A stretch of DNA of 64,000 nucleotides. Source: Spirochaeta africana DSM 8902 (GTDB lineage Bacteria > Spirochaetota > Spirochaetia > DSM-27196 > DSM-8902). Positions 1 through 64,000 of the stretch are shown piece after piece. The stretch's first letter is position 1. The number at the start of each line of letters is the position of its first letter. The position numbers and the translations under genes are program-made. The stretch covers positions 434,001-498,000 of the forward strand of contig NC_017098.1 in assembly GCF_000242595.2 (NCBI RefSeq), read 5' to 3'. Under the pieces are notes generated by a model. The model worked only from the letters and a program-made list of their open reading frames with translations. It was not told the origin of the DNA and ran no database searches.

Positions 1-127
1 GCCGCAGCAGGAACACCGCTACATGGACGGCACTCACCACGCCCCCGATGCGGGCTGCCGCAATTATCCGCCCGCTGTTGCGGTCGTTCAGCTCTGGTTG
101 GATTGATTCGGTCGGCTGCCTCTGCAT
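1..127 (-). CDS. Partial N-terminus of an unknown, probably membrane, protein
   Basis: An open frame of 42 codons begins with ATG at 127 and leaves the window at base 1. The peptide has a polar first 25 residues and then an Ala/Gly/Val-rich stretch ending VHVAVFLLR, which reads like the start of a first membrane segment. It would be transcribed divergently from ychF. No good Shine-Dalgarno sequence is seen, so the start is uncertain and the frame could be chance. The family cannot be recognised from this fragment. Confidence 0.35.
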   Translation of the reverse strand, partial: MQRQPTESIQPELNDRNSGRIIAAARIGGVVSAVHVAVFLLR

Positions 128-191
128 GCGCTAATCATAACCGATCAGCGCCGATATTGCATCCATATCCGCTCCCGGATATACTCCTCCA

Positions 192-1301
192 ATGGCATTA
201 AACTGTGGAATCGTCGGTCTGCCGAATGTCGGCAAGTCGACCCTGTTTTCGGCACTTACCTCCGCCCCGGCCGAGGCGGCAAACTATCCGTTCTGTACCA
301 TCGACCCCAACAAAGGGATTGTAGATGTTCCCGATCCCCGCCTGGCCAAGATCACCGAGTTCATCCAGCCCAAAAAGGTAATCCCGGCTATATGTGAATT
401 CCTGGATATTGCCGGTCTGGTAGAGGGAGCCAGCAAGGGCGAAGGACTGGGCAACCAGTTCCTGGCTCATATCCGCGAGACCGGGATAATTGCACATGTG
501 GTGCGCTGCTTCGATGACCCTGATGTGGTACATGTTGCCGGCAGTGTTGATCCGGTCCGGGATATTGAGACCATTAACGTGGAGCTGGCTCTGGCCGACC
601 TGGAGACCGTCGAGAAGCGGCTGACGCGTACCGAGCGCGAGACGCGATCGAACGATCGTGATGCCGCCAAGAAGGCCCAGGGTATGCTTCCGCTGCTGCA
701 GCGCCTGAAGGACGGGTTGTCCCAGGGCACCCCTGCACGTACCCTGGGGTTCACCGATGATGAGCTGGAACTCATGCGGGACCTGCATCTTATTACCCTG
801 AAACGCACCTTGTACGTTTGCAACGTGGATGAGGGCGGCCTGGAGGGGGACAACCCGCTGGTAGCACAGGTAGAAAAGGTGGCTGCCGGTGAGGATGCCG
901 AGGTGATCCGTATCTGCGGTCAGCTGGAGGCGGAAATTGCTGCCCTGGAAACCCCCGAGGAGCGCGCCGAGTTCCTGGCCGAGGCGGGTCTGGAGCAGTC
1001 GGGACTGGATCGGCTGATCCATGCTGCGTATCACCTGATGGGACTGCACACCTATTTTACCGCTGGCGAGAAAGAGGTGCGTGCCTGGACCATCCCGCAG
1101 GGGGCCGCAGCACCCCAGGCTGCCGGGGTAATCCACAGCGATTTCGAGCGCGGGTTTATTGCGGCCGAGACCTTCCACTACGACGATCTGCTGGCGCTTG
1201 GCAGCAAGCAGAAGGTGCGTGAAGCCGGAAAGCTCAGGATCGAGGGCAAGAACTACATCGTGAAGGACGGGGACATTATTGAATTCAGATTCAATGTCTG
1301 A
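192..1301 (+). CDS. ychF: YchF/OLA1-family ATP/GTP-binding protein
   Basis: The 369-residue product has the YchF architecture and usual length. A P-loop GLPNVGKST lies at residues 8-16, followed by the G-domain with a helical insertion rich in charged residues (about 130-160), and a C-terminal TGS domain (about 280-369) ending in EFRFNV. YchF proteins are Obg-related P-loop NTPases that prefer ATP, bind ribosomes and have been tied to oxidative stress and translation initiation. The start ATG gives the canonical MALNCGIVGLPN beginning. The stop codon overlaps the start of the downstream MATE gene, so the two are probably translationally coupled, although no functional link between them is known. 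Confidence 0.95.
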   Translation: MALNCGIVGLPNVGKSTLFSALTSAPAEAANYPFCTIDPNKGIVDVPDPRLAKITEFIQPKKVIPAICEFLDIAGLVEGASKGEGLGNQFLAHIRETGIIAHVVRCFDDPDVVHVAGSVDPVRDIETINVELALADLETVEKRLTRTERETRSNDRDAAKKAQGMLPLLQRLKDGLSQGTPARTLGFTDDELELMRDLHLITLKRTLYVCNVDEGGLEGDNPLVAQVEKVAAGEDAEVIRICGQLEAEIAALETPEERAEFLAEAGLEQSGLDRLIHAAYHLMGLHTYFTAGEKEVRAWTIPQGAAAPQAAGVIHSDFERGFIAAETFHYDDLLALGSKQKVREAGKLRIEGKNYIVKDGDIIEFRFNV

Positions 1302-2673
1302 CCGCCTGACGATGCTGCGCGAAGGGCCGGTAGCGTCTACCCTCTTCAAGCTGTCGGCACCGGCCATTGCCGGCATGGTAGTGATTGCGCTGTACAACGT
1401 TGCCGATACCTTTTTTGTAAGTCTGCTGCGCGACACCACCGCGGTAGCCGCCACCGGGATAGTCTTTCCGATGTTTCAGCTGGCCGGCGCTGTCGGGCTG
1501 ACCTTCGGCATGGGCGCTGCAAGCGTGATCAGCCGCCGTCTTGGCGAGGGGCGCCACGACAAGGCGCATCAGGCCGCCGCTACCGCCCTCTACTCTGCAG
1601 TTGTTATCGGTGGGCTGGTTTCGGCTGCCGGTGCCATTGGAATCCGGCCGCTGCTGCTGGTTTTCGGGGCTACCGAGACCGTCATGGAGCAGGCGGTACT
1701 GTACGGCCGGATCATCATCGGCGGCTCGGTATTTCTGATGGTAAACATGACTACCAACAATCTGCTGCGATCCGAGGGGGCCGCTCTGTACAGCAGCATG
1801 GGGCAGATTCTTGGTGCAGTGCTGAACATCGCCCTGGATCCGGTATTTATCTTTGTGTTTGACATGGGTATTACCGGGGCGGCGGTGGCCACGGTTATTG
1901 CCCAGGCCTGTTCAACGCTGTTTTTACTGGGGTTCTACTTTCGCCAGCGCGGTACCCTCCAGCCGCTGAATCTGCGTCATGTCCGGCTCCGGCTGGCTAC
2001 CTACCGGGATATCATGACCCTGGGGCTGCCGACCTTTGTCCGGCAGGTGCTGGGCAGCGTGTCGTTTGCTATCCTGAACAATGCCGCCGCGACGTTTGGC
2101 GACGCGGCGCTGGCGGCTATCAGCATCACCTTTCGCATGTTCATGCTCCTGATGATGGGATTGATGGGGCTGGCCCAGGGACTGCAGCCGCTTGCCGGTT
2201 ATAACTTCGGCGCCCGTCAGATCGATCGGGTGCGTCACACCATCCGTATCGTTTTTGCCAGTGCCGTCACGGTCGGCGCGGTTGCCGGGCTGGGAAGCTA
2301 CATCTTTGCGGAGCAGATCATGCTGGTTTTTGCACCACAGGATATGGATGTGGTTGCGATGGGGATTCTTTCAATCCGCTACATGGCGCTGGCATTGATC
2401 CCGGTCGGGCTTGTTATCATGTTTGGCGGGGTGTTTCAGGCCCTGGGGGATGGACGCTCTGCCTTGATTCTGGCAGCTGGTCAGCAGGGGGTCTTTTTAA
2501 TCCCGCTGGTCCTGATCCTGCCATATCTGTTCGGCCTGCAGGGGGTTTTTGCCGCTCAGCCGGCGGGTTTTGTACTGGCTTTTCTCGTCGGGCTGCTGCT
2601 GCTGAGGTTTACCTGGCAGAAGCTCGATGTAGCCGCATTGGAGGCTGGCAAAAGCACGGATTTTGCTGGGTAA
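1294..2673 (+). CDS. MATE-family multidrug/sodium efflux transporter
   Basis: The 459-residue protein is hydrophobic throughout, with about 12 membrane segments in two homologous halves. Its N-terminus (LREGPVASTLFKLSAPAIAG) and first helix (YNVADTFFVSLL) are typical of MATE exporters in the NorM/MepA group. These are inner-membrane antiporters that expel cationic drugs or metabolites using Na+ or H+. The ATG at 1294 is preferred; a TTG at 1279 would lengthen it by five codons. It overlaps ychF by eight bases. The substrate cannot be inferred from sequence. Confidence 0.92.
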   Translation: MSDRLTMLREGPVASTLFKLSAPAIAGMVVIALYNVADTFFVSLLRDTTAVAATGIVFPMFQLAGAVGLTFGMGAASVISRRLGEGRHDKAHQAAATALYSAVVIGGLVSAAGAIGIRPLLLVFGATETVMEQAVLYGRIIIGGSVFLMVNMTTNNLLRSEGAALYSSMGQILGAVLNIALDPVFIFVFDMGITGAAVATVIAQACSTLFLLGFYFRQRGTLQPLNLRHVRLRLATYRDIMTLGLPTFVRQVLGSVSFAILNNAAATFGDAALAAISITFRMFMLLMMGLMGLAQGLQPLAGYNFGARQIDRVRHTIRIVFASAVTVGAVAGLGSYIFAEQIMLVFAPQDMDVVAMGILSIRYMALALIPVGLVIMFGGVFQALGDGRSALILAAGQQGVFLIPLVLILPYLFGLQGVFAAQPAGFVLAFLVGLLLLRFTWQKLDVAALEAGKSTDFAG

Positions 2674-2701
2674 ATCCTGCAACCGGGGGTATACTGCTGG
2701 C

Positions 2702-3997
2702 ATGCATGAATCCGATTCCGCCGGCAGCCGGGATTTCCCGGTAGACTTTCTCTTTGGTTCTGCAACCGCCTCGCTGCAAGTCGAGGGGGGAGACACCAAC
2801 AACACCTGGTATCGCTGGTGCGAGCTGGGCAAGATCCATGATGGCACCCACTGTGTACGGGCGGTTGATCACTGGAATCGGGTGGATCAGGATATCCACC
2901 TGATGCTGCAGCTGCATCAGCAGACCTATCGTATGAGTCTGGAGTGGTCCCGGATCGAGCCGGAACCGGGGGTGTTCAGTCAGGAGGCCGTGCGGCACTA
3001 CCGCTATGAGCTGGCAGCTTTGCGGACTGCAGGTATCCGCCCGCTGGTTACCCTGCATCATTTCTCCCTGCCGCTGTGGTTTGAGGATGCCGGCGGCTGG
3101 CTGCAGCCCGAAGCTCCGGAGATCTTCCTGCGCTATGCACGATTTATCGCCACCGAGCTGATTGATCTGGTACAGGACTGGTGCACCATCAACGAGCCCA
3201 ATGTCTACCTGCTGTTCGGTTACGCCCTGGGGCAGTGGCCGCCGGGCTATCGCAGTATACGCGGCTATTTCCGCGCAGCCCGCCAGCTGATGCGAATCCA
3301 CGGGATGACCTATCAGGCGCTGCATGAGATATACCGTGCTCACGAACGCCCGGTACAGGTAGGGGCAGCACATCATCTGCGGGTCTATGATCCCCGGAGC
3401 GAGCGTTCCGGACCACGGCGATGGGTGCAGGCCGTACTCTGCCGGGTGCTGGACACCGTGACCCAATGGATGTTTGTGCGGGGGATGACAACCGCTGGCA
3501 GCCAGCGAACCGCTGATTACCTGGGCATAAATTACTACACACGTGATCGTATCTCCTGGTCCTGGAACCCTTTCCGGTTGTGTACCCGGCAAACGGTTAC
3601 GGCGGGGGCACCGGTAAACGATCTGGGCTGGGAGATCTACCCCGAGGGGCTGCTGCGGCTGCTGCGGCGCTGCTCCCGGGCTTTTCCCGATCTGCCGCTG
3701 TACATCACCGAGAACGGCACCTGCGATGCGGCCGATCGGTTTCGCGAGCGCTACATCATCGAGCATCTGCAGCAGGTGCGGCAGGCGCTACAGGAGGGGA
3801 TTCCGGTGCAGCGCTACTATCACTGGTCGCTGATGGATAACTTTGAGTGGCTGGAGGGTGAGTCTGCCCGTTTCGGCCTGATTGCGGTCGAGTATGACAC
3901 CCAGAAAAGGCGCATACGAAATTCAGGTTTCCGGTACGCGGAAATTGCCCGATCGGGGAATATCATGTATACTGAACCTGATAAACCGATTCTTTAA
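2702..3997 (+). CDS. Glycoside hydrolase family 1 (beta-glucosidase-like)
   Basis: The 431-residue protein begins with the GH1 hallmark FLFGSATASLQVEGG. It carries the acid/base glutamate in TINEPN (near residue 165), the nucleophile glutamate in YITENG (near residue 336), and the C-terminal YYHWSLMDNFEW segment that shapes the sugar site. GH1 enzymes are retaining glycosidases acting on beta-glucosides, beta-galactosides or their 6-phosphates. There is no signal peptide, so it should be cytoplasmic. The ATG at 2702 puts the conserved motif about 20 residues in; the open frame extends back to 2663 with no conserved residues. Slightly shorter than many GH1 enzymes (440-480). Confidence 0.93.
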   Translation: MHESDSAGSRDFPVDFLFGSATASLQVEGGDTNNTWYRWCELGKIHDGTHCVRAVDHWNRVDQDIHLMLQLHQQTYRMSLEWSRIEPEPGVFSQEAVRHYRYELAALRTAGIRPLVTLHHFSLPLWFEDAGGWLQPEAPEIFLRYARFIATELIDLVQDWCTINEPNVYLLFGYALGQWPPGYRSIRGYFRAARQLMRIHGMTYQALHEIYRAHERPVQVGAAHHLRVYDPRSERSGPRRWVQAVLCRVLDTVTQWMFVRGMTTAGSQRTADYLGINYYTRDRISWSWNPFRLCTRQTVTAGAPVNDLGWEIYPEGLLRLLRRCSRAFPDLPLYITENGTCDAADRFRERYIIEHLQQVRQALQEGIPVQRYYHWSLMDNFEWLEGESARFGLIAVEYDTQKRRIRNSGFRYAEIARSGNIMYTEPDKPIL

Positions 3998-4013
3998 CTG
4001 AGGTGGCTGTACT

Positions 4014-4151
4014 ATGGCATATAAGCTGGACGGAGCGAAGTTTGCAACCCTGGAAGAACTGATCGACTCGATGTACGTGTTCTATCAGGACAAGATGTCA
4101 AAAGAGGAGTTCGAGGCATACGCCAAGGAGAACGCCGAGCAAACCGATTGA
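4014..4151 (+). CDS. Small 45-residue protein of unknown function
   Basis: ATG at 4014 is preceded by a good ribosome site (AGGTGG, 4001-4006), and the frame ends TGA at 4151. The product is MAYKLDGAKFATLEELID followed by an acidic helix (SMYVFYQDKMSKEEFEAY) and ENAEQTD. The composition is strongly coding-like and helical, with no cysteines or membrane segment. It sits 16 bases after the glycosidase and directly before an intrinsic terminator, so it is likely the last gene of that transcript. The family was not recognised. Confidence 0.7.
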   Translation: MAYKLDGAKFATLEELIDSMYVFYQDKMSKEEFEAYAKENAEQTD

Positions 4152-4191
4152 TCGATGCGCCATACCCTGACGCAGTCAAATGATTTTGCCG

Positions 4192-4217
4192 GAGCCGCCT
4201 GATTGGCGGCTCTTTTT
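4192..4217 (+). terminator. Rho-independent terminator
   Basis: A perfect 8-base stem GAGCCGCC (4192-4199) pairs with GGCGGCTC (4205-4212) around a 5-base loop and is followed by TTTTT. It ends the transcript carrying the glycosidase and the small 45-residue gene. Confidence 0.9.
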
Positions 4218-4255
4218 GTTTGCAGAAAAGGCTAAATCCGCCTACAATTCACTGC

Positions 4256-5548
4256 ATGCATAGATCCCGCCTGGTGTATCCATCCTTCCCTATCAAGGGA
4301 AAACTCGCTTTTATGCAGTGGTATCAGCGACAGCACGATTCGCTTGAAGCCTGTATCTTTGACCTGCAGAGACGGCTGCGCAGTCTGATAATCCAGAAGG
4401 ACCTGCACCCGACCCTGAAATATCGGGTGAAATCATTTCACAGTTACTACGAGAAGATCCAGCGGCGCGCCCGGCAGCAGGGTATGGAATCCGGACAGGT
4501 GGAGATTAATGATGTAATCGGCCTGCGGGTGATCTGCCCGTTTATCGAAGACCTGCATGAGGTCGAGCGCCTGCTGCAGGAGCATTTCGAGATAGAAGAG
4601 GTGGAGCGCAAGGGGTCGGAGTACAGCTTTCAGGAGTTCGGCTACGAGTCGACCCACTACCTGCTCTGGGTGCCGCGGCAGCTGTCACAGGAATACGACC
4701 TTGAGCCGGATATGCTGTTCGAGGTTCAGCTGCGAACCATCCTGCAGGATGCCTGGGCCGAGGTGGAGCATGAGCTCATCTACAAGGCTGACTTTACCCC
4801 GTTTGATCAGCCGCTCAAGCGCAAGCTCGCTGCCCTGAATGCCAATCTCTCATTGGCAGATATCATCTTCCAGGAGATCCGTGATTATCAGCGTCAGCTG
4901 CATCTGCAGATGAATCAGCGGCGGGAGACCTTTCTGGCCAGCCTGCACAGTGTGCTCGACAACGAGATGAAGCAGCTGCCGTTTTCCCGCATCGAGGCCC
5001 TGGAGGGAGATTCCGGCGATGAGCCGGATACCCTGGATCCCTCACTTGGCAGCCTGAACGGGGTTTCATCCATGGAGAACATCGACTCCTTTCTGCTGCG
5101 TGCCCTGTATGCCCATAATGCCGGCAAGTACGATGAATCGATTGAACTGTACTCCGGGATTCTCTCGGGTGGACCGGAGGAGTTTGTTCGTTCGATTATC
5201 TATGTGCATCGCGGCATGGCCTATTTTGCCAAGGGGGTCTACGACCTGGCGGTGGAGGATTTCCAGCGGGCACTGGACATCGATGAAACCAATGGCAAGG
5301 CGCATTACTATCGGGGGGTAACCCTGTACATGATGCATGAACTGGAAACAGCGATTCACGATCTTGATCTCGCGCTGGAGTACGGGTATCGCGAGTTTGA
5401 CTGTCTGTTCAGCAGGGCGTTGGTGTTCTTTCATCTGGGTGATATGCAAAGTGCGCTTACCGACTGCGATATGGCTCTGGAGATAGATGATGATTCGCGG
5501 TCGGTGCGGCGGCTGCGTACCCTGATATTGCAGAAACTGGGTGTGTAG
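4256..5548 (+). CDS. (p)ppGpp synthetase (RelA/SpoT domain) fused to C-terminal TPRs
   Basis: The 430-residue protein has a RelA/SpoT nucleotidyltransferase domain at about 20-210. Visible motifs are KYRVKSFHSYYEKIQRR, the metal-binding EINDVIGLRVICPF, YESTHYLL, and FEVQLRTILQDAWAEVEHEL followed by IYK. No HD hydrolase, TGS or ACT domain is present, so it resembles small alarmone synthetases. The last ~150 residues are TPR-like (ALYAHNAGKYDESIELYSGIL, AYFAKGVYDLAVEDFQRAL, HYYRGVTLYMMHELETAI). It should transfer pyrophosphate from ATP to GDP/GTP, with the TPRs binding a partner. The ATG at 4256 is chosen because the upstream TTG at 4220 lies inside the terminator tail. Confidence 0.88.
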   Translation: MHRSRLVYPSFPIKGKLAFMQWYQRQHDSLEACIFDLQRRLRSLIIQKDLHPTLKYRVKSFHSYYEKIQRRARQQGMESGQVEINDVIGLRVICPFIEDLHEVERLLQEHFEIEEVERKGSEYSFQEFGYESTHYLLWVPRQLSQEYDLEPDMLFEVQLRTILQDAWAEVEHELIYKADFTPFDQPLKRKLAALNANLSLADIIFQEIRDYQRQLHLQMNQRRETFLASLHSVLDNEMKQLPFSRIEALEGDSGDEPDTLDPSLGSLNGVSSMENIDSFLLRALYAHNAGKYDESIELYSGILSGGPEEFVRSIIYVHRGMAYFAKGVYDLAVEDFQRALDIDETNGKAHYYRGVTLYMMHELETAIHDLDLALEYGYREFDCLFSRALVFFHLGDMQSALTDCDMALEIDDDSRSVRRLRTLILQKLGV

Positions 5549-5584
5549 GCTGCCCGGATGAGCGCAGCAGAAGGGAGTATCTGA

Positions 5585-6616
5585 ATGGAACAACGGTTCT
5601 TTGCCAGTGACAACAGCTCGCCAGCCCACCCGGCAGTGCTCGAGGCAGTGGCCCGGGCCAACAACGGCCATGCCGGCTCGTATGGGGCCGACCCGTGGAC
5701 AGCCGAGGCGATACAGCAGCTGCAGCAGCTGTTCGGCACCGGCACCACGGTCCCGGAAGTCCTGTTGGCATACAACGGTACCGGCGCCAACACCATGGCC
5801 CTGCGGGCCCTGGTTCCCCGGTACGGATCGGTTCTGTGCACCGGGATAGCGCATATCAATCGTGACGAGGCTGGTGCGGTGCAGGCCGCCGGTGCCGGCC
5901 GCCTGTGTGCCGTGCCCGGGGAGAACGGCAAGCTGGGACCGGATGATATCCGCCGCTGGGCTGACGATCAGGGAGTGGAGCATCATTCCCAGCCCGCTGC
6001 GGTATCGATAACCCAGCCTACCGAGATCGGCACCCTGTACAGCCTTACCGAGCTGCAGGAGATCGCCGCCTGCTGCCGGGAACATCGGGTCAAGCTGCAT
6101 ATGGATGGGGCTCGCTTTGCCAATGCCTGTGTGGCGTTGGGCTGCAGTCCGGCAGAGGCTGCCGCCGGGGTGGACATGCTGGCTTTCGGCGGCACCAAAA
6201 ACGGGATGCTGTTTGGCGAGGCAGTGGTGGTGTTCGATGCCGAAACTGCCGGTCAGCTCAGGTACCATCGCAAGCAGCTGGCACAGCTGCACAGCAAGAT
6301 GCGGTATATCGGGGCGCAGTTCACCGCCCTGCTGCAGGACGGGCTGTACCTGGAGAATGCTGCTGCCGCTAATGCCGCTGCAGCGCAGCTGGCCGCCGGG
6401 GTGGCAGCACTGCAGGCGCCGGATGTTGCGGTGGTGTATCCTGTAGAGGCGAACGGGGTTTTTCTGCGGATGCCGGCCCCTGCTGCGCAGACACTGCAGC
6501 AGCACTGGCCGTTCTATTGCTGGGAACCAGGGGTGTACCGGATCATGTGCTCCTGGGATACCCGGGAAGAGGACATTGCATCGTTTCTGAGAGAGTTGAA
6601 GAAGGAGTGCGGATGA
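5585..6616 (+). CDS. Low-specificity threonine aldolase / beta-eliminating lyase family
   Basis: This 343-residue fold-type I PLP protein matches the threonine aldolase family in length and in motifs. The FASDNSSPAHPAVLEAVARAN start, HMDGARFANACVALG, and FGGTKNGMLFGEAVV with the PLP lysine near residue 204 are all visible. The family cleaves L-threonine and L-allo-threonine to glycine and acetaldehyde in the cytoplasm. It is preceded by AAGGGAG and overlaps the following Hpt gene by four bases (ATGA). A tryptophanase-like beta-eliminating lyase of the same Pfam family is the alternative. Confidence 0.85.
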   Translation: MEQRFFASDNSSPAHPAVLEAVARANNGHAGSYGADPWTAEAIQQLQQLFGTGTTVPEVLLAYNGTGANTMALRALVPRYGSVLCTGIAHINRDEAGAVQAAGAGRLCAVPGENGKLGPDDIRRWADDQGVEHHSQPAAVSITQPTEIGTLYSLTELQEIAACCREHRVKLHMDGARFANACVALGCSPAEAAAGVDMLAFGGTKNGMLFGEAVVVFDAETAGQLRYHRKQLAQLHSKMRYIGAQFTALLQDGLYLENAAAANAAAAQLAAGVAALQAPDVAVVYPVEANGVFLRMPAPAAQTLQQHWPFYCWEPGVYRIMCSWDTREEDIASFLRELKKECG

Positions 6617-6941
6617 ATCACTACACACAGCGATTTGAGCGGTTTGTGGCCAGGTTTTCCGGGCACGAGGAGGTGGTCGCTCGCATGGCAGGGCTGTTCC
6701 TGCAGGATGCACCGCGCAGGCTGGATGAAATAGACAGTGGCTACCGGGAGCGTGACTGGGAGCGGGTTATTACCGCTGCCCACAGCCTGGTCAACATAGC
6801 CGGAACCATGCAGGCCTTCGAGGCGGCCGAGCAGGCGCGCAAGCTGGAGGCGGCGGTGCGTGCCAGGGCGTATGCCGAAATTCCCCAGCTCAGCTCTTGC
6901 CTGCAGAGTGATCTGCAGCAGGCGCTGCAGGTCGTGCATTC

Positions 6942-6963
<22 letters not shown>
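6613..6963 (+). CDS. Free-standing Hpt (histidine phosphotransfer) domain protein
   Basis: The 116-residue all-helical protein carries the Hpt signature [25 protein letters not shown], with the phospho-accepting histidine in AHSL. Such proteins shuttle phosphate between receivers in multistep phosphorelays. The start ATG overlaps the threonine aldolase stop; upstream in-frame codons belong to that gene. Its 3' end overlaps, tail to tail, the 3' end of a hybrid kinase that has its own Hpt domain. That suggests a common pathway or a shared origin, but this is inference. The usual AHxLKG glycine/lysine is replaced (VN), so its activity needs testing. Confidence 0.8.
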
Positions 6964-11470
<4,507 letters not shown>

Positions 11471-11471
<1 letters not shown>

Positions 11472-11818
11472 TACTCTGTATCCTCTTCGGACGGATCGGG
11501 GCGGCGTTCCGGAATCTGCTGAACCGGCTTGCCGGAGGCCGCAAAATCCGGCGACAGAAAAAGGCCGCAGAAACAGTGGCCGTATTCCTGCTGATCGGGG
11601 ATGTTGTAAATACAGGGGCAGATAATGTCGCGATCTGCTTCCCGCTCGCCGTCGCCATCGCGACAGGGGCACAGGAAATAACCATGGCGGTTATAGTTCT
11701 GCTGCAGCCCCTTCTCTACGGTCTGCAGGAATTCCTGGTCGGGATTGACCGCCCACCCCTGCTTGGCAGCCACACTGGTCACAAAGCGGTGTACATCCGG
11801 AAGGTCCTTTTTGCGCAT
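11471..11818 (-). CDS. Ferredoxin:thioredoxin reductase catalytic-subunit-like protein
   Basis: The 115-residue protein contains the spaced cysteine pattern of FTR beta: CPC in [12 protein letters not shown] in DIICPCIYN, then CFC in GHCFCGLF. In this family these cysteines hold a [4Fe-4S] cluster next to a redox-active disulfide that passes electrons from ferredoxin to a thioredoxin-like partner. The last motif is CFC instead of CHC. The gene lies between a glutaredoxin gene and the hybrid kinase, touching both by overlaps, so it almost certainly works with the glutaredoxin. ATG at 11818 is preferred to the TTG at 11824. Confidence 0.88.
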
Positions 11819-11820
11819 AC

Positions 11821-12126
11821 TCAATCCTCTATACCCAGGGCTTCTTTCCAGCGGGCCTCGACAAAACCCGACAGGGCCTCGTCATCGTCGATTACCAGAA
11901 TCGGAAATACCGGCAGTTTCTTGAACCGCGCCTTGAGATCGGCCTTCAGGCTTCGCTTGGTCTCCAGCTCCAGTTCATCGAGGTACACGTAGGAGTAGCC
12001 AAACCCGTGTTCCGACAGAAAATCCATTGCTTTGCGGCAGAACGCGCAGGTCGACAGCGCGTACACAATCAGGTCTTTATCTGAGCGATCGCCTTCCACG
12101 GCAACCGTATCTACTGATGTAGTCAT
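11821..12126 (-). CDS. Glutaredoxin-family protein
   Basis: The 101-residue thioredoxin-fold protein has the active site STCAFCRKAMDFL (CxxC) and a cis-proline loop KKLPVFPILVID. The first 18 residues are a polar extension. It is probably the dithiol partner reduced by the downstream FTR-like protein, giving a ferredoxin-driven thiol reduction route that needs neither NADPH nor glutathione. This is inferred from adjacency. It is the first gene of a glutaredoxin-FTR-kinase operon in which consecutive genes overlap or nearly touch. Confidence 0.88.
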   Translation of the reverse strand: MTTSVDTVAVEGDRSDKDLIVYALSTCAFCRKAMDFLSEHGFGYSYVYLDELELETKRSLKADLKARFKKLPVFPILVIDDDEALSGFVEARWKEALGIED

Positions 12127-12244
12127 ACCTACAGCATAGGCATGGTACCGTTAATTATCAAGCAATATCGGGGGAGATTCGCTCAGGATTATCAGGGTGG
12201 ACAGGGCTGTCGCGAGTCGCGGAGCAATCGCCTCTGCCGTACGG

Positions 12245-12334
12245 GAGATGCCAGGCGGAGCGACTGTTATCGCCGTGCTGGCGATGCCCAGCGGAGTGCT
12301 GCCGATGCCATGTGGCAGGGCGGCCGATGCCATG
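12245..12334. repeat. Imperfect direct repeats in the glutaredoxin upstream region
   Basis: The 219-base gap between the glutaredoxin start and the HExxH gene stop contains about four degenerate copies of a GATGCC...GCGG motif. The last two share a perfect GCCGATGCCATG (12301-12312 and 12323-12334) at a 22-base period. Their role is unknown; they may be a small tandem expansion or an operator array. Confidence 0.55.
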
Positions 12335-12345
12335 CGGCACCGGCG

Positions 12346-13146
12346 TTAATCGGCCTCCCCGACGCCGGCAAGCCGCTGTTCAACAGCGCTGAGCTTCTGC
12401 TGCAGACTGTTGATGGTGCGTTCGATCCGCCGTTTCTCCCGCTTGAGTTTTTCGATCGGGTCTTCATCCTCGTTTCCGCGAGTGCTCAGCGAACGCTTGA
12501 CGCTGTCGGGGCTTTCACCGGACAGGAAGGCGTTCTCGGCGCGCAGGCGTTCCTTCTCGTTGCGAATGTTGGCTACAGTCTTCATGTTTTCATAGCCCAG
12601 ATCGGGATTTACGTTAAAGGCATGAAATTTGATTACCGTATTGGCGTCCTTGGTGTTGATACCCAGGATCCGCTCCACATAGTCTTCGAATCGGGCGTTG
12701 TACCGTCTGCACAGCTCTGCGGCCTCACCAAGCACTGCACCGAACTCCTTCATGAGCCGCCCGTTCTGGCGCATGAACTGCTCGCGAATCCGGTTGGTCA
12801 GTTCCTGGAACTCCGGGGTGGTGTCGAACACATTGCGGAAGACGCCCAGCCGTTCGGCACGTCCCAGCAGTTCATGCAGGATGTTGCGGAACTCGACCGT
12901 GTGCGCTCGCGGACCCACCGGCACCAGGCTGTTGGTGATGTGGACATGATGAGCGAACTCGTGAATGGCGGTGTACATCATCTCGTTGTCATCGCCAAAG
13001 TTCTTGTTGTGGATAATAATCTCACGGGTGTCGGGTTTGTACAGCCCGTTCACCCGTTTACTCTGCTTCCCGGAGAGGATCACGAAGAACTCCTCCACAT
13101 CCGGTTCCAGCTTGAGCAGCTGGTCCTTGATCTGATCCTGATTCAT
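12346..13146 (-). CDS. Conserved-looking protein with HExxH metalloprotease motif
   Basis: The 266-residue protein has the zinc-protease motif in MMYTAIHEFAHHVHITNSL (about residues 59-66), preceded by a YKPDTREIIIHNKNF strand. A long helical middle follows, then a charged C-terminal coiled coil (EKLKREKRRIERTINSLQQK, residues ~230-258). No signal peptide or membrane segment is seen. HEFAHH fits gluzincin/M78-like cytoplasmic proteases, but the exact family is not recognised and no third zinc ligand is obvious. It follows fhs on the same strand with a 14-base gap, so they are likely cotranscribed. Function unknown. Confidence 0.7.
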   Translation of the reverse strand: MNQDQIKDQLLKLEPDVEEFFVILSGKQSKRVNGLYKPDTREIIIHNKNFGDDNEMMYTAIHEFAHHVHITNSLVPVGPRAHTVEFRNILHELLGRAERLGVFRNVFDTTPEFQELTNRIREQFMRQNGRLMKEFGAVLGEAAELCRRYNARFEDYVERILGINTKDANTVIKFHAFNVNPDLGYENMKTVANIRNEKERLRAENAFLSGESPDSVKRSLSTRGNEDEDPIEKLKREKRRIERTINSLQQKLSAVEQRLAGVGEAD

Positions 13147-13160
13147 GGGACTCCCTTTTA

Positions 13161-14912
13161 TTACGAGAGACCTATAATGCCACCGGTACGGGGGTCCAGG
13201 TCAATATCCATAAACCCGGGGCGGCTCGGCAGCCCCGGCATAGTGCGTATATCACCGGCAAGTGCATACAGAAAACCGGCACCGGCGCTCAGGCGCAGGT
13301 CACGAATCGGGAAGACGTAGCCGGCAGGGGCTCCGCGACGCTTCGGATCATGACTGATCGAGAGATGGGTCTTGGCAACGCACACCGGCAGCTTGTCATG
13401 ACCGAGCTCGCTGAACTGCTTGATGCGGGCCGCGGCGGCCGGCTGTATCTCGATGTCATCTGCGCCGTACAGTCCGGTTGCCAGGGCACGCAGCTTGTCC
13501 TCGATCGAGTCGCTCAGTTCGTAGCTGAAGCGGAAAGAGGCGGCATCGGCCTCGTCACAGGCGGCAACCACCGCCTCGGCCAGGGCCTCGGTGCCGCGTC
13601 CGCCATCGGCAAACCCGGTGTGGACTACTGCATCCCGCGCCCCGGCGGCCATGGCCTCCTGCCGAATGACCTCTCGTTCGGCAGCAGTATCGGTGGGAAA
13701 GGCATTGATGGCGACCACCACCGGGAGGCCGAACGAGCGCACATTGCGGATGTGGGCCGCCAGGTTGGCGCAGCCGGTACGGACCAGCTCGACATTCTCG
13801 GTCTCGTACTCTGCCGGGATCTTCTTGCCGGGGGTCAGACCGGCACCCCCGCCATGGTATTTCAGCGCCCGCACAGTGGCCACCAGCACCACGGCATCCG
13901 GAACCTGCCCGGAGGTGCGGCACTTGATATTGCAGAACTTTTCAAACCCGATGTCAGCCGCAAACCCCGCCTCGGTTATCACATAGTCGGCCAGCGAACG
14001 GGCCACATCATCGGCCACAATCGATGAGTTGCCGTGGGCGATGTTGGCAAACGGGCCGGCATGGACCAGTACAGGCTGCCCCTCGATGGTCTGCAGCAGG
14101 TTTGGCTGGAAGGCGTCCTTGAGCAGGGCGGCCATGGCACCAGCGGCGCCAAAGTCGTCGGCCGTGATGGGGTCGCCCTTTCGCGACCAGGCCGGGATTA
14201 TCCGGCCAATACGCTCGCGCAAATCCGGCAGCGAACGTGCCAGGGCCAGGATAGCCATCAGCTCGCTGGCAACCGTGATATCAAACCCGGTCTGGCGCAT
14301 CGGGCCGTCGGCGCGGTCGCCCAGGCCGGTAATGACGTTGCGCAGCCCGCGGTCACTGATGTCAACCACGCGCCGCCAGGCCACGGCACCGGGATCGATA
14401 TTCAGTTTGTGCAGCCCCTTGCGTTCGAAAAAGGCATCGCTCCAGCGATCCTCATGGTAGATGCGGGCGTCGATGCCGGCGGCCAGCAGGTTGTGGGCTG
14501 CTGATATTGCATGGATATCGCCGGTAAGGTGGAGGTTCATCGCCTCCATCGGGATTACCTGGCTGTATCCGCCCCCGGCAGCGCCGCCCTTGATTCCGAA
14601 GGTCGGCCCCATCGAGGGCTGCCGCAGGGTAGCTGCTGAGCGCTTGCCGATCCGGCCAAGCCCCTGGGTCAGTGCTACCGATGTCGTGGTCTTTCCCTCG
14701 CCAAACGGGGTCGGGGTAATGGCGGTAACATTTATGTAGCGCGCCTTGGGGCTGTCAAAGCCGCCCAGCCGGCTGCGCAGAGCCTCGACATCCACCTTGG
14801 CTACGGTGCGGCCGTAGGGGATAAGCTCTTCGGGGGTCAGCCCGAGCTGCGCTCCGATCTGCTGCATTGACTGGAGTGGGGACTCTGCGGCGATTTGGCC
14901 GTCGGTTTTCAT
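13161..14912 (-). CDS. fhs: Formate-tetrahydrofolate ligase
   Basis: The 583-residue protein is a full-length formyltetrahydrofolate synthetase. It shows the ATP site TPFGEGKTTTSVALTQGLG, the RQPSMGPTFGIKGGAAGGGY segment, and the NLxAHIRNVRSFGLPVVVAIN region. It joins formate to tetrahydrofolate with ATP, feeding one-carbon units to purines and fMet or running in reverse in fermenters. ATG at 14912 follows a strong GGGAGG site. A divergent kinase gene begins 60 bases away, so the gap holds both promoters. Confidence 0.97.
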   Translation of the reverse strand: MKTDGQIAAESPLQSMQQIGAQLGLTPEELIPYGRTVAKVDVEALRSRLGGFDSPKARYINVTAITPTPFGEGKTTTSVALTQGLGRIGKRSAATLRQPSMGPTFGIKGGAAGGGYSQVIPMEAMNLHLTGDIHAISAAHNLLAAGIDARIYHEDRWSDAFFERKGLHKLNIDPGAVAWRRVVDISDRGLRNVITGLGDRADGPMRQTGFDITVASELMAILALARSLPDLRERIGRIIPAWSRKGDPITADDFGAAGAMAALLKDAFQPNLLQTIEGQPVLVHAGPFANIAHGNSSIVADDVARSLADYVITEAGFAADIGFEKFCNIKCRTSGQVPDAVVLVATVRALKYHGGGAGLTPGKKIPAEYETENVELVRTGCANLAAHIRNVRSFGLPVVVAINAFPTDTAAEREVIRQEAMAAGARDAVVHTGFADGGRGTEALAEAVVAACDEADAASFRFSYELSDSIEDKLRALATGLYGADDIEIQPAAAARIKQFSELGHDKLPVCVAKTHLSISHDPKRRGAPAGYVFPIRDLRLSAGAGFLYALAGDIRTMPGLPSRPGFMDIDLDPRTGGIIGLS

Positions 14913-14971
14913 GGTTCCTCCCTGGGTTCACTTGCACGGGTGCATGCTTCACAGTATGATTTACAGTGTAT

Positions 14972-16168
14972 ATGGCTAATGGTACCAATTCAAGCCAGAC
15001 CGCTGCTCCCGGCAGTGCCGATCGGCTCTATAAAATTATTGAATCTACTCCTGTGGGTATCTGTATTACCGATAAAGGCGGGATTTTTGAGTATGTGAAC
15101 CCGACCTACTGCCGGCTGTATGGCTACAGCGAGTCCGAGCTGGTCGGCAATCATTTTACCATGGTGGTCCCGGAGGGAAATCGCGACTACCTGTCACAGC
15201 TGCATGACGACTTCATGCAGCAAACGGTCGAGCTGCGCGGTGAGTGGGCGGTGCAGCGGCGGGATGGCAGCATCATGAATATCCTGGCCGATGCATCCTA
15301 CATCCTGGATGTCGACAATGAACCCAAAAAGGTGACCTTTGTCATGGATATCACCCGGCGCAAGCAGATGGAGGTGGAGCTGGAGCGCACTGTGTCACAG
15401 CTCAATCAGGAGATAGAGGAGCGCAAGCAGCTTGAGCGGACCAAGGACGAGGTGGAGAAGATGATGCGCCACGATCTGCGTAATCCGCTGAATGCGATTC
15501 TGATCGCCACCCAGCTGCTGATGAGCCACGATCTTGACGAGCAGCAGCGGGGACTGGTGAACATGATCCAGGACTCCGGGCAGAAACTGAACTACATGAT
15601 CAGCAGCTCCATCGATTTTATCCGTATGGAGGAAGGAACCTATCATCTGAAGCCGCGACGCCTGCGGGTGACCGATCTGGTGCGCACCGTTATGCAGGAA
15701 ACCCTGCCGGCGCGAGAAGCCAGCGAGGTAACGGTTTCGCTGTTGCTGGACGGCGCGCCCATGCCGGGTGATGCTGGTTGTGCCCTGGAGGGTGAACGTA
15801 TCCACCTGGAGAATCTGTTCTCGAATCTGCTGCGCAACGCTATCGAGGCCAGCCCGCAAGGCAGCGAGGTTGTATGGGAGACCCTGGATCGCGGCGACAG
15901 CCTGGAGTTTCGCATCCACAACGAAGGGGTGATCCCGCTGGAGATTCGCTCCGAGTTTTTCAAGCGATTCTCCACCAGCGGCAAGCGCAACGGTACCGGG
16001 CTGGGTACGCATATTGCAAAGCTGATTACCAGCGCACATGGCGGCACTATACGCTTCGAAACCGGACTGGAGCAGGGTACCACCCTGTTTGTGGAGCTGC
16101 CGGTACAGCAGCCGCTGGATGAGTCTTCCGAAGACTTTTTCTATAGATCTGCCGGCCAGACCGGGTAA
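14972..16168 (+). CDS. Soluble PAS-domain sensor histidine kinase
   Basis: The 398-residue protein has a PAS domain (about 18-130: IIESTPVGICITDKGGIFEY, YSESELVG) and a coiled coil (~130-165). The HisKA box EKMMRHDLRNPLNAI has its phospho-His near 167, and the HATPase domain shows NLLRNAIEAS and FKRFSTSGKRNGTGLGTHIA. No membrane segments are present, so it senses a cytoplasmic or membrane-permeable cue. No response regulator is encoded nearby. GTG at 14966 is a possible alternative start. Transcribed divergently from fhs. Confidence 0.9.
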   Translation: MANGTNSSQTAAPGSADRLYKIIESTPVGICITDKGGIFEYVNPTYCRLYGYSESELVGNHFTMVVPEGNRDYLSQLHDDFMQQTVELRGEWAVQRRDGSIMNILADASYILDVDNEPKKVTFVMDITRRKQMEVELERTVSQLNQEIEERKQLERTKDEVEKMMRHDLRNPLNAILIATQLLMSHDLDEQQRGLVNMIQDSGQKLNYMISSSIDFIRMEEGTYHLKPRRLRVTDLVRTVMQETLPAREASEVTVSLLLDGAPMPGDAGCALEGERIHLENLFSNLLRNAIEASPQGSEVVWETLDRGDSLEFRIHNEGVIPLEIRSEFFKRFSTSGKRNGTGLGTHIAKLITSAHGGTIRFETGLEQGTTLFVELPVQQPLDESSEDFFYRSAGQTG

Positions 16169-16194
16169 GCCCGGCGTCACGTCAAGGGGCCTGA

Positions 16195-17073
16195 ATGAAC
16201 CACCGCTCACCGCATATCCGCCAGTTTGCTGTTGTTACCGGCGCCTCTGCCGGTCTCGGCCGAGCACTGGCGGTAGAAGCCGCCAGTCGGGGGTATCGCT
16301 GTATTCTGATTGCCCGCTCGAGCGAGGGGCTGCATGCCACCGCCGATACCATCCGGGCCTCCGCACCGGCGGGTCACTGGGCCGATTGTCCGGTAGTACT
16401 GCCGCTTGATCTGCTGAGTGACAGCACTGCCGCTGCCGATGCCATTCTGGATGCCTGCCGTCTGGCAGGCGGGCATGACCGCACCGGTGAGCCCAGCATT
16501 GGACTGCTGATCAACAATGCCGGCATGGCGACCCAGGGGGTGTTTGCTGCCAGCCCACCGGCTGCTGTCGCGGCACAGCTGCAGCTCAACCTCTGCACTG
16601 CGGTGCTGCTGACACGCCTGCTGCTCCCGTATATCCCGGCCGGCGGGCGGATCCTGAACATCTCCAGCACTGCCGGATTATGCCCGGGACCAGGCATGGC
16701 GGTGTATTATGCCACCAAGGCCGGGCTGACCAGCTGGAGCCGGGCCCTGGCGGTGGAGCTGAGGATGCGCCCGGTTACGGTGACCACCTTCTGCCCGGGG
16801 CCGCTGCGCACGGGGTTTGTTGCCAAGGCCGGGGTTGAGAACCGCGGCTATCTCCGTTCCGCACCAACCGCCGAGGCTGCCGCAGCTGCGGCAATGCGTC
16901 GGGCGATGGGGGCTGGCGGCATGCTGGTCTATCCCGGCAGGTTCCGGCTGCTGGCAGCCCTGCAGCATCTGGTTCCGCAGCGGCTGGCAATTGCCCTGGT
17001 GTATCGTGAGCAGCGGCGGCGTGGGGTACAGTTCGAGCAGACGGCAGCCCCTGGCGGAGCGGGCGTCGTATGA
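16195..17073 (+). CDS. Short-chain dehydrogenase/reductase
   Basis: The 292-residue Rossmann protein shows the classical SDR pattern: TGASAGLG (NAD(P) binding, residues 15-22), INNAG, ISSTAG (catalytic Ser) and YYATK (catalytic Tyr/Lys, ~171-175), then CPGPLRTGF. It resembles the SDR subgroup that reduces 3-ketoacyl chains or long-chain lipids. It is the first of three overlapping plus-strand genes with an acyltransferase-like and a zinc-ribbon membrane protein, suggesting shared work on a lipid or acyl compound (inference). The stop overlaps the next start (ATGA). Confidence 0.9.
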   Translation: MNHRSPHIRQFAVVTGASAGLGRALAVEAASRGYRCILIARSSEGLHATADTIRASAPAGHWADCPVVLPLDLLSDSTAAADAILDACRLAGGHDRTGEPSIGLLINNAGMATQGVFAASPPAAVAAQLQLNLCTAVLLTRLLLPYIPAGGRILNISSTAGLCPGPGMAVYYATKAGLTSWSRALAVELRMRPVTVTTFCPGPLRTGFVAKAGVENRGYLRSAPTAEAAAAAAMRRAMGAGGMLVYPGRFRLLAALQHLVPQRLAIALVYREQRRRGVQFEQTAAPGGAGVV

Positions 17074-18434
17074 AGCAGCCGCTGGAGTTTCGCGGGTTCC
17101 GGCATCACTCGGGGCGTCACCAGGAGGGATCGGTCTGGATGCCCCTGGACAATGCTGCCAAGATATTCCCGGCAATCCAGGGAACCCGCTATTCCACCCT
17201 GTTCCGGCTGGCGGTGGTACTGGATCATCCGGTGCGCCTGCCGCAGCTGCAGGCAGCCCTGCAGCGGGTGATGCGGCGTTATCCGTACTTTCAGGTGGAA
17301 CTGCGGCGGGGATTCTTCTGGTACTATCTCGAGCGTCTGGAGGAGGCCCCGCAGGTTATGGCCGACGGCCGTTCCCCCTGCACCCGGTATAACGTACACC
17401 GCCCGGGCGCGTACCTGCTGCGCGTGCGCGCCTGGCAGCACCGCCTGGCCGTAGAGTTTTGCCACGTGCTGACCGACGGCAGCGGTGGCGCCATGTTTCT
17501 GCGTTCGCTGGTTACCGAGTATTTTCGGCAGTGCGGAACGGACATTTCTGACTGGCTGGACATTCCGAATCCGGACACCGTGCCGCAGCCGGGCGAGTTT
17601 CAGGATGCCAATCAGATTATCGGTATCGAGGAGTTCCCGCCGCCGGTAACGCGGGGTGCGGCCTTTCATGTCTCCGGGCAGATGGTGCCGCGCCACGAGT
17701 ACCTGGTGTACAGCGGGCTTGTCTCCGTTGCCGAACTGCTGCAGCACAGCCGGAAGCTTGGGGTTACCATAACCGAGTATCTGACCGCAGCCCTGTTCTG
17801 GGCATACCAGGAGTACATCGACGACCAGCCGCCGGCACAGGCCCGGCGCTGGAAGAAGCGACCCCTGCGCATTCTGCTGCCGGTTAACCTGCGCCCCTTT
17901 TATCCTACCAACACACGGCGCAACTTCTTTGTCTTTGTCGATCCGGAAATCGACCTGCGACTGGGGCGTTATGACTTCGCGGAGCTGGCACAGCGGATCC
18001 ATGCCTATATGCAGATCGAGGTATCCCGCAAGAATCTGAATCGACATCTGTCGCGCAATGTTGGCAGCGAGCGAAACTGGTTTATCCGGCTTATTCCATT
18101 ATATCTGAAGGATCTCATTCTCAAGGTGGTGTATCGCACCTCTGCCGAGCGGATAAACAGTACCAGCCTGTCCAATCTGGGACGGCTGCAGTTCCCGGCA
18201 GAGGTGGAGCCCCATATCCGCTGGGCCGAGTTTATCCCGCCGCCGAGCCCGACCTACGGGATTTCGGCCGGTGTGGTGTCGCATAGGGAGACCCTGTGCT
18301 TTTCCTTTGGCAGTCTGCTGCAGGAAGCCGAGATTGAACGGCGGTTTTTCCGTCTGCTTCGGCGCCAGGGAATCCATGTCACCCTGAAATCCAACAAGGA
18401 GGCCGTATGCCCTACTGCTCCGAATGTGGTGTAG
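17070..18434 (+). CDS. Condensation-domain-like acyltransferase (alcohol acetyltransferase-like)
   Basis: The 454-residue protein has the HxxxDG motif of the CoA-dependent acyltransferase/NRPS condensation superfamily as HVLTDGSGG near residue 132. The N-terminal half-motif is ALQRVMRRYPYFQVELRRG, and the second lobe includes LRILLPVNLRPFYPTNTRRN. The superfamily joins activated acyl groups to alcohol or amine acceptors. Being a single domain with no carrier protein nearby, it resembles alcohol acetyltransferases, PapA or wax-ester-type enzymes. Coupled by overlaps to the SDR before it and the zinc-ribbon protein after it. The substrate is unknown. Confidence 0.72.
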   Translation: MKQPLEFRGFRHHSGRHQEGSVWMPLDNAAKIFPAIQGTRYSTLFRLAVVLDHPVRLPQLQAALQRVMRRYPYFQVELRRGFFWYYLERLEEAPQVMADGRSPCTRYNVHRPGAYLLRVRAWQHRLAVEFCHVLTDGSGGAMFLRSLVTEYFRQCGTDISDWLDIPNPDTVPQPGEFQDANQIIGIEEFPPPVTRGAAFHVSGQMVPRHEYLVYSGLVSVAELLQHSRKLGVTITEYLTAALFWAYQEYIDDQPPAQARRWKKRPLRILLPVNLRPFYPTNTRRNFFVFVDPEIDLRLGRYDFAELAQRIHAYMQIEVSRKNLNRHLSRNVGSERNWFIRLIPLYLKDLILKVVYRTSAERINSTSLSNLGRLQFPAEVEPHIRWAEFIPPPSPTYGISAGVVSHRETLCFSFGSLLQEAEIERRFFRLLRRQGIHVTLKSNKEAVCPTAPNVV

Positions 18435-19126
18435 AGGTTGACCGCTCTACCCGTACCTGTCCTCTCTGCAGTACCCCGATCTACCATGCTACCGAACCGC
18501 CGTCGGGTGAGCAGGGCTATGCTGTATCTCACGAGATCGAGGATATGCTGGCCCGAAGACCTCCGGGATATGCCAGGCGGCTGGCGGTCCAGATCCTGAC
18601 AGTCGTGTTCCTTACCCCCCTGCTGGTTGCCGCCGTCGCTGACTGGCTGGTCAGCGGTCAACTCTCCTGGTCGCTGTATGTAGGGGTTTCTATGGCCGCA
18701 TTGTGGGTATACAGTGTGGTGCCGATTCTCTTGTATCGCCGATTATGGGCAATCCTGGGTGTGTGTGTAACCATGACCGGGCTGCTGATGTGGTCGGTCG
18801 ATGTACTCGACCCGAGAACCTCCTGGTTCTGGGAGGTCGGCCTTCCGGTTATGGCAGTTATTGTGGTGGTTACTGCCGCTGTTGCGGTTTTATCGGTGCT
18901 GTCCCGCACCCGGGGTGCCAATATTGCCGGATTTATCCTGATCGGGATTGCCGTGCTGTGTGGGGCAATAGATCTGATCAGCAAGCGGTACATGCAGCTG
19001 GTCGGACCTCCCTTTACCTGGTCGCTGATTGTAGCTGCGGCGGTGGGGCCGGTTGCTCTGTTTCTGTTGTACTACCACTACGCTCTGTCGAGCCGTATCA
19101 ATCTTCGCAAGCGACTGCACCTGTAG
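18407..19126 (+). CDS. Zinc-ribbon membrane protein (DUF6320-like)
   Basis: The 239-residue protein starts with a zinc ribbon (CSECGVEVDRSTRTCPLC, residues 4-21). A soluble linker and about six hydrophobic helices follow, from residue ~58 to ~228. This pattern matches proteins annotated DUF6320 that accompany alcohol-acetyltransferase-like genes; the name is from memory. A strong AAGGAGG site lies inside the preceding gene, which it overlaps by 28 bases. It may anchor or regulate the acyltransferase at the membrane (inference). Its 3' end overlaps the convergent lipoprotein gene by 29 bases. Confidence 0.75.
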   Translation: MPYCSECGVEVDRSTRTCPLCSTPIYHATEPPSGEQGYAVSHEIEDMLARRPPGYARRLAVQILTVVFLTPLLVAAVADWLVSGQLSWSLYVGVSMAALWVYSVVPILLYRRLWAILGVCVTMTGLLMWSVDVLDPRTSWFWEVGLPVMAVIVVVTAAVAVLSVLSRTRGANIAGFILIGIAVLCGAIDLISKRYMQLVGPPFTWSLIVAAAVGPVALFLLYYHYALSSRINLRKRLHL

Positions 19127-20168
19127 TCGCGGTAATCGCGGCCTCTACAGCCTGGAGCAGCAGCCGGAGATTGACGCCCTGTTCATGATGCAGGTTGTGG
19201 TGAGCCCTGCGGATGCGTCGGAATCGGGCTTGCGGCAGACGCTCGCGAAGATAGCTGTCGTTGTAGGCATTATCCAGTACACGATCCTTGCAGGCCTGTA
19301 TCACCAGGGCAGGCACCTCCAGCGGGGGATAGCCCCGGTTGCGTTCATCCCAGCGCAGCAGGGCCCGCACCCATTCCAGGTTGACGTGCTGGCTGCGCAG
19401 GGGGTCCAGTTCAGCCAGCTGCAGATAGTACGGGTTCTCGGTACCGGACTGAGGCGAGCCGGCTATCCGGCGCAGCGGCAAGGGCCCGCTCAGGGTCATC
19501 CCGACACGTGACAGGTTCCACTGGCTGCTGCGCACCAGCGGTGCCAGCAGAATCGCCAGGTCGACGGCTCCGTTGTCCCGATAGAGGTACTCGATGATGG
19601 CCGATGCCCCGGTGCTGTGTCCGATGAGCACCAGCGGCTGCTCGGGCGGCAGCTGCAGTGCGGCCACCGCTGCCTCCAGGGCATCGGCATACTCGGCGAA
19701 ATCACCAATCCAGCCGCGCTCTCCGCCGGACAGGCCATGCCCCGGCAGGTCAAGGCTGGCAACCGGCCAGCCTGCGCCCAGCAAATGATTGATCAGCGGA
19801 GCCATCGGGCCGGCATGTTCGAGATATCCATGCAGGATCAGGATTGCCGGCACGGGGTGCCCTGCTGAATCCGGCCCGGCAGGGGCGCACGGCATCCACT
19901 GCTGCAGGAACAGCTGCTGCTGTGTGGCGGGTATCCACCCCACGCGGTGAGTGCTGCCCCCGGGCGCCAGCCCGTAGAACTCCCGGTAGGCCAGAAACAG
20001 CTCTGCATCCAGTTCATTTGCAGTTGTCGGAAAGGCGGGGGCGTGCTGACTCAGCGGCAGAAAATCCTCCCGGGTGAAGCGCGGGGGAGGAACCTCGGGA
20101 CCGGAAGGGCTGCTGGCACAGCCGAAAAGAATCATCATACAACAGCTAAGCGTGCAGCATCTGGACAT
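19098..20168 (-). CDS. Alpha/beta-hydrolase lipoprotein (monoacylglycerol-lipase-like)
   Basis: The 356-residue protein begins with a short lipoprotein signal ending LFGC. An alpha/beta hydrolase follows: oxyanion region LHGYLEHAGPM, SLDLPGHGLSGGERG, nucleophile elbow GHSTGAS, Asp in ACKDRVLDN and His in RRAHHNLHHEQG. It resembles the Hydrolase_4/monoacylglycerol lipase group and should act outside the cytoplasmic membrane on acyl esters. Its start overlaps the end of the mevalonate kinase gene by 23 bases, making it the last gene of the isoprenoid operon. It is convergent with the acyltransferase cluster, so an acyl-ester link is plausible but unproven. Confidence 0.85.
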   Translation of the reverse strand: MSRCCTLSCCMMILFGCASSPSGPEVPPPRFTREDFLPLSQHAPAFPTTANELDAELFLAYREFYGLAPGGSTHRVGWIPATQQQLFLQQWMPCAPAGPDSAGHPVPAILILHGYLEHAGPMAPLINHLLGAGWPVASLDLPGHGLSGGERGWIGDFAEYADALEAAVAALQLPPEQPLVLIGHSTGASAIIEYLYRDNGAVDLAILLAPLVRSSQWNLSRVGMTLSGPLPLRRIAGSPQSGTENPYYLQLAELDPLRSQHVNLEWVRALLRWDERNRGYPPLEVPALVIQACKDRVLDNAYNDSYLRERLPQARFRRIRRAHHNLHHEQGVNLRLLLQAVEAAITATTGAVACED

Positions 20169-21159
20169 AACAGTTCTCCTGACCGAACCGGCTTGTCAGC
20201 CGCCGGGAGATCTCCACTGTCGCCTGCTCAAGCTGTGAATTATCGGCAAACACCGCAAAGAAAGCCCCCCCGCCGCCGGCACCGCTGAGCTTGCTGCCCA
20301 GAGCTCCCAGCTGTTCGAGTTCCGAAAACAGTGTATCCAGTTCGGCGGTCGATACCCCGAGGGCTCCCAGGGCGACCTGGGCCTGGCTGGCGAGCCTGCC
20401 GATGAACGGCGGGGTAGCGGTTGTGTCCTGTATATGGGTGATGGCGCTGTCTGCGTAGTTCCCCAGCTCCTGCAGCAGCCCTTTGGTCCGGTGTGGTTCA
20501 TCTGCCAGGCGCTGGTGCACCGCAGCGACCAGCTGCCGGGTTGTGCGGGTACGAGGAATGGAACCGACCAGCAGCGGCAACTGGGGGCGCTGCAGGGGGA
20601 TACGACGCGGCAGGCCGGCCTGATCGGCCTTGCGCAGAAACCCCTGGCAGCCCCCGAATACCGCCAGCCCGGTATCTATGCCACTGGGGGTTCCGTGGAA
20701 TACCTGCTCAAGGCTGTTGGCGGCGGTCCACAGCCACTCGGCAGACGCCTCGGTACCGGCATAGCGACTGCCTGCCTGCACCAGGGCAGTGGACAGCGAT
20801 CCCGATGAGCCAAATCCCATCTCGTAGGGGACGCTGGAGGTGATTACCGCCTGACGCGGCAGATCGGTATGAAGCTTATCCCCGCGTGTCGGCGCAGAGC
20901 CGATCGCCGGGACCTCCTGCAGCAGTCGCTTCCAGAGTTCGCCAAAAACCTGATGATGTTGCGGCAGCATACCGTGAATCTGCCAGGATCCAAGCTGAAA
21001 AGAACGCGATCGCGCATCCAGTCTGGTCTCGGGGGGATTGGTCCCGATCCAGACCTGGGTTTCCAACGGCATGGCCAGCCCTACCGCCGGGTGTCCGTGG
21101 ACCGCCGCGTGTTCGCCAAACAGCAGCAGCTTGCCGTATCCGGTGCCCCAGCCTATCAT
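20146..21159 (-). CDS. mvaK1: Mevalonate kinase
   Basis: The 337-residue GHMP kinase opens with GYGKLLLFGEHAAVHGHPAV. It carries the ATP loop PYEMGFGSSGSLSTALV, then EQVFHGTPSGIDTGLAVFGG and a C-terminal SKLSGAGGGGAFFAV motif. It phosphorylates mevalonate at C5 using ATP in the cytoplasm. It overlaps mvaK2 by four bases and lies last among the six mevalonate genes. The assignment between the two kinases rests on the LFGEHAAVHG and PSGIDT motifs, which fit mevalonate kinase better than phosphomevalonate kinase. Confidence 0.93.
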   Translation of the reverse strand: MIGWGTGYGKLLLFGEHAAVHGHPAVGLAMPLETQVWIGTNPPETRLDARSRSFQLGSWQIHGMLPQHHQVFGELWKRLLQEVPAIGSAPTRGDKLHTDLPRQAVITSSVPYEMGFGSSGSLSTALVQAGSRYAGTEASAEWLWTAANSLEQVFHGTPSGIDTGLAVFGGCQGFLRKADQAGLPRRIPLQRPQLPLLVGSIPRTRTTRQLVAAVHQRLADEPHRTKGLLQELGNYADSAITHIQDTTATPPFIGRLASQAQVALGALGVSTAELDTLFSELEQLGALGSKLSGAGGGGAFFAVFADNSQLEQATVEISRRLTSRFGQENCYVQMLHA

Positions 21160-22247
21160 GGTTCCTCCGGATGCAGGCTGGACGGCAGCGGGGTTCCCGC
21201 CGGCAGCGGCAGCAGGGGTTCGGCTGCAGGTGCCGGGCGCCGGGGATGCCCGAACACCATCAGGGTTTCGCTGCCGGCCCCGACCGCTTTAACCAGGGGA
21301 ACCTCGTGCAGCTGCTGTATCAGTGTGCCTGAAGGCTCGGCCGGTACACCGATTTCCCTTCCCAGTTCGATGCCGATATCCCGTGCCCGGGATAGCAGCT
21401 GCAAGAGGTCTGCTGCCGAGGGGCGGGGCGTGTCGCAGAGTTCGGCCAGCTGACGGTGCAGCAGCACGTTACGCTGCCGCAGCTGCTCACAGCGCGCCGG
21501 GTGGCGATGCCGGAAACCGCTGTAGCCGAGAATCGATTGCGGGGTGGATACCGGTTCGGTGTTCAGCAGCCATAGTGGTGATAAAAGCGGCAGCAGCTGA
21601 GGCAGTGGTTCCCAGTCGGGGCAGTCGCCGCCGGTAAACAGTCCTGCACCACCGTACACCGCCGCGGTTACATCGTAGCCGCTGCCGCGTCCTCCCTGGA
21701 AGCGACGGTGTGCCTGCACTGCAATCCCGGTAATCCGCCGACGGTCGAAACTGCGGCTGTTCGGGTGCAGCCATGCCAGGGCGGTGCAGAACCCGACGCA
21801 TGCGGCAGCACTGGAACCGAATCCGCGCTTGCTGCCGTCGGCATGAAAGAATCTGCCAGTATCCACGGTAATGCGGGCCCCCTGCAGGGGAGCGGTTCGG
21901 CCAGCCGCTGCCGGCCAGTGCAGATCAGCCAGGCTTCCGACCGCCTGCTGCCACTCATCCAGAACCGCCGCCAGCAGCGGGCTGTCGTCGGCGGTAATCT
22001 GCTGGGGGGCGTTACATGCACTGTTGCTGCCTGGGCCGTTGCCCGCGCTGCTGCCCCAGCTGATGTCCGCACCGCTGCCCGCGCTGCTGCCCCAACTGCT
22101 GCGAAAACACAGGGTTTGCGCCGGCTCGATGAGTACGGTCGCACAGGGGTCGGCGGCGATAGCCAGCCCTGGCTGGCCCGGCTCGGTCACAAAGTACTCC
22201 CCGGTCAGCAGGAAGGAAGCGGGAACCGTAAACACAACCCTGCTCAT
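21156..22247 (-). CDS. mvaK2: Phosphomevalonate kinase with a Ser/Gly tandem insert
   Basis: The 363-residue GHMP kinase starts VVFTVPASFLLTGEYFVTEPG, carries RGFGSSAAACVGFCTALAW-like ATP loop residues and GRGSGYDVTAAVYGG, as in bacterial phosphomevalonate kinases. It converts mevalonate 5-phosphate to the diphosphate. Between residues ~50 and 80 there is a low-complexity stretch with a duplicated SWGSSAG motif. The 19-base TGCCCGCGCTGCTGCCCCA occurs at 22040-22058 and 22076-22094, in frame. This looks like a recent tandem expansion in a surface loop. Overlaps both neighbours by four bases. Confidence 0.9.
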   Translation of the reverse strand: MSRVVFTVPASFLLTGEYFVTEPGQPGLAIAADPCATVLIEPAQTLCFRSSWGSSAGSGADISWGSSAGNGPGSNSACNAPQQITADDSPLLAAVLDEWQQAVGSLADLHWPAAAGRTAPLQGARITVDTGRFFHADGSKRGFGSSAAACVGFCTALAWLHPNSRSFDRRRITGIAVQAHRRFQGGRGSGYDVTAAVYGGAGLFTGGDCPDWEPLPQLLPLLSPLWLLNTEPVSTPQSILGYSGFRHRHPARCEQLRQRNVLLHRQLAELCDTPRPSAADLLQLLSRARDIGIELGREIGVPAEPSGTLIQQLHEVPLVKAVGAGSETLMVFGHPRRPAPAAEPLLPLPAGTPLPSSLHPEEP

Positions 22248-23230
22248 GCAGATGCTCCGTTCAGTTCGGTGACCTGCGGCCCGGCGCCAACCGTAGCCTC
22301 AAGTACCGATAACGCCGGGAATTCCTGCTGCAGCCGCTGACGCAGTGCCGGCAGCTGGTCTTCGGTGGTTATCAGTTTGACCTGCGGCCCGGCATCCATG
22401 GTTTCCCAGACCTCAATCCCGTCGTCCCGCCAGCGGGCTGCCTGATGGATCAGCCGGACACTTTCCGGCAGCCAGTACACCACCCCTGGATCGGCAGCCA
22501 GCATGCTGCCGAACATCGACAGATAGCTGCGCCGCATCAGCGGACCCAGCTCATCCAGGCGGCGATTGCGCACCGCCGCAATCGTTGGCTCTACCAGTTC
22601 GTGTGAGGACGTTACCCAGGGTTCATAGTACGGGGAGGTCAGGCGGGTGCGCTCCATGGCATCCCGGCTGCCGACAGGCTTGGCACCGCTGTGGACCATA
22701 ACCACCAGAATACGCAGCTGCGGCCAGTGGGTATGGTCAAACAGCCGGGTCGCGGTCGGGGAACCGGCCGGAAAGCTGGTAAAACCGCCAAACACCGCCC
22801 GGGCAGCCGAGCCGGAACCGGTGCGGGCCAGGTCGGAAAGCTGCGAACTGTCCAGCGAAATCCCGGCAGCCCGGGATACAGCCAGCGCCAGTGCAGCAAA
22901 GCCGCTGGAAGAGCTGGCAATCCCGGCTGCCGTCGGAAAGGAGTTGCTGCTGGTGATCGTGAATTCCAGGCTGTTTGCCTGGGGGTAGCGGCTGCGAAAC
23001 TGTGCCAGGAACGAAGCAATCTTGGGATCCTGCTGCGCTTCATTGTCCAGCAGGATGGTGTCGCGCGGGCCGTTGCTGCTGGCCGGAGCGGCAACCGCCT
23101 CGGTGGTGGTGGTAAGCCCGCCCAGGCTGACCGCTATGCTGGTGGTTGCCGGGAGATTGATGCCGCCCTCAGCCTTTCCCCAATACTTGATCAGTGCCAG
23201 GCTCGGCTCGGTCTGTACCCGCACCCTCAT
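22244..23230 (-). CDS. mvaD: Diphosphomevalonate decarboxylase
   Basis: The 328-residue protein has the family-defining SLALIKYWGKAEGGINLPAT start, the ATP loop SSNSFPTAAGIASSSSGFAA and RTGSGSAARAVFGGF. It performs ATP-dependent decarboxylation of mevalonate diphosphate to isopentenyl diphosphate. The later segment TMDAGPQVKLIT carries the catalytic-site Asp-Ala-Gly motif. It is coupled by four-base overlaps to mvaA upstream and mvaK2 downstream. Confidence 0.96.
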   Translation of the reverse strand: MRVRVQTEPSLALIKYWGKAEGGINLPATTSIAVSLGGLTTTTEAVAAPASSNGPRDTILLDNEAQQDPKIASFLAQFRSRYPQANSLEFTITSSNSFPTAAGIASSSSGFAALALAVSRAAGISLDSSQLSDLARTGSGSAARAVFGGFTSFPAGSPTATRLFDHTHWPQLRILVVMVHSGAKPVGSRDAMERTRLTSPYYEPWVTSSHELVEPTIAAVRNRRLDELGPLMRRSYLSMFGSMLAADPGVVYWLPESVRLIHQAARWRDDGIEVWETMDAGPQVKLITTEDQLPALRQRLQQEFPALSVLEATVGAGPQVTELNGASA

Positions 23231-24552
23231 TCAGCGGCCTCGCTGGACCCTGGTCCTGCAGAACGCAGCTGCTGCAGCACCCGGTTGGCTGTTTCCAGGT
23301 TGAAAATCCCGGTTTCGGTAATCCCGGCAGCAACCGGCGCAATCTCGGTATCGCGTGCCCCGGCCTGATAAGCCAGTCGATGGGCATGAAACCGCATGTG
23401 CCCATGCTGGATACCCTCGGATACCAGGGCCGAGACGGCGGCAAAGTTTTGCGCCAGCCCCAGTGCGGCAGCTACCCGGCCAAGCTCACTGGCCGAGGAA
23501 ATGTCCAGAATCCGGAATGCCATATCTGCTACCGGATGAAACCCGATAGCCCCGCCAACGCTGCCAAGCGGGACCGGCAGCTCGATGCTGCCGACCAGGG
23601 CATCGTCCTCGATCCGGTAGTGACTGATGCCGCGATAGCGACCGTCGCGGGCGGCGTAGCGATGCACGGCAGCCTCCAGGCCACGGGTGTCGTTGCCGGT
23701 TGCAATTGCCAGTGCGGTGACCCCGTTCATAATCCCCTTGTTATGGGTTACGGCCCGGGATGAGTCCTCCTGTGCCAGTTCCGATGCCCGCACGATGCGT
23801 TCTGCCAGGGTGCTGCTGTCAATCCCCCGACGGCGCAGGGATTTCAGCGGCATGCGGAACTCTGCCCGGGCGTGTCGGTAGGCGGCATCGTTGGTCAGGA
23901 TGGCCATAAAGCCGCGCCCGCCGCAGTACTCCTGCAGCAGCGGTTTTACCCCCTCGGCGGCGGTGTTCAGTATGTTGGCCCCCATGGCATCGCGAACATC
24001 AATATGCAGCTGGATCCGCAGCAAGCCGGTTTCGGGCAGCAGGGCTGCATCGCAGCCGCGATAACCCCCGCCACGAGCGGTCATGCCCGGCAGCATGGTG
24101 TCGATGGCGCTGCGCAGCAGTGCATCAAGCTCTTTCGGGGCAGCCGGGGCATCCGGGGAAGCCCCCCCGCACACAGCCGCGGCACGATCGGCCGGCACAT
24201 CCTCCAGGAATACCTGTGCGGTCATGATCGGCTGGTCGATGCTGGTGGTAAACCCGCCGGAACGGGCAATCAGTTTGGCGCCGTAGGTAGCAGCCGCAAT
24301 TACCGAGGGCTCCTCGGTTGCCATCGGGATGTTGTATTCCCGGCCATCGATCAGTACCCCGCCGGCTACACCCAGCGGCAGGGGAACAAACCCTGCTGCT
24401 GATTCCACCATGACATCGGCCAGATCCAGCAGCTCCTCTTCATGGCCGCTGCCATCGAGCTGCTGCGGGGTCAGTTCGTAGATGCGGGCAAGCATCTCGC
24501 GCCGCTCGCGTATGGTAAGCTTTCGAAAATCTGCGGGGAGGCGATAATCCAT
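23227..24552 (-). CDS. mvaA: Hydroxymethylglutaryl-CoA reductase (class II type)
   Basis: The 441-residue protein shows the class II HMG-CoA reductase motifs: PLGVAGGVLIDGREYNIPMA, the catalytic Glu in MATEEPSVIAA, Lys in THNKGIMNG, Asp in ATGNDTRGLEA and a His near GHMRFHAHRL. It reduces HMG-CoA to mevalonate. Class II enzymes are soluble and include both degradative and biosynthetic members; here the operon context says biosynthesis. Separated by nine bases from fni. Confidence 0.96.
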   Translation of the reverse strand: MDYRLPADFRKLTIRERREMLARIYELTPQQLDGSGHEEELLDLADVMVESAAGFVPLPLGVAGGVLIDGREYNIPMATEEPSVIAAATYGAKLIARSGGFTTSIDQPIMTAQVFLEDVPADRAAAVCGGASPDAPAAPKELDALLRSAIDTMLPGMTARGGGYRGCDAALLPETGLLRIQLHIDVRDAMGANILNTAAEGVKPLLQEYCGGRGFMAILTNDAAYRHARAEFRMPLKSLRRRGIDSSTLAERIVRASELAQEDSSRAVTHNKGIMNGVTALAIATGNDTRGLEAAVHRYAARDGRYRGISHYRIEDDALVGSIELPVPLGSVGGAIGFHPVADMAFRILDISSASELGRVAAALGLAQNFAAVSALVSEGIQHGHMRFHAHRLAYQAGARDTEIAPVAAGITETGIFNLETANRVLQQLRSAGPGSSEAAE

Positions 24553-24561
24553 AGTCGCTCC

Positions 24562-25668
24562 TTATTCTGAGAGTCGTGTGTTCCATTCTGCAGCGCCGGC
24601 CGAAAAACGGCTGGTATCGGCAGTCAGACGGTCACTGAGCCAGACCGGCCCGCGGCGGAATTCCTGCAGACTGCTGGCGCCAGTCAGCGCCATTGCCGCG
24701 AGGAAAACCCGGCGAACCTGCCGGATTACCTTGCAGGCACCCTCGGTGCCCTCGGCGTGTACCGCCCTGATAAATGGCAGTGCAAACCCTGCCGCCTCTG
24801 CTCCCAGGGCAACTGCCTTGGCGATATCCAGCCCGCTGCGCAGTCCGCCGCTTGCCAGTATCCGTCCCTGCAGATGCTGCTGTTCCCGGGCGGCCGCCAG
24901 CAGCAGTCCGGTCGGCATCCCCCAGTCGCGGAATTCCTCGGCTGCAGCAAACATCGCCGGGTCCTCCCGGTAGGACTCTACGGTGATCCAGTTGGTTCCC
25001 CCGGCTCCGGCAATATTGACATAGCGAACCCCGCTGTCGATCAGGGCTGCGGCGGTTGCCGGATCGATGCCGAATCCGGTTTCCTTAACGATAACCGGTA
25101 CCGGGCTATGTTCGCAGAAACGTCGGATTGCGTCGATCACCCCGCGAAAATCCCGGTCGCCTCCTGTCTGAAACAGCTCCTGTCCCGGGTTCAGGTGGAT
25201 AGCCAGCGCCGAGACCTCCAGACGCTGCAGTACGGTATGGATATCCGAATGCTGCATATCCCGGATCTGAACCCCGCCCAGATTGGCAAAAATCGGTACA
25301 TCCGGTGCCAGTTTTCGCAGATAGAAATGCTCGAACACCTCGGGCTTGCGAAACAGAATGCGGATTGAACCCATGCCAACCGCAATCCGTTCCTGCTGGG
25401 CGGCCATCGCCAGCTGCTTGTTGGCCTCGTAGCCGCGGGCCGACCCCCCGGTCATGCTGGAAATAAAGAACGGCAGGCTGACCCGCTGCCCCAGGAAATC
25501 CATGCTGGTGTCTATGGCATCAACATTTACCTCCGGTGCAGCGGCATGCAGAAAGCGCACCTCATCAAGGCGGGTAGAGCCGGACTCCACCCGGTAACTA
25601 TCAGCCTCGACACATATATCGAGGTGCTGAGCCTTGCGGGTGCTGATGTCGTGCGCCTTATCCGCCAT
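24562..25668 (-). CDS. fni: Type 2 isopentenyl-diphosphate delta-isomerase
   Basis: This FMN-dependent TIM-barrel enzyme interconverts IPP and DMAPP. Motifs include ISTRKAQHLDIC, LPFFISSMTGGSARGY, VIVKETGFGIDP and NIAGAGGTNWITVE. ATG at 25668 is preferred because type 2 isomerases begin shortly before the RKxxHL motif; ATGs at 25692 and 25716 are alternatives that overlap mvaS further. With this start the protein is 368 residues. No type 1 isomerase is seen. Confidence 0.93.
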   Translation of the reverse strand: MADKAHDISTRKAQHLDICVEADSYRVESGSTRLDEVRFLHAAAPEVNVDAIDTSMDFLGQRVSLPFFISSMTGGSARGYEANKQLAMAAQQERIAVGMGSIRILFRKPEVFEHFYLRKLAPDVPIFANLGGVQIRDMQHSDIHTVLQRLEVSALAIHLNPGQELFQTGGDRDFRGVIDAIRRFCEHSPVPVIVKETGFGIDPATAAALIDSGVRYVNIAGAGGTNWITVESYREDPAMFAAAEEFRDWGMPTGLLLAAAREQQHLQGRILASGGLRSGLDIAKAVALGAEAAGFALPFIRAVHAEGTEGACKVIRQVRRVFLAAMALTGASSLQEFRRGPVWLSDRLTADTSRFSAGAAEWNTRLSE

Positions 25669-26938
25669 GGAAGCTGTACTCTCTGTAGCCATCCTCGCGT
25701 ACCGAGTCCAGTGCAAACATTCCTGCCGGAATATCTGCTGCCTCCAGACGCTGGTTCAGCGCTTCGCGCTCGGTTGGCGTCGCCAGCCAGGCCAGATAGG
25801 CATCCAGATTCTCCGGTTGTTCGTGATCCCAGATAGCATCCAGGTTCCAGCCCGATATCACCGCGGGTGCCCCGGCGGCTACCGTTGCGCGGAAGACCAG
25901 CATGGTATTGCCCGAGCCATAGCTGGCAATCATTACATTCTTGCCGACAAGCTCCGTGCCAAGTGTCTGGTAGCGCTCCTGCAGAGCGAATGTCATGGCC
26001 AGATACGCAGAGCCGGAGTAGATGTTCCCGACCCGGGTCGAGGCCTCGAGGGACTGCTGGAAGCCGCGTTCGCGCAGGAATCCGGCTGCCTGTTCCTCGT
26101 CCATGTCGAGATGTTTCTCTACTGCTTTGGTAAGGGCGGTCAGGGCCATGTTCTTGAACGGTACATGCAGTACGAAGATCTCGGTCTCCCGCAGGGCCTG
26201 TGCCGGGGTGATACCCAGACGCTCGGCATGGTCTGCCAGGGCGCCATCGAATGCCTCGTGGTAGCACTGCACCGAGTAGCTGCCTTTGACCTTGGCAGTG
26301 GTGCTGCCCAGCGGGCGGAAAAAATCGTCGACATCATTGGAACAATACCCGGTAGAGGCCAGATCAAACTCCAGCAGCTCGGGGTTGCGCTCCATATGCA
26401 TGGCCACTGCCCCGGCTCCCTGGGTGATCTCTGCCGTGGAGGGTGCGTCGTAGCGGGCGATATCGGAGCAGACTACCAGGCCGGCATCGCCATCGCGTCC
26501 GCCCGCCTGCAGCAGCGCCCCGATCCCAAGCAGCGAAACCGTGCCGCCGGCACAGGCGTGCTGCACCTGAAAGCTGCTGAGGGTATTGCCTACGGCAACG
26601 CCGCTGCGCTGCAGCATCCCCTGCAGGTAGGCCGCTATCGGTTTGGAATGGTCAACGGCGGTTTCGGTGCCTACTGCAATATAGCGCAGTTTATCCGGAT
26701 TCTTGTCGCCGCGACGGACATACAGGTCACGGGCAGCAGCTGCCGCGAGGGTAGAATTGTCCTGAAACGGCAGCGGGAACCGGATGGCCTGCTGCCCGGT
26801 TACCTCGATCGCTCGTTGCAGCTTGCGTTCCGGAAACTCGTCGTGCTGAACGCGAAACTCCATCAAACGATCAAGGGATATCTTGCCGGGAGGAATATAC
26901 AGCTGGATATCACTGATTCCTACGCTGGCTGTACTCAT
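25658..26938 (-). CDS. mvaS: Hydroxymethylglutaryl-CoA synthase
   Basis: The 426-residue thiolase-fold protein starts VGISDIQLYIPPGKISLDRL. It has the nucleophilic Cys129 in QHACAGGTVSLLG, the general-base region and YCSNDVDDFFRPLG. It condenses acetyl-CoA with acetoacetyl-CoA to HMG-CoA. It is the first mevalonate gene, with AAGGAG upstream of the ATG. The 44-base gap to the gene before it has no obvious terminator, so the operon may begin further upstream. No acetoacetyl-CoA thiolase gene is in the window; the acetoacetyl-CoA source must be elsewhere. Confidence 0.95.
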   Translation of the reverse strand: MSTASVGISDIQLYIPPGKISLDRLMEFRVQHDEFPERKLQRAIEVTGQQAIRFPLPFQDNSTLAAAAARDLYVRRGDKNPDKLRYIAVGTETAVDHSKPIAAYLQGMLQRSGVAVGNTLSSFQVQHACAGGTVSLLGIGALLQAGGRDGDAGLVVCSDIARYDAPSTAEITQGAGAVAMHMERNPELLEFDLASTGYCSNDVDDFFRPLGSTTAKVKGSYSVQCYHEAFDGALADHAERLGITPAQALRETEIFVLHVPFKNMALTALTKAVEKHLDMDEEQAAGFLRERGFQQSLEASTRVGNIYSGSAYLAMTFALQERYQTLGTELVGKNVMIASYGSGNTMLVFRATVAAGAPAVISGWNLDAIWDHEQPENLDAYLAWLATPTEREALNQRLEAADIPAGMFALDSVREDGYREYSFHGG

Positions 26939-26982
26939 GGAAACTCCTTACAGAATTGGGTCTTCCTCCCAATATACTGCAA

Positions 26983-28290
26983 TCAGCCCCGGTTAGGAAA
27001 GGAAAGTGATGCACTTGCCTCGGCATGAATCCGGTTGGCATTGGCAAGCTTGCGGGCCAGCAGCTTGGCCAGGAACAGCCCGTAATGCGGGTGCTGCCGG
27101 ATAATCCGCACAAACCGCTCGCGGGGGATGCGGATAAGCCGGCCGGCGCGTTCAGTGATCACCGTGGCGTTGCGGGTATAGTTCAACAGGAAGGCCATCT
27201 CGCCCATAAAAATGTCAGCAGGGGTCATGACACCGACCTTTTCGCCGTCGTGATACACCACATAGGTACCGCTGATGATGTAGTAGAGATAATCGTCGCT
27301 CTCGCCCTCGCGGAAGATCACATCCCCGCGCGATACCGTGATCAGTTCCTCGTTGGCAAACCCCGAGGGTGCCGAGGACAGATTCCCGGCAGAGTGCGGG
27401 AACTCCAGCAGCACCTTGTTACCTTTCTTGTTATAGGCCAGACGCGATGCCAGCTGGCGTGCCATCAGAATCCCGCGTCCGTTCAGGGCATCGATCCCGC
27501 GCTGCATCAGTTTGTCGCGGTATTTTTCGACATCAAACCCGCGCCCCTCATCCTTGATGCGAAATCTGGTAAAACCCTCATGGGTTTCCCACTGGAAAAA
27601 CACCCGACGCTCGGCAACAGCCGGAACCAGACATTTCTCCTCTACCAGTTCCACAATGGATCCGCCGGAAGTCAGATGCTGGGACTTTTCTTCCATCGTG
27701 ATCTCGCAGTTGCCGTGTTCTATTGCATTCAGCAGCAGCTCGGTCAGCACAATCTGCAGCTGCACCCGATTATCGCTGCCGATCAGGCCATGCTGAGCCA
27801 GACACACCGTTGCCAGACCGGCATATACCGGGACCAGCAAGGGATCGTTCGGTATAATAAATGACGCGCTCAGGTGCCGTACCAGCTTGCGGGACAGATC
27901 GTGCTGGAATATCAGCTGCCGATTCTCCCGGATAATCCCGATTGCTGCCGGCAGCTGCTGTACCGCCCGGGAGTAGTCGTACACCGCCAGCAGATTGATG
28001 CTGCTGAGCTGGTTCAGCAGCTCTTCTTCGTTTGTCCGTGAACGGTCAAACAGCCCGATGATCCCGAAGGAATGCAGCCAGCTGTCGGCGCGTACAATAT
28101 CCAGCAGCTCCTGTAGCGGGATGCTGTCGTCGGTGCAGTCAATCACTACAATCTCGGGGAACTCGAAGTTCAGATATGCGGTCACCGCATCCACGTCGGA
28201 CAGCACCCGGATGCTCACCCCGGGCTCCTCACCAAAGGCGTCAGTTATCCTGTCCATTACATCAAATTGTCCCGAGATCAGTGCTACCAT
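26983..28290 (-). CDS. Receiver-like/HATPase/cyclic-nucleotide-binding-domain protein
   Basis: The 435-residue protein has three parts. Residues 1-120 look like a divergent receiver or ligand domain (VALISGQFDVMDRI, EIVVIDCTDD). Residues ~150-290 form a GHKL ATPase of the anti-sigma/RsbW kind (VLTELLLNAIEHGN, DEGRGFDVEKY, NGRGILMARQLASR). Residues ~305-420 form a cNMP-binding/Crp-like jelly roll (GDVIFREGESDDYLYYIISG, GEMAFLLNYTRNATV). There is no DNA-binding domain. It may control a sigma or partner-switch pathway in response to a nucleotide. ATG at 28290 is preferred; ATG 28326 is possible. It precedes mvaS in the same direction. Confidence 0.8.
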   Translation of the reverse strand: MVALISGQFDVMDRITDAFGEEPGVSIRVLSDVDAVTAYLNFEFPEIVVIDCTDDSIPLQELLDIVRADSWLHSFGIIGLFDRSRTNEEELLNQLSSINLLAVYDYSRAVQQLPAAIGIIRENRQLIFQHDLSRKLVRHLSASFIIPNDPLLVPVYAGLATVCLAQHGLIGSDNRVQLQIVLTELLLNAIEHGNCEITMEEKSQHLTSGGSIVELVEEKCLVPAVAERRVFFQWETHEGFTRFRIKDEGRGFDVEKYRDKLMQRGIDALNGRGILMARQLASRLAYNKKGNKVLLEFPHSAGNLSSAPSGFANEELITVSRGDVIFREGESDDYLYYIISGTYVVYHDGEKVGVMTPADIFMGEMAFLLNYTRNATVITERAGRLIRIPRERFVRIIRQHPHYGLFLAKLLARKLANANRIHAEASASLSFPNRG

Positions 28291-28379
28291 ATGCTTCTCA
28301 ACTCCCCAGTTTGTACACAGTTGCATCAACTATATCATTGGATGCAGGGGCTGACAAACCGTTTTAGCAGCGCTGGCCA

Positions 28380-28490
28380 ATACCGGTGTCTCGCGGCCCG
28401 GGAGCCGGCAGCCCTCTCTCGTGCCCGCGGCCGCAACCGGTAACCCGGAGGCCAGGCGCGCCCGAACCTCCCGGGGGGCGCAGTACCGGC
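28380..28490. other. GC-rich intergenic stretch with short inverted repeats
   Basis: The ~230-base gap between the divergent genes at 28290 and 28559 includes an almost AT-free block with paired ACCGGT, CCGCGG and CCCGGG words and a GGGGGGCGC run. A TATACT at 28537-28542 is a plausible -10 box for the SGNH gene; no good -35 box was found. Similar GC-rich gaps recur elsewhere in the window. Confidence 0.4.
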
Positions 28491-28558
28491 TGTGCGACTT
28501 TGCGCTGCAAGAGCGACTGTAGTACACTTTCGGGAGTATACTGTCGAGGGGGATCCGG

Positions 28559-29221
28559 ATGAAGCTGCTGTGTATCGGCAACAGTCACACCTATATGAAC
28601 AATCTCGCTGGCATGCTGCAAAGCCTGGCCGGGCAGGCAGGCCGGGAGTTATGCGTCGAACGGATTACCAGCCCCTGGAAAACCCTTAGCTGGCACTGGT
28701 ACGACAATCCCAAAACCCTGGAACAGATAGATGCCGGCGGATGGGATGCCGTGCTGCTGCAGGATCACAGCCTGCGCCCGCTGGAAGAGTACCCGCAATT
28801 CGAGCGGGCTGTCGGGCAATTTGCCAACCGTATCCGGGCTGTCGGGGCGCGCCCGCTGCTGTTCTCTCTTTGGCCGCGCCAGCACCTGCCGGAGCAGCTG
28901 CCGGAGATAACCGAAGCCTGCAGTCGGGCTGCCGTTCGGCACCGTCTCGAGCTTGTCCCGATTGGCCAGGCCTGGCAGCATGCGCAGGAGCTCGCGGCCG
29001 GGGAAGACCTTGAGCTGCAGCTGTATCAGCGCGACGGCAGTCACCCGAGCATCCCTGGCAGCTATCTTGCCGCCTGCGTTCTGTACGGTGTGGTCTGCCA
29101 GGCCGATCCCGCCGGGCTGGGCGACAGCTACGCCGGTGAGCCGGGCTGCACTATCACCCTGGGTTCCCGTATAGCCGGGTTGCTGCGCAGCGCTGCGGCG
29201 CGAGCGATCACCGGCTCATAA
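28559..29221 (+). CDS. SGNH/GDSL-type hydrolase-like protein
   Basis: The 220-residue protein starts MKLLCIGNSHTYMNNL, where GNSHT stands in the position of the GDS(L) nucleophile block. It ends with the catalytic dyad-like RDGSHPSIPGSYLAA (DxxH). The middle VLLQDHSLRPLEE is also typical of SGNH proteins with unknown substrates (DUF4886-like). Such enzymes are esterases or deacetylases. No signal peptide is present. A purine-rich GAGGGGG precedes the ATG. Its stop is one base from the end of the convergent permease gene. The substrate is unknown. Confidence 0.7.
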   Translation: MKLLCIGNSHTYMNNLAGMLQSLAGQAGRELCVERITSPWKTLSWHWYDNPKTLEQIDAGGWDAVLLQDHSLRPLEEYPQFERAVGQFANRIRAVGARPLLFSLWPRQHLPEQLPEITEACSRAAVRHRLELVPIGQAWQHAQELAAGEDLELQLYQRDGSHPSIPGSYLAACVLYGVVCQADPAGLGDSYAGEPGCTITLGSRIAGLLRSAAARAITGS

Positions 29222-29222
29222 T

Positions 29223-30608
29223 TCAGAACGCAGCTGAGATCTGATACAGCAGCCCGGTAGCCAGTGCACCGGCTGCCGTAAAACCCAGATAGGCTGCGAA
29301 CACCCGGCCGCGGGCAATCCCCCAGACAGCGGTCATCGCCGGTATGGTAGTGGTCGCGCCACCGATAAGAAACGCCAGCGCTGCACCGCCGCTCATCCCC
29401 TGGGACAGCAGGCCCCCGGCAATCCCCAGCGCCGCCAGGGTGCTGGTGTACAGCGGCAGCCCGATGCCCAGGCCGACAAGCAGCGAGAAACGGCTGTCTG
29501 AACCAAGGGCAGTGGTAATCCAGGCCTCCGGCAGATACAACACAATCACAGCCTCAAGCACGAATGCGATGATCATGAACTTGCCGAGCCACAGCAAAAT
29601 TGACAGGCTCTCCCTCAGCAGGCGATGCAGGAACTGCGCCTGCCGGCTGCCCAGCCGTGCGGCCAGCCGCCCCCGAGTCGGCAGCCACCGAGCCGGCAGC
29701 CACCGAGCCAACCGTCCCCAATCAAGCCGTCCCCGAGCCGGCGGTAGAGGAGAATCCAGCCCGACGCTGTCGCCCGGTCTCGCGCTACAGCAGCAGCTGG
29801 TCCCGGGCAGCTGTTGTGCTGCTTCTCCCGGGGCTGCATCTCTGGCTAATCCCGGGACAGTGAGATTCAGCATCGCCGCCGTGTGTGCCGCCGTGTGTGC
29901 TGCCGCCGGATGTGCTGCCGATCGCGGCTCCCTCGACTCGGCCGCCCCTGCAGGTATCCTCGCCGAAACACCCGCGAGCCCCGCTACGGGTATCGCGGCC
30001 GCCGACTGCTGGACTGCCGACTGCCCGACAACCGACCGCTCGCCAGCCGACCGATCGGCTGCGGGAACAGCGGCAGCTAACCGATCGACAGCCGTACGCT
30101 CCGATACCGACCCCCCAGGTTCCCGGGTAGCCGACTGCCCCCGTTTTAACGGGGAGGCCGGCAGCAGTCCGGCCCGCATCAGCCCATGGGTTGCCAGCCC
30201 GCCGCCCAGACTCATGGCAAAGGTGCCGGCGATTCGCCACACCGCCAGATCCCATCCCAGGGTTGATACCGACAGAAAAAAGATCTCGGGATCCATCGAG
30301 GGGCTGGCCAGCCAGAACGACATTACCGGCGCCAGCGGCACCCCGCTTATCAGCAGCCCGGTAACCACCGGAATTACCGAACAGCTGCACAGCGGGCTCA
30401 GGGCTCCGAACAGGGTTGCCAGCAGAATCGATACAAACGGCCGGGTGCCCATAATCCGGTTCAGCAGCGGCCCGACATTACTCAGCCGGATTGCTGCCGC
30501 CAGCGGAATGGTAATCAACAGCAGCGGCCAGATGCGCTGAATCTGGCGCAGGGTAAACAACAGTACCTCGAGGGCACCCTCGCTAATCAGGATCATAAGC
30601 TCAGGCAT
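29223..30608 (-). CDS. Permease of the ArsP/SO_0444 type with a repeat-rich central insert
   Basis: The 461-residue protein has two membrane halves typical of the DUF318/ArsP permease family (FGALSPLCSCSVIPVVTGLL, SFWLASPSMDPEIF; later PLYTSTLAALGIAGGLL, AFLIGGATTTIPAM). The CSCS cysteines and PxxS motifs fit a metal or organo-metalloid exporter. Between them, residues ~150-320 are an Ala/Gly/Pro/Arg-rich low-complexity insert with degenerate repeats that is not a normal part of the family. It overlaps the ArsR gene by eight bases, so it is probably the metal-regulated pump of that pair. Confidence 0.82.
   Translation of the reverse strand: MPELMILISEGALEVLLFTLRQIQRIWPLLLITIPLAAAIRLSNVGPLLNRIMGTRPFVSILLATLFGALSPLCSCSVIPVVTGLLISGVPLAPVMSFWLASPSMDPEIFFLSVSTLGWDLAVWRIAGTFAMSLGGGLATHGLMRAGLLPASPLKRGQSATREPGGSVSERTAVDRLAAAVPAADRSAGERSVVGQSAVQQSAAAIPVAGLAGVSARIPAGAAESREPRSAAHPAAAHTAAHTAAMLNLTVPGLARDAAPGEAAQQLPGTSCCCSARPGDSVGLDSPLPPARGRLDWGRLARWLPARWLPTRGRLAARLGSRQAQFLHRLLRESLSILLWLGKFMIIAFVLEAVIVLYLPEAWITTALGSDSRFSLLVGLGIGLPLYTSTLAALGIAGGLLSQGMSGGAALAFLIGGATTTIPAMTAVWGIARGRVFAAYLGFTAAGALATGLLYQISAAF
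29680..29709. repeat. Perfect 15-base tandem duplication in the permease insert
   Basis: GGCAGCCACCGAGCC occurs twice, head to tail, at 29680-29694 and 29695-29709. It encodes the repeated RWLPA/RWLPT of the insert. Degenerate CCGACTGC-like repeats continue around 29990-30110. Confidence 0.85.
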
Positions 30609-30942
30609 CGCTTCCTCCGGGGGGAATCATGGTGCGCGTCTGCTCTGCAAACCATTCCAGGGACCTGGCATCAAGACAGTAGCTGGTTGCCGGTCCGCTG
30701 GTGGTGCCCTGGATAATCCCGGCGCTGCGCAGCACTTTAAGGTGCTGGCTTACCGTAGCCTGAGCCAAAGGCAGACTGTTAACAATGTTTCCGGTAAAAC
30801 ACCCGGCATGTGAGCGCAGAAAGCTCACGATTTCCAGACGGGCAGGGTTTCCCAGGGCACGGGCCATCTGCCAGTATCGCTCCCGGTTCTCCGGGGTATC
30901 GTGGGGAGTTGCAGGACTGCAGCATGCGGCAATCTTTTTCAT
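30601..30942 (-). CDS. ArsR-family metal-responsive repressor
   Basis: The 113-residue winged-helix protein contains NPARLEIVSFLRSHAGCFTGNIVNSLPLAQATVSQHLKVLRSAGII, the ArsR helix-turn-helix, and an N-terminal CC pair (IAACCSP). A further cysteine in AGCFTG suggests a thiolate metal/metalloid sensor. It would repress itself and the overlapping permease gene. A 6+6 inverted repeat lies over its start codon. There is no Shine-Dalgarno sequence, and the promoter predicted just upstream implies a leaderless message. Confidence 0.9.
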   Translation of the reverse strand: MKKIAACCSPATPHDTPENRERYWQMARALGNPARLEIVSFLRSHAGCFTGNIVNSLPLAQATVSQHLKVLRSAGIIQGTTSGPATSYCLDARSLEWFAEQTRTMIPPGGSDA

Positions 30943-30980
30943 CGTAAAAATACGATAAACAAATCACGGCGCTTCGTCAA
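30941..30980 (-). promoter_or_regulatory. arsR promoter and operator, probably leaderless
   Basis: On the minus strand TTGACG (30975-30980) is followed after 17 bases by TATCGT (30952-30957). The inverted repeat ATCGTA-4-TACGAT (30941-30956) covers the -10 box and the ATG at 30940-30942. Transcription should start within a few bases of the ATG, and repressor binding would block both. Confidence 0.65.
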
Positions 30981-31137
30981 GTCATCCCCGGCACCATGAC
31001 CCCCAAGCCGGTCGGCCGCTGCCTGGCCTGGCCACATTCTGACCCTGCCGCTGCCTGGCGGCACACACTGACCTCGGCCATCACCGACGGGAAAACCACA
31101 TGCTGATTTCGGGAGATTCAGGTTACGATTCACATGC

Positions 31138-32097
31138 TCAGCTGCGAAACACGATCCGGTACAGCCGGTCGCGCAGGGTCTCCTGCAGATGACGGAAATC
31201 CACATGCATCACCCTGCCGCCCCGCGAGGTCCGCACGATCCGTCCGATCACATGCAGCATCTTCGAGGTATCGGCCTGAAAGCTGATGCTGATATCCTCG
31301 CCGGCAGCAAACCGTCTGCCCGGGTTCTCCAGGCTGGCCCCGCCTGCACTCAGATCTATAAACCGGGTTGCAATCATGGTTCGATCAGTACCGGCATGCT
31401 GCACGAACGCCGGCATGGCAATAGTTCGTCGGTAGTAGCGGCGGCGCTGTACCCGCTGCAGATGCTCGCTGTGCCGCAGCCGCAGCTCATCGCCGGCAAC
31501 CGCGCGCACCTCGGTGGTAAAGGCGTACACCCCCGAGGCATGGTGAAAGGTAACCTCAACCTGGTCATCTGCCCGCAGCGGCATAGCCTGCTCCGGCAGG
31601 GACGTACACAGCGACTCCCCATCGACTGAACGCACCTGTGCCTGCACAACCCGGCCATCGGAAAGCTGCAGGATTACCGGCGCCCCCTTCGGAATCTGGG
31701 TGCTGGAATCCAGTGCCGCCCCCGCGCGGCTGCGGAAGCCCAGTTTTACCCGCAGCACTGCGGTTTCATCCTCGCTCAGCTCGCCGGTCTCCAGGGCGGT
31801 CTGCGCACACGCATCGAACAACCCCTGATTCAGCAGCAGCATGTATTTTCGCTCGCTGGTGCGCATGTATCCGGCCAGCAGCCGGATAACATCAGCCTCG
31901 TCCCGGGACAACCCCTTCTCGGTGATCAGGCGCTCAAAGGTCTGGCGCGAACGATCAGCGATCCGCTGTCGCTCACGTCGCCCCCGCACCACCGCAGTCA
32001 CGATAAAAAACCCGATAAACAGCGCCAGAAACCCGAAGGCAATCCCGACCTCCAGCGGCGAGCTGACGAATCCCTCGTAAAACTGCTGTGCACGCAT
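31138..32097 (-). CDS. PilZ-domain (c-di-GMP) membrane-anchored protein
   Basis: The 319-residue protein has one N-terminal membrane helix (GIAFGFLALFIGFFIVTAVV, residues ~15-34), then a helical region. A YcgR-N-like domain and a PilZ domain follow, with the c-di-GMP motifs RRYYRRT (RxxxR) and DLSAGGASLENP. It should bind c-di-GMP and relay it to motility or envelope targets. ATG 32097 has a GGGGGC site; the longer frame to 32265 lacks one. It follows the RimK-like gene by 71 bases. Confidence 0.9.
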   Translation of the reverse strand: MRAQQFYEGFVSSPLEVGIAFGFLALFIGFFIVTAVVRGRRERQRIADRSRQTFERLITEKGLSRDEADVIRLLAGYMRTSERKYMLLLNQGLFDACAQTALETGELSEDETAVLRVKLGFRSRAGAALDSSTQIPKGAPVILQLSDGRVVQAQVRSVDGESLCTSLPEQAMPLRADDQVEVTFHHASGVYAFTTEVRAVAGDELRLRHSEHLQRVQRRRYYRRTIAMPAFVQHAGTDRTMIATRFIDLSAGGASLENPGRRFAAGEDISISFQADTSKMLHVIGRIVRTSRGGRVMHVDFRHLQETLRDRLYRIVFRS

Positions 32098-32168
32098 AGA
32101 ACTGCCCCCTTGCATCGAACCCTCGGTGCGAACCCCGTCGATCACCACTGCCGCAGAGCCTGTTGCAC

Positions 32169-33107
32169 CTATTGTACCACGGATTCCCCGCTGCGCTGCT
32201 CCGGAAACATCCCCAGCCGGATTTGCAGATAGTGAAACACCTCGCGGGCAATATCCACCGTACACGCCTTCTCCAGGCCGTCGAACCCCGGCGAACTGTT
32301 TACCTCGCAGATCTTGAAATGCCCTTCATCGAACAGCAGATCCACCCCGGCAATCTCCAGTCCCAGGATCCTCGACGCCTCCACCGCCAGCCACTCTATC
32401 TCGGGAGTCATCGGATATTCGCGCACCATCCCCCCGCTGGAGTAGTTCGCCTTGAACGCCTCGCCGTCGGTATAACGCTCCATGCAGGCCACCGCCCGCC
32501 CGCCGATCGTAAACACCCGCAGATCCCGCCCGTAGCTGGTCTTGATAAACTCCTGGATGATCATGTTCACCTTCGAGTTTGTCACCTCGATCAGCTGGAA
32601 CAGATCCGAACAGGACTTGCGATCCTGGGCCAGGAACACCCCTTTGCCCTGTGAGCCGGACAGGGTCTTGATCACCGCTGGATAGCCGATATGCTTCTCT
32701 ACCAGTCGCTCATCAATCGGAAACTTTACCAGCATCGTCCGCGGCACCGGAATATTGTTCTCGGCCAGGATCTGCTGGGTAAACAGCTTGTCCTTAACCG
32801 TCTCGATGTTGTGGGCCGAGTTGAAGGTAGGCACCCCCAAACGCTCCAGATGCCGGATTACCGCCAGCGCAAAATATGTTGTGCCCGCCCCCATTCGCGG
32901 CAGCACAAAATCCGGCAGATCGACCGGCTCACCGTCCAGCAGAATACTCTTGCGATCCTCGCGGGTAACCACCAGATCGATCTGCTCCGGCCGGATCACC
33001 CGCAACTCGATATTCAGCTCGCGCGCCCGCTCCTGAAACCGCCCGATCTCGTACATCTCCGGTTTGATCTCGGCCTCATTGGCCCGATACAGAATCCAGC
33101 CCTTCAC
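32169..33107 (-). CDS. RimK-like ATP-grasp ligase
   Basis: The 312-residue ATP-grasp protein contains DFVLPRMGAG, TLSGSQGKGVFL (glycine-rich loop), MIIQEFIKTSYGRDLRVFTIGG and the metal-binding ICEVNSSPGFDGLE. These place it with RimK-type alpha-L-glutamate ligases, which add glutamate to ribosomal protein S6 or to coenzymes such as F420. The GTG at 33107 is chosen because AAGGAG lies five to six bases upstream; the ATG at 33137 lacks a site. It may be cotranscribed with the PilZ gene. The substrate is not determined. Confidence 0.88.
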   Translation of the reverse strand: MKGWILYRANEAEIKPEMYEIGRFQERARELNIELRVIRPEQIDLVVTREDRKSILLDGEPVDLPDFVLPRMGAGTTYFALAVIRHLERLGVPTFNSAHNIETVKDKLFTQQILAENNIPVPRTMLVKFPIDERLVEKHIGYPAVIKTLSGSQGKGVFLAQDRKSCSDLFQLIEVTNSKVNMIIQEFIKTSYGRDLRVFTIGGRAVACMERYTDGEAFKANYSSGGMVREYPMTPEIEWLAVEASRILGLEIAGVDLLFDEGHFKICEVNSSPGFDGLEKACTVDIAREVFHYLQIRLGMFPEQRSGESVVQ

Positions 33108-33440
33108 GTATACTCCTTGTTCCTGCCCACCGGCCACCCCGGCACTCAGCCGTCAGTGAATCGCCGCGGACAGAAGCGAAGAAATACTCCATCGCAGGCC
33201 CCGATGTCAATCAGCCCGCCGACTCCCGCCAGCAGAAAACAGCGGGGGGCGCCAGCGCACCCGGGGTGCAGCCGGCATCAGACGCGCCCCCCGGCGGCTG
33301 GCCGATTCTCCGGCGGGCGACCGTTCCGCCGCGATCACCGCATGCTGCGGCGGATCGCGGCGGTCCTCCCGGCTCCGTCACCTCCGCCGGGCCCGCCGGA
33401 TCGGCTGCGCCGCCTCCCCGGGAGCCCGCATCGGGTCGGT
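33108..33440. other. Hairpin-rich GC-rich intergenic region
   Basis: No gene is seen in these 333 bases. Two nested inverted repeats stand out. TCCGGCGGGC (33309-33318) pairs perfectly with GCCCGCCGGA (33391-33400). Inside it, CCGCCGCGATC (33326-33336) pairs with GATCGCGGCGG (33353-33363). No U-tract follows, so this is not a standard terminator. It may be a palindromic element or a structured RNA. Confidence 0.6.
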
Positions 33441-34907
33441 TTAAAAAATCCGCAGATACCCCGGTGCCTGCAGCTCGCGCAGCTCATCCAGGTACTGCCG
33501 GTTGTCGGGGTCTGCCAGGAACAGCCGCAAGGCCTGCGGCAGCGCGGTGTAGATATAGGCCACCCCGTGACCAGCCTGCGGCACCATTACGTAGCTGCTT
33601 TCGGGCAGTGCGGCATGCAGCGCCTCGGCATCGCGCGCCGACACCGCCGGGTCCAGCTCGCCGGCCAGGATCAGTACCGGCATATCTGCCGGCGGCAGGG
33701 GATGAACCTCTGGCGCTGTCTCGGCTATCAGCCCGCTGGCAGCGATCTCTTGCTGGAATGCCATAAAGTTGGCTTTTATATAGGCCAGACCGGGGTAGCG
33801 ATCCTCGATTGCCTCGATATCCGCTGCAAAGGCTTCCCAGTCGATGTTGCTGCCCGTGTCGTTAAAGATCCACAGATGATACAACATGGTGCCATGGTAG
33901 GTGTTGCCGATCAGCAGCTGCGCAACCAGTCCCAGCGACTGCCGCCGTTGCAGTGAGCCCTCGAACACTCCGCGCAGCACTCGCGGCATGTAGGGAATCA
34001 GTAAGCTCTGGTACAGCCCGGTAAACACCATCATGTCCAGCACCTTGTCGTCTACCTCGATTGCCTCGACCTCCGGGAATGCCGGATGACGAAACGGGAT
34101 CTCCATCGGCTCTGCGGCAAACCCGGCCCGCGCCTCCAGGTACTCCTCACGGAACCCCGAGAACCCGCCTCCAGCCGCCGCTCGCTCCGCTACCGAGGCA
34201 AAAAATGCGTCCATCCCGTCCGCCAGCTGCAGTGGCCACTCCTGGTAAAACCGGTGTTCAGGGATCACCGGGGCATCCAGAATCAGGCTGTTCACCCGGT
34301 CAGGGTAGTGTGCCGCCGCCGTCATTGCGATCCGGGTGCCATAGGAAATCCCGTAGAGATCCAGATACTCATAGCCCAGCGCATCCGCCCAGGCGATAAT
34401 GTCGCGTGCTGCCTCGCGGGAATTGATTCCCTCCAGCGGAAAGCCATCCTCGTGTACCAGCCGAGCCAGTTCCTCCGGCAGATCCCGCAGGATATCGCTA
34501 ATCGCGACATCGTGGTTCTCGTAATCACCCAGGGCCGGGCCCGAAAAACCCGCACCCCGCTGATCGATCACCAGCACATCCTGATCTGCCGCCATCTCGG
34601 CAAAGAAGTCCGGCAGGGCATCGATCAGCCCGATCGCTGCCTCGCCCGGTCCGCCCTGAACAAAGACCGTCAGCCGCTCGCTTTTTCGTCGGCGTTCGGA
34701 TTCCGGGCGCAGCAGGGCCCCCACCAGCTCATACGACACCTCGTGCTCCGGATGCTGTGCTGGCACCTCAAGGGAGTAAAACTCCATGCGCAATCCATAC
34801 TCATCGATTGCCCCGATCTGCCTGGCCTGTCGGCCATCGCTGCCCGTTGTGGCGCAGCTGCCCGCAGCGAAGATAATCACTGCCATAAGTAAGCTCGGTT
34901 TTTTCAT
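33441..34907 (-). CDS. TAP-like alpha/beta-hydrolase lipoprotein (peptidase-like)
   Basis: The 488-residue protein has a lipoprotein signal (MKKPSLLMAVIIFAAGSC). An alpha/beta hydrolase of the proline-iminopeptidase/tripeptidyl-aminopeptidase group follows: oxyanion VFVQGGPGEA, VIDQRGAGFSG, elbow LYGISYGTRIAM, Asp in LAGELDPAVSA and His in PQAGHGVAY. It should act on peptides or esters outside the cytoplasmic membrane. Its start overlaps the stop of the upstream membrane protein (ATGA), which indicates coupling. Confidence 0.87.
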   Translation of the reverse strand: MKKPSLLMAVIIFAAGSCATTGSDGRQARQIGAIDEYGLRMEFYSLEVPAQHPEHEVSYELVGALLRPESERRRKSERLTVFVQGGPGEAAIGLIDALPDFFAEMAADQDVLVIDQRGAGFSGPALGDYENHDVAISDILRDLPEELARLVHEDGFPLEGINSREAARDIIAWADALGYEYLDLYGISYGTRIAMTAAAHYPDRVNSLILDAPVIPEHRFYQEWPLQLADGMDAFFASVAERAAAGGGFSGFREEYLEARAGFAAEPMEIPFRHPAFPEVEAIEVDDKVLDMMVFTGLYQSLLIPYMPRVLRGVFEGSLQRRQSLGLVAQLLIGNTYHGTMLYHLWIFNDTGSNIDWEAFAADIEAIEDRYPGLAYIKANFMAFQQEIAASGLIAETAPEVHPLPPADMPVLILAGELDPAVSARDAEALHAALPESSYVMVPQAGHGVAYIYTALPQALRLFLADPDNRQYLDELRELQAPGYLRIF

Positions 34908-35782
34908 ACCATCGATCGTAATGCAGAAAGGCTTCCTGTGCAAAACTCCGCGACCAGCCGCTCCGTGTTCTCCGTGTCCGGTCCTACCGGGAAGCGGATG
35001 GTCCTGCGCCGCCCCAGCTCATCCCGCCAGCGGATCTTCAGGCAGCTGCCGGGGAACAGCCTCCCCGGGCCGCGGCGCCGGCACAGCTGCACCATATCTA
35101 CCCGGGAGCGCGGTATCCGGAACCGGCGCAGCCAGTGCTGCACCGCCAGCTCATCCGGGGTAACCAGGATGTTCCGCCCGTCCCCCAGCAGGCTGATTCC
35201 CGCTACCACAGACAGTGGCAGCCATATATCCATTCTTCCCGGCAGCGGCCCGATAACCTGCAGGTATGAAACCAGGCTGACCCCCGCCAGCCCGAGTAAA
35301 CCCACCACTCCACCCAGCCGGAGTTCTCCCCTCCAGCGGCCGGCGGCCCCGACCCGGTAGCGCTCGCCCTTCCATTCGCGTCGCATGCGATATGCCCCCG
35401 GGCTTGCCAGTGCTGCGCTGTAGCCCCCCACCACCGCCAGCCCGACAGACCAGGCAAGGCTGACGGCATCCTCCCAGGGCAGCGTCGGTCGCACCGCCAC
35501 ATCTACCAGGCCGAACAGCAGCACCAGGTACAATGTATTGCCAAACCAGCCCCACAGCCGCTCGCGCCGCTGCCGGCGCCCTCGCTCTGCCGCCGACACC
35601 GCTGCACAGGCAGCTGCAGTAGCCGCTCCGCGCTCCTTGCCGGCAGCACGCAGCCGCTCCAGCTCTGCCAGCACCTCGTCGCATATCCGCTGCAGATCCT
35701 CGCGCCGAACCTTCCACGACCCGATAAACCCGCGATCACACGCCAGCAGGTAGTCGTCTATCTTGTCGCTGCCCGACAGCAC
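34904..35782 (-). CDS. Membrane protein with C-terminal PH-like domain, start uncertain
   Basis: The reading frame has an acidic and Ala-rich helical region, about four hydrophobic helices (NTLYLVLLFGLVDVAV, VSLAWSVGLAVVGGYSAALA, LGLAGVSLVSYLQVIG, IWLPLSVVAGISLLG) and a basic C-terminal beta region. The latter (NILVTPDELAVQHWLRRF, CLKIRWRDELGRRRTIRF) resembles bacterial PH-like domains. No convincing start was found: the GTG at 35782 is a guess, and the frame stays open to 36091 through sequence that looks non-coding. A run of seven T at 35816-35822 could mark a frameshift. Function unknown; coupled to the hydrolase. Confidence 0.6.
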   Translation of the reverse strand: MLSGSDKIDDYLLACDRGFIGSWKVRREDLQRICDEVLAELERLRAAGKERGAATAAACAAVSAAERGRRQRRERLWGWFGNTLYLVLLFGLVDVAVRPTLPWEDAVSLAWSVGLAVVGGYSAALASPGAYRMRREWKGERYRVGAAGRWRGELRLGGVVGLLGLAGVSLVSYLQVIGPLPGRMDIWLPLSVVAGISLLGDGRNILVTPDELAVQHWLRRFRIPRSRVDMVQLCRRRGPGRLFPGSCLKIRWRDELGRRRTIRFPVGPDTENTERLVAEFCTGSLSALRSMV

Positions 35783-36120
35783 CCAGGCGGTCGAGGAGTT
35801 GGGAAGTCTAAGGAGTTTTTTTATGTGGCCCCCCGTGTGCGGCTGCAGATGCTGCCTGCAGTCGAGCGAACGACATACACAATCAGCAGGGGGGTTATCA
35901 CACAGATGTGCTGCGCGGTCTTCATGCAGGGTATGGTAATGGAAAACCGCACGTAAGACGAGGGCGCTACTCGTCTTTTCGGTTTCGCTGTATCGGGCGC
36001 AGACAGCTGCTCCACCAGATAAGTATGCCCTATGTCGTGAGAAAACGACACCCGCTGTTCGCAACCCAGGACAGTCTGGCGTACAATTCATAACACAGCT
36101 TATAAAAGGAGGATCTGTCT
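35783..36120. other. Disturbed intergenic region with hairpin
   Basis: No supported gene lies here. A hairpin with perfect 8-base arms AAGACGAG (35955-35962) and CTCGTCTT (35970-35977) is followed by TT and could terminate transcription. A solo copy of the insertion-sequence end follows, then TACAAT (36082-36087), a possible -10 box for the TfoX gene. Confidence 0.5.
36034..36053 (+). repeat. Solo copy of the IS terminal repeat (copy A)
   Basis: GTCGTGAGAAAACGACACCC differs at three adjacent positions from the 20-base core of the left end of the insertion sequence at 39757. It lies in the same orientation as that left end, with no transposase beside it. Confidence 0.65.
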
Positions 36121-36441
36121 ATGGCCTCATCCCAGGAGATCGTGGATTTTATTTGTGAACAGATTCAGGATGCGGGCGAGATTCGCAGCCGCAAGATGTT
36201 TGGTGAGTATGCAGTGTACTGCAACAACAAGGTAATCGGATTGATCTGCCAGGACAGCCTGTACATCAAGCCCACCAAAGCCGGACGTGCTTACATTGGC
36301 GTGCCAACCGAGGTGCCGCCATATAACGGCGCCAAGCCCTATTTTCTTGTTGAGGATCAGGTCGAGGATCGGGAATGGCTTTCCGAGCTGGTTCGGCAGA
36401 CCGAGCAGGAACTGCCGCCGCCGAAAAAGCGAACATCATAG
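36121..36441 (+). CDS. TfoX/Sxy N-terminal-domain protein
   Basis: The 106-residue protein matches the TfoX N-terminal domain: SRKMFGEYAVYCNNKVIGLICQD, YIKPTKAG and PPYNGAKPYFLVEDQVED. It lacks the C-terminal helix-hairpin-helix half of competence regulators such as Sxy. Short stand-alone forms are common and mostly uncharacterised. A strong AAAAGGAGG site lies seven bases upstream. It is a single gene with convergent and unrelated neighbours. Confidence 0.88.
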   Translation: MASSQEIVDFICEQIQDAGEIRSRKMFGEYAVYCNNKVIGLICQDSLYIKPTKAGRAYIGVPTEVPPYNGAKPYFLVEDQVEDREWLSELVRQTEQELPPPKKRTS

Positions 36442-36571
36442 CGGAGTGTCCTCCAGCCGTGCAGCCCCGCACAATGTATGGCAATTGTAGGCTGGTGGCT
36501 GTCATCCACGAAATGGAGTCGATGGTGCGGGAGTATCAGGATCAGTGAAAGGTAGAGTGCGCGGTATATTC

Positions 36572-37450
36572 CTAATTGATCTTCTGAGCTGAAACTTCCG
36601 GTGCAAAGTGCCCGGATAGCCATGCCTTCCAGTCCAGCTCTGCGGTCGCCGCGATGCTACCCGACTGGCTCCCGAAGAAATGGAAACGAACCGAAACCAG
36701 CGTCTGCGCTTCCATAGGCAAAATCATCATATGAGCCAGGCCCGGTGTTGGCCTGTCCAGCTGCAGGATGAGCTCCGGCTCCTCGCCATCCATGCCCTCG
36801 CGGGCGGCAGCGATAATCGGTGCAGTCTTACGGATACGCAGCAGTTCGGGATCCTCTATGTTTACCGGAATCACCTTTCCCGACAACTCCGGGGCTGTCG
36901 AAGCGGAATGGATCCGGCCATTCCTCGTGTCGATCTTCAGGGATTGCTTCAGCGTGCGCCAGGTTTTTGGACCCGGAAAATCACTAAAGGCAGTAAGCTG
37001 CACTGCAGTACAGGCCATCCCGGAGAAATGCTGCAGGTACAGATCCAGCAAGCGAAAGTACGATACCTCCCAGCCGTAGACATGTCCCTCATATGTGGCA
37101 TCCTGGTCGTCGGTATCAGCAAACCAGCGATGCACAACCCGAACCATGCATATCCGGCCATTACGGGGCTCAACAATCCATTCGGTCACAACTTTAGCCA
37201 ATCCTTCGCCGGACTCGGCAGTATAGTTGCGGGGGGGATTCCAAACGGTGATACGGGATTCGGCATCCATCTCCGGACCAAAGCGGCTCGTTGTATGTCC
37301 CCCTGTGTGTTCGTCGAGGCTGGTGGGAACAAACCATGATGAAATTCCGCGGCTGGTGGCTATCGCCCGCCAGACCTCATCGGGGGTACCCGGAACATCA
37401 ACCATAGCCTCGACGACACGACGGCCTTCATTATCAATATGAACCGACAT
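36572..37450 (-). CDS. SRPBCC (AHSA1-like) domain protein
   Basis: The 292-residue protein begins with VVEAMVDVPGTPDEVWRAIATSRGISSWFVPT, a classic opening of the Bet v1-like SRPBCC/Aha1 family. The WNPPRNYTAESGEGLAKVVTEWIVEP strand region follows. Residues ~150-292 look like a second, diverged lobe. The fold binds hydrophobic ligands; no enzymatic residues are evident. It is divergent from the FMN reductase gene, with a 77-base AT-rich gap holding both promoters. Confidence 0.8.
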   Translation of the reverse strand: MSVHIDNEGRRVVEAMVDVPGTPDEVWRAIATSRGISSWFVPTSLDEHTGGHTTSRFGPEMDAESRITVWNPPRNYTAESGEGLAKVVTEWIVEPRNGRICMVRVVHRWFADTDDQDATYEGHVYGWEVSYFRLLDLYLQHFSGMACTAVQLTAFSDFPGPKTWRTLKQSLKIDTRNGRIHSASTAPELSGKVIPVNIEDPELLRIRKTAPIIAAAREGMDGEEPELILQLDRPTPGLAHMMILPMEAQTLVSVRFHFFGSQSGSIAATAELDWKAWLSGHFAPEVSAQKIN

Positions 37451-37527
37451 AAAACTTCTCCTTATTCATTAACAATTATATCACATTTATGTTGGCGTTC
37501 TCCGGCAGATCCGGTAATCTTGGCTGC

Positions 37528-38109
37528 ATGAATAAACTGCTAATAATTTCAGCGTCTACCCGGCCGCAGCGTCTGGGTACGGTTATTTCGGAGTGGGTGC
37601 AGAGGGTCGCGCTGGATATTGCGGCAACAGACGGGAATGTCGAAGTGGAACTGACTGATCTGGCAGAGGTTAACCTGCCATTTCTGGATGAAGTGGTTCC
37701 GGCGGCCATAGCACAGCAGGAATACCAGAACGAGCATACCCTGCGGTGGTCACAGCGGGTGGCGCAAGCCGACGGATTTGTCTTTGTCCTGCCGGAATAC
37801 AATCACTCCTATCCGGCAAGTATCAAGAATGCGATCGATTATCTGTTTGTAGAGTGGAACTACAAACCGTTGGGGATGGTTTCCTACGGGGCCAGTAAGG
37901 CTGTAGGCTGGGGTGCAAAGCATCTGCGGACCGTGGCAGGGGAGCTGTGTATGTACGATGTCCGTGACTATGTCCTGATTCCCGACTGCTTTGATCGAGT
38001 GGACGACAAGGGGAATTTTCATCCGCTGGAGTATCAGAATGCAGATGCCAAAGGCATGATTACCGAGGTGATCCGGGCCATTGAGCCTATGAAGCTCATG
38101 AGGGTTTAA
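37528..38109 (+). CDS. NAD(P)H-dependent FMN reductase
   Basis: The 193-residue flavodoxin-like protein starts NKLLIISASTRPQRLGTVIS (FMN phosphate loop). It carries FVFVLPEYNHSYPASIKNAIDYL and MVSYGASKAVGWGAKHLRTV, all typical of the azoreductase/FMN reductase family. It should reduce flavin or quinones with NAD(P)H. ATG 37528 is preferred over ATG 37489, which adds 13 unconserved residues. Its last 14 bases overlap the end of the convergent phosphotransferase gene. Confidence 0.9.
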   Translation: MNKLLIISASTRPQRLGTVISEWVQRVALDIAATDGNVEVELTDLAEVNLPFLDEVVPAAIAQQEYQNEHTLRWSQRVAQADGFVFVLPEYNHSYPASIKNAIDYLFVEWNYKPLGMVSYGASKAVGWGAKHLRTVAGELCMYDVRDYVLIPDCFDRVDDKGNFHPLEYQNADAKGMITEVIRAIEPMKLMRV

Positions 38110-39016
38110 CCTTTGAGTCGTAGGAAAATGACACACCCAATTGGGATTTTACCGCAGCAATATGCTCGCCATTGCCCGGGGTAAGCGCAAACAACCCGTA
38201 TCTGATTGGTGAGGCAATGGCATGTCGTTCTGCAATATGTTCAGTCATGCCGGGCCAGACGCGACCTCCGGCATGCTCGTAGGCAGCGATCAGTTGCTCA
38301 AGGCTCTCATGGCTGAAGGCGGATAAATGTCCGGAAAAATCGATCGATGGGTCACTAACTACAGCCTCGGTCCAGTCAATCACCCCGGTAATTTGGCCGT
38401 TGGATGCTGCGGTTACATGACCGGCATATAAATCTCCATGGACCAATACCGAGTAATCCGGCCAGAGGGTATCGTTATCCAGCCATCGCAGACAACGATC
38501 CTCCAGGGACGGGCTGATTCCAATCTCACGCTTCACCACCTGCATGTCATGGTGCAGCTGTTTTCGAACCTGTTCCGGTGTATGGACTGGAATTCCGGCA
38601 GCTGCAGCCGCATCCGATGGCGCGGCATGCAAGGCTACAAGTACCTTCGCAAGGCTGGTTATATATAAACTGGAATCCTGATTAATATTCCAGCTAACCT
38701 CGTAGGTATCAGAGTCAAAAGTAAGCGCCATAGGATCCGTAAGCAGTGGATATGCCACCAGATCGGGTTCGCAAATCTGCCACTCCGGCACTTGCACAGG
38801 CAGGCGGCTGCGTACGAAGTCCAGAATCCTTGCTTCCCGTTCAATAACCGGCTGTAAACCATCCCGACGAGGCAGTCTGAGCACCCAACTACGCCCTTCT
38901 GAATCGGAGGCGAATCCGACACGGAAATCGAGCCCCATCTCGTTAAACTGGATCTTACCATTCAGCAGCAGTCCGTGCCTGGCGGCGATTGCGATAATAT
39001 CATGTGTACTATTCAT
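38096..39016 (-). CDS. Macrolide 2'-phosphotransferase-like (Mph family) kinase
   Basis: The 306-residue aminoglycoside-phosphotransferase-fold protein closely follows Mph enzymes along most of its length: FNEMGLDFRVGFASDSEGRSWVLRLPRR, IPVHTPEQVRKQ, catalytic LVHGDLYAGHV, GVIDWTEAVVSDPSIDF, GGRVWPGMTEHI. Mph enzymes inactivate macrolides by phosphorylating the desosamine 2'-hydroxyl; whether this one confers resistance is not known. GGAGG precedes ATG 39016. The last ~10 residues (SFSYDSKVKPS) are encoded by DNA matching an IS terminal repeat, so the native C-terminus seems replaced. Confidence 0.85.
   Translation of the reverse strand: MNSTHDIIAIAARHGLLLNGKIQFNEMGLDFRVGFASDSEGRSWVLRLPRRDGLQPVIEREARILDFVRSRLPVQVPEWQICEPDLVAYPLLTDPMALTFDSDTYEVSWNINQDSSLYITSLAKVLVALHAAPSDAAAAAGIPVHTPEQVRKQLHHDMQVVKREIGISPSLEDRCLRWLDNDTLWPDYSVLVHGDLYAGHVTAASNGQITGVIDWTEAVVSDPSIDFSGHLSAFSHESLEQLIAAYEHAGGRVWPGMTEHIAERHAIASPIRYGLFALTPGNGEHIAAVKSQLGVSFSYDSKVKPS
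38114..38134 (+). repeat. Solo copy of the IS terminal repeat (copy B)
   Basis: These 21 bases match the left end of the insertion sequence (39757-39777) at 18 positions. They overlap the 3' end of the Mph-like gene and, read on the minus strand, encode its final SFSYDS residues. Same orientation as copy A and the left end. Confidence 0.65.
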
Positions 39017-39139
39017 ATTTAGCCTCCTGACGAACGACATCAGCTGTCGTGGTCATCTCTGCTATGGTATCTTACCAGAGCATCGTTGTAATTGACACGG
39101 TGTGCCAATGGCGTCAACATATGTGATTGGGGGTGCAGC

Positions 39140-39733
39140 ATGCAGAATCAGCGTAATCAGGGGAAAAATCTCCAGACTCGGGCCTCGGATACCGAACGAT
39201 TTCAGATTGAGGAACAACTGCGTGCTGCTGCAACCGAGGGCAGGATAGATTTTACCGAGCTGGCAGAGCGATTGACCGCGGTTTACAATTCCAGGACTAC
39301 GCAAGAACTTGCAGCTATCACTGCCGATCTTCCTGAACGTGTTGTGCCGGCGGTCAAGCCACTGGCTCTCCGGGTATCCAGCGGCATCCAGAAGAAGCAG
39401 GGTGTCTGGCAGGTGCCCGCTGAACTGAGTGCCGAGTGTAATTCCGGCCAGGTAACCATCGATTTTACCCAGGCGATCTGTCCTCACCAAGAGATTCAAC
39501 TGAATATTGCGATAAACAGCGGTGTGATCCGTCTGGTAGTCCCCGAAGGCTGGCAGGTTCACCATGATGAGGTCAGCATCAACAGCGGTGTCAGTCGCGA
39601 TAAGCTGAAAGCCCCGCCACGGGTCGGTTTACCGGTAGTGAATGTACAGGGCTCAATCAACTCCGGGGTCCTCACAATGGTACATCCGCGAGCAGGCTTC
39701 TGGGCAGGTGTACTGCGCAGGATTTTCGGGTAA
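39140..39733 (+). CDS. DUF1707-domain protein
   Basis: The 197-residue protein has an N-terminal DUF1707 domain (RASDTERFQIEEQLRAAATEGR, DFTELAERLTAVYNSRTTQEL, residues ~12-68). A C-terminal beta-rich repeat domain follows, with SGVIRLVVPEGW, SINSGVSRD and SINSGVLTMV, as in LiaF/toast-rack-like proteins. There is no membrane segment. DUF1707 is best known from Actinobacteria, which with the accessory setting hints at transfer (inference). Divergent from the Mph-like gene; the 123-base gap must contain both promoters. Confidence 0.8.
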   Translation: MQNQRNQGKNLQTRASDTERFQIEEQLRAAATEGRIDFTELAERLTAVYNSRTTQELAAITADLPERVVPAVKPLALRVSSGIQKKQGVWQVPAELSAECNSGQVTIDFTQAICPHQEIQLNIAINSGVIRLVVPEGWQVHHDEVSINSGVSRDKLKAPPRVGLPVVNVQGSINSGVLTMVHPRAGFWAGVLRRIFG

Positions 39734-39756
39734 AACAAGCGTGCGGGACTGCTTGC

Positions 39757-39778
39757 TGAGTCGTTGTAAAACGACACC
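39757..39778 (+). repeat. Left terminal inverted repeat of the IS
   Basis: Itself contains a small palindrome (GTCGTT...AACGAC). Lies eight bases before the transposase stop codon at 39786. Confidence 0.75.
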
Positions 39779-39785
39779 CTGAACC

Positions 39786-40937
39786 CTACGCAACTATATA
39801 CTGCCACGGCAATTGCTGCTTCAATTGTCCCGGTGTATACAAATGTCGTTTCCAGACCCGCAGATCCTCCTCCGGGATGTCCGGATAATGGCTCAGAAAT
39901 GCCCGCCGGACACACAGGGTTTTCAGCCGGCGCTTCACCAGCTTGGCTGGCAGCCCGGCCCGCTGCCAGCGTTTTGCGCTTGCTTCCCCCCGCACCCGAT
40001 ACGGCTTGAGAAAATTATGGTACATACGGTACACCTGCACCGACTCCATCGCGTTCTGCACATTGCGCCGGAATGTCACTGTCTCGCGCACATAGGCCGC
40101 CATGTCCTTACGCAGCTCGCGGTCAAAATTGTCCATCGCAAACATCGGCCCGCCAGGCCCGCGATGATGATGTGAGCTGATATGCCGCCAGCCAAGGCTC
40201 TGTTCACTGAGAAGCCGATGAGCTACTTCGCAGCGGCTGATCGCGTCGGGGTACTCTTTCTTGTTGTCGGTGATCAGCTGTACGGGGTCTTCCGGCTCCC
40301 ATTGCAGCACCAGCCAGGCCATGCTGTGTAAGATCCGGGTAAACGAGGTGATGATCCCGTCCGGAGCCGGGCGGTAGACCGCCTCCAACTCGGCCTGGCG
40401 GATCTTCTGGCGCGGGCTCATCCGGCCGGTGCGGCGGATGGTAACGTGATCCATAGCAAAGAGATACTCGCTGTCCTTGCCAATCAGGATATGCAGGTTG
40501 CAAGGATAATACTGACTCACCTCGAACGACACAAATCCATCGGCAATCAGATCCTCCGGGGTGGTGAGATACGGGCGGCACTCGGCATGCAGAGCGATGC
40601 AGTTGCGCGCCAGACGACCGACTCGGTTGCGCCTGATTGCCGGGGAGATCCCGCGGTTGCGGTGGGTGGCGGCCAGACTGACCCGGCTGGAGATGTCGCG
40701 GATCAGGTCGCGGTAGGACACGGTACGGTGCACGCGGTAGTCAATCGAGAAAGTGCGCTCGGTGAAAAACCGCTTGCAGGCGATGCACTGGTAGCGCTGG
40801 TGGCTGCCGGCGCAGGCAGTATGCCGTAGACCCTTGCGCCAGAACCAGGTGCCAACCCGTGCTTTTTCAGCCCGGGTTCGGGTATGATGATGGTGGTGGC
40901 GGCAGTCCGGATTGGGACAGAACGGGGGTGTGTGCAT
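39786..40937 (-). CDS. Transposase with zinc-ribbon N-terminus
   Basis: The 383-residue protein starts with a Cys4 zinc ribbon (CPNPDCRHHHHH ... YQCIACKRFF), as in IS1595/IS1-like transposases. A helical DNA-binding region follows, then a DDE-like core: FAMDHVTIRR (Asp), VQLITDNKKEYPDAI (Asp) and a Glu-containing helix before VQVYRMYHNFLKPYRVRGE. ATG 40937 has GGAGG five bases upstream; GTG at 40943 is less likely. The gene is intact and sits between matching inverted repeats, so the element may still be active. The IS family is not assigned. Confidence 0.82.
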   Translation of the reverse strand: MHTPPFCPNPDCRHHHHHTRTRAEKARVGTWFWRKGLRHTACAGSHQRYQCIACKRFFTERTFSIDYRVHRTVSYRDLIRDISSRVSLAATHRNRGISPAIRRNRVGRLARNCIALHAECRPYLTTPEDLIADGFVSFEVSQYYPCNLHILIGKDSEYLFAMDHVTIRRTGRMSPRQKIRQAELEAVYRPAPDGIITSFTRILHSMAWLVLQWEPEDPVQLITDNKKEYPDAISRCEVAHRLLSEQSLGWRHISSHHHRGPGGPMFAMDNFDRELRKDMAAYVRETVTFRRNVQNAMESVQVYRMYHNFLKPYRVRGEASAKRWQRAGLPAKLVKRRLKTLCVRRAFLSHYPDIPEEDLRVWKRHLYTPGQLKQQLPWQYIVA

Positions 40938-41025
40938 TGGCACCTCCTGTAATGGGCTAGTACCTTCTAATACACAGGAAATTTTCCTGGCGATTCATTT
41001 CCTGGGCAGAAAAGTGAAAAATGCA

Positions 41026-41047
41026 GGTGTCGTTTTATTATGACTCA
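41026..41047 (-). repeat. Right terminal inverted repeat of the IS
   Basis: Inverted relative to the left repeat, 18 of 22 identical. It ends eight bases before the -35 box of the downstream TetR promoter. Confidence 0.75.
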
Positions 41048-41054
41048 AGATTGC

Positions 41055-41104
41055 TTGACACCGATACATGGCATCGCTATATTCGTTTCATGAACGACGT
41101 TCAT
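41055..41104 (+). promoter_or_regulatory. Strong sigma-70-type promoter and TetR operator
   Basis: TTGACA (41055-41060), a 17-base spacer and TATATT (41078-41083) form a near-consensus promoter. A perfect inverted repeat ATGAAC-GAC-GTTCAT (41090-41104) covers the expected start point. A weaker TGAA-5-TTCA copy follows near 41128-41142. This fits autoregulation by the TetR protein encoded next. Confidence 0.85.
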
Positions 41105-41156
41105 ATTTTGAAGTCCATTCAATTTATGAAAGGCATTCACGATTGGGGGCCGCAGC

Positions 41157-41768
41157 ATGACCAACAAGGAAATCCAGGAACAGCGCATCAAGGATATTTT
41201 TGTGCAGGCAGCCATGCTGATCGTCCGGGAAGAAGGCACGGCAGCGGTAAAGGTAAAGCGGGTTGCCGACCAGGCCGGCTATGCCGCCGGTACCCTGTAT
41301 AACTACTTTCACGACCTGAACGAGCTGCTGTTCCACTGTGTAATGGAGTTCTTCCGGGAATGTCGGGATCATGCCCTGAAACAGGCACACGGCATGACTG
41401 GCCCGCTGGAGCGCCTGCTGGCCATTGCCCTGGGTTACAGCAGCTACTTTCTCGGGAATCCCAATATCTATCAGCTGGTATTCATGGCCGACCTCCAGCC
41501 GGCGCAGCAGGCTGAGGCCCCTATCGACTACCAGCCCGAGATCGTGCGCATTGGCGCCGAGCTCCTGCAGCAGTGTGCACGGGAGGGCAGGATCAATCCG
41601 GCACACGCCGATACGATACTCGGGCTGCTCGCCAACACCATCCACGGCAATCTGTTGTTTTTTCTGACCGGCAGGTCGGGTGAGCCCCGTCAGGATGCGG
41701 TTACCGAAAAAATCCGCCGGGAAATCTGCTGGGTGCTTGAGCGCTCGGCACCGGATGGACATAGATAA
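41157..41768 (+). CDS. TetR-family regulator
   Basis: The 203-residue protein has an N-terminal TetR helix-turn-helix (AAMLIVREEGTAAVKVKRVADQAGYAAGTLYNYFHDLNELL, residues ~18-58) and a helical ligand domain. It heads an operon with an FMN-binding lipoprotein and a flavodoxin. It likely represses the operon from the palindrome at 41090-41104 until a ligand appears, perhaps a quinone, drug or redox compound. The ligand is unknown. Confidence 0.93.
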   Translation: MTNKEIQEQRIKDIFVQAAMLIVREEGTAAVKVKRVADQAGYAAGTLYNYFHDLNELLFHCVMEFFRECRDHALKQAHGMTGPLERLLAIALGYSSYFLGNPNIYQLVFMADLQPAQQAEAPIDYQPEIVRIGAELLQQCAREGRINPAHADTILGLLANTIHGNLLFFLTGRSGEPRQDAVTEKIRREICWVLERSAPDGHR

Positions 41769-41784
41769 CCAAGGAGAATTTTGC

Positions 41785-42204
41785 ATGAAACAGTTCCCGC
41801 AAGCAGCCATCGTGCTGTTCATCACCGCACTGGTACCGCTTCTACTGAGCGGATGCCTGATCGATCGCTTTGCCAATGTTGACATCGACGAGATCCTGGC
41901 AGACACCCACATCGAAGATGTTGATCTGCAGCAGGTGGGATCCGGTACCTACACCGGCAGCCATGCTGCCGGATTGGTAGAGGTTGAATCCGAGGTCACC
42001 GTACAGCATAACACCATCGAGGAAATCACCATTACCAGGCACGAAAAATGGCGCGGCGGTAAGGCCGAGGCCATTACCGATGATGTTATCCAGACCCAAT
42101 CCTTGCAGGTCGACGTAATCAGCGGAGCGACCGTTAGCAGTATGGTCATACTCAAATCGATCGAGAACGCCCTGCGAGCGGGCATTCAGGAGCAGCAGCA
42201 ATGA
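41785..42204 (+). CDS. FMN-binding-domain lipoprotein
   Basis: The 139-residue protein has a lipoprotein signal (FITALVPLLLSGC). A single FMN-binding domain ends VDVISGATVSSMVILKSIENAL. In this family (NqrC/RnfG/PplA type) the SGAT threonine is covalently flavinylated by ApbE. It should carry electrons outside the cytoplasmic membrane. AAGGAG precedes the ATG, and the stop overlaps the flavodoxin start (ATGA). No ApbE is encoded in this window. Confidence 0.88.
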   Translation: MKQFPQAAIVLFITALVPLLLSGCLIDRFANVDIDEILADTHIEDVDLQQVGSGTYTGSHAAGLVEVESEVTVQHNTIEEITITRHEKWRGGKAEAITDDVIQTQSLQVDVISGATVSSMVILKSIENALRAGIQEQQQ

Positions 42205-42674
42205 GATCCCTGATAGTCTATGCCACCAAATACGGCGCCGTCGAAAAGGCCGCCCGGCTGCTTGCCGATCAGCTGCAGGGCGATGTCGAGCTGGTGAACC
42301 TGGCAGCAGGACCGGTAGCCGATCTGACCGGTATCGACCGGGTGATTGTTGGCGGGTCCATCTATGCCGGGAGTATCCAGGAGGAGGTCAAGCAGTTCTG
42401 CAGCAGCAATCAACAGCAGCTGCTGGACCGTCGCTTTGCCCTGTTTGTATGCTGCGGTCGGGAAGACCAGGCCCGTGAACAGCTGGCGGCTTGCCTGGAA
42501 CCCCGGCTGATACAGCACGCCGAGCAGATCGGCAGCTTTGGCTATATCTATGACTTTGCCAGGATGAACCTTATCTTCAAGCTGATCATCCGCAAGCTGG
42601 CCAAGGTCAAGACAAGCCAGTTCAACCTGCGGGAGGAAAATATCCGCACCTTTGCGGCGCAGCTGAACTCGTGA
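42201..42674 (+). CDS. Flavodoxin-domain protein (HemG-like)
   Basis: The 157-residue protein starts RSLIVYATKYGAVEKAARLLA, the FMN phosphate loop of the flavodoxin_5/HemG type. VIVGGSIYAGSIQEEVKQFC and ALFVCCGREDQAREQL follow. Related proteins act as menaquinone-dependent protoporphyrinogen oxidases or small electron carriers. Here the operon with an extracytoplasmic flavoprotein and TetR suggests an inducible redox module (inference). Confidence 0.87.
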   Translation: MRSLIVYATKYGAVEKAARLLADQLQGDVELVNLAAGPVADLTGIDRVIVGGSIYAGSIQEEVKQFCSSNQQQLLDRRFALFVCCGREDQAREQLAACLEPRLIQHAEQIGSFGYIYDFARMNLIFKLIIRKLAKVKTSQFNLREENIRTFAAQLNS

Positions 42675-42720
42675 GCGGCATGAACCATCAGGGACCATGT
42701 TATGGTTGTCTCTATGCGGT

Positions 42721-42750
42721 TTAGGCATTGGTATCGACGGCGATTCTCAT
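42721..42750 (-). pseudogene. VapC (PIN toxin) remnant of nine codons
   Basis: Immediately overlapping the antitoxin stop (ATGA), an ATG opens MRIAVDTNA and then TAA. MxxxVDTNA is the PIN-domain start including the first catalytic Asp. No PIN sequence continues in any frame after it, so the toxin body has been lost. Confidence 0.7.
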
Positions 42751-42998
42751 TGCCAGAGCTCAGAGTCTATTGCGGAATTGATGGTCTGGGTTTGCTCGAA
42801 CTCATGCAGATTCTCGTCTGTCCATCCTCCGGCAAGTTTCCGCAAATCACGCTTGCGGTCACTGTTGTCGTCAAGTCCTGTTGCCTGTCGCAACAGATGC
42901 TGCACGGCCTCATTCAGGCTGATATGTCGTTTCAGAGCTTCCTGTCGAATGAGATGATCGAGTTCGGGAGATAGATTGCGAATCGTTATTTGACTCAT
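42747..42998 (-). CDS. Ribbon-helix-helix antitoxin (FitA/VapB-like), orphan
   Basis: The 83-residue protein begins SQITIRNLSPELDHLIRQEALKRHISLNEAVQHLLRQATG, the ribbon-helix-helix pattern of FitA/VapB antitoxins, and has an acidic toxin-binding tail (TDENLHEFEQTQ). AGGAG precedes the ATG. Its toxin partner is reduced to nine codons, so it now acts alone, either as a relic or as an anti-toxin against related VapC proteins elsewhere (inference). Confidence 0.87.
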   Translation of the reverse strand: MSQITIRNLSPELDHLIRQEALKRHISLNEAVQHLLRQATGLDDNSDRKRDLRKLAGGWTDENLHEFEQTQTINSAIDSELWQ

Positions 42999-43111
42999 GA
43001 CCCACGCTCCTGACTAGAATATGCAATCGGCAGTGGTATATGTCAAGATGAGGATGTGTACCGGTTATTGGAATGTGAATCTGCTATACTGGAGAAGAGG
43101 AGGACATCTCC

Positions 43112-44011
43112 ATGTCTAAAATAGGCGCATGTATCTGGCTTGATGGCCAGTCGGCGGTCGAGGCCGCTGAGTTATATACCAGGATTTTTCCGGATTCGCG
43201 GATTACCGCTACTACCCATTATACCGAGGTCGGCCAGGAACTTCACGGGCAGAAGCCGGGGGCGGTCATGACGGTGGAATACGAAATAGACGGGTTCAGT
43301 TTTTCTGCCCTCAATGGGGGAGCAGCCTTTACCCCCAATCCCTCAATCTCCTTTTTTGTACGCTGTGAAAACGCGGTTGAGGTAGATCGGCTCTGGGCGG
43401 AGCTGTCTCCAGGCGGTACTGCCTTGATGCCGCTGGACAGCTATACCTTTAACGAGCGCTACGGCTGGATTCAGGATAAATTCGGGGTGTCGTATCAGCT
43501 GATTGTTGATCCGCCAGCGCCGGGGCAGCGTATTTCGCCCAGTCTGCTGTTTGTCGGCGATGTCTGCGGCAAGGCCGAGGAGGCGATGCAGTTCTATACA
43601 TCGGTGTTTGCCGATTCTGCCCTCGGTGAGATTGCCCGCTACAGTGCCGGTCAGGAGCCCGATGCCGAGGGCACGGTAATGCACGGCCAGTTCCGACTGG
43701 AAGGCCAGCAGTGCATTGCCATGGACAGTGCCCTACAGCATGATTTCGGTTTTACCGAGGGGATATCGCTGATAGTCGATGTAGAGTCACAGCAGGAGCT
43801 TGATCGCTACTGGAACGAGCTGTCAGCAGTCCCCGAGGCTGAAATGTGCGGCTGGCTCAAGGATCGCTTCGGTGTGTCGTGGCAGATTCTGCCCAACTCT
43901 GCCATGAATCAGGTGCTGGTTTCCGACGATGAGGCAGCCAAAAGGCGGCTGCTGGCAGCCATGTTCCACATGAAGAAGATTGATATTGCCGGGCTGCAAG
44001 CGGGAATCTGA
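43112..44011 (+). CDS. Two-domain VOC/PhnB-like protein
   Basis: The 299-residue protein contains two PhnB-like glyoxalase-fold domains. The first (residues ~1-130) has YTRIFPDSRITATTHY and RYGWIQDKFGVSYQL. The second (~140-270) has FYTSVFADSALGEIARY and CGWLKDRFGVSWQILP. The matching WxxDxFGVSxQ endings show an internal duplication. Members are often misnamed 3-demethylubiquinone methyltransferase; a ligand-binding or isomerase role is more likely. GAGGAGG precedes the ATG. Confidence 0.88.
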   Translation: MSKIGACIWLDGQSAVEAAELYTRIFPDSRITATTHYTEVGQELHGQKPGAVMTVEYEIDGFSFSALNGGAAFTPNPSISFFVRCENAVEVDRLWAELSPGGTALMPLDSYTFNERYGWIQDKFGVSYQLIVDPPAPGQRISPSLLFVGDVCGKAEEAMQFYTSVFADSALGEIARYSAGQEPDAEGTVMHGQFRLEGQQCIAMDSALQHDFGFTEGISLIVDVESQQELDRYWNELSAVPEAEMCGWLKDRFGVSWQILPNSAMNQVLVSDDEAAKRRLLAAMFHMKKIDIAGLQAGI

Positions 44012-44051
44012 TTCAGGGATAGATTGCCACCCCCGCGCAGGAGACAGGATA

Positions 44052-44825
44052 CTACCCGAATACATGCCGCAGCGGAACCTGCAGATCGGTAAATGTGTCG
44101 GAGATAGCGGTCTGATCCTCGCTATAGTGAGTATCACTGCGCAAAGCGCAGTCGGCAAAGCTGTATACACTGATGCTGGAAGTGTGAGGGTCCACAATCC
44201 AGTACTCGCGGATGCCGCTTTCGGCGTACAGCACCAGCTTCCGCAGCTTGTCCTTGCTGCGGGTGGAGGGCGACAGGATCTCGACTACCAGGGCAGGGGT
44301 GCCTTTGTAGCGATCATGTTCATCTACCGTTGTGTGATGGTCGCACAGCACCAGCAGGTCGGGCTGAACCACATTGGTGTCGTCCTCGGTCAGTTCGCGC
44401 TCCTCCTTGATCGGCAGATGGTACAGATAGGTGTCGAACGGCGACAGAAACACCTCGCAGCCCTGATCCTCCGGCTGGTTGTGAGAAAAAACTTTCTGAA
44501 ACAAAAGGTGCAGCCTTCCCAGAATCTGCTGGTGAGTGAAGCCCGGCGAGGACATCAGGTAGATCACCCCGTCGATATACTCGTAGCGATCCTCGCTGTT
44601 TTCTGTCAGCCTGAGGTATTCCTGGTAGGGTACAAAATCCGGTTTGCGGGCCGCCGTACCATAGATGTGCTCAGGCTCTGCTGCCTCGTAGCCATGCTCA
44701 CCACGGGGAAATGGCAGCAGCACAGCCCGCTTCTTGCCGTTTTTGGTAACTATAATGGTATGGCGTTCACATAGTTTCAGGTACTTGCCGAAATTGTTCT
44801 GCAGTTCAGTGGTGGTGACGTACAT
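44052..44825 (-). CDS. Phd-type antitoxin domain fused to Uma2-family nuclease
   Basis: The 257-residue protein combines two usually separate modules. Residues 1-~42 (TTTELQNNFGKYLKLCERHTI, VTKNGKKRAVLLPF) are a Phd/YefM antitoxin DNA-binding domain. Residues ~65-257 are a Uma2/DUF820 PD-(D/E)xK domain (YEYIDGVIYLMSSPGFTHQQ, NVVQPDLLVLCD, ALVVEILSPSTRSKDKLRK, GIREYWIVDP). GGAGG precedes the ATG. Paired TTAGCTAA palindromes upstream may be its operator. It may autoregulate and cut DNA; Uma2 functions are poorly known. Confidence 0.82.
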   Translation of the reverse strand: MYVTTTELQNNFGKYLKLCERHTIIVTKNGKKRAVLLPFPRGEHGYEAAEPEHIYGTAARKPDFVPYQEYLRLTENSEDRYEYIDGVIYLMSSPGFTHQQILGRLHLLFQKVFSHNQPEDQGCEVFLSPFDTYLYHLPIKEERELTEDDTNVVQPDLLVLCDHHTTVDEHDRYKGTPALVVEILSPSTRSKDKLRKLVLYAESGIREYWIVDPHTSSISVYSFADCALRSDTHYSEDQTAISDTFTDLQVPLRHVFG

Positions 44826-44856
44826 ACGGACCTCCTGAGTTAAGGGTAGGATGTAA

Positions 44857-44885
44857 TTAGCTAAATTACAAGGAAAGTTAGCTAA
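44857..44885 (-). promoter_or_regulatory. Paired palindromes, probable Phd-type operator
   Basis: TTAGCTAA occurs at 44857-44864 and 44878-44885, 21 bases apart, i.e. on the same DNA face two turns away. They lie 32-60 bases upstream of the Phd-Uma2 start. Phd dimers bind paired palindromes of this kind. Confidence 0.65.
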
Positions 44886-44965
44886 AATCACTGGAATTGA
44901 TTGGTTCCGGGCATCCAGGGTATAATGGCCTACACCGGGTGAGAACCGAAAGAGGAGTAGATGCA

Positions 44966-45217
44966 ATGAACTCCAGCCAGATATCCCAGGGCGTGGTGCA
45001 TGATGTGCCGGATGATCTGAAACAGGTTCTGCTGGAGGATGAGTCTCTGCTGGAACAATGGAACGGACTCACCCCATTGGCTCGCAACGAGTGGATATGC
45101 TGGACGATATCGGTCAAAAAGCCGGAAACCAGAGCCAACCATATTCAGCGGTTGTGCAGCGAGATACAGGAAGGCAAACGACGACCGTGCTGCTGGCCTG
45201 GCTGTTCACACCGGTAA
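44966..45217 (+). CDS. YdeI/OmpD-associated-like small protein
   Basis: The 83-residue protein has the helical YdeI signature: LLEQWNGLTPLARNEWICWT, KKPETRANHIQRLCSEIQ. It ends in the conserved-looking GKRRPCCWPGCSHR with three cysteines. AGAGGAG lies eight bases upstream of ATG 44966. Related domains occur in putative bacteriocin-protection proteins; the function is not established. It is divergent from the Phd-Uma2 gene. Confidence 0.78.
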   Translation: MNSSQISQGVVHDVPDDLKQVLLEDESLLEQWNGLTPLARNEWICWTISVKKPETRANHIQRLCSEIQEGKRRPCCWPGCSHR

Positions 45218-45401
45218 TTGCAGCAGCTCCAGTTTCTGACGGGGCAATTGCAGGCGGCACTGATGCACCGCCTGCAGGTTTTTCAGCTCTGCGGCCCCGG
45301 AACCGGGGCGCGAATTGTTTTCGGGCTGCCTCAACGCAGGAGCACCACCCCGACGCCGTGGAAGTCAGCGGCCATAATATCCGGTTCCGGTTGCAGAATT
45401 T

Positions 45402-45782
45402 CTACAACCTGCCTTGTGCAGTGTCCAGTACCGCTACACCGGGGGAGAACTCCTGGTTGGCATGCGGACCACTCAGTGTGGCAGGGCCTCGCAGGGTAAC
45501 AAATGCAAAGCGCCCATCGGGGGAGAAGTCCAGGATATCGGGAGACTCGCCCACAAATGGCAGATAGTCGATTACCGCATCGGTACGCGGATCGATAATT
45601 ATCCCGTCACTGGTAGCGCGGTTTACCATCCAGATCTCGGAGCCGTCGGGAGTGGCGCGGACACCATGAGCATCCAGCCCGAAGCTTGTTCGAGGTTCTG
45701 CGTGTACCGGGGTATGGGTGGTGGTATCGAACACCATCCAGTGCCCGACAGATTGCCCGTATAACCGATCTGGTGGATCGCT
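45402..45782 (-). pseudogene. Fragment of a YVTN/beta-propeller protein
   Basis: The open frame encodes DPPDRLYGQSVGHWMVFDTT, HTPVHAEPRTSFGLDAHGVR and ATPDGSEIWMVNRATSDGI, then FVGESPDILDFSPDGRFAFV. These are two to three blades of a YVTN/WD-like propeller. The upstream frame is closed by a stop at 45783-45785 with no start or signal peptide, and it ends soon after VAVLDTAQGRL. It is therefore a truncated piece of a longer secreted gene. 45218-45401 and 45783-45860 contain nothing recognisable. Confidence 0.6.
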
Positions 45783-45865
45783 TTACCACCGACTGAGTCA
45801 GCGCAGCAGCACCGGGCGCCTCCGGGCGCCCACACCGATAATCCCCGGAACCCCGACAAAAGAAT

Positions 45866-45909
45866 TTGACACCCAGCCCGATCCGCGCTATATTGGTTTG
45901 TATCACAAA
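45866..45909 (+). promoter_or_regulatory. Near-consensus promoter with inverted-repeat operator
   Basis: TTGACA (45866-45871), 17 bases, TATATT (45889-45894), then TTTGT-ATC-ACAAA (45897-45909) over the start point. It drives the membrane protein and winged-helix gene that follow; the latter is the likely repressor. Confidence 0.8.
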
Positions 45910-45943
45910 GTAGTTTGCACCAGCAATTATCAGGAGGTGACCT

Positions 45944-46636
45944 ATGAACCCCGAACAGGATGACGTCAGAAGACTGGAAGCGGATATCGCGGTAATCAAG
46001 GATTCCATCCGGGCGAAAAACGGATTTGTCCGGCGAATGCTCGCCGCTCCCGTGTTGGGATGGTTCTTTGTCGGTTTTGGTGCTGCCTGTGCGGTGGTAC
46101 CCCTGGTATGGGAATATGCCCTGCGTCAGTACCGGGGGGCAGAGGCGCTCCCGACACAGGTCACCGCCGCCTTGATCGCCGGTACGGTAGTGGTGTTTGC
46201 CGTACTTGCATTCTGGAAAATCGCCGCCTTTAACCGTGGCGCACGCGCCGTGGACAGTCGCTACTCATGGCTGGATGTCATGAGAGACCTCACGTCACAT
46301 CCGGTGGTGTTGTATCAGCAGGTAATCATGGCTGGAACAGCGGTTGCCGTGGTCATGGCGATCCGCACCGGCAACGCGTACCTGGTCCCCGCAGCGCTGG
46401 CAGCCGGCCTGGCCATGGTGTTTATGCTGTATGCCGTCGCCTTTTTATTGAATGAATATTCATTCATTATAGTCTGGCTGTCCCTCTTTGCTGCCGCCGT
46501 ACTCTTTCTGCCCGGCATCCCCCCGCTGATCATGGCCGCTGTAGGATTCGGCGGCGGGTTCCTGCTGTACGGCATCTACAGCATCACCATGGCTCCCCAC
46601 CCCGCCAGCAGCACCCACGGAGGTAACCAGGCGTGA
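45944..46636 (+). CDS. Membrane protein of unknown function
   Basis: The 230-residue protein has a charged N-terminus (EQDDVRRLEADIAVIKDSIRAKNG) and six or so hydrophobic helices from residue ~30 to ~225. A typical segment is GWFFVGFGAACAVVPLVWEYAL. AGGAGGTGACC precedes the ATG. It is followed with a four-base overlap (GTGA) by a winged-helix regulator. Such pairs of a DUF-type membrane protein and a small HTH repressor are widespread; the role is not known. Confidence 0.75.
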   Translation: MNPEQDDVRRLEADIAVIKDSIRAKNGFVRRMLAAPVLGWFFVGFGAACAVVPLVWEYALRQYRGAEALPTQVTAALIAGTVVVFAVLAFWKIAAFNRGARAVDSRYSWLDVMRDLTSHPVVLYQQVIMAGTAVAVVMAIRTGNAYLVPAALAAGLAMVFMLYAVAFLLNEYSFIIVWLSLFAAAVLFLPGIPPLIMAAVGFGGGFLLYGIYSITMAPHPASSTHGGNQA

Positions 46637-46923
46637 CCGGACTCCTGCAAGACCACAGCCGCCTCTCGATTGTATCCCTGCTGGCAAGCAGCAGTGTAGG
46701 CGAGCTGCCGTTCACCAGTATCCGGGAAAAAACCGGGCTGACAGCCGGCAACCTCTCCTCGCATCTGCGAACACTCGAGAACGCCGGCCTGGTACACACC
46801 ACCAAACAGTTCCAGGGCCGTCGACCGCTGACCACCATCGAACTCACCCCGGCCGGACGCACCGCACTGGACCAGGCAATCAGCGCCATGGAGGAGTTCG
46901 TTCGGGCGCATCGGAACCAGTAA
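46633..46923 (+). CDS. Small winged-helix regulator (HTH_34/MarR-like)
   Basis: The 96-residue protein is a compact winged helix: HSRLSIVSLLASSSVGELPF, REKTGLTAGNLSSHLRTLEN, then a wing KQFQGRRPLTTIELTPAG and a C-terminal helix. A GTG start at 46633 overlaps the preceding stop. It probably represses the operon from the TTTGT-ATC-ACAAA site. No ligand domain is present, so the signal is unclear. Confidence 0.85.
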   Translation: MTGLLQDHSRLSIVSLLASSSVGELPFTSIREKTGLTAGNLSSHLRTLENAGLVHTTKQFQGRRPLTTIELTPAGRTALDQAISAMEEFVRAHRNQ

Positions 46924-47091
46924 CTCCGGGCGCCCCCCGCCGCCAGCCGCGGCGGGTCGGGCTCTCCGCTTCAACTCCTCGGGCCGCAGGCGGCCCTGCG
47001 GGGTACCGCTGCGATCCCTGGCGTAAGGACCGCGCCGGCCCGGTTTGTTGCCATCCTGGCGCTGTAGGCAACATTTCGCTTTTTCCTTGCA
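46924..47091. other. GC-rich gap with compact inverted repeats
   Basis: No gene. Contains CCGCCG/CGGCGG and GGGCCG-CAGG-CGGCCC hairpins in the first ~80 bases and turns AT-rich towards the WYL gene promoter. The first hairpins may terminate the preceding operon, though no U-tract follows. Confidence 0.4.
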
Positions 47092-47113
47092 TTTTACCTC
47101 CCCAAGGGTAAAA
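47092..47113 (+). promoter_or_regulatory. Inverted repeat upstream of the WYL regulator
   Basis: TTTTACC (47092-47098) and GGTAAAA (47107-47113) flank eight bases and end nine bases before the WYL gene ATG. It is a candidate autoregulatory operator. Confidence 0.55.
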
Positions 47114-47122
47114 ATAAAGGAT

Positions 47123-48145
47123 ATGTCTACGCCAGGCCAAGCTGGCCGCCGCTTTGCCTCCCAGGCAGAGCGGCGCGACCAGCTGGAACAGCTGCTGCTG
47201 CATTCACCTGTCGGCTACACCCAGGCCGAGCTGGTGGCGCGGCTGCAGACCAGCAAAGCGACGATCCACCGCGACATTCAGTATCTGTCGATGCATCTGC
47301 CAGTGCTGGAAGAGGGCAGGCGCTACCGGATCGATCCAGCCGGTTACCTGCACAACGTTCGTCTGAGCATGCACGAGCTGGAAGCCCTGCATCTCTCGGC
47401 CCGCCTGTTCGCCCGGGTAATGAAGTTCCCCTTTCCGCATGCCTCGGCCGCCCTGCGCAAACTCGCCGACGCCCAGAGCCGCGTCAGCCAGGCCCTGGCC
47501 GATCAGATTCTGCAAACCGCCGAGGACATCGACGGCTTTACCAGCCCGATTGACTACTCCCGGTATCGCAGCGTCATCGAGCAGCTGGGCCGTGCCATGA
47601 GTGAATCCCGCCCGGTTCTGGTATCGCACTACTCGGCCCGCAAACAGACCGAGCAGCGGTTTACCCTGTTTCCCATAACCCTGGAACCCCATCACGAGGG
47701 CCGGGCTGTGCACCTGCTGGCCTGGGACATCTCCACCGCATCCGAACAGTTTCGCACCATCAAGATCGAACGGATTACCCGCCTGGAACTGCAGCCCTCA
47801 GCCCCGCAGATCGCCAGCCGGATCCCCCGCGAACGCCTGCAGCAGCGCCTGCAGCACGCCTGGGGCATCTGGAGCTCCGACGATCCACCCCAGCAGGTGC
47901 GCCTGCAGTTCTCCGCCGCGGTTGCCCAGCGTGTACGCGAAACCCACTGGCACCACAGCATGACCCTGACTGATCACCCCGACGGAAGCCTGGAATGTCG
48001 TATGCAGATCGCCGAACCCCGCGAGATGTACCCTTGGATCCGCGGCTGGGGCCCGGATGTACAGATACTGGAACCCGAGTGGCTGCAACAGCAGCATAAA
48101 GAGGATATTCGGGCCATGGCGCGGATGTATGGGGAGGCGGAATGA
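47123..48145 (+). CDS. WYL-domain transcriptional regulator next to the CRISPR-Cas locus
   Basis: The 340-residue protein has an N-terminal winged HTH (RRDQLEQLLLHSPVGYTQAEL, RLQTSKATIHRDIQYLS), a linker, and a WYL-type domain. The latter shows PVLVSHYSARKQTEQRFTLF, LEPHHEGRAVHLLAWDI and RTIKIERITRLEL, and a C-terminal WCX-like extension follows. WYL proteins are ligand-sensing regulators often linked to CRISPR and other defence loci. It lies 107 bases upstream of cas1 in the same direction; the gap holds three palindromes. Control of cas genes is inferred. Base composition is chromosome-like, unlike the cas genes. Confidence 0.9.
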   Translation: MSTPGQAGRRFASQAERRDQLEQLLLHSPVGYTQAELVARLQTSKATIHRDIQYLSMHLPVLEEGRRYRIDPAGYLHNVRLSMHELEALHLSARLFARVMKFPFPHASAALRKLADAQSRVSQALADQILQTAEDIDGFTSPIDYSRYRSVIEQLGRAMSESRPVLVSHYSARKQTEQRFTLFPITLEPHHEGRAVHLLAWDISTASEQFRTIKIERITRLELQPSAPQIASRIPRERLQQRLQHAWGIWSSDDPPQQVRLQFSAAVAQRVRETHWHHSMTLTDHPDGSLECRMQIAEPREMYPWIRGWGPDVQILEPEWLQQQHKEDIRAMARMYGEAE

Positions 48146-48179
48146 GCGGGAATGCAGGTGAGGGTATGAATTCGGCAGG

Positions 48180-48230
48180 TTTTTCCGGAAAAAAGCGAAA
48201 AACTTTCGCCGGTGTTTCATTAGGTGAAAC
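48180..48230 (+). promoter_or_regulatory. Three consecutive palindromes upstream of cas1
   Basis: TTTTTCCGGAAAAA (48180-48193), GCGAAA-AAC-TTTCGC (48195-48209) and GTTTCA-TTAGG-TGAAAC (48214-48230) are each perfect. They lie 22-73 bases upstream of the cas1 ATG, before a GGGAGGGGG ribosome-site region. They are probable regulator sites or hairpins controlling the cas operon. Confidence 0.75.
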
Positions 48231-48252
48231 GGGGAGGGGGTAGGATGGTATC

Positions 48253-49212
48253 ATGGAATATTTGAATAATCTGAAAGCGATTCTCCACTCCAAACGTGCG
48301 AATATCTTTTACCTGGAAAAATGTCGTGTTTTAATGAAAGACGGCCGGGTTGTATATCTTACCGAGACAAAAAAAGAAAATCAGTATTTTAATATTCCAG
48401 TTGCGAATACGACGGTTATTTTGCTCGGCATGGGAACTTCGATAACCCAGGCTGCGGTAAGAATGCTCGCTTCGGCAGGCGTCTTACTTGGCTTCTCCGG
48501 CACCGGAGGGACACCTTTGCTGATGGGGGCAGAGGTTGAATGGATGACTCCGCAAAGTGAGTATCGTCCGACAGAATATGTACAAGGATGGTTGTCCTTT
48601 TGGTTTGATGAAAGGAAACGTCTCTCGGTTGCAAAACGCTTTCAAGAAGCAAGAATCGAGTATCTTGTAAAGGTGTGGGGGAAGGATAGAGATCTTCAGG
48701 ACCATCAGTTTTTCTGCGATGAGGATGATATCCAGCGCTCCCTGGAAGCGTTTCGCAAGGAGATTTCTGGTGCTAACTCTGTAGAATCATTATTGAGTAG
48801 CGAAGCTCAATTAACAAAGCGCCTGTACAAAGCAGCGGCGAAGCGAACTGGCCATGGGAAATTTATTCGTGAACGTGAGGCAATAGACAGCGCAAATACC
48901 TTTCTTAATCACGGAAATTATCTGGCGTACGGACTTGCTGCGACATGTCTGTGGGTTCTTGGAATTCCACATGGCTTTGCAGTTCTGCATGGAAAAACCC
49001 GACGTGGGGCTCTGGTTTTTGATGTGGCGGATATCATCAAGGATGCGATCATTTTGCCATGGGCCTTTATCTGTGCACAGGATAAATTAAAGGGGCAGGA
49101 GTTCCGTCAGCATTGTCTGATACAGTTCACCAAGCATAGGGCCCTAGAGCATGTATTTGAACTGGTAAAGGATGTTGCAATCAGCAAGGGTAACATGGAA
49201 GAGCAGGTATGA
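48253..49212 (+). CDS. cas1: CRISPR integrase Cas1, subtype I-F
   Basis: The 319-residue protein matches Cas1f: N-terminal beta domain (FYLEKCRVLMKDGRVVYLTE), then the catalytic helical domain with KFIREREAIDSANTFLNHGN and GFAVLHGKTRRGALVFDVAD, supplying the metal-binding His/Asp. It integrates spacers into the array together with the Cas2 part of Cas2-3. The codon and base composition is clearly more AT-rich than genes before 48.2 kb. The stop overlaps the cas2-3 start by four bases. Confidence 0.97.
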   Translation: MEYLNNLKAILHSKRANIFYLEKCRVLMKDGRVVYLTETKKENQYFNIPVANTTVILLGMGTSITQAAVRMLASAGVLLGFSGTGGTPLLMGAEVEWMTPQSEYRPTEYVQGWLSFWFDERKRLSVAKRFQEARIEYLVKVWGKDRDLQDHQFFCDEDDIQRSLEAFRKEISGANSVESLLSSEAQLTKRLYKAAAKRTGHGKFIREREAIDSANTFLNHGNYLAYGLAATCLWVLGIPHGFAVLHGKTRRGALVFDVADIIKDAIILPWAFICAQDKLKGQEFRQHCLIQFTKHRALEHVFELVKDVAISKGNMEEQV

Positions 49213-52200
49213 TCGTTACGTTTATCTCCCAATGCGAAAAGAAAGCACTAAGTCGTACACGACGAGTGCTTGATACATATGCTTCCAGGATAGGCAGCAG
49301 AACCTGGCAGACGGTAATCACCATGGATGGCTTGGCTGCGATCAAAAAACACCTGCGCAAGACAGCAACAAAAAACACCGCAGTTGCTTGTCACTGGATG
49401 CGAGGTAAGACACGGACGGAATTGCTCTGGGTGGTTGGTAACAGGCAGCAGTTCGATTCTGAAGGGGTTGTACCTGTACATTCGACTCAGAGGGATGTGT
49501 TTTCCGGATTAACCGAAAGTGATTGGGATCTCCTGCCGCAGATAAAGATTGTTGCTGCCATCTCTGCTTTGTTTCATGACTGGGGCAAGGCTTCTGAGCT
49601 ATTCCAGTCAAAGCTGCGTCCGAGTGATAAAAGAAAGGAAAAAGTTCTTGGCGATCCGGTTCGGCATGAATGGGTGTCGTGTTTCCTGTTTGCAGAATTT
49701 GTCAGAAGCTGTGGCTCAACGGACCGAGAGTGGCTTGATGCATTGTCTGACGGTAGACTGGATGAGAAAAAAATCATCCAGTCTGTGCAAGCATCTGAAA
49801 AAACACTGATTGAAAAAGTGAGGCATGTTCCGGCAGATCTGCCGCCTCTGGCCAGCGTCGTTCTGTATATCCTGCTGACACATCATCGCCTCCCTGTGTA
49901 CCGTGGATCTGGTCGATCACAATGGAAAGGGGTAAAGCGAGGCTCATTCAAGGAGTTGTTGCAAATAATCAGCTATGAATGGAGTTATGCCAATTATCTG
50001 GAGACTGAAGATCAGCGATGCAGATTGCCCCTTTGTTTTTCATTTCCACATGGTATATGTACGGATTCGCCGGCATGGATGAAGCAGATTAAAAAGTGGT
50101 CGCAAAGAGCACTGGAAAGGTATACATCCTTTTCAGAAATCATTAACTCGCCAGGATTTCGCAGCCTCATTCATTTTTCGAGATTAGCTGTTATGCTGGG
50201 TGATCATATCTATTCATCGCAACAGGCAGATCCCTCGTGGAAAACCGACATCCCACTGTACGCAAATACTGAGAAAGATAACAGTTTAAAGCAGAAACTT
50301 GATGAGCATTTGGTTGGTGTTATGAAGCAGGCGCTCAAAACAGCACACTTGCTTCCAAGACTAGAGTCATCGATGGATGAAGCCCGTGATGTCCAGAGCC
50401 TGAAGGCTGCGGCAAGACCTGGAACAAAATATTACTGGCAAGATAAAGCGGTAGAGAAGATTCTGGCATGGAGAACCGAACAGGCAGAGTTACTCAAGAA
50501 GCAGGATCAGTCGTTCGGGTTCTTCACGGTTAATATGGCAAGTACGGGGTGCGGCAAAACAACTGCCAATGCGAAAGTTATGCAAGCTTTGTCCCGGGAT
50601 TGTGACAGCTTGCGATATATTCTGGCGCTTGGCCTGCGAACATTAACGTTGCAAACCGGTGATGAATACAAGGAACGTTTGGGACTGGATGAAACCGAGC
50701 TTGCAGTATTGATCGGGTCTAAAGCCATTGCAACACTGCACCGTGAATGGCACAACGCACAACAAAACGAAGATAGTGAAGACACGGTTGAGATGAGTTC
50801 AGAGTCCCAGGAAACACTACTGGATGACCATATTGACTTTGCCTGTGACATACCTGAGGGTGATCTTCGTACACTCCTCCAGACAGAGAAGGATCGACAG
50901 ATGCTGTTTGCTCCTGTGTTGTCTTGTACGATCGATCACATGATGGCTGCTACCGAAACCACCAGGGGTGGCAGATGGATTTTGCCGTTTATGCGTTTGA
51001 TGACCAGCGATCTGGTGATTGACGAGATCGATGATTTTTCCGGCACAGATATGATTGCAGTTGGGCGCTTGGTATTTCTTGCTGGTATGTTGGGCCGAAA
51101 GGTAATGATCTCCTCGGCTACAATTACTCCCGATATCGCCGAGGGCTATTTTCATACTTATCACCAAGGATGGACTACCTACACAGCATCGAGAAATGCA
51201 AATGAAACTGTAGGTTGTTGCTGGATCGACGAATTCAGAACTGTTACATCGACTGTACAGGATTCTGATTCAATCAGCGCATCGCGCAACTTTGCCAATC
51301 ATCATAATCATTTTATTGAGAAGCGGGTTCGCAGCTTACGCTCTCAAAGGAACCAGAAAGGTGCTCGCAGGGTTGGTCAGTTAATTCAATGTAAAGATCT
51401 TCTCGAAATTGGATCTGAAGTAGAGCGGGAAGAAGCTCTTTTTGAGCGCTCTGCGCAGACCATATTGAGTCTTCATCAGGACAACTGCCATACCGATCCC
51501 GTGACCGGGAAAACTGTTTCCTTTGGCTGTGTGCGAATGGCAAACATTGATCCCTGTGTTTCTATGACGAAATATCTGCTTGGCTTTCAATGGCCGGAAG
51601 ATGTTTGTGTGTATGCTATGGCATATCATTCCCGTCAGGTTCTACTGTTGCGGAATGAACAGGAGCGACACCTCGACAGTGTACTGAAATGTAAAACCGA
51701 GGAGCCCCGACGTGCAGCATTCAGTAACCTGGTAATTCGAAAACAAATAGAAAAAAATGCTGCTGCGAATATTGTATTCGTGCTTGTAGCAACACCGGTA
51801 GAAGAGGTTGGTAGAGATCATGATTTTGATTGGGCGATTATCGAGCCTTCTTCGTATCGGTCAATTATTCAGCTGGCAGGGCGAGTAAGGCGTCATCGCA
51901 GCACTGTTGTACAGAAGCCGAACATTGCTATTCTGGAATTCAACCGCAAAGGTTTGCTTTCTGAAGGAGACCAGCCTGTATTTACCCGCCCTGGATTTGA
52001 AACCGACAGTATGCTCTTGAACTCTCATTCAATGGCCAGTTTGGTCAACGTACGAGATATGGAAAAGGGGATCGATGCGGTTCCCAGGATCAGCCGGAAT
52101 CAGGAGCTGAAACCGAAGGATTCATTGGTCGATCTGGAGCACAACAGTATTCATTGCAGTTTGACACACTACAAGCAAGTACCAGGGCCCGAGACTATGC

Positions 52201-52595
52201 ATGGATGGCACCATAATAGCTTCTGGTGGTTGACCGGTCAGGCACAACAATACAATTACGCGCCGTTTAGAGCGGGAGAATCGCAGATTGAGATTTGCGA
52301 CATATACACTGAAGACGGGAATTATTTCGGTGAATGGGAACAACGAAACAAAATTTGGCTAGATCGTGAATTAGTGTACAGGATAGATAGGGAGCGAGAT
52401 AGCGATATGGGATATGAGCGATTATGGTTGCATCGAGACTATCGTGCATTACTGGAAAGGAGGGAAGATCAGTATGGGGAGTCACCAGGAAAAGCATCCG
52501 GAGTTTTCGGAAGGTTGACGTTTCCTAAAAGATTTGAAGGCAGCAAACTATTGTATTCCGAGCAGTTTGGTTTGGTTGAGAACAGGCGAGAATGA
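49209..52595 (+). CDS. cas3: Cas2-Cas3 fusion nuclease-helicase, subtype I-F
   Basis: The 1128-residue protein has an N-terminal Cas2 domain (~1-95). A Cas3 HD nuclease carries ALFHDWGKA (~118-126) and later THHRLPVYRG. The SF2 helicase shows ASTGCGKTT (~445), VIDEIDDF (~604) and LAGRVRRHR (~890). It unwinds and degrades target DNA recruited by the Csy complex, and assists Cas1 in adaptation. The fusion is diagnostic of type I-F. All key motifs look intact. Confidence 0.97.
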   Translation: MIVTFISQCEKKALSRTRRVLDTYASRIGSRTWQTVITMDGLAAIKKHLRKTATKNTAVACHWMRGKTRTELLWVVGNRQQFDSEGVVPVHSTQRDVFSGLTESDWDLLPQIKIVAAISALFHDWGKASELFQSKLRPSDKRKEKVLGDPVRHEWVSCFLFAEFVRSCGSTDREWLDALSDGRLDEKKIIQSVQASEKTLIEKVRHVPADLPPLASVVLYILLTHHRLPVYRGSGRSQWKGVKRGSFKELLQIISYEWSYANYLETEDQRCRLPLCFSFPHGICTDSPAWMKQIKKWSQRALERYTSFSEIINSPGFRSLIHFSRLAVMLGDHIYSSQQADPSWKTDIPLYANTEKDNSLKQKLDEHLVGVMKQALKTAHLLPRLESSMDEARDVQSLKAAARPGTKYYWQDKAVEKILAWRTEQAELLKKQDQSFGFFTVNMASTGCGKTTANAKVMQALSRDCDSLRYILALGLRTLTLQTGDEYKERLGLDETELAVLIGSKAIATLHREWHNAQQNEDSEDTVEMSSESQETLLDDHIDFACDIPEGDLRTLLQTEKDRQMLFAPVLSCTIDHMMAATETTRGGRWILPFMRLMTSDLVIDEIDDFSGTDMIAVGRLVFLAGMLGRKVMISSATITPDIAEGYFHTYHQGWTTYTASRNANETVGCCWIDEFRTVTSTVQDSDSISASRNFANHHNHFIEKRVRSLRSQRNQKGARRVGQLIQCKDLLEIGSEVEREEALFERSAQTILSLHQDNCHTDPVTGKTVSFGCVRMANIDPCVSMTKYLLGFQWPEDVCVYAMAYHSRQVLLLRNEQERHLDSVLKCKTEEPRRAAFSNLVIRKQIEKNAAANIVFVLVATPVEEVGRDHDFDWAIIEPSSYRSIIQLAGRVRRHRSTVVQKPNIAILEFNRKGLLSEGDQPVFTRPGFETDSMLLNSHSMASLVNVRDMEKGIDAVPRISRNQELKPKDSLVDLEHNSIHCSLTHYKQVPGPETMHGWHHNSFWWLTGQAQQYNYAPFRAGESQIEICDIYTEDGNYFGEWEQRNKIWLDRELVYRIDRERDSDMGYERLWLHRDYRALLERREDQYGESPGKASGVFGRLTFPKRFEGSKLLYSEQFGLVENRRE

Positions 52596-52607
52596 AAAGG
52601 AGGGCGA

Positions 52608-53861
52608 ATGAGTGAAGAAGTGCGTGTTTTTTTTGCAGCAAGGCGGGAAGCGTGGCTGAAAAGCCCGGATCAGCGAAAAAAAATCAAGAACGGTGTTTCG
52701 GAGGAGGAACTGGAGCAAGAGGCAGATGAAAAATTTCATCCGGCAGAGTGGTGTGCAGAAAATGCTCGCAGAGCAAAGTCGCTTAGTTTGGTAACTCATA
52801 ACCCCAAGTTTTCCCATCCCGATATTAAGATTAAAGATGTAAATGTGATACAGGTCACAGCTCAGCAGAAGGACGATGGTTATTTGCGTACAGGAAATTG
52901 TGAGTATAAGTCCGACGCCTATGGAGATGCAGCATCACTTGCAGTATTAAAATTCTTGCAGCTCGAGATGACAGACGGTAGAACTGTTTTGGAGCACTTT
53001 GAACGCAGCTCTGAAGAATTACGTAAGGAAATCGGGGTATCAGCAGGTCAATTTGCAGAGATGCGAGAACAATTTCTTAATATAACGATGCCTAAAAGCA
53101 AAGACACAACGAGTGATCTCTTGAAACAAGTCTATTTCCCGGTAGGAGATGATTACCATTTGCTTTCATTGATTACGCCAGGCGGGTTGATTTCTGTTCT
53201 AAAGCAGCGAATTGATGATGTGCGATTCGGAAATGGTGTGAATGAAGCTAGAGATCAAAAAAGAAACGGGAAGTTCAGTGAGTGTGGCTATGCCGACATC
53301 CCGAACCTAGCTGTCATCGGATATGGTGGAACAAAAGCGCAGAACATAGGTCAATTAAATCTCGGGAATGGTGGTAAAGCAACTATGCTTATGACCTTAC
53401 CCCCTGCTCTGCAAGACAGGAAGGTATACCCACCGCGGACCAATTTTTTCCGGAACTGCTTGCGCGTTAATACTGTTGAGGAGTTTTTTGACTCATTAGA
53501 TCACTTGAGAGCAATAGATTATAACAACGCCTCAATACGGAGCGCAATTGAGCACTGGTACAAGAAGATTATTGACCAAATAGTTGCCCAGGCATGGGCC
53601 ATTCGTCGTGAATGTACCGGTTGGTCGTATGATGAGCGTTATTCCGCTGTTCCTTTGTATCAAAAACTCTGGCTTGATGAAGCCAGACAAAGTGAACGGG
53701 ACTTGAGCGAAGATTGGCAGCAATCGGTAATAGAGAATATGGTCCAGTGGATACGTATGACATACGAAAAGCGCAAGAACATGAAGGGACCAAAATTTGA
53801 TAGTACCGAGATTCAATTCATGACCAGACTGGCCAGCGAAAGCAAGGAGGGTCTGGTATGA
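52608..53861 (+). CDS. csy1: Csy1 (Cas8f) large subunit
   Basis: The 417-residue protein matches Csy1 in position, length and sequence: EVRVFFAARREAWLKS start, NPKFSHPDIKI, GYLRTGNC, NLAVIGYGGTKAQNIGQLN and PPRTNFFRNCL. In the type I-F complex it pairs with Csy2 at the crRNA 5' handle and reads the PAM. GGAGG precedes the ATG. It overlaps csy2 by four bases. Confidence 0.95.
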   Translation: MSEEVRVFFAARREAWLKSPDQRKKIKNGVSEEELEQEADEKFHPAEWCAENARRAKSLSLVTHNPKFSHPDIKIKDVNVIQVTAQQKDDGYLRTGNCEYKSDAYGDAASLAVLKFLQLEMTDGRTVLEHFERSSEELRKEIGVSAGQFAEMREQFLNITMPKSKDTTSDLLKQVYFPVGDDYHLLSLITPGGLISVLKQRIDDVRFGNGVNEARDQKRNGKFSECGYADIPNLAVIGYGGTKAQNIGQLNLGNGGKATMLMTLPPALQDRKVYPPRTNFFRNCLRVNTVEEFFDSLDHLRAIDYNNASIRSAIEHWYKKIIDQIVAQAWAIRRECTGWSYDERYSAVPLYQKLWLDEARQSERDLSEDWQQSVIENMVQWIRMTYEKRKNMKGPKFDSTEIQFMTRLASESKEGLV

Positions 53862-54745
53862 AACGGTTGCTAATTATCCCTCACTTAATAGTTCAGAATG
53901 CGAACGCACAGTCGAGCCCGTATACACTCGGATTCCCTGCCATGACTGCCTTTCTTGGGGCTACCCATGCTTTTCAACGGATTTTGTCAAAGCAATATCC
54001 TGAGTTCCAGGTAAAATCCACAGGTGTAGTATGTCACAATATGGAATTGCGTACTCACAAGGGATATGGAGATTTCGTTCATTCGGTAATCAATACTGCC
54101 AATCCGATAACGAAGGATGGCAAGCGGCCTTCCTTTATCGAAGAGCCAAAATGTTCTCTGGATATTACCCTGATTATGGAAGTAGATGGTATGCCATTGG
54201 GGAGTGAAGAGCACAAATTCCAGAAAACTGCTTCGGAGGTTCTCGATTCAAAAATGCGCATTGCTGGCGGTGATATTCTTGCATATCAGCCGATGATATA
54301 TCAATCGGTTGATTCGGAGGATCCGGTGACACTTTCCAGGTTCAAGCGATTGTTAATGCCGGGGTATGTATTGGTTGAACGTCGAGACCTCATGATCCAG
54401 GAAATGCAGGATGGAAATGATGCCTTGGATGCGCTGTTGAATTGCATGAAGATAGATCATTCTTGTGAGCAATCTGAAGACGGAACCGTGGAATGGCAAA
54501 GTAAACGGAAATATCCCGGGTGGCTTGTTCCTGTAGCTGTTGGCTACCAGGGTGTGTCTGAGCTTGGAAGGGTGAGCCGGCAGCGAGATCCAACAGTACA
54601 ACATCGCTTTGCGGAGGCAATAGTCACACTCGGAGAATTCGTTATGCCATACAGATTGAAAAAGGTTGATAGTCTGTTGTGGCATTACGAATCTGATCAG
54701 GAAAAAGGTTTATATTTCTGTACACAAACAAATAACCAAAAATAG
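53858..54745 (+). CDS. csy2: Csy2 (Cas5f)
   Basis: The 295-residue RAMP protein begins KRLLIIPHLIVQNANAQSSPYTLGFPAMTAFLGATHAF, the Csy2 hallmark. It binds the 8-base 5' handle of crRNA together with Csy1. Start overlaps csy1 (ATGA); the gene ends 12 bases before csy3. Confidence 0.95.
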   Translation: MKRLLIIPHLIVQNANAQSSPYTLGFPAMTAFLGATHAFQRILSKQYPEFQVKSTGVVCHNMELRTHKGYGDFVHSVINTANPITKDGKRPSFIEEPKCSLDITLIMEVDGMPLGSEEHKFQKTASEVLDSKMRIAGGDILAYQPMIYQSVDSEDPVTLSRFKRLLMPGYVLVERRDLMIQEMQDGNDALDALLNCMKIDHSCEQSEDGTVEWQSKRKYPGWLVPVAVGYQGVSELGRVSRQRDPTVQHRFAEAIVTLGEFVMPYRLKKVDSLLWHYESDQEKGLYFCTQTNNQK

Positions 54746-54757
54746 CAGGAGGACGAA

Positions 54758-55789
54758 ATGGCGAAATCAAAGGAAACAATGGCATCTGTATTGGCGTATG
54801 AGAAGAAAATAGTACCTTCGGATGCCCGTATGTATGGCACAATCTGGGAGGCAAGGCATTCCGAAAGGAAACCGTTGAACATTATTGAGAAGTCAATCCG
54901 GGGAACGATATCTAACAGGTTAAGTACGGCTCTGAAAAATGACCCTTCAAAAATCGATGCTGAGGTAGAAAAAGCCAATCTCCAAAAAGTTGACAGTTGT
55001 GGTTTAGCGATGGAGCAGGATACTCTTTGTATTGAATTCACCTTGAAGGTTCTGAGTGGTGTGGAAAATCCCTCTGCATGTAACAATGTGCAATTTCTGG
55101 AAACATATCAGATTGCTGCACAGGATTACATTGCCAGGGAGAATTTTACCGAGCTTGGAAAACGGTATGCAGTTAATATTGCAAACGGACGTTTCTTGTG
55201 GCGAAATCGCTTCGGGGCGGATTCAGTCGAAATCAGAGTCGAGCAATTGGGGAGCGATGAGCATGAAGAGCCGATGATCTTCAATGCTTTTTCGTATTCG
55301 GTAAAGAGTTTCGATACGGATGACACCGATGTGCAAAAGCTGGGAAATGAAATCGCAAAAGTACTGTCGGGAAAAGTGTCGCACAAATTATTCAGGATTT
55401 CTGCATATGCCAAGGTGGGTCTGGGTCAAGAGGTCTATCCAAGTGAAGAGCTGGTACTGGATAAGGGAAAAGGAAATAAGGGAAAAGTTCTTTTTGATAT
55501 TAATGGCGTAGCCGGAATGCATTCGCAAAAGATTGGCAATGCAATACGAACCATTGATACCTGGTATCCTGAGTATGCTGATTCAACAGTCGGGCCTATT
55601 GCGGTAGAACCGTACGGAGCTGTTACAACGCTGGGAAAAGCTTTTCGTACACCGAAGAACAAGTCTGATTTCTATACACTGTTTGACAACTTCTCAAGAG
55701 GTGGCAAGCTGGCCAGTATAGAAGAAGAACATTATGTTATGGCTGTTCTGGTCCGCGGCGGAGTATTCGGTGAGAGCTCCAAGGAGTAG
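54758..55789 (+). CDS. csy3: Csy3 (Cas7f) backbone subunit
   Basis: The 343-residue protein starts SKETMASVLAYEKKIVPSDARMYGTIWEARHSERKPL, typical of Csy3, and has NIANGRFLWRNRFGAD. Several copies form the helical backbone along the spacer part of crRNA. AGGAGGACG precedes the ATG. A good ribosome site (AAGGAG) inside its 3' end serves cas6f. Confidence 0.95.
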   Translation: MAKSKETMASVLAYEKKIVPSDARMYGTIWEARHSERKPLNIIEKSIRGTISNRLSTALKNDPSKIDAEVEKANLQKVDSCGLAMEQDTLCIEFTLKVLSGVENPSACNNVQFLETYQIAAQDYIARENFTELGKRYAVNIANGRFLWRNRFGADSVEIRVEQLGSDEHEEPMIFNAFSYSVKSFDTDDTDVQKLGNEIAKVLSGKVSHKLFRISAYAKVGLGQEVYPSEELVLDKGKGNKGKVLFDINGVAGMHSQKIGNAIRTIDTWYPEYADSTVGPIAVEPYGAVTTLGKAFRTPKNKSDFYTLFDNFSRGGKLASIEEEHYVMAVLVRGGVFGESSKE

Positions 55790-55795
55790 CCGTGT

Positions 55796-56377
55796 ATGAA
55801 TTATTACTCAGAAATAACATTGCTGCCCGGTGCTGACATTGGGTTGTACCAGTTATGGAGCAAGGTTTTTACTCAGGTGCATTTGCGGCTTGTGGAATTC
55901 CAGAACCCTGATGGTAATGTGCCGATAGGTGTTGATTGGCCAGAGTACAAAGCTGATATTCCGTCTCTTGGAACTAAACTACGAATCTTTTCCAGCACCA
56001 GGGAGACGTTGGAGCAGTTTGACTTGAATGTCGTTCTTCTCCGCTTTTCGGATTATGTAAAGGTGAGTGGCATACGATCAGTACCACAGAACATCAGCTC
56101 GTACGTTGCCTATGAACGTGTTCAGAAAAAGCAAAACCCTGACAGAATCGCGAGACGACGTGCCCGAAGAAGCAACCTTGACTATACGGAAGCTCTAAGA
56201 GCAGTGGCAGAAAAAAATGCCCCAGTTATTACTCTACCATATGTTCAACTGATTAGTCTGAGCACCAAGAGAAAGTACTCTCTTTTTCTGGCCAAACGCC
56301 TTACTGAAGAACCCGGGGGAAATATTTCGTTTAATTCATTTGGCATTAATAAACATTCCACTGTCCCCTCTTTCTGA
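55796..56377 (+). CDS. cas6f: Cas6f (Csy4) crRNA endoribonuclease
   Basis: The 193-residue protein follows Csy4 throughout: YYSEITLLPGADIGLYQLW, the catalytic His region FTQVHLRLVE, the arginine-rich helix RIARRRARRSN that grips the repeat stem, PYVQLISLSTK, and the C-terminal FNSFGINKHSTVPSF. It cuts each repeat transcript just 3' of the CTGCC/GGCAG stem. ATG 55796 is seven bases after the csy3 stop. Its stop lies inside a hairpin. Confidence 0.95.
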   Translation: MNYYSEITLLPGADIGLYQLWSKVFTQVHLRLVEFQNPDGNVPIGVDWPEYKADIPSLGTKLRIFSSTRETLEQFDLNVVLLRFSDYVKVSGIRSVPQNISSYVAYERVQKKQNPDRIARRRARRSNLDYTEALRAVAEKNAPVITLPYVQLISLSTKRKYSLFLAKRLTEEPGGNISFNSFGINKHSTVPSF

Positions 56378-56394
56378 GGGGATATTTAGTTCTT
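56364..56394 (+). terminator. Possible terminator between cas6f and the leader
   Basis: TCCCCTC (56364-56370) pairs with GAGGGGA (56376-56382) around TTTCT, followed by a T-rich stretch to 56394. The U-tract is interrupted, so it may be partial. Confidence 0.5.
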
Positions 56395-56482
56395 TTTCAG
56401 CACTAGAGAAGGAATAGATGGTAAAAATCTCAATCTCTTGCTATGTTATTACTGTTAAGTGTTTTAACGGAGCAGTTATACC
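56383..56482 (+). promoter_or_regulatory. CRISPR leader
   Basis: AT-rich, non-coding DNA between cas6f and the first repeat, the expected position of the promoter and of the integration signals. No specific site could be assigned. Confidence 0.75.
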
Positions 56483-59390
56483 GTTACCTGCCGCATAGGC
56501 AGCTTAGAAACGAGACAGGATCGGTCACCCGCTTTTCTGCGAGTTACCTGCCGCATAGGCAGCTTAGAAATGAGCCATGGTGGTAGTATGCGTCCCGGGA
56601 TGGTTACCTGCCGCATAGGCAGCTTAGAAAAACCTTTGGTTGCTCCGATATTGCACGAAATTGTTACCTGCCGCATAGGCAGCTTAGAAACTGTGGTGTC
56701 ATCTGGCATTATTAACAACAAGGTTACCTGCCGCATAGGCAGCTTAGAAATTTACTCCTGTATTGTCACGCAAGCGATATACGTTACCTGCCGCATAGGC
56801 AGCTTAGAAAACTATCCTCAAGTACGAAAGACAAGAATATTGGTTACCTGCCGCATAGGCAGCTTAGAAAGTTGTCGTCGAGGATGCCCCATTTTACTGT
56901 ATGTTACCTGCCGCATAGGCAGCTTAGAAATCCTTAGAGTCTATTCCATAACCAGTCCCTAAGTTACCTGCCGCATAGGCAGCTTAGAAATGTCTACGAC
57001 CGCACCGAGCATAAGCAGCTGGGTTACCTGCCGCATAGGCAGCTTAGAAAGTCCGTCAGTCGCTGGCATTCCACGGCATCAAGTTACCTGCCGCATAGGC
57101 AGCTTAGAAATACCGATTCGCTCATGCGCTGCAGCACGAGTTGTTACCTGCCGCATAGGCAGCTTAGAAATACTTGCAAACTTGGCCGGACAAGCTGTTA
57201 ATGTTACCTGCCGCATAGGCAGCTTAGAAATTGCAGTTCTACCCGCATGTCCTGTAGCTTGGGTTACCTGCCGCATAGGCAGCTTAGAAAGGTATGATTG
57301 GTCTATGCCTATGGTGTAGCTAGTTACCTGCCGCATAGGCAGCTTAGAAATCCTTCAAAAGTTGCCGGGGAGTTACCCCCGGGTTACCTGCCGCATAGGC
57401 AGCTTAGAAAATTCTCGCGCTCGGGCAATGCGGCAAGCAAGGGTTACCTGCCGCATAGGCAGCTTAGAAAAGCAGCTCCGACAGGTCAGCATTCTTTCTG
57501 ACGTTACCTGCCGCATAGGCAGCTTAGAAAATCTAATACAGCTGCATATTGTGACAACGTGTGTTACCTGCCGCATAGGCAGCTTAGAAATTGCAGAGCT
57601 GCTGGTAGAGCGCATGACCGGCGTTACCTGCCGCATAGGCAGCTTAGAAAAGTATTGTGGAGCATCCGCGCCTGATGTAGTCGTTACCTGCCGCATAGGC
57701 AGCTTAGAAATATCACAACCTTATTCCTCCACGACTAGACCCGTTACCTGCCGCATAGGCAGCTTAGAAATGATACTGGCGCAGAAACATATGAAGTCAA
57801 TTGTTACCTGCCGCATAGGCAGCTTAGAAATTAGATGGCTGCTCTGTTTCGTGTACTTTTCCGTTACCTGCCGCATAGGCAGCTTAGAAATACGTAATCA
57901 GGCGGACATCGGCAGCATACTGGTTACCTGCCGCATAGGCAGCTTAGAAATGTCCTATTTCGGTGAACAACCTCAATCCATTGTTACCTGCCGCATAGGC
58001 AGCTTAGAAATTAATGGTCAATCAGTCCTGGTGTTGACTGAAGTTACCTGCCGCATAGGCAGCTTAGAAAATCAGGGCGCGCTTCAAATTCGCGATGTCG
58101 GAGTTACCTGCCGCATAGGCAGCTTAGAAAATAATGGCCCTCCCTGTCTTTCCCGCTACTGCGTTACCTGCCGCATAGGCAGCTTAGAAATCCTGCAACA
58201 GCTACCCGCAATTCACCCGTCAGTTACCTGCCGCATAGGCAGCTTAGAAATCGTCATTCCATAAGAGCTCCCAAGTTGTGCCGTTACCTGCCGCATAGGC
58301 AGCTTAGAAACCGAGGGCATGAGCGTGACCGTGCAGGTAACAGTTACCTGCCGCATAGGCAGCTTAGAAAGATATGCCCGAGGACTATCCGTACACCGTG
58401 ACGTTACCTGCCGCATAGGCAGCTTAGAAAGTAAAGCCATATTTTAAACATGATTCAAAGGTGTTACCTGCCGCATAGGCAGCTTAGAAAATCATGATCA
58501 TGAATGCATCTTCCGAGTCCTCGTTACCTGCCGCATAGGCAGCTTAGAAACCTGTCAGTTCGTTCTGCCTGATCCATTCATCGTTACCTGCCGCATAGGC
58601 AGCTTAGAAAAGTTTCGGGTCAACCTCATCTGGTATGTGCATGTTACCTGCCGCATAGGCAGCTTAGAAATTCCACCAATATACACCCGGCCGACACTTT
58701 TGGTTACCTGCCGCATAGGCAGCTTAGAAATTCCACCAATATACACCCGGCCGACACTTTTGGTTACCTGCCGCATAGGCAGCTTAGAAAAAAACCGGGT
58801 GGAACGGTTACAGCCAGTATTGGTTACCTGCCGCATAGGCAGCTTAGAAAATCATCGCCTTTAATCAAAGCGAATTTAGAATGTTACCTGCCGCATAGGC
58901 AGCTTAGAAATCGGGAAACTCGTTCTGGATTTGCCGCCTGAGGTTACCTGCCGCATAGGCAGCTTAGAAATAAGAATTACTTCATCCGCAAAGTTAGGAT
59001 TCGTTACCTGCCGCATAGGCAGCTTAGAAAGCAAGCGGATTTCATGCAAGCTATAAATCCGGGTTACCTGCCGCATAGGCAGCTTAGAAATGATGGTCGC
59101 CGTAGTGGAACAGACCCTGTTCGTTACCTGCCGCATAGGCAGCTTAGAAATGTATCTCTGTGATCATCATTGCTCTGCCCCTGTTACCTGCCGCATAGGC
59201 AGCTTAGAAATGTCCTATTTCGGTGAACAACCTCAATCCATTGTTACCTGCCGCATAGGCAGCTTAGAAATGGGTGTTGGGGGCGTCGACCTCGCTGGTT
59301 TCGTTACCTGCCGCATAGGCAGCTTAGAAATTGGATTGTTCGCCATAGCCTCGCGCATCCGAGTTACCTGCCGCATAGGCAGCTTAGAAA
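56483..59390 (+). CRISPR. Type I-F CRISPR array: 49 repeats, 48 spacers
   Basis: A 28-base repeat starting GTTACCTGCCGCATAGGCAG and ending CTTAGAAA occurs every 60 bases, 49 times, with no change that I can see. All 48 spacers are 32 bases. The repeat has a CTGCC-GCATA-GGCAG hairpin and a CTTAGAAA 5' handle, close to the Pseudomonas I-F repeat. Two spacers are duplicated: 58671-58702 equals 58731-58762, and 57951-57982 equals 59211-59242. The last repeat is not degenerate. The orientation (leader left) follows from the cas6f-side AT-rich leader. Confidence 0.98.
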
Positions 59391-59638
59391 ATGTGCTGCG
59401 CAGTCGTGTGTTCGAGCGTTTCGTACAGCGCACAATGGCATTCTTCCAGAAGCATCCGGAGTTGTCCGACCGGCATCCGGCCGGCAGCGAGGTTGCGGCG
59501 TATGCGTGGCAAGGTGCATTGTTCGGTGTACTCGACTGGATCATGGCGCACTCAGATCTGACTGACAGGGAGATCTCGGAGACAGTGCGGTTCGCAGTGT
59601 CATGGAACCTAAATGCGCTTACCGCACGCACTGAATAG
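59391..59638 (+). pseudogene. C-terminal fragment, possibly of a TetR-like regulator
   Basis: Directly after the last repeat, an in-frame stretch reads VLRSRVFERFVQRTMAFFQK, HPELSDRHPAGSEVAAYAWQ, GALFGVLDWIMAHSDLTDRE, then AVSWNLNALTARTE and stop. This helical sequence resembles the ligand-domain end of TetR proteins. Its composition is like a real gene, but no N-terminus exists; the array occupies that place. A GTG at 59393 could allow an 81-residue product. Family assignment is tentative. Confidence 0.5.
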
Positions 59639-59757
59639 CACCAGCTATATCTGGTCGTTCGGTGCCTCAATAGAAAACGTTTCCATCTCGGCAATGTCCT
59701 GAAGTGCTTGGTTTACTCGGGGGTAACACCCGAAGTAGAACTGCAATCCTTGTTGCA

Positions 59758-60150
59758 CTATTTCAATCTCTCCAGCCGTCCTTTGCGCTTGACCAGGTTC
59801 TTGTAATCCCACTGGATGTCCCGAGCCTTTTCCAGCCATCTGTGCAGATCGGCTGTGTTTACCTCTGCAGCGTCAGTATAGAATATCGAGGCGTCCTTGA
59901 ACTTTTTTCCGATCACATTCAGGCCGGGCTCTGCAAAGTCGGCTCCGCTCCAGAACATGAGACGTATTCCTGGTTTCTGTTTGCTGTACCCGACGGTGGG
60001 GTTGCCGTCCAGAAACCATACGGGATGGGAGTGCCAGATTTTACCTTCTGCCTCCGGCAGGTTGCGATCTATTTCCCTGGATAGCAGGTCACATATGCTT
60101 TTATAGCCTGCTTCCTGCTGCTGGTTGTAAGTTTTTATTTCGGAATCCAT
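59758..60150 (-). CDS. DUF1801-family protein
   Basis: The 130-residue protein shows the DUF1801 (YdhG-like) pattern: INRNLPEA-type helix (SREIDRNLPEAEGKIWHSHP), VWFLDGNPTVGYSKQKPGIRLMFWSG and KKFKDASIFYTDAAEVNTADL. The function is unknown; the fold binds small ligands in related proteins. GGAGG precedes ATG 60150. The gap to the array-side fragment (59639-59757) has no gene. Confidence 0.85.
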   Translation of the reverse strand: MDSEIKTYNQQQEAGYKSICDLLSREIDRNLPEAEGKIWHSHPVWFLDGNPTVGYSKQKPGIRLMFWSGADFAEPGLNVIGKKFKDASIFYTDAAEVNTADLHRWLEKARDIQWDYKNLVKRKGRLERLK

Positions 60151-60239
60151 TGTGTCCTCCTGCTTGTGCGGTACATGAAAGGGTACTGTTTCTACCCTAA
60201 GTAACTGGAATTGCCTTTGCAAGCTTCCAGCCAGTCTGG

Positions 60240-60420
60240 TGACCGGCTGAGTGATTGGAGGGGAGCCGCAGGCTGCCTGGCTTCGGGGTGAGCCGAAGCC
60301 AGGCCGGAGCGCCAGCCGGGCGTACACGGTAGCCCGGCGGTGCAGGCGCGCAGCCCCGCAAAGCACGACCTGCCGTCGGTGGGCCGACGGCGGGGCAGCC
60401 CGGTTTCGGGATTCAGCCCG
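60240..60420. other. Hairpin-dense GC-rich element
   Basis: Three perfect stems follow each other. GCCTGGCTTCGG (60275-60286) pairs with CCGAAGCCAGGC (60293-60304). GCCGGGC (60315-60321) pairs with GCCCGGC (60332-60338). GCCGTCGG (60372-60379) pairs with CCGACGGC (60384-60391). Within the 583-base gene-poor gap 60151-60733 this could be a structured RNA or palindromic element. Confidence 0.6.
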
Positions 60421-60483
60421 GGGCACTGCAGATTTCCTGTGTCCCGGGATAGACGCAGTGCGGGGGTTTTGCTATGCTGGGGT

Positions 60484-60594
60484 ATGCTTTTGTATGAATT
60501 GAACCCTGCAGCCACGATGATGCTCATCGCAGCCGCGGCGGCGGCCGGTATGGAACGGTCCGCTGCTGGTGGTCGGGGTTTGGTTCGGGGATAG
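60484..60594 (+). CDS. Possible 36-residue peptide
   Basis: ATG 60484 opens MLLYELNPAATMMLIAAAAA followed by AGMERSAAGG and ends TAG 60594, 27 bases before a terminator. There is no clear ribosome site. Its short hydrophobic core could be chance in GC-rich DNA. Confidence 0.2.
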   Translation: MLLYELNPAATMMLIAAAAAAGMERSAAGGRGLVRG

Positions 60595-60621
60595 CCCCGG
60601 AGGCATATACTACGACGATTC

Positions 60622-60652
60622 AAGCCGCGGTTCGTTCCGGATCGCGGCTTTT
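60622..60652 (+). terminator. Terminator-like hairpin upstream of the aminotransferase
   Basis: AAGCCGCG (60622-60629) pairs with CGCGGCTT (60643-60650), then TT. It lies 80 bases before the aminotransferase start, so it could end a short upstream RNA or act as an attenuator. Confidence 0.55.
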
Positions 60653-60733
60653 CTGTGTCCGGATGCTATGCGCGGCGGGCCGGGGGTGCAGCGAGTCGGG
60701 TGCGATACCGCCTGTGAATCACAGGAGGAGAGC

Positions 60734-62041
60734 ATGCGCAGACAGATACTGCACGCAGGGGCGGGGCAGCTTCGCTACATGATACGCGAGATTGTGCAGA
60801 TTGCCCGGGAGATCGAGCGGCTGGGCCAGCCGGTTTTGTGGGAGAACATCGGGGATCCGGTTCGCAAGGGCGAGTCACCGCCGGACTGGATCAAGCAGCT
60901 GGTGGGGCAGGCGGCGACCGAGGATATGTCCTACGCTTACTCGGATACGCAGGGAGAGGCGGCTACGCGGGGGTTTCTGGCCGAGCGTGCCAACGGCAGG
61001 CTGGACGGGGAAGCTGCCGGCGCGCGGATTACCCCGGATGACATCCTGTTCTTTAACGGCCTGGGGGATGCGGTGTCCAAGCTGTTCGGGCAGCTGCGGC
61101 CGCAGGCGCGGGTGATCGGGCCGAGTCCGGCGTACTCGACGCATTCCAGTGCGGAGGCGGCCCACTCGGGCTACGAGCATTTGACCTATCAGCTGGATCC
61201 GGAGAACGGCTGGCTACCGGATCTGCAGGAGCTGGAGAATACGATCCATTACAATCCGACGATCGCGGGTATTCTGATTATCAACCCGGATAATCCGACC
61301 GGGGTGGTGTATCCGCGGCATATCCTGGAGGGGTTTGTGGCGATCGCCCGGCGCTACAATCTGTTTCTGATCTGCGACGAGACCTATGCCCATGTGGTGT
61401 ACGGCGGGGCGCAGGAGGTTCACCTGAATCAGATCATCGGGGATGTGCCGGGGATTGCAATGCGCAGCATCTCCAAGGAATTCCCGTGGCCCGGGGCGCG
61501 CTGCGGCTGGATCGAGGTGTACAACCGTACCGCGGATGCGGATTTTGCGGGGTATGTCGAGAGTATCCTGGCGGCCAAGCGTCTGGAGGTGTGTTCTACC
61601 ACCCTGCCGCAGCGGGTAATTCCGCTGGTGATGGGTGATGCGCGCTATGCCGGGCATCTGGGACAGCGCAACCGGGAGTACGAATCGCGGGCGGGGGAGG
61701 TGTGTGCGGCGTTGTCGGGTATTCCGGGGGTCCGGGTGAACCGCCCGCAGGGGGGATTCTTTGCGACTCCGGTGTTCGATCCGGCGATGCTGCCGGCGGC
61801 GGGGCGTCTGGAGATTGCCAATCCGGGGATCCGGCGCCTGGTGGAGCAGCGACTGCCGGGGGCGGCGGCGGATGCGCGGTTTGTGTACTGGCTCCTGGGC
61901 AGTACCGGGATCTGTACGGTGCCGCTGTCGGGGTTCTGCAGCCGGCTGCCGGGGTTCCGGATGACCCTGCTGGAGAGCGACCCCGAGGTGCGCGCGGGGA
62001 TGCTGGACAGGCTTGCGGCGGCGATCCGCAGCTATGGGTAG
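60734..62041 (+). CDS. PLP-dependent class I/II aminotransferase (valine-pyruvate transaminase-like)
   Basis: The 435-residue protein is a fold-type I aminotransferase: NIGDPVRKGESPPDWI, SYAYSDTQGEAATRGFLAER, IINPDNPTGVVYPRHIL (PLP-binding Asn/Pro), ICDETYAHVVYGG (Asp/Tyr) and SISKEFPWPGARCGW (Schiff-base Lys, ~249). It resembles AvtA/AlaA-type enzymes for alanine or branched-chain amino acids. GGAGGAG precedes ATG 60734. Single gene. Confidence 0.88.
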   Translation: MRRQILHAGAGQLRYMIREIVQIAREIERLGQPVLWENIGDPVRKGESPPDWIKQLVGQAATEDMSYAYSDTQGEAATRGFLAERANGRLDGEAAGARITPDDILFFNGLGDAVSKLFGQLRPQARVIGPSPAYSTHSSAEAAHSGYEHLTYQLDPENGWLPDLQELENTIHYNPTIAGILIINPDNPTGVVYPRHILEGFVAIARRYNLFLICDETYAHVVYGGAQEVHLNQIIGDVPGIAMRSISKEFPWPGARCGWIEVYNRTADADFAGYVESILAAKRLEVCSTTLPQRVIPLVMGDARYAGHLGQRNREYESRAGEVCAALSGIPGVRVNRPQGGFFATPVFDPAMLPAAGRLEIANPGIRRLVEQRLPGAAADARFVYWLLGSTGICTVPLSGFCSRLPGFRMTLLESDPEVRAGMLDRLAAAIRSYG

Positions 62042-62075
62042 GGCTGGCTGGGGTCAGGCAGCGGAGGGCGCCCGG

Positions 62076-63083
62076 TCAACGATCAATTATACTCACCTCG
62101 AAAAACACCTCGGTTTTGATGCGCGGGTCGTCCTCGGGCGACTCGATGTACTGGATGAGTTTCTCGACGGCGTAGGCACCGATCTCGGCGGTGGGCTGAC
62201 TCACCACCGAGACGGGGTATTTCAGGTAATCGAGCCACTTGTTGTCGTCGTAGGTTATTACCTGAATGTCCTCGGGAATGCGGATGTGGGTTTCGTGCAG
62301 GGCGCTGATGGTTTCGTAGCAGAGGTCGGATGTTGCGCAAATCAGGCCGTCGAAGTCGTGTTCGGTAATAAAGCGGGCAATGCGCGAGAATGAGTCTTCC
62401 TTGTCGTAGTGCAGCTTGAGCACCTGGGGCTGATAGGCCGGGGTGGTTTCTACCACGCTGGCTTTGTAGCCGATGATCCGTTTGCGCACGGTGTAGACAT
62501 GCTCGGAATATCCAATGAAGCCGATGCGGCTGCAGCCTTTGTTCTGCAGATGCCGATAGGCCATCACGCTGCTTTCAAAGTTGTTGATACCGACAAAGGT
62601 GCGGTTGTGTTCGTCGTACTGCCGGTCCACCAGTACCACCGGGAGAGAGGTTTCACGCAGTTCACGAGGGAAGGTGCGGGAGTCGATCGGGGCGATAATC
62701 ATGCCGGAAACATCGCGTTCCAGGATAGTATGGATGTTCTTCTCTTCTTTTTCCGGGTCCATTTCCGAGTCACACAACAGGATAGACAGGCCGTTCTCGG
62801 AGGCAATGGTCTCGATGGCCTTTACCAGCGCCACGTAATAGTCTTCGCGGATGTCGGCCACGATAACACCGAGTATACCTTCGGCAGCGGCGGGGCGTTT
62901 TCTGGTTTTTCTGGTGCTGTATTCCAGGCGATTCATGGCGTCCAATACCAGCGACCGGGTCTCGCTGTTCACGTGGCGGGTTTTATTTATGACATGCGAG
63001 ACGGTTGTAATGGACACGCCGGTTTCGTTGGCTATGTCCTGCATGGTCACGGATTTTTTTCGCGCAGTCTGCTTCTTGCTCAT
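62076..63083 (-). CDS. LacI-family transcriptional regulator
   Basis: The 335-residue protein has the LacI headpiece VTMQDIANETGVSITTVSHVINKTRHVNSETR and a periplasmic-binding-protein-like effector domain (LGVIVADIREDYYVALVKAI, GFIGYSEHVYTVRKR, LICATSDLCYETISAL). AAGGTG precedes ATG 63083; the frame further upstream is the promoter region. It is divergent from a sugar ABC ATPase gene, which it likely represses until its sugar ligand binds. Confidence 0.93.
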   Translation of the reverse strand: MSKKQTARKKSVTMQDIANETGVSITTVSHVINKTRHVNSETRSLVLDAMNRLEYSTRKTRKRPAAAEGILGVIVADIREDYYVALVKAIETIASENGLSILLCDSEMDPEKEEKNIHTILERDVSGMIIAPIDSRTFPRELRETSLPVVLVDRQYDEHNRTFVGINNFESSVMAYRHLQNKGCSRIGFIGYSEHVYTVRKRIIGYKASVVETTPAYQPQVLKLHYDKEDSFSRIARFITEHDFDGLICATSDLCYETISALHETHIRIPEDIQVITYDDNKWLDYLKYPVSVVSQPTAEIGAYAVEKLIQYIESPEDDPRIKTEVFFEVSIIDR

Positions 63084-63181
63084 GGGTGCACCTTGCCAGC
63101 TGTTGGATGGTTTCAGTATATGGCGGGGAGCGCCCATCGTCAACGAATCCGTGCGCAAATCGATAAAAAAATAGCGTAAAA

Positions 63182-63191
63182 TTTGCGCAAA
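63182..63191 (+). promoter_or_regulatory. Probable LacI operator
   Basis: The palindrome TTTGCGCAAA (63182-63191) has a related TGCGCAAAT at 63152-63160, both in the 149-base divergent gap. A central CG palindrome is typical of LacI sites. TTGACG at 63198-63203 is a possible -35 box for the ABC gene; no convincing -10 at 17 bases. Confidence 0.65.
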
Positions 63192-63232
63192 AATTGCTTG
63201 ACGGGTGATATGTTCCGTGAGAGCATACAACT

Positions 63233-64000
63233 ATGACCGAAACACATATGGAAAAACAGGGTTCGGACTATCTGCTGGAGGTTCAGGGTATCTCCAAGTC
63301 GTTTCCCGGGGTCAAGGCGCTTGATTCGATTCATTTCCGGCTGCGGCCGGGAACGGTGCATGTTCTGTGCGGCGAGAACGGGGCGGGTAAATCCACCTTT
63401 CTCAAGATAATGAACGGGCTGCATCAGCCGGATCAGGGTGAGATACGGGTTCATGGCGAGGCGGTGCAGATACGCCATCCACTTCAGGCCAGGCGTCTGG
63501 GCATCGGGATGATTTTTCAGGAGCTGGACTATGTACCGAATTTTACGGTGGAACAGAGCCTGTTTCTGGGAGAGGAGCCCCGCAATGCGATTGGCGGGGT
63601 GAACTGGAAGCAGATTCGCCGTCGTACCGTGGAGCTGCTGCAGGCCGAGGGTTTGCCGTATAAACCGACCACTCGCCTGAAGGACCTGACGGTTTCTGAT
63701 ATCCAGATGCTGGAGATCCTGAAGGCGGTGTCCAGTGATACCCGCATCCTGCTTATGGATGAACCGACCTCGGCAATCACCGACAAAGAGATCGATATGC
63801 TGTTTGCCAAGATCCGTCAGCTGCGCGACAAGGGGGTCGGCATTGTCTATATCTCCCACAAGCTCGACGAGATTTTCCGGATTGCCGACGAGATTACGGT
63901 GTTTCGCGATGGGCAGCATGTGGGCAACGCCCCGGCAGCCGAGCTGGACAAGGATCGGGTGATTGCAATGATGGTCGGCCGGCGGCTGGAGAATATCTTC
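63233..64000 (+). CDS. Sugar ABC transporter ATP-binding protein (RbsA/MglA-like), partial
   Basis: The frame from ATG 63233 stays open to the window end (256 codons). It contains an ABC ATPase: SKSFPGVKALDSIHFRL, Walker A CGENGAGKSTFLKIMNG, the Q-loop MIFQELDYVPNF, the degenerate signature LTVSDIQMLEILKAV typical of the sugar class, Walker B ILLMDEPTSAI, and the switch His in ISHKLDEIF. Sugar importers of this class have two fused ATPase domains; only the first is here. Probably regulated by the divergent LacI protein. Confidence 0.93.
   Translation, partial: MTETHMEKQGSDYLLEVQGISKSFPGVKALDSIHFRLRPGTVHVLCGENGAGKSTFLKIMNGLHQPDQGEIRVHGEAVQIRHPLQARRLGIGMIFQELDYVPNFTVEQSLFLGEEPRNAIGGVNWKQIRRRTVELLQAEGLPYKPTTRLKDLTVSDIQMLEILKAVSSDTRILLMDEPTSAITDKEIDMLFAKIRQLRDKGVGIVYISHKLDEIFRIADEITVFRDGQHVGNAPAAELDKDRVIAMMVGRRLENIF

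Follow-up and report, generated by a model that had tools for sequence, protein, structure and literature searches.

The products of mycobacterial PapA enzymes are passed across the membrane by membrane partners. The yeast enzymes Atf2 and Say1 form a cycle in which sterols are acetylated by the former and deacetylated by the latter (PMC4076087). For BipL of Pseudomonas aeruginosa, lipase activity was not detected in vitro (PMC10597414). The literature searched, which had most subscription journals outside it, yielded no paper on DUF6320 (PF19845), and none on an alcohol acetyltransferase with a zinc ribbon or in a spirochaete operon.

The window analysed here is a 64,000-nt stretch of Spirochaeta africana DSM 8902 (NC_017098.1, forward-strand positions 434,001 to 498,000). 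The initial annotation described three overlapping plus-strand genes facing a hydrolase gene joined to a mevalonate operon, and the ORF coordinates and overlaps agree with this arrangement. The first gene (16195-17073, plus strand) encodes a 292-residue SDR-family oxidoreductase with TGxxxGxG and YxxxK motifs; it matches adh_short PF00106 (E 4e-35) and many SDR models, the latter far under their cut-offs. Its ORF shares a 4-nt ATGA overlap with that of the first core gene (17070-18434, plus strand), which encodes a 454-residue HxxxDG-type soluble acyltransferase, referred to as AT. The second core gene (18407-19126, plus strand) overlaps the AT gene by 28 nt, is preceded by AAGGAGG, and encodes a 239-residue DUF6320-related membrane protein. 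It meets, tail to tail and with a 29-nt overlap, the minus-strand gene (19098-20168) of a 356-residue alpha/beta hydrolase, a possible lipoprotein. The hydrolase has a GHSTG nucleophile elbow and matches Hydrolase_4 PF12146 (E 2.3e-34), not PF10340 or PF07859. Against the BipL model NF052543 it scores 153.1 bits over 285 residues and does not reach the cut-off of 450. Its N-terminus has a short hydrophobic stretch ending in LFGC, which we take to be a plausible, non-canonical lipobox. The hydrolase gene is the last of the mevalonate run and overlaps by 23 nt the mevalonate kinase gene (at 20146). In the rest of the run (20146-26938, minus strand), MK, PMK-like, MVD, HMGR, IDI2, and HMGS genes were recognized by NCBIfam and Pfam matches. 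This run is a neighbour and lies outside the conserved core. Promoter and terminator counts were no better than those of shuffled sequence. Elsewhere in the window, positions 6942-11672 encode a 1576-residue protein that, judged by its translation, is a hybrid sensor kinase; its N-terminal half is repetitive and propeller-like, and it has segments resembling receivers.

AT has no Pfam or NCBIfam match of its own, and searching solved structures by sequence turned up nothing credible for either the AT or the DUF6320 alignment. We built an AF2 model of AT from 54 aligned sequences (mean pLDDT 91.2, pTM 0.90), and the predicted model has the two-lobed fold of CoA-dependent acyltransferases. The best structural match is AzeD (8s6l; Z 30.7, rmsd 3.2, 374 residues). 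PapA5 (1q9j) aligns over 345 residues with a Z of 26.8 and an rmsd of 3.4, and its Foldseek E is 1.5e-16; the wax synthase WS/DGAT (6chj) has a Z of 24.4, and NRPS condensation domains and isochorismoyl-glutamate lyase are also among the matches. The label condensation-like, which the protein had been given in the initial annotation, is thus borne out by the predicted fold and its matches to PapA5, condensation domains, and wax synthases. The HxxxDG motif is intact, with His132 and Asp136 invariant in the 54 sequences and Gly137 conserved in at least 90%. The window AT has no match to the alcohol acetyltransferase (AATase) profile PF07247, and the AT relatives scanned match it with an E of about 4e-4 and at most 19.6 bits, not reaching the cut-off of 22. 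The fold and motif point to a putative acyl-transferring HxxxDG enzyme of the PapA/condensation/wax-synthase superfamily.

The 239-residue protein was aptly labelled as a zinc-ribbon membrane protein, as it has a CxxC...CxxC ribbon followed by six membrane helices. It matches DUF6320 PF19845 over 106 residues with an E of 6.3e-5 and 23.3 bits, and is called DUF6320-related because this score is under the curated cut-off of 29.9; its score against Zn_Ribbon_1 is 19.7 bits, the cut-off being 25. The Pfam DUF6320 search of the window's own genome gave no match, and the controls were equally silent. In 45 sequences of the linked DUF6320 family, the N-terminal Cys4 ribbon (Cys4, Cys7, Cys18, and Cys21), Trp88, and Trp205 are invariant, and Trp140 is conserved in at least 90%. 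The AF2 model has six long helices (pLDDT 89.7). Basic residues cluster ahead of TM1, in the loops joining TM2 to TM3 and TM4 to TM5, and at the C-terminus. This positive-inside pattern puts both termini on the cytoplasmic side and the three loops with the conserved Trp residues on the outer side; hence, the Cys4 zinc ribbon is probably cytoplasmic. Hairpins one and three appear to be homologues, with an hhalign probability of 89%, and the comparisons of hairpin two gave only 3% and 20%. No PDB chain matched the model in Foldseek with an E up to 0.001, and the best VIA Z among the 297 chains aligned is 7.8, which is under the tool's informative level for helical bundles. In four loci (L028, L029, L030, and L031), DUF6320 has about 290-300 residues, and the inserted stretch repeats the W-S hairpin pattern.

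We inspected the neighbourhood in 100 loci, 20 from the genomes of the window and its relatives and 80 from named genomes, the latter being the best 80 of 463 by similarity to the window AT, a choice that favours conserved context. AT is present in all 100 loci and AT together with DUF6320 in 99, with a median gap of 1 nt. The sole locus without DUF6320 (L036) is a 3.1-kb contig ending just after the AT gene. Among 61 relatives' genomes of the window's order and class, AT was found in 37 and DUF6320, at E below 1e-15, in 35. The two discordant genomes (G039 and G040) have partial AT matches only; weak DUF6320-like matches with E above 1e-4 (G039 and G054) were left uncounted. DUF6320 lies upstream of AT, not downstream, in one genome (G051). 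Three of 36 refetched places, all from distant class relatives (L123, L130, and L132), have AT with no DUF6320 adjacent to it, and DUF6320 is encoded elsewhere in the genome. DUF6320 is also missing from L136, where AT is at the contig end, and from L168, where the AT match is weak and doubtful. The conserved unit is the pair of AT and DUF6320, not the four-gene cluster, and its conservation rules out that either gene is a chance ORF. The two genes remain linked in Spirochaetota, Bacteroidota, and Bacillota alike and hence probably work as one machine. The four genes had been proposed as a group that could act together; the survey does not support them as one conserved pathway, as tight linkage was found only for AT and the zinc-ribbon gene. 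The four-gene cluster was rejected as a candidate unit, the window SDR being matched in six and the hydrolase in one of the 100 loci with the window's own place included.

An AT match was found in 51 of 148 Clostridia genomes drawn, the last few being weak, and all 30 Clostridia loci listed have DUF6320, in one case as a fusion with AT. In 148 evenly drawn Bacteroidota genomes there are two matches, namely that of the seed genome itself and a weak one with an E of 4e-5; the pair is therefore patchy in this phylum. On the AT tree of 69 rows, the distribution of the three phyla requires two changes, the smallest possible number. A single branch sets off Bacteroidota and another one Bacillota (SH-aLRT 100 and 99, respectively), and the rows nearest to the window AT are from Spirochaetota. 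This topology indicates that the pair is probably old and largely inherited, mainly through vertical retention and not through one recent transfer. Two further arrangements were observed around the pair. One locus (L043:7959-10637) has two AT genes in tandem followed by one DUF6320 gene. A cluster of proteins of about 215 residues occurs in 33 loci (e.g. L096:10186-10833), mostly convergent with DUF6320, and the member scanned is Rce1-like (CAAX-protease-like).

The SDR and the hydrolase of the window are found beside the pair less often. An SDR gene lies nearby on the strand of AT in seven of the 36 refetched places, from some members of the window's order, mostly with a gene in between; in L118, L119, L120, and L125, a gene of 358-360 residues separates SDR and AT. 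The upstream flank genes scanned at two places, L019 (the same as L118) and L003 (the same as L102), encode class II aldolases; the one at L019 is the gene that separates SDR and AT, and no SDR is labelled at L003. Upstream at L119 is a PAS kinase resembling that of the window. In the 36 refetched places, the window hydrolase has one weak match of 53 bits (L109), which is not beside the pair.

Esterases of another type do adjoin the pair. Say1/HSL-like esterases occupy nine of 193 adjacent slots and none of 777 further slots in the flanks of the 100 loci, as searched with an Abhydrolase_3/Say1-like profile that had five of the nine as its seeds and hence is not position-blind. The Fisher p is 4e-7 with kinship ignored, three of the nine being from Chitinophaga. 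The neighbouring esterases exceed the cut-off of the Steryl acetyl hydrolase profile. A separate esterase gene is present in eight of the 30 Clostridia loci listed (one of which, L138, is L066 of the first set). In a ninth, a Say1/HSL-type esterase and AT share one 737-residue frame and DUF6320 is separate (L146:562-2772). The other fusion joins AT and DUF6320 in 637 residues (L165:1492-3402); it apparently lacks the zinc ribbon, as the HMM match starts at position 40, and the ribbon is thus dispensable in some cases. Each fusion comes from a single genome, and neither recurs as a single frame in the relatives searched, i.e. the families of G073 (four genomes) and G159 (36 genomes). Most loci have no adjacent esterase, and the hydrolase of the window belongs to a different family. 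The earlier suggestion that the locus could build and release an acylated lipid or alcohol survives in part: putative ester chemistry at the membrane and the recurrence of AT with a hydrolase in relatives agree with it, but one conserved four-gene pathway is not supported.

We consider that the core could be a two-protein membrane acyltransferase, in which the HxxxDG enzyme is docked by the DUF6320-related protein, and we put the chance of this at about even. With its catalytic histidine, the soluble enzyme would acylate an alcohol at the expense of a thioester donor, either CoA or a carrier protein. The DUF6320-related protein would anchor AT on the inside of the cytoplasmic membrane, with its zinc ribbon pointing into the cytoplasm and its six-helix body holding or handing over a lipidic acceptor or product. 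The alpha/beta hydrolase often encoded alongside would remove or trim the ester. In the window, the place of the esterase might be taken by the BipL-like hydrolase, and the hydroxyl acceptor might arise from ketone reduction by the SDR. The reading of a docked enzyme is supported by the linkage, the tree, the fusions, the adjacent esterases, the fold and motif, and the N-in/C-in topology. Counting against it are the single genome behind each fusion, the apparent loss of the ribbon in the AT-DUF6320 fusion, the three places where AT stands apart from DUF6320, the low share of loci with an esterase, and the choice of loci by similarity to the window AT. The system is best described as a putative membrane-docked O-acyltransferase, which is sometimes paired with an esterase.

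Other roles can be assigned to both proteins. DUF6320 might be an exporter or flippase that takes a small molecule, once AT has acylated it in the cytoplasm, across the membrane, much as the membrane partners of mycobacterial PapA enzymes handle their products. The six-helix body, the conserved Trp residues on the predicted outer face, the homology of hairpins one and three, and the one-to-one pairing with a PapA-fold enzyme are all in line with this role, but the protein is small and resembles no known transporter fold convincingly, and the role would leave the zinc ribbon unexplained; we therefore regard an exporter as rather unlikely. The actual reaction of AT might also be that of a dehydratase, a lyase, or another enzyme on the same fold, considering that AzeD, its best match, is titled dehydratase and that isochorismoyl-glutamate lyase matches as well. 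Most of the structural matches, however, are acyl-transferring or condensing enzymes, the HxxxDG motif is intact, and the neighbouring esterases fit ester chemistry, which makes a reaction other than acyl transfer very unlikely.

The gene order raises the question of whether the acceptor is a prenyl alcohol or another isoprenoid, the locus then being a branch of the mevalonate operon. Besides the window, DUF6320 converges directly on mevalonate kinase in eight of the 36 refetched places, which belong to three further families of the window's order (f2, f3, and f8). The genes are convergent and not co-transcribed, and this shared synteny need not entail a shared function. Moreover, no HMGR match was found in eight of the 37 AT-positive relatives, among which G023 may be incomplete, or in 17 of the 18 named genomes that have AT. 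Of the 24 AT-negative relatives, in turn, 19 match HMGR with an E below 1e-20. An isoprenoid acceptor is on these grounds highly improbable, and the isoprenoid link entertained in the initial annotation comes down to synteny in one order. Mevalonate was also weighed as a functional partner, a candidacy weakened by the AT-positive genomes with no HMGR match and the AT-negative ones with HMGR. A bolder extension of the docked O-acyltransferase would join esterase, AT, and DUF6320 in a bacterial cycle that adds and removes esters at the membrane. Such a cycle would correspond to yeast Atf2/Say1 and be present in three phyla, and DUF6320 would dock the enzyme and move the acylated alcohol or present the acceptor across the membrane. 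We consider this full cycle distinctly unlikely.

The fold of AT is known, and what appears to be new is its constant association with a zinc-ribbon membrane protein, of which the literature searched gave no description. The occurrence of the pair across Spirochaetota, Bacteroidota, and Bacillota, with an AT match in about a third of the Clostridia drawn, implies a shared modification of lipids or small molecules, and our searches yielded no published function for it. If the ester cycle were true, many Clostridia (judging by the 51 of 148 drawn that match AT) would have a lipid-modification system not yet described. The unit to study is the AT + DUF6320 pair, now defined as a candidate complex, and not the four-gene cluster or the mevalonate link.

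Compared with the known systems, the window's membrane protein is like DUF6320 PF19845 in the 106-residue match and differs in being under the curated cut-off. Its hydrolase is an alpha/beta hydrolase as BipL is, but scores far under the 450-bit cut-off of the BipL model. The likeness to Atf2/Say1 consists in the weak matches of AT relatives to the AATase profile and in the matches of the neighbouring esterases to the Steryl acetyl hydrolase profile. The window's hydrolase is, in contrast, of the Hydrolase_4/BipL type and not of the Say1/HSL type, and a zinc-ribbon membrane partner is added; the pair resembles the Atf2/Say1 scheme at most, and we do not claim membership. With the superfamily of PapA5, condensation domains, wax synthases, BAHD enzymes, and AATase, AT shares the fold over about 320-380 residues and the HxxxDG motif. 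It differs from these enzymes in forming a family of its own, with about 9-18% identity in structural alignments, and in being paired with a zinc-ribbon membrane protein.

Follow-up and report, generated by a model that had tools for sequence, protein, structure and literature searches.

In Spirochaeta africana DSM 8902, three palindromes of different sequence are packed into the 51 nt before cas1 of a type I-F CRISPR-Cas operon, next to a gene for a WYL-domain regulator, which raises the question of whether this short gap is a control region, which of the three sites the regulator would read and whether it would turn the immune genes on or off. The presence of WYL genes in CRISPR loci has been on record since 2014, and what is known of their action there mostly concerns a negative regulator of a type I-D system and an accessory protein of type VI-D. 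The locus was analysed within a stretch of 64,000 nt (GCF_000242595.2, NC_017098.1, positions 434,001-498,000, forward strand), here called the window, whose coordinates are used throughout.

The gap between regulator and cas1

The WYL gene (47123..48145, + strand) encodes a protein of 340 aa with the Pfam domains HTH, WYL and WCX. It is followed on the same strand by cas1 (48253..49212), the first operon gene and assigned to Cas1f by PADLOC, and by the cas2/3 fusion, csy1 (cas8f), csy2 (cas5f), csy3 (cas7f) and cas6f (49209..56377), which completes the type I-F gene set, and a CRISPR array comes next; a WYL regulator adjoining a I-F cas operon, as the sequence-only reading had it, is thus what the locus contains. 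The array (56378-59500) comprises about 49 repeats with an exact period of 60 nt, owing to which long spurious reading frames stay open across it, and two of its spacers occur twice, one as a distant pair (57920, 59180) and one as an adjacent pair (58640, 58700).

P1, TTTTTCCGGAAAAA (48180..48193), is a gap-free palindrome with arms of 7 nt and no centre. P2, GCGAAAAACTTTCGC (48195..48209), reads GCGAAA-N3-TTTCGC, with arms of 6 nt around a centre of 3 nt, and P3, GTTTCATTAGGTGAAAC (48214..48230, + strand), reads GTTTCA-TTAGG-TGAAAC, with arms of 6 nt, a centre of 5 nt and a core of GTTTC-N7-GAAAC. All three had been described within 48180-48230 as perfect palindromes, a description that holds with the qualification that the arms of P2 and P3 are separated by a centre, which makes them interrupted dyads. 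When the 107 nt that separate the WYL gene from cas1 were shuffled with dinucleotides preserved, three or more non-overlapping palindromes arose in only 1 of 5000 trials; a scan of the window in 55-nt stretches found no second cluster of three. P1 and P2 by themselves are less striking, as shuffling the 45 nt that precede P3 gave two palindromes in 55 of 5000 trials.

The palindromes sit on a seam in base composition that runs through 47123-56377, with a G+C content of 63.5% in the WYL gene and 44-47% in the cas genes (77 versus about 45 at third codon positions), and are hence placed at the boundary of host-like and foreign-looking DNA. The same direction of change was found in all 18 loci with an unfused WYL gene in the comparison described below, the G+C content of the regulator gene exceeding that of the next large gene.

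Conservation of P3 and its place in the predicted promoter

The gap was compared among 20 Spirochaetia loci of one WYL family, namely the window and 19 relatives, all from this single bacterial class (241.7 kb in total), whose WYL proteins are 31-67% identical to that of the window. A slightly relaxed form of the P3 core, GTTKC-N7-GMAAC, occurs exactly once per locus in 18 of the 20, whereas shuffled sequence led to an expectation of 1.1 sites on average and 4 at most in the whole 241.7 kb. The dyad adjoins the regulator gene, lying 14-146 nt beyond its end or, in L070, L073 and L075, 59-96 nt ahead of it, and it stands before type I-C, I-E or I-F cas genes or before a type IV restriction locus. 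One relative, L072, carries the identical 17-mer although its WYL protein is only 36% identical to that of the window. The two arms co-vary, position 4 being a G/C pair in 14 sites and a T/A pair in 4. Within the 3.29-Mb genome of S. africana the exact arms of P3 are unique, and P3 is the sole mismatch-free match to the dyad combined with a -10 element. The two exceptions in the family retain traces of the site: in L069 a half-degenerate dyad is followed by TAGAGT at the expected spacing, and in L076 a partly decayed dyad lies upstream of the WYL gene. No such dyad was found in four I-F loci of the same class that lack a WYL gene, which argues that the dyad travels with the regulator and not with the I-F genes.

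A scan of genome contigs returned a single record, the same locus as L012/L066 (Alkalispirochaeta alkalica), which has the same gene order; a search of plasmid proteins yielded distant WYL proteins only (30% identity or less), and a search of viral contigs yielded none. For distant WYL genes (L079, L084-L092) the strict dyad does not occur before a cas operon; an imperfect dyad, TTTGCA-N5-TGCAA, with a -10 TATAAT at +26, is present in L084/L085. In L088-L091, which as far as seen are not CRISPR loci, a GTTGCA-type dyad lies just past the -10 of the WYL gene's own predicted promoter, a placement that is repressor-like judging from its position, and in at least some of them the WYL gene is followed by a short frame that was recognised by eye as rubredoxin-like.

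Inverted repeats also occur on the other side of the regulator gene. The one noticed earlier, TTTTACC-N8-GGTAAAA (47092-47113), is indeed present, and nothing corresponding to it was seen by eye ahead of the WYL genes in the relatives. A second perfect repeat, TGTTGCC-N14-GGCAACA (47046-47073), shares the half-site GTTGC with the putative operator of the relatives at a longer spacing, and none was seen in the relatives either. An autoregulatory site at 47046-47073 or 47092-47113 was considered and set aside, no counterpart of either having been seen in the relatives. Upstream of the WYL gene of the I-F locus L061 there is a perfect 12-bp inverted repeat, CATTCTATACGG/CCGTATAGAATG.

When the 18 dyads are aligned, A is found at +28 in 18 of 18 and T at +32 in 17 of 18, a pair score of 35 of 36 where the next best offset reaches 18. 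In a -10 hexamer, the A and T at these places would be the bases that vary least. The hexamer is TAGGAT in the window (48241..48246, + strand) and TATAAT, TATACT, TAAAAT, TAAACT or TATTCT in several other loci, and the dyad is situated 10 nt before this putative -10 element at fixed spacing. With the hexamer at -12..-7 the dyad would cover about -39 to -23, so that the normal -35 slot falls inside it. No consensus -35 was found at a spacing of 15-18 nt in the aligned loci (0-4 of 6 matches to TTGACA, mostly 0-2), and the consensus scan returned no standard promoter. The predicted start in the window is at or beside the cas1 ATG, for which reason a nearly leaderless mRNA, or a TAGGAT that doubles as ribosome-binding site, has to be allowed for; since leaders in other loci are longer, the -10 assignment survives in general.

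P3 is also able to form a hairpin in read-through RNA, and the dyads might in principle act as an attenuator or terminator in a joint WYL-cas transcript. Such a role was rejected and is highly improbable: the fold is of ordinary stability (z -1.27, with 19 of 200 shuffles equally stable), there is no terminator on the + strand and a single weak one in antisense where 1.5 are expected, the -10 comes after P3 at a constant spacing, and the counterpart of P3 precedes the gene in the loci with fused genes.

Conservation does not extend to P1 and P2. Their best matches in the relatives carry 4-7 mismatches at scattered offsets, and palindromes upstream of the P3 counterpart are not enriched across the 18 loci (4 seen, 2.0 expected, a number reached by 125 of 1000 shuffles). 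What the 18 loci do share are two A-rich blocks of columns at -26..-21 and -15..-10 relative to the dyad start, about 11 nt apart, the strongest column being reached in 3 of 3000 random rotations; some of these columns reach into the last part of the WYL reading frame, and where the gap is short the coding sequence may contribute to the A-richness. The A-tracts of P1 (48189-48194) and P2 (48198-48202) fall on these two blocks, and relatives have A-tracts at the same places without symmetry. P1 and P2 together therefore look like the local form of a UP-like A-tract promoter element whose symmetry would be incidental.

These comparisons bear directly on the architecture that the sequence-only reading had proposed, in which three sites would serve a number of regulators, or a single one that binds in more than one mode. 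The rarity of three dyads within 51 nt (1 of 5000 shuffles) speaks in its favour, but with P1 and P2 missing from the relatives, no surplus of palindromes upstream of P3 over the 18 loci and asymmetric A-tracts in the corresponding places, three separate operators are quite improbable. Its suggestion to compare relatives with the same WYL-cas order thus divides the sites, P3 being conserved and P1 and P2 not, and its broader idea of a WYL control region before the cas operon finds support in P3 as a conserved, WYL-linked dyad in promoter position. A chance cluster in AT-rich spacer DNA, finally, would be compatible with the 55 of 5000 shuffles that match P1 and P2 but cannot account for P3, with 18 sites against 1.1 expected and an invariant -10; as an explanation of the whole it is hardly credible, being already refuted for P3, though the symmetry of P1 and P2 may have arisen in this way.

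Nearest known regulators and the sign of control

The WYL protein has the architecture of DriD-type homodimeric activators, with a winged helix-turn-helix (wHTH), a three-helix region, WYL and WCX (from Pfam and structure matches). DriD of Caulobacter crescentus, which shares the wHTH-WYL-WCX order, is its nearest match in fold and profile: a Foldseek search with the AF2 model (pLDDT 86) ranked DriD best at 2.8e-16, followed by PafBC, with BrxR and CapW below at about 1e-6; VIA structure comparison gave DriD a Z of 17.8; and the profile search returned E values of 3.5e-23 for DriD, 8.8e-13 for PafBC and 3e-4 for BrxR. DriD is an activator that responds to single-stranded DNA (ssDNA) and binds a dyad with N7 between its half-sites, which extends over a poor -35 and is always equally far from the -10 (PMC12340889), a layout also seen at P3. 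The likeness has limits. The DriD half-site is ATACGAC and not GTTKC, DriD controls DNA-damage genes whereas the protein described here is predicted to act on cas operons, and the alpha-CTD makes no DNA contact in the DriD complex while A-rich upstream tracts are shared among the present loci. The order of regulator gene, palindrome and target operon seen in the window is also that of the mycobacterial SiwR, whose imperfect 19-bp palindrome lies between -35 and -10 (PMC10693628). SiwR and PafBC belong to genotoxic-stress regulons and not to CRISPR, and PafBC is a heterodimer where a homodimer is predicted here.

P3 is very probably the operator of the adjacent WYL protein, as predicted from its conservation and linkage, and if it is, the protein probably activates. 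Both expectations follow from the DriD-like protein and site layout, from the SiwR-like gene order and from the position of CapW and BrxR sites on or after the -10. Fold likeness to activators is no proof of activation, as is illustrated by sll7009, a known CRISPR WYL regulator that is negative on a type I-D system (PMC4012209).

The converse, that the WYL protein represses from P3, its dimer over the -35 region blocking RNA polymerase until a ligand releases it during infection, must accordingly be weighed. A site over the -35 can block polymerase, sll7009 is a precedent within CRISPR, and CapW (CBASS) and BrxR (BREX) are WYL repressors that bind dyads before defence operons, as would be the case here, homologues of BrxR even adjoining CRISPR loci (PMC9122601, PMC9122588). 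However, CapW sites overlap the -10 and BrxR sites lie downstream of it, whereas 10 nt separate the end of the P3 dyad from the -10-like hexamer; both proteins are more distant fold matches, the window's protein being nearer to DriD and PafBC in sequence and fold. Furthermore, almost none of the loci has a usable -35 at the normal spacing, which leaves little basal promoter to repress, and the distance from dyad to -10 is fixed to the base. Repression is therefore an unlikely, though not a far-fetched, alternative.

The account that explains the locus best as a whole, and that we hold to be reasonably likely, is activation of the cas promoter by a WYL dimer on P3, with the A-tracts of P1 and P2 as upstream element. 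A WYL homodimer would read the two half-sites of P3 through its wHTH domains, straddle the -35 slot with the dyad at about -39 to -23 and recruit RNA polymerase in the manner of DriD, which would switch the cas operon on. The signal may be a nucleic-acid ligand in the WYL domain, perhaps ssDNA as in DriD and PafBC. Because the WYL gene precedes the operator and would be transcribed from elsewhere, it would mostly not be self-regulated, except where it is fused to or overlaps cas3 and the dyad has moved ahead of it.

The recognition helix is predicted at about residues 45-58. Residue 44, at its start, is S in proteins paired with GTTTC, while almost all loci with GTTGC have H or D there, which makes it a suggestive lead for the residue that reads the half-site; on the tree the covariation amounts to just two changes that are independent of each other (sign test p 0.5), and L084/L085 disagree.

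One regulator and several immune systems

WYL genes and WYL-Cas3 fusions are known from type I CRISPR loci (PMC4012209), an association that recurs here, fusions included; the passages of that paper that were searched describe no operator or promoter layout. Behind the WYL gene stand type I-C systems in 12 loci (including L076), I-E in L071 and L072, I-F in the window, L061 and L069, and a type IV restriction enzyme in L075, a count that leaves out L074 and L078 and in which L073 is typed from the length of its fused frame, which fits Cas3, and from its close relationship to L070. The three WYL proteins from I-F loci are not monophyletic (AU p 4.6e-33), while the I-F Cas1 proteins share 58-74% identity among themselves. 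The WYL tree shows six or more changes of system type. The scattered I-F regulators and the repeated changes of type imply that regulator and immune genes were re-paired repeatedly, and the regulator-operator pair appears, from these trees, to have been swapped between immune systems.

In L070 and L073 the WYL domain protein is fused to the N-terminus of the type I-C Cas3 and the dyad has moved before the fusion gene; the fused Cas3 may thus control its own promoter. In L075 (1269-6284) the WYL gene, with the dyad upstream of it, precedes a methyl-directed restriction enzyme of type IV, which occupies two reading frames, and the candidate defence gene PDC-S07, with no CRISPR system.

A portable cassette of WYL gene, operator and promoter, joined repeatedly to I-C, I-E, I-F and type IV systems and working by DriD-type activation astride the -35 in response to ssDNA, is a plausible extension of these observations that we put forward tentatively, at somewhat less than even chances. 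For type I systems, a defined candidate operator, its promoter position and a predicted sign, activation, can now be given for a WYL regulator. The sharing of one sensor module among otherwise unrelated immune systems is suggested, in which case one signal could govern them all, and if the cassette holds true, CRISPR expression in these spirochaetes would be tied to DNA damage or phage replication.
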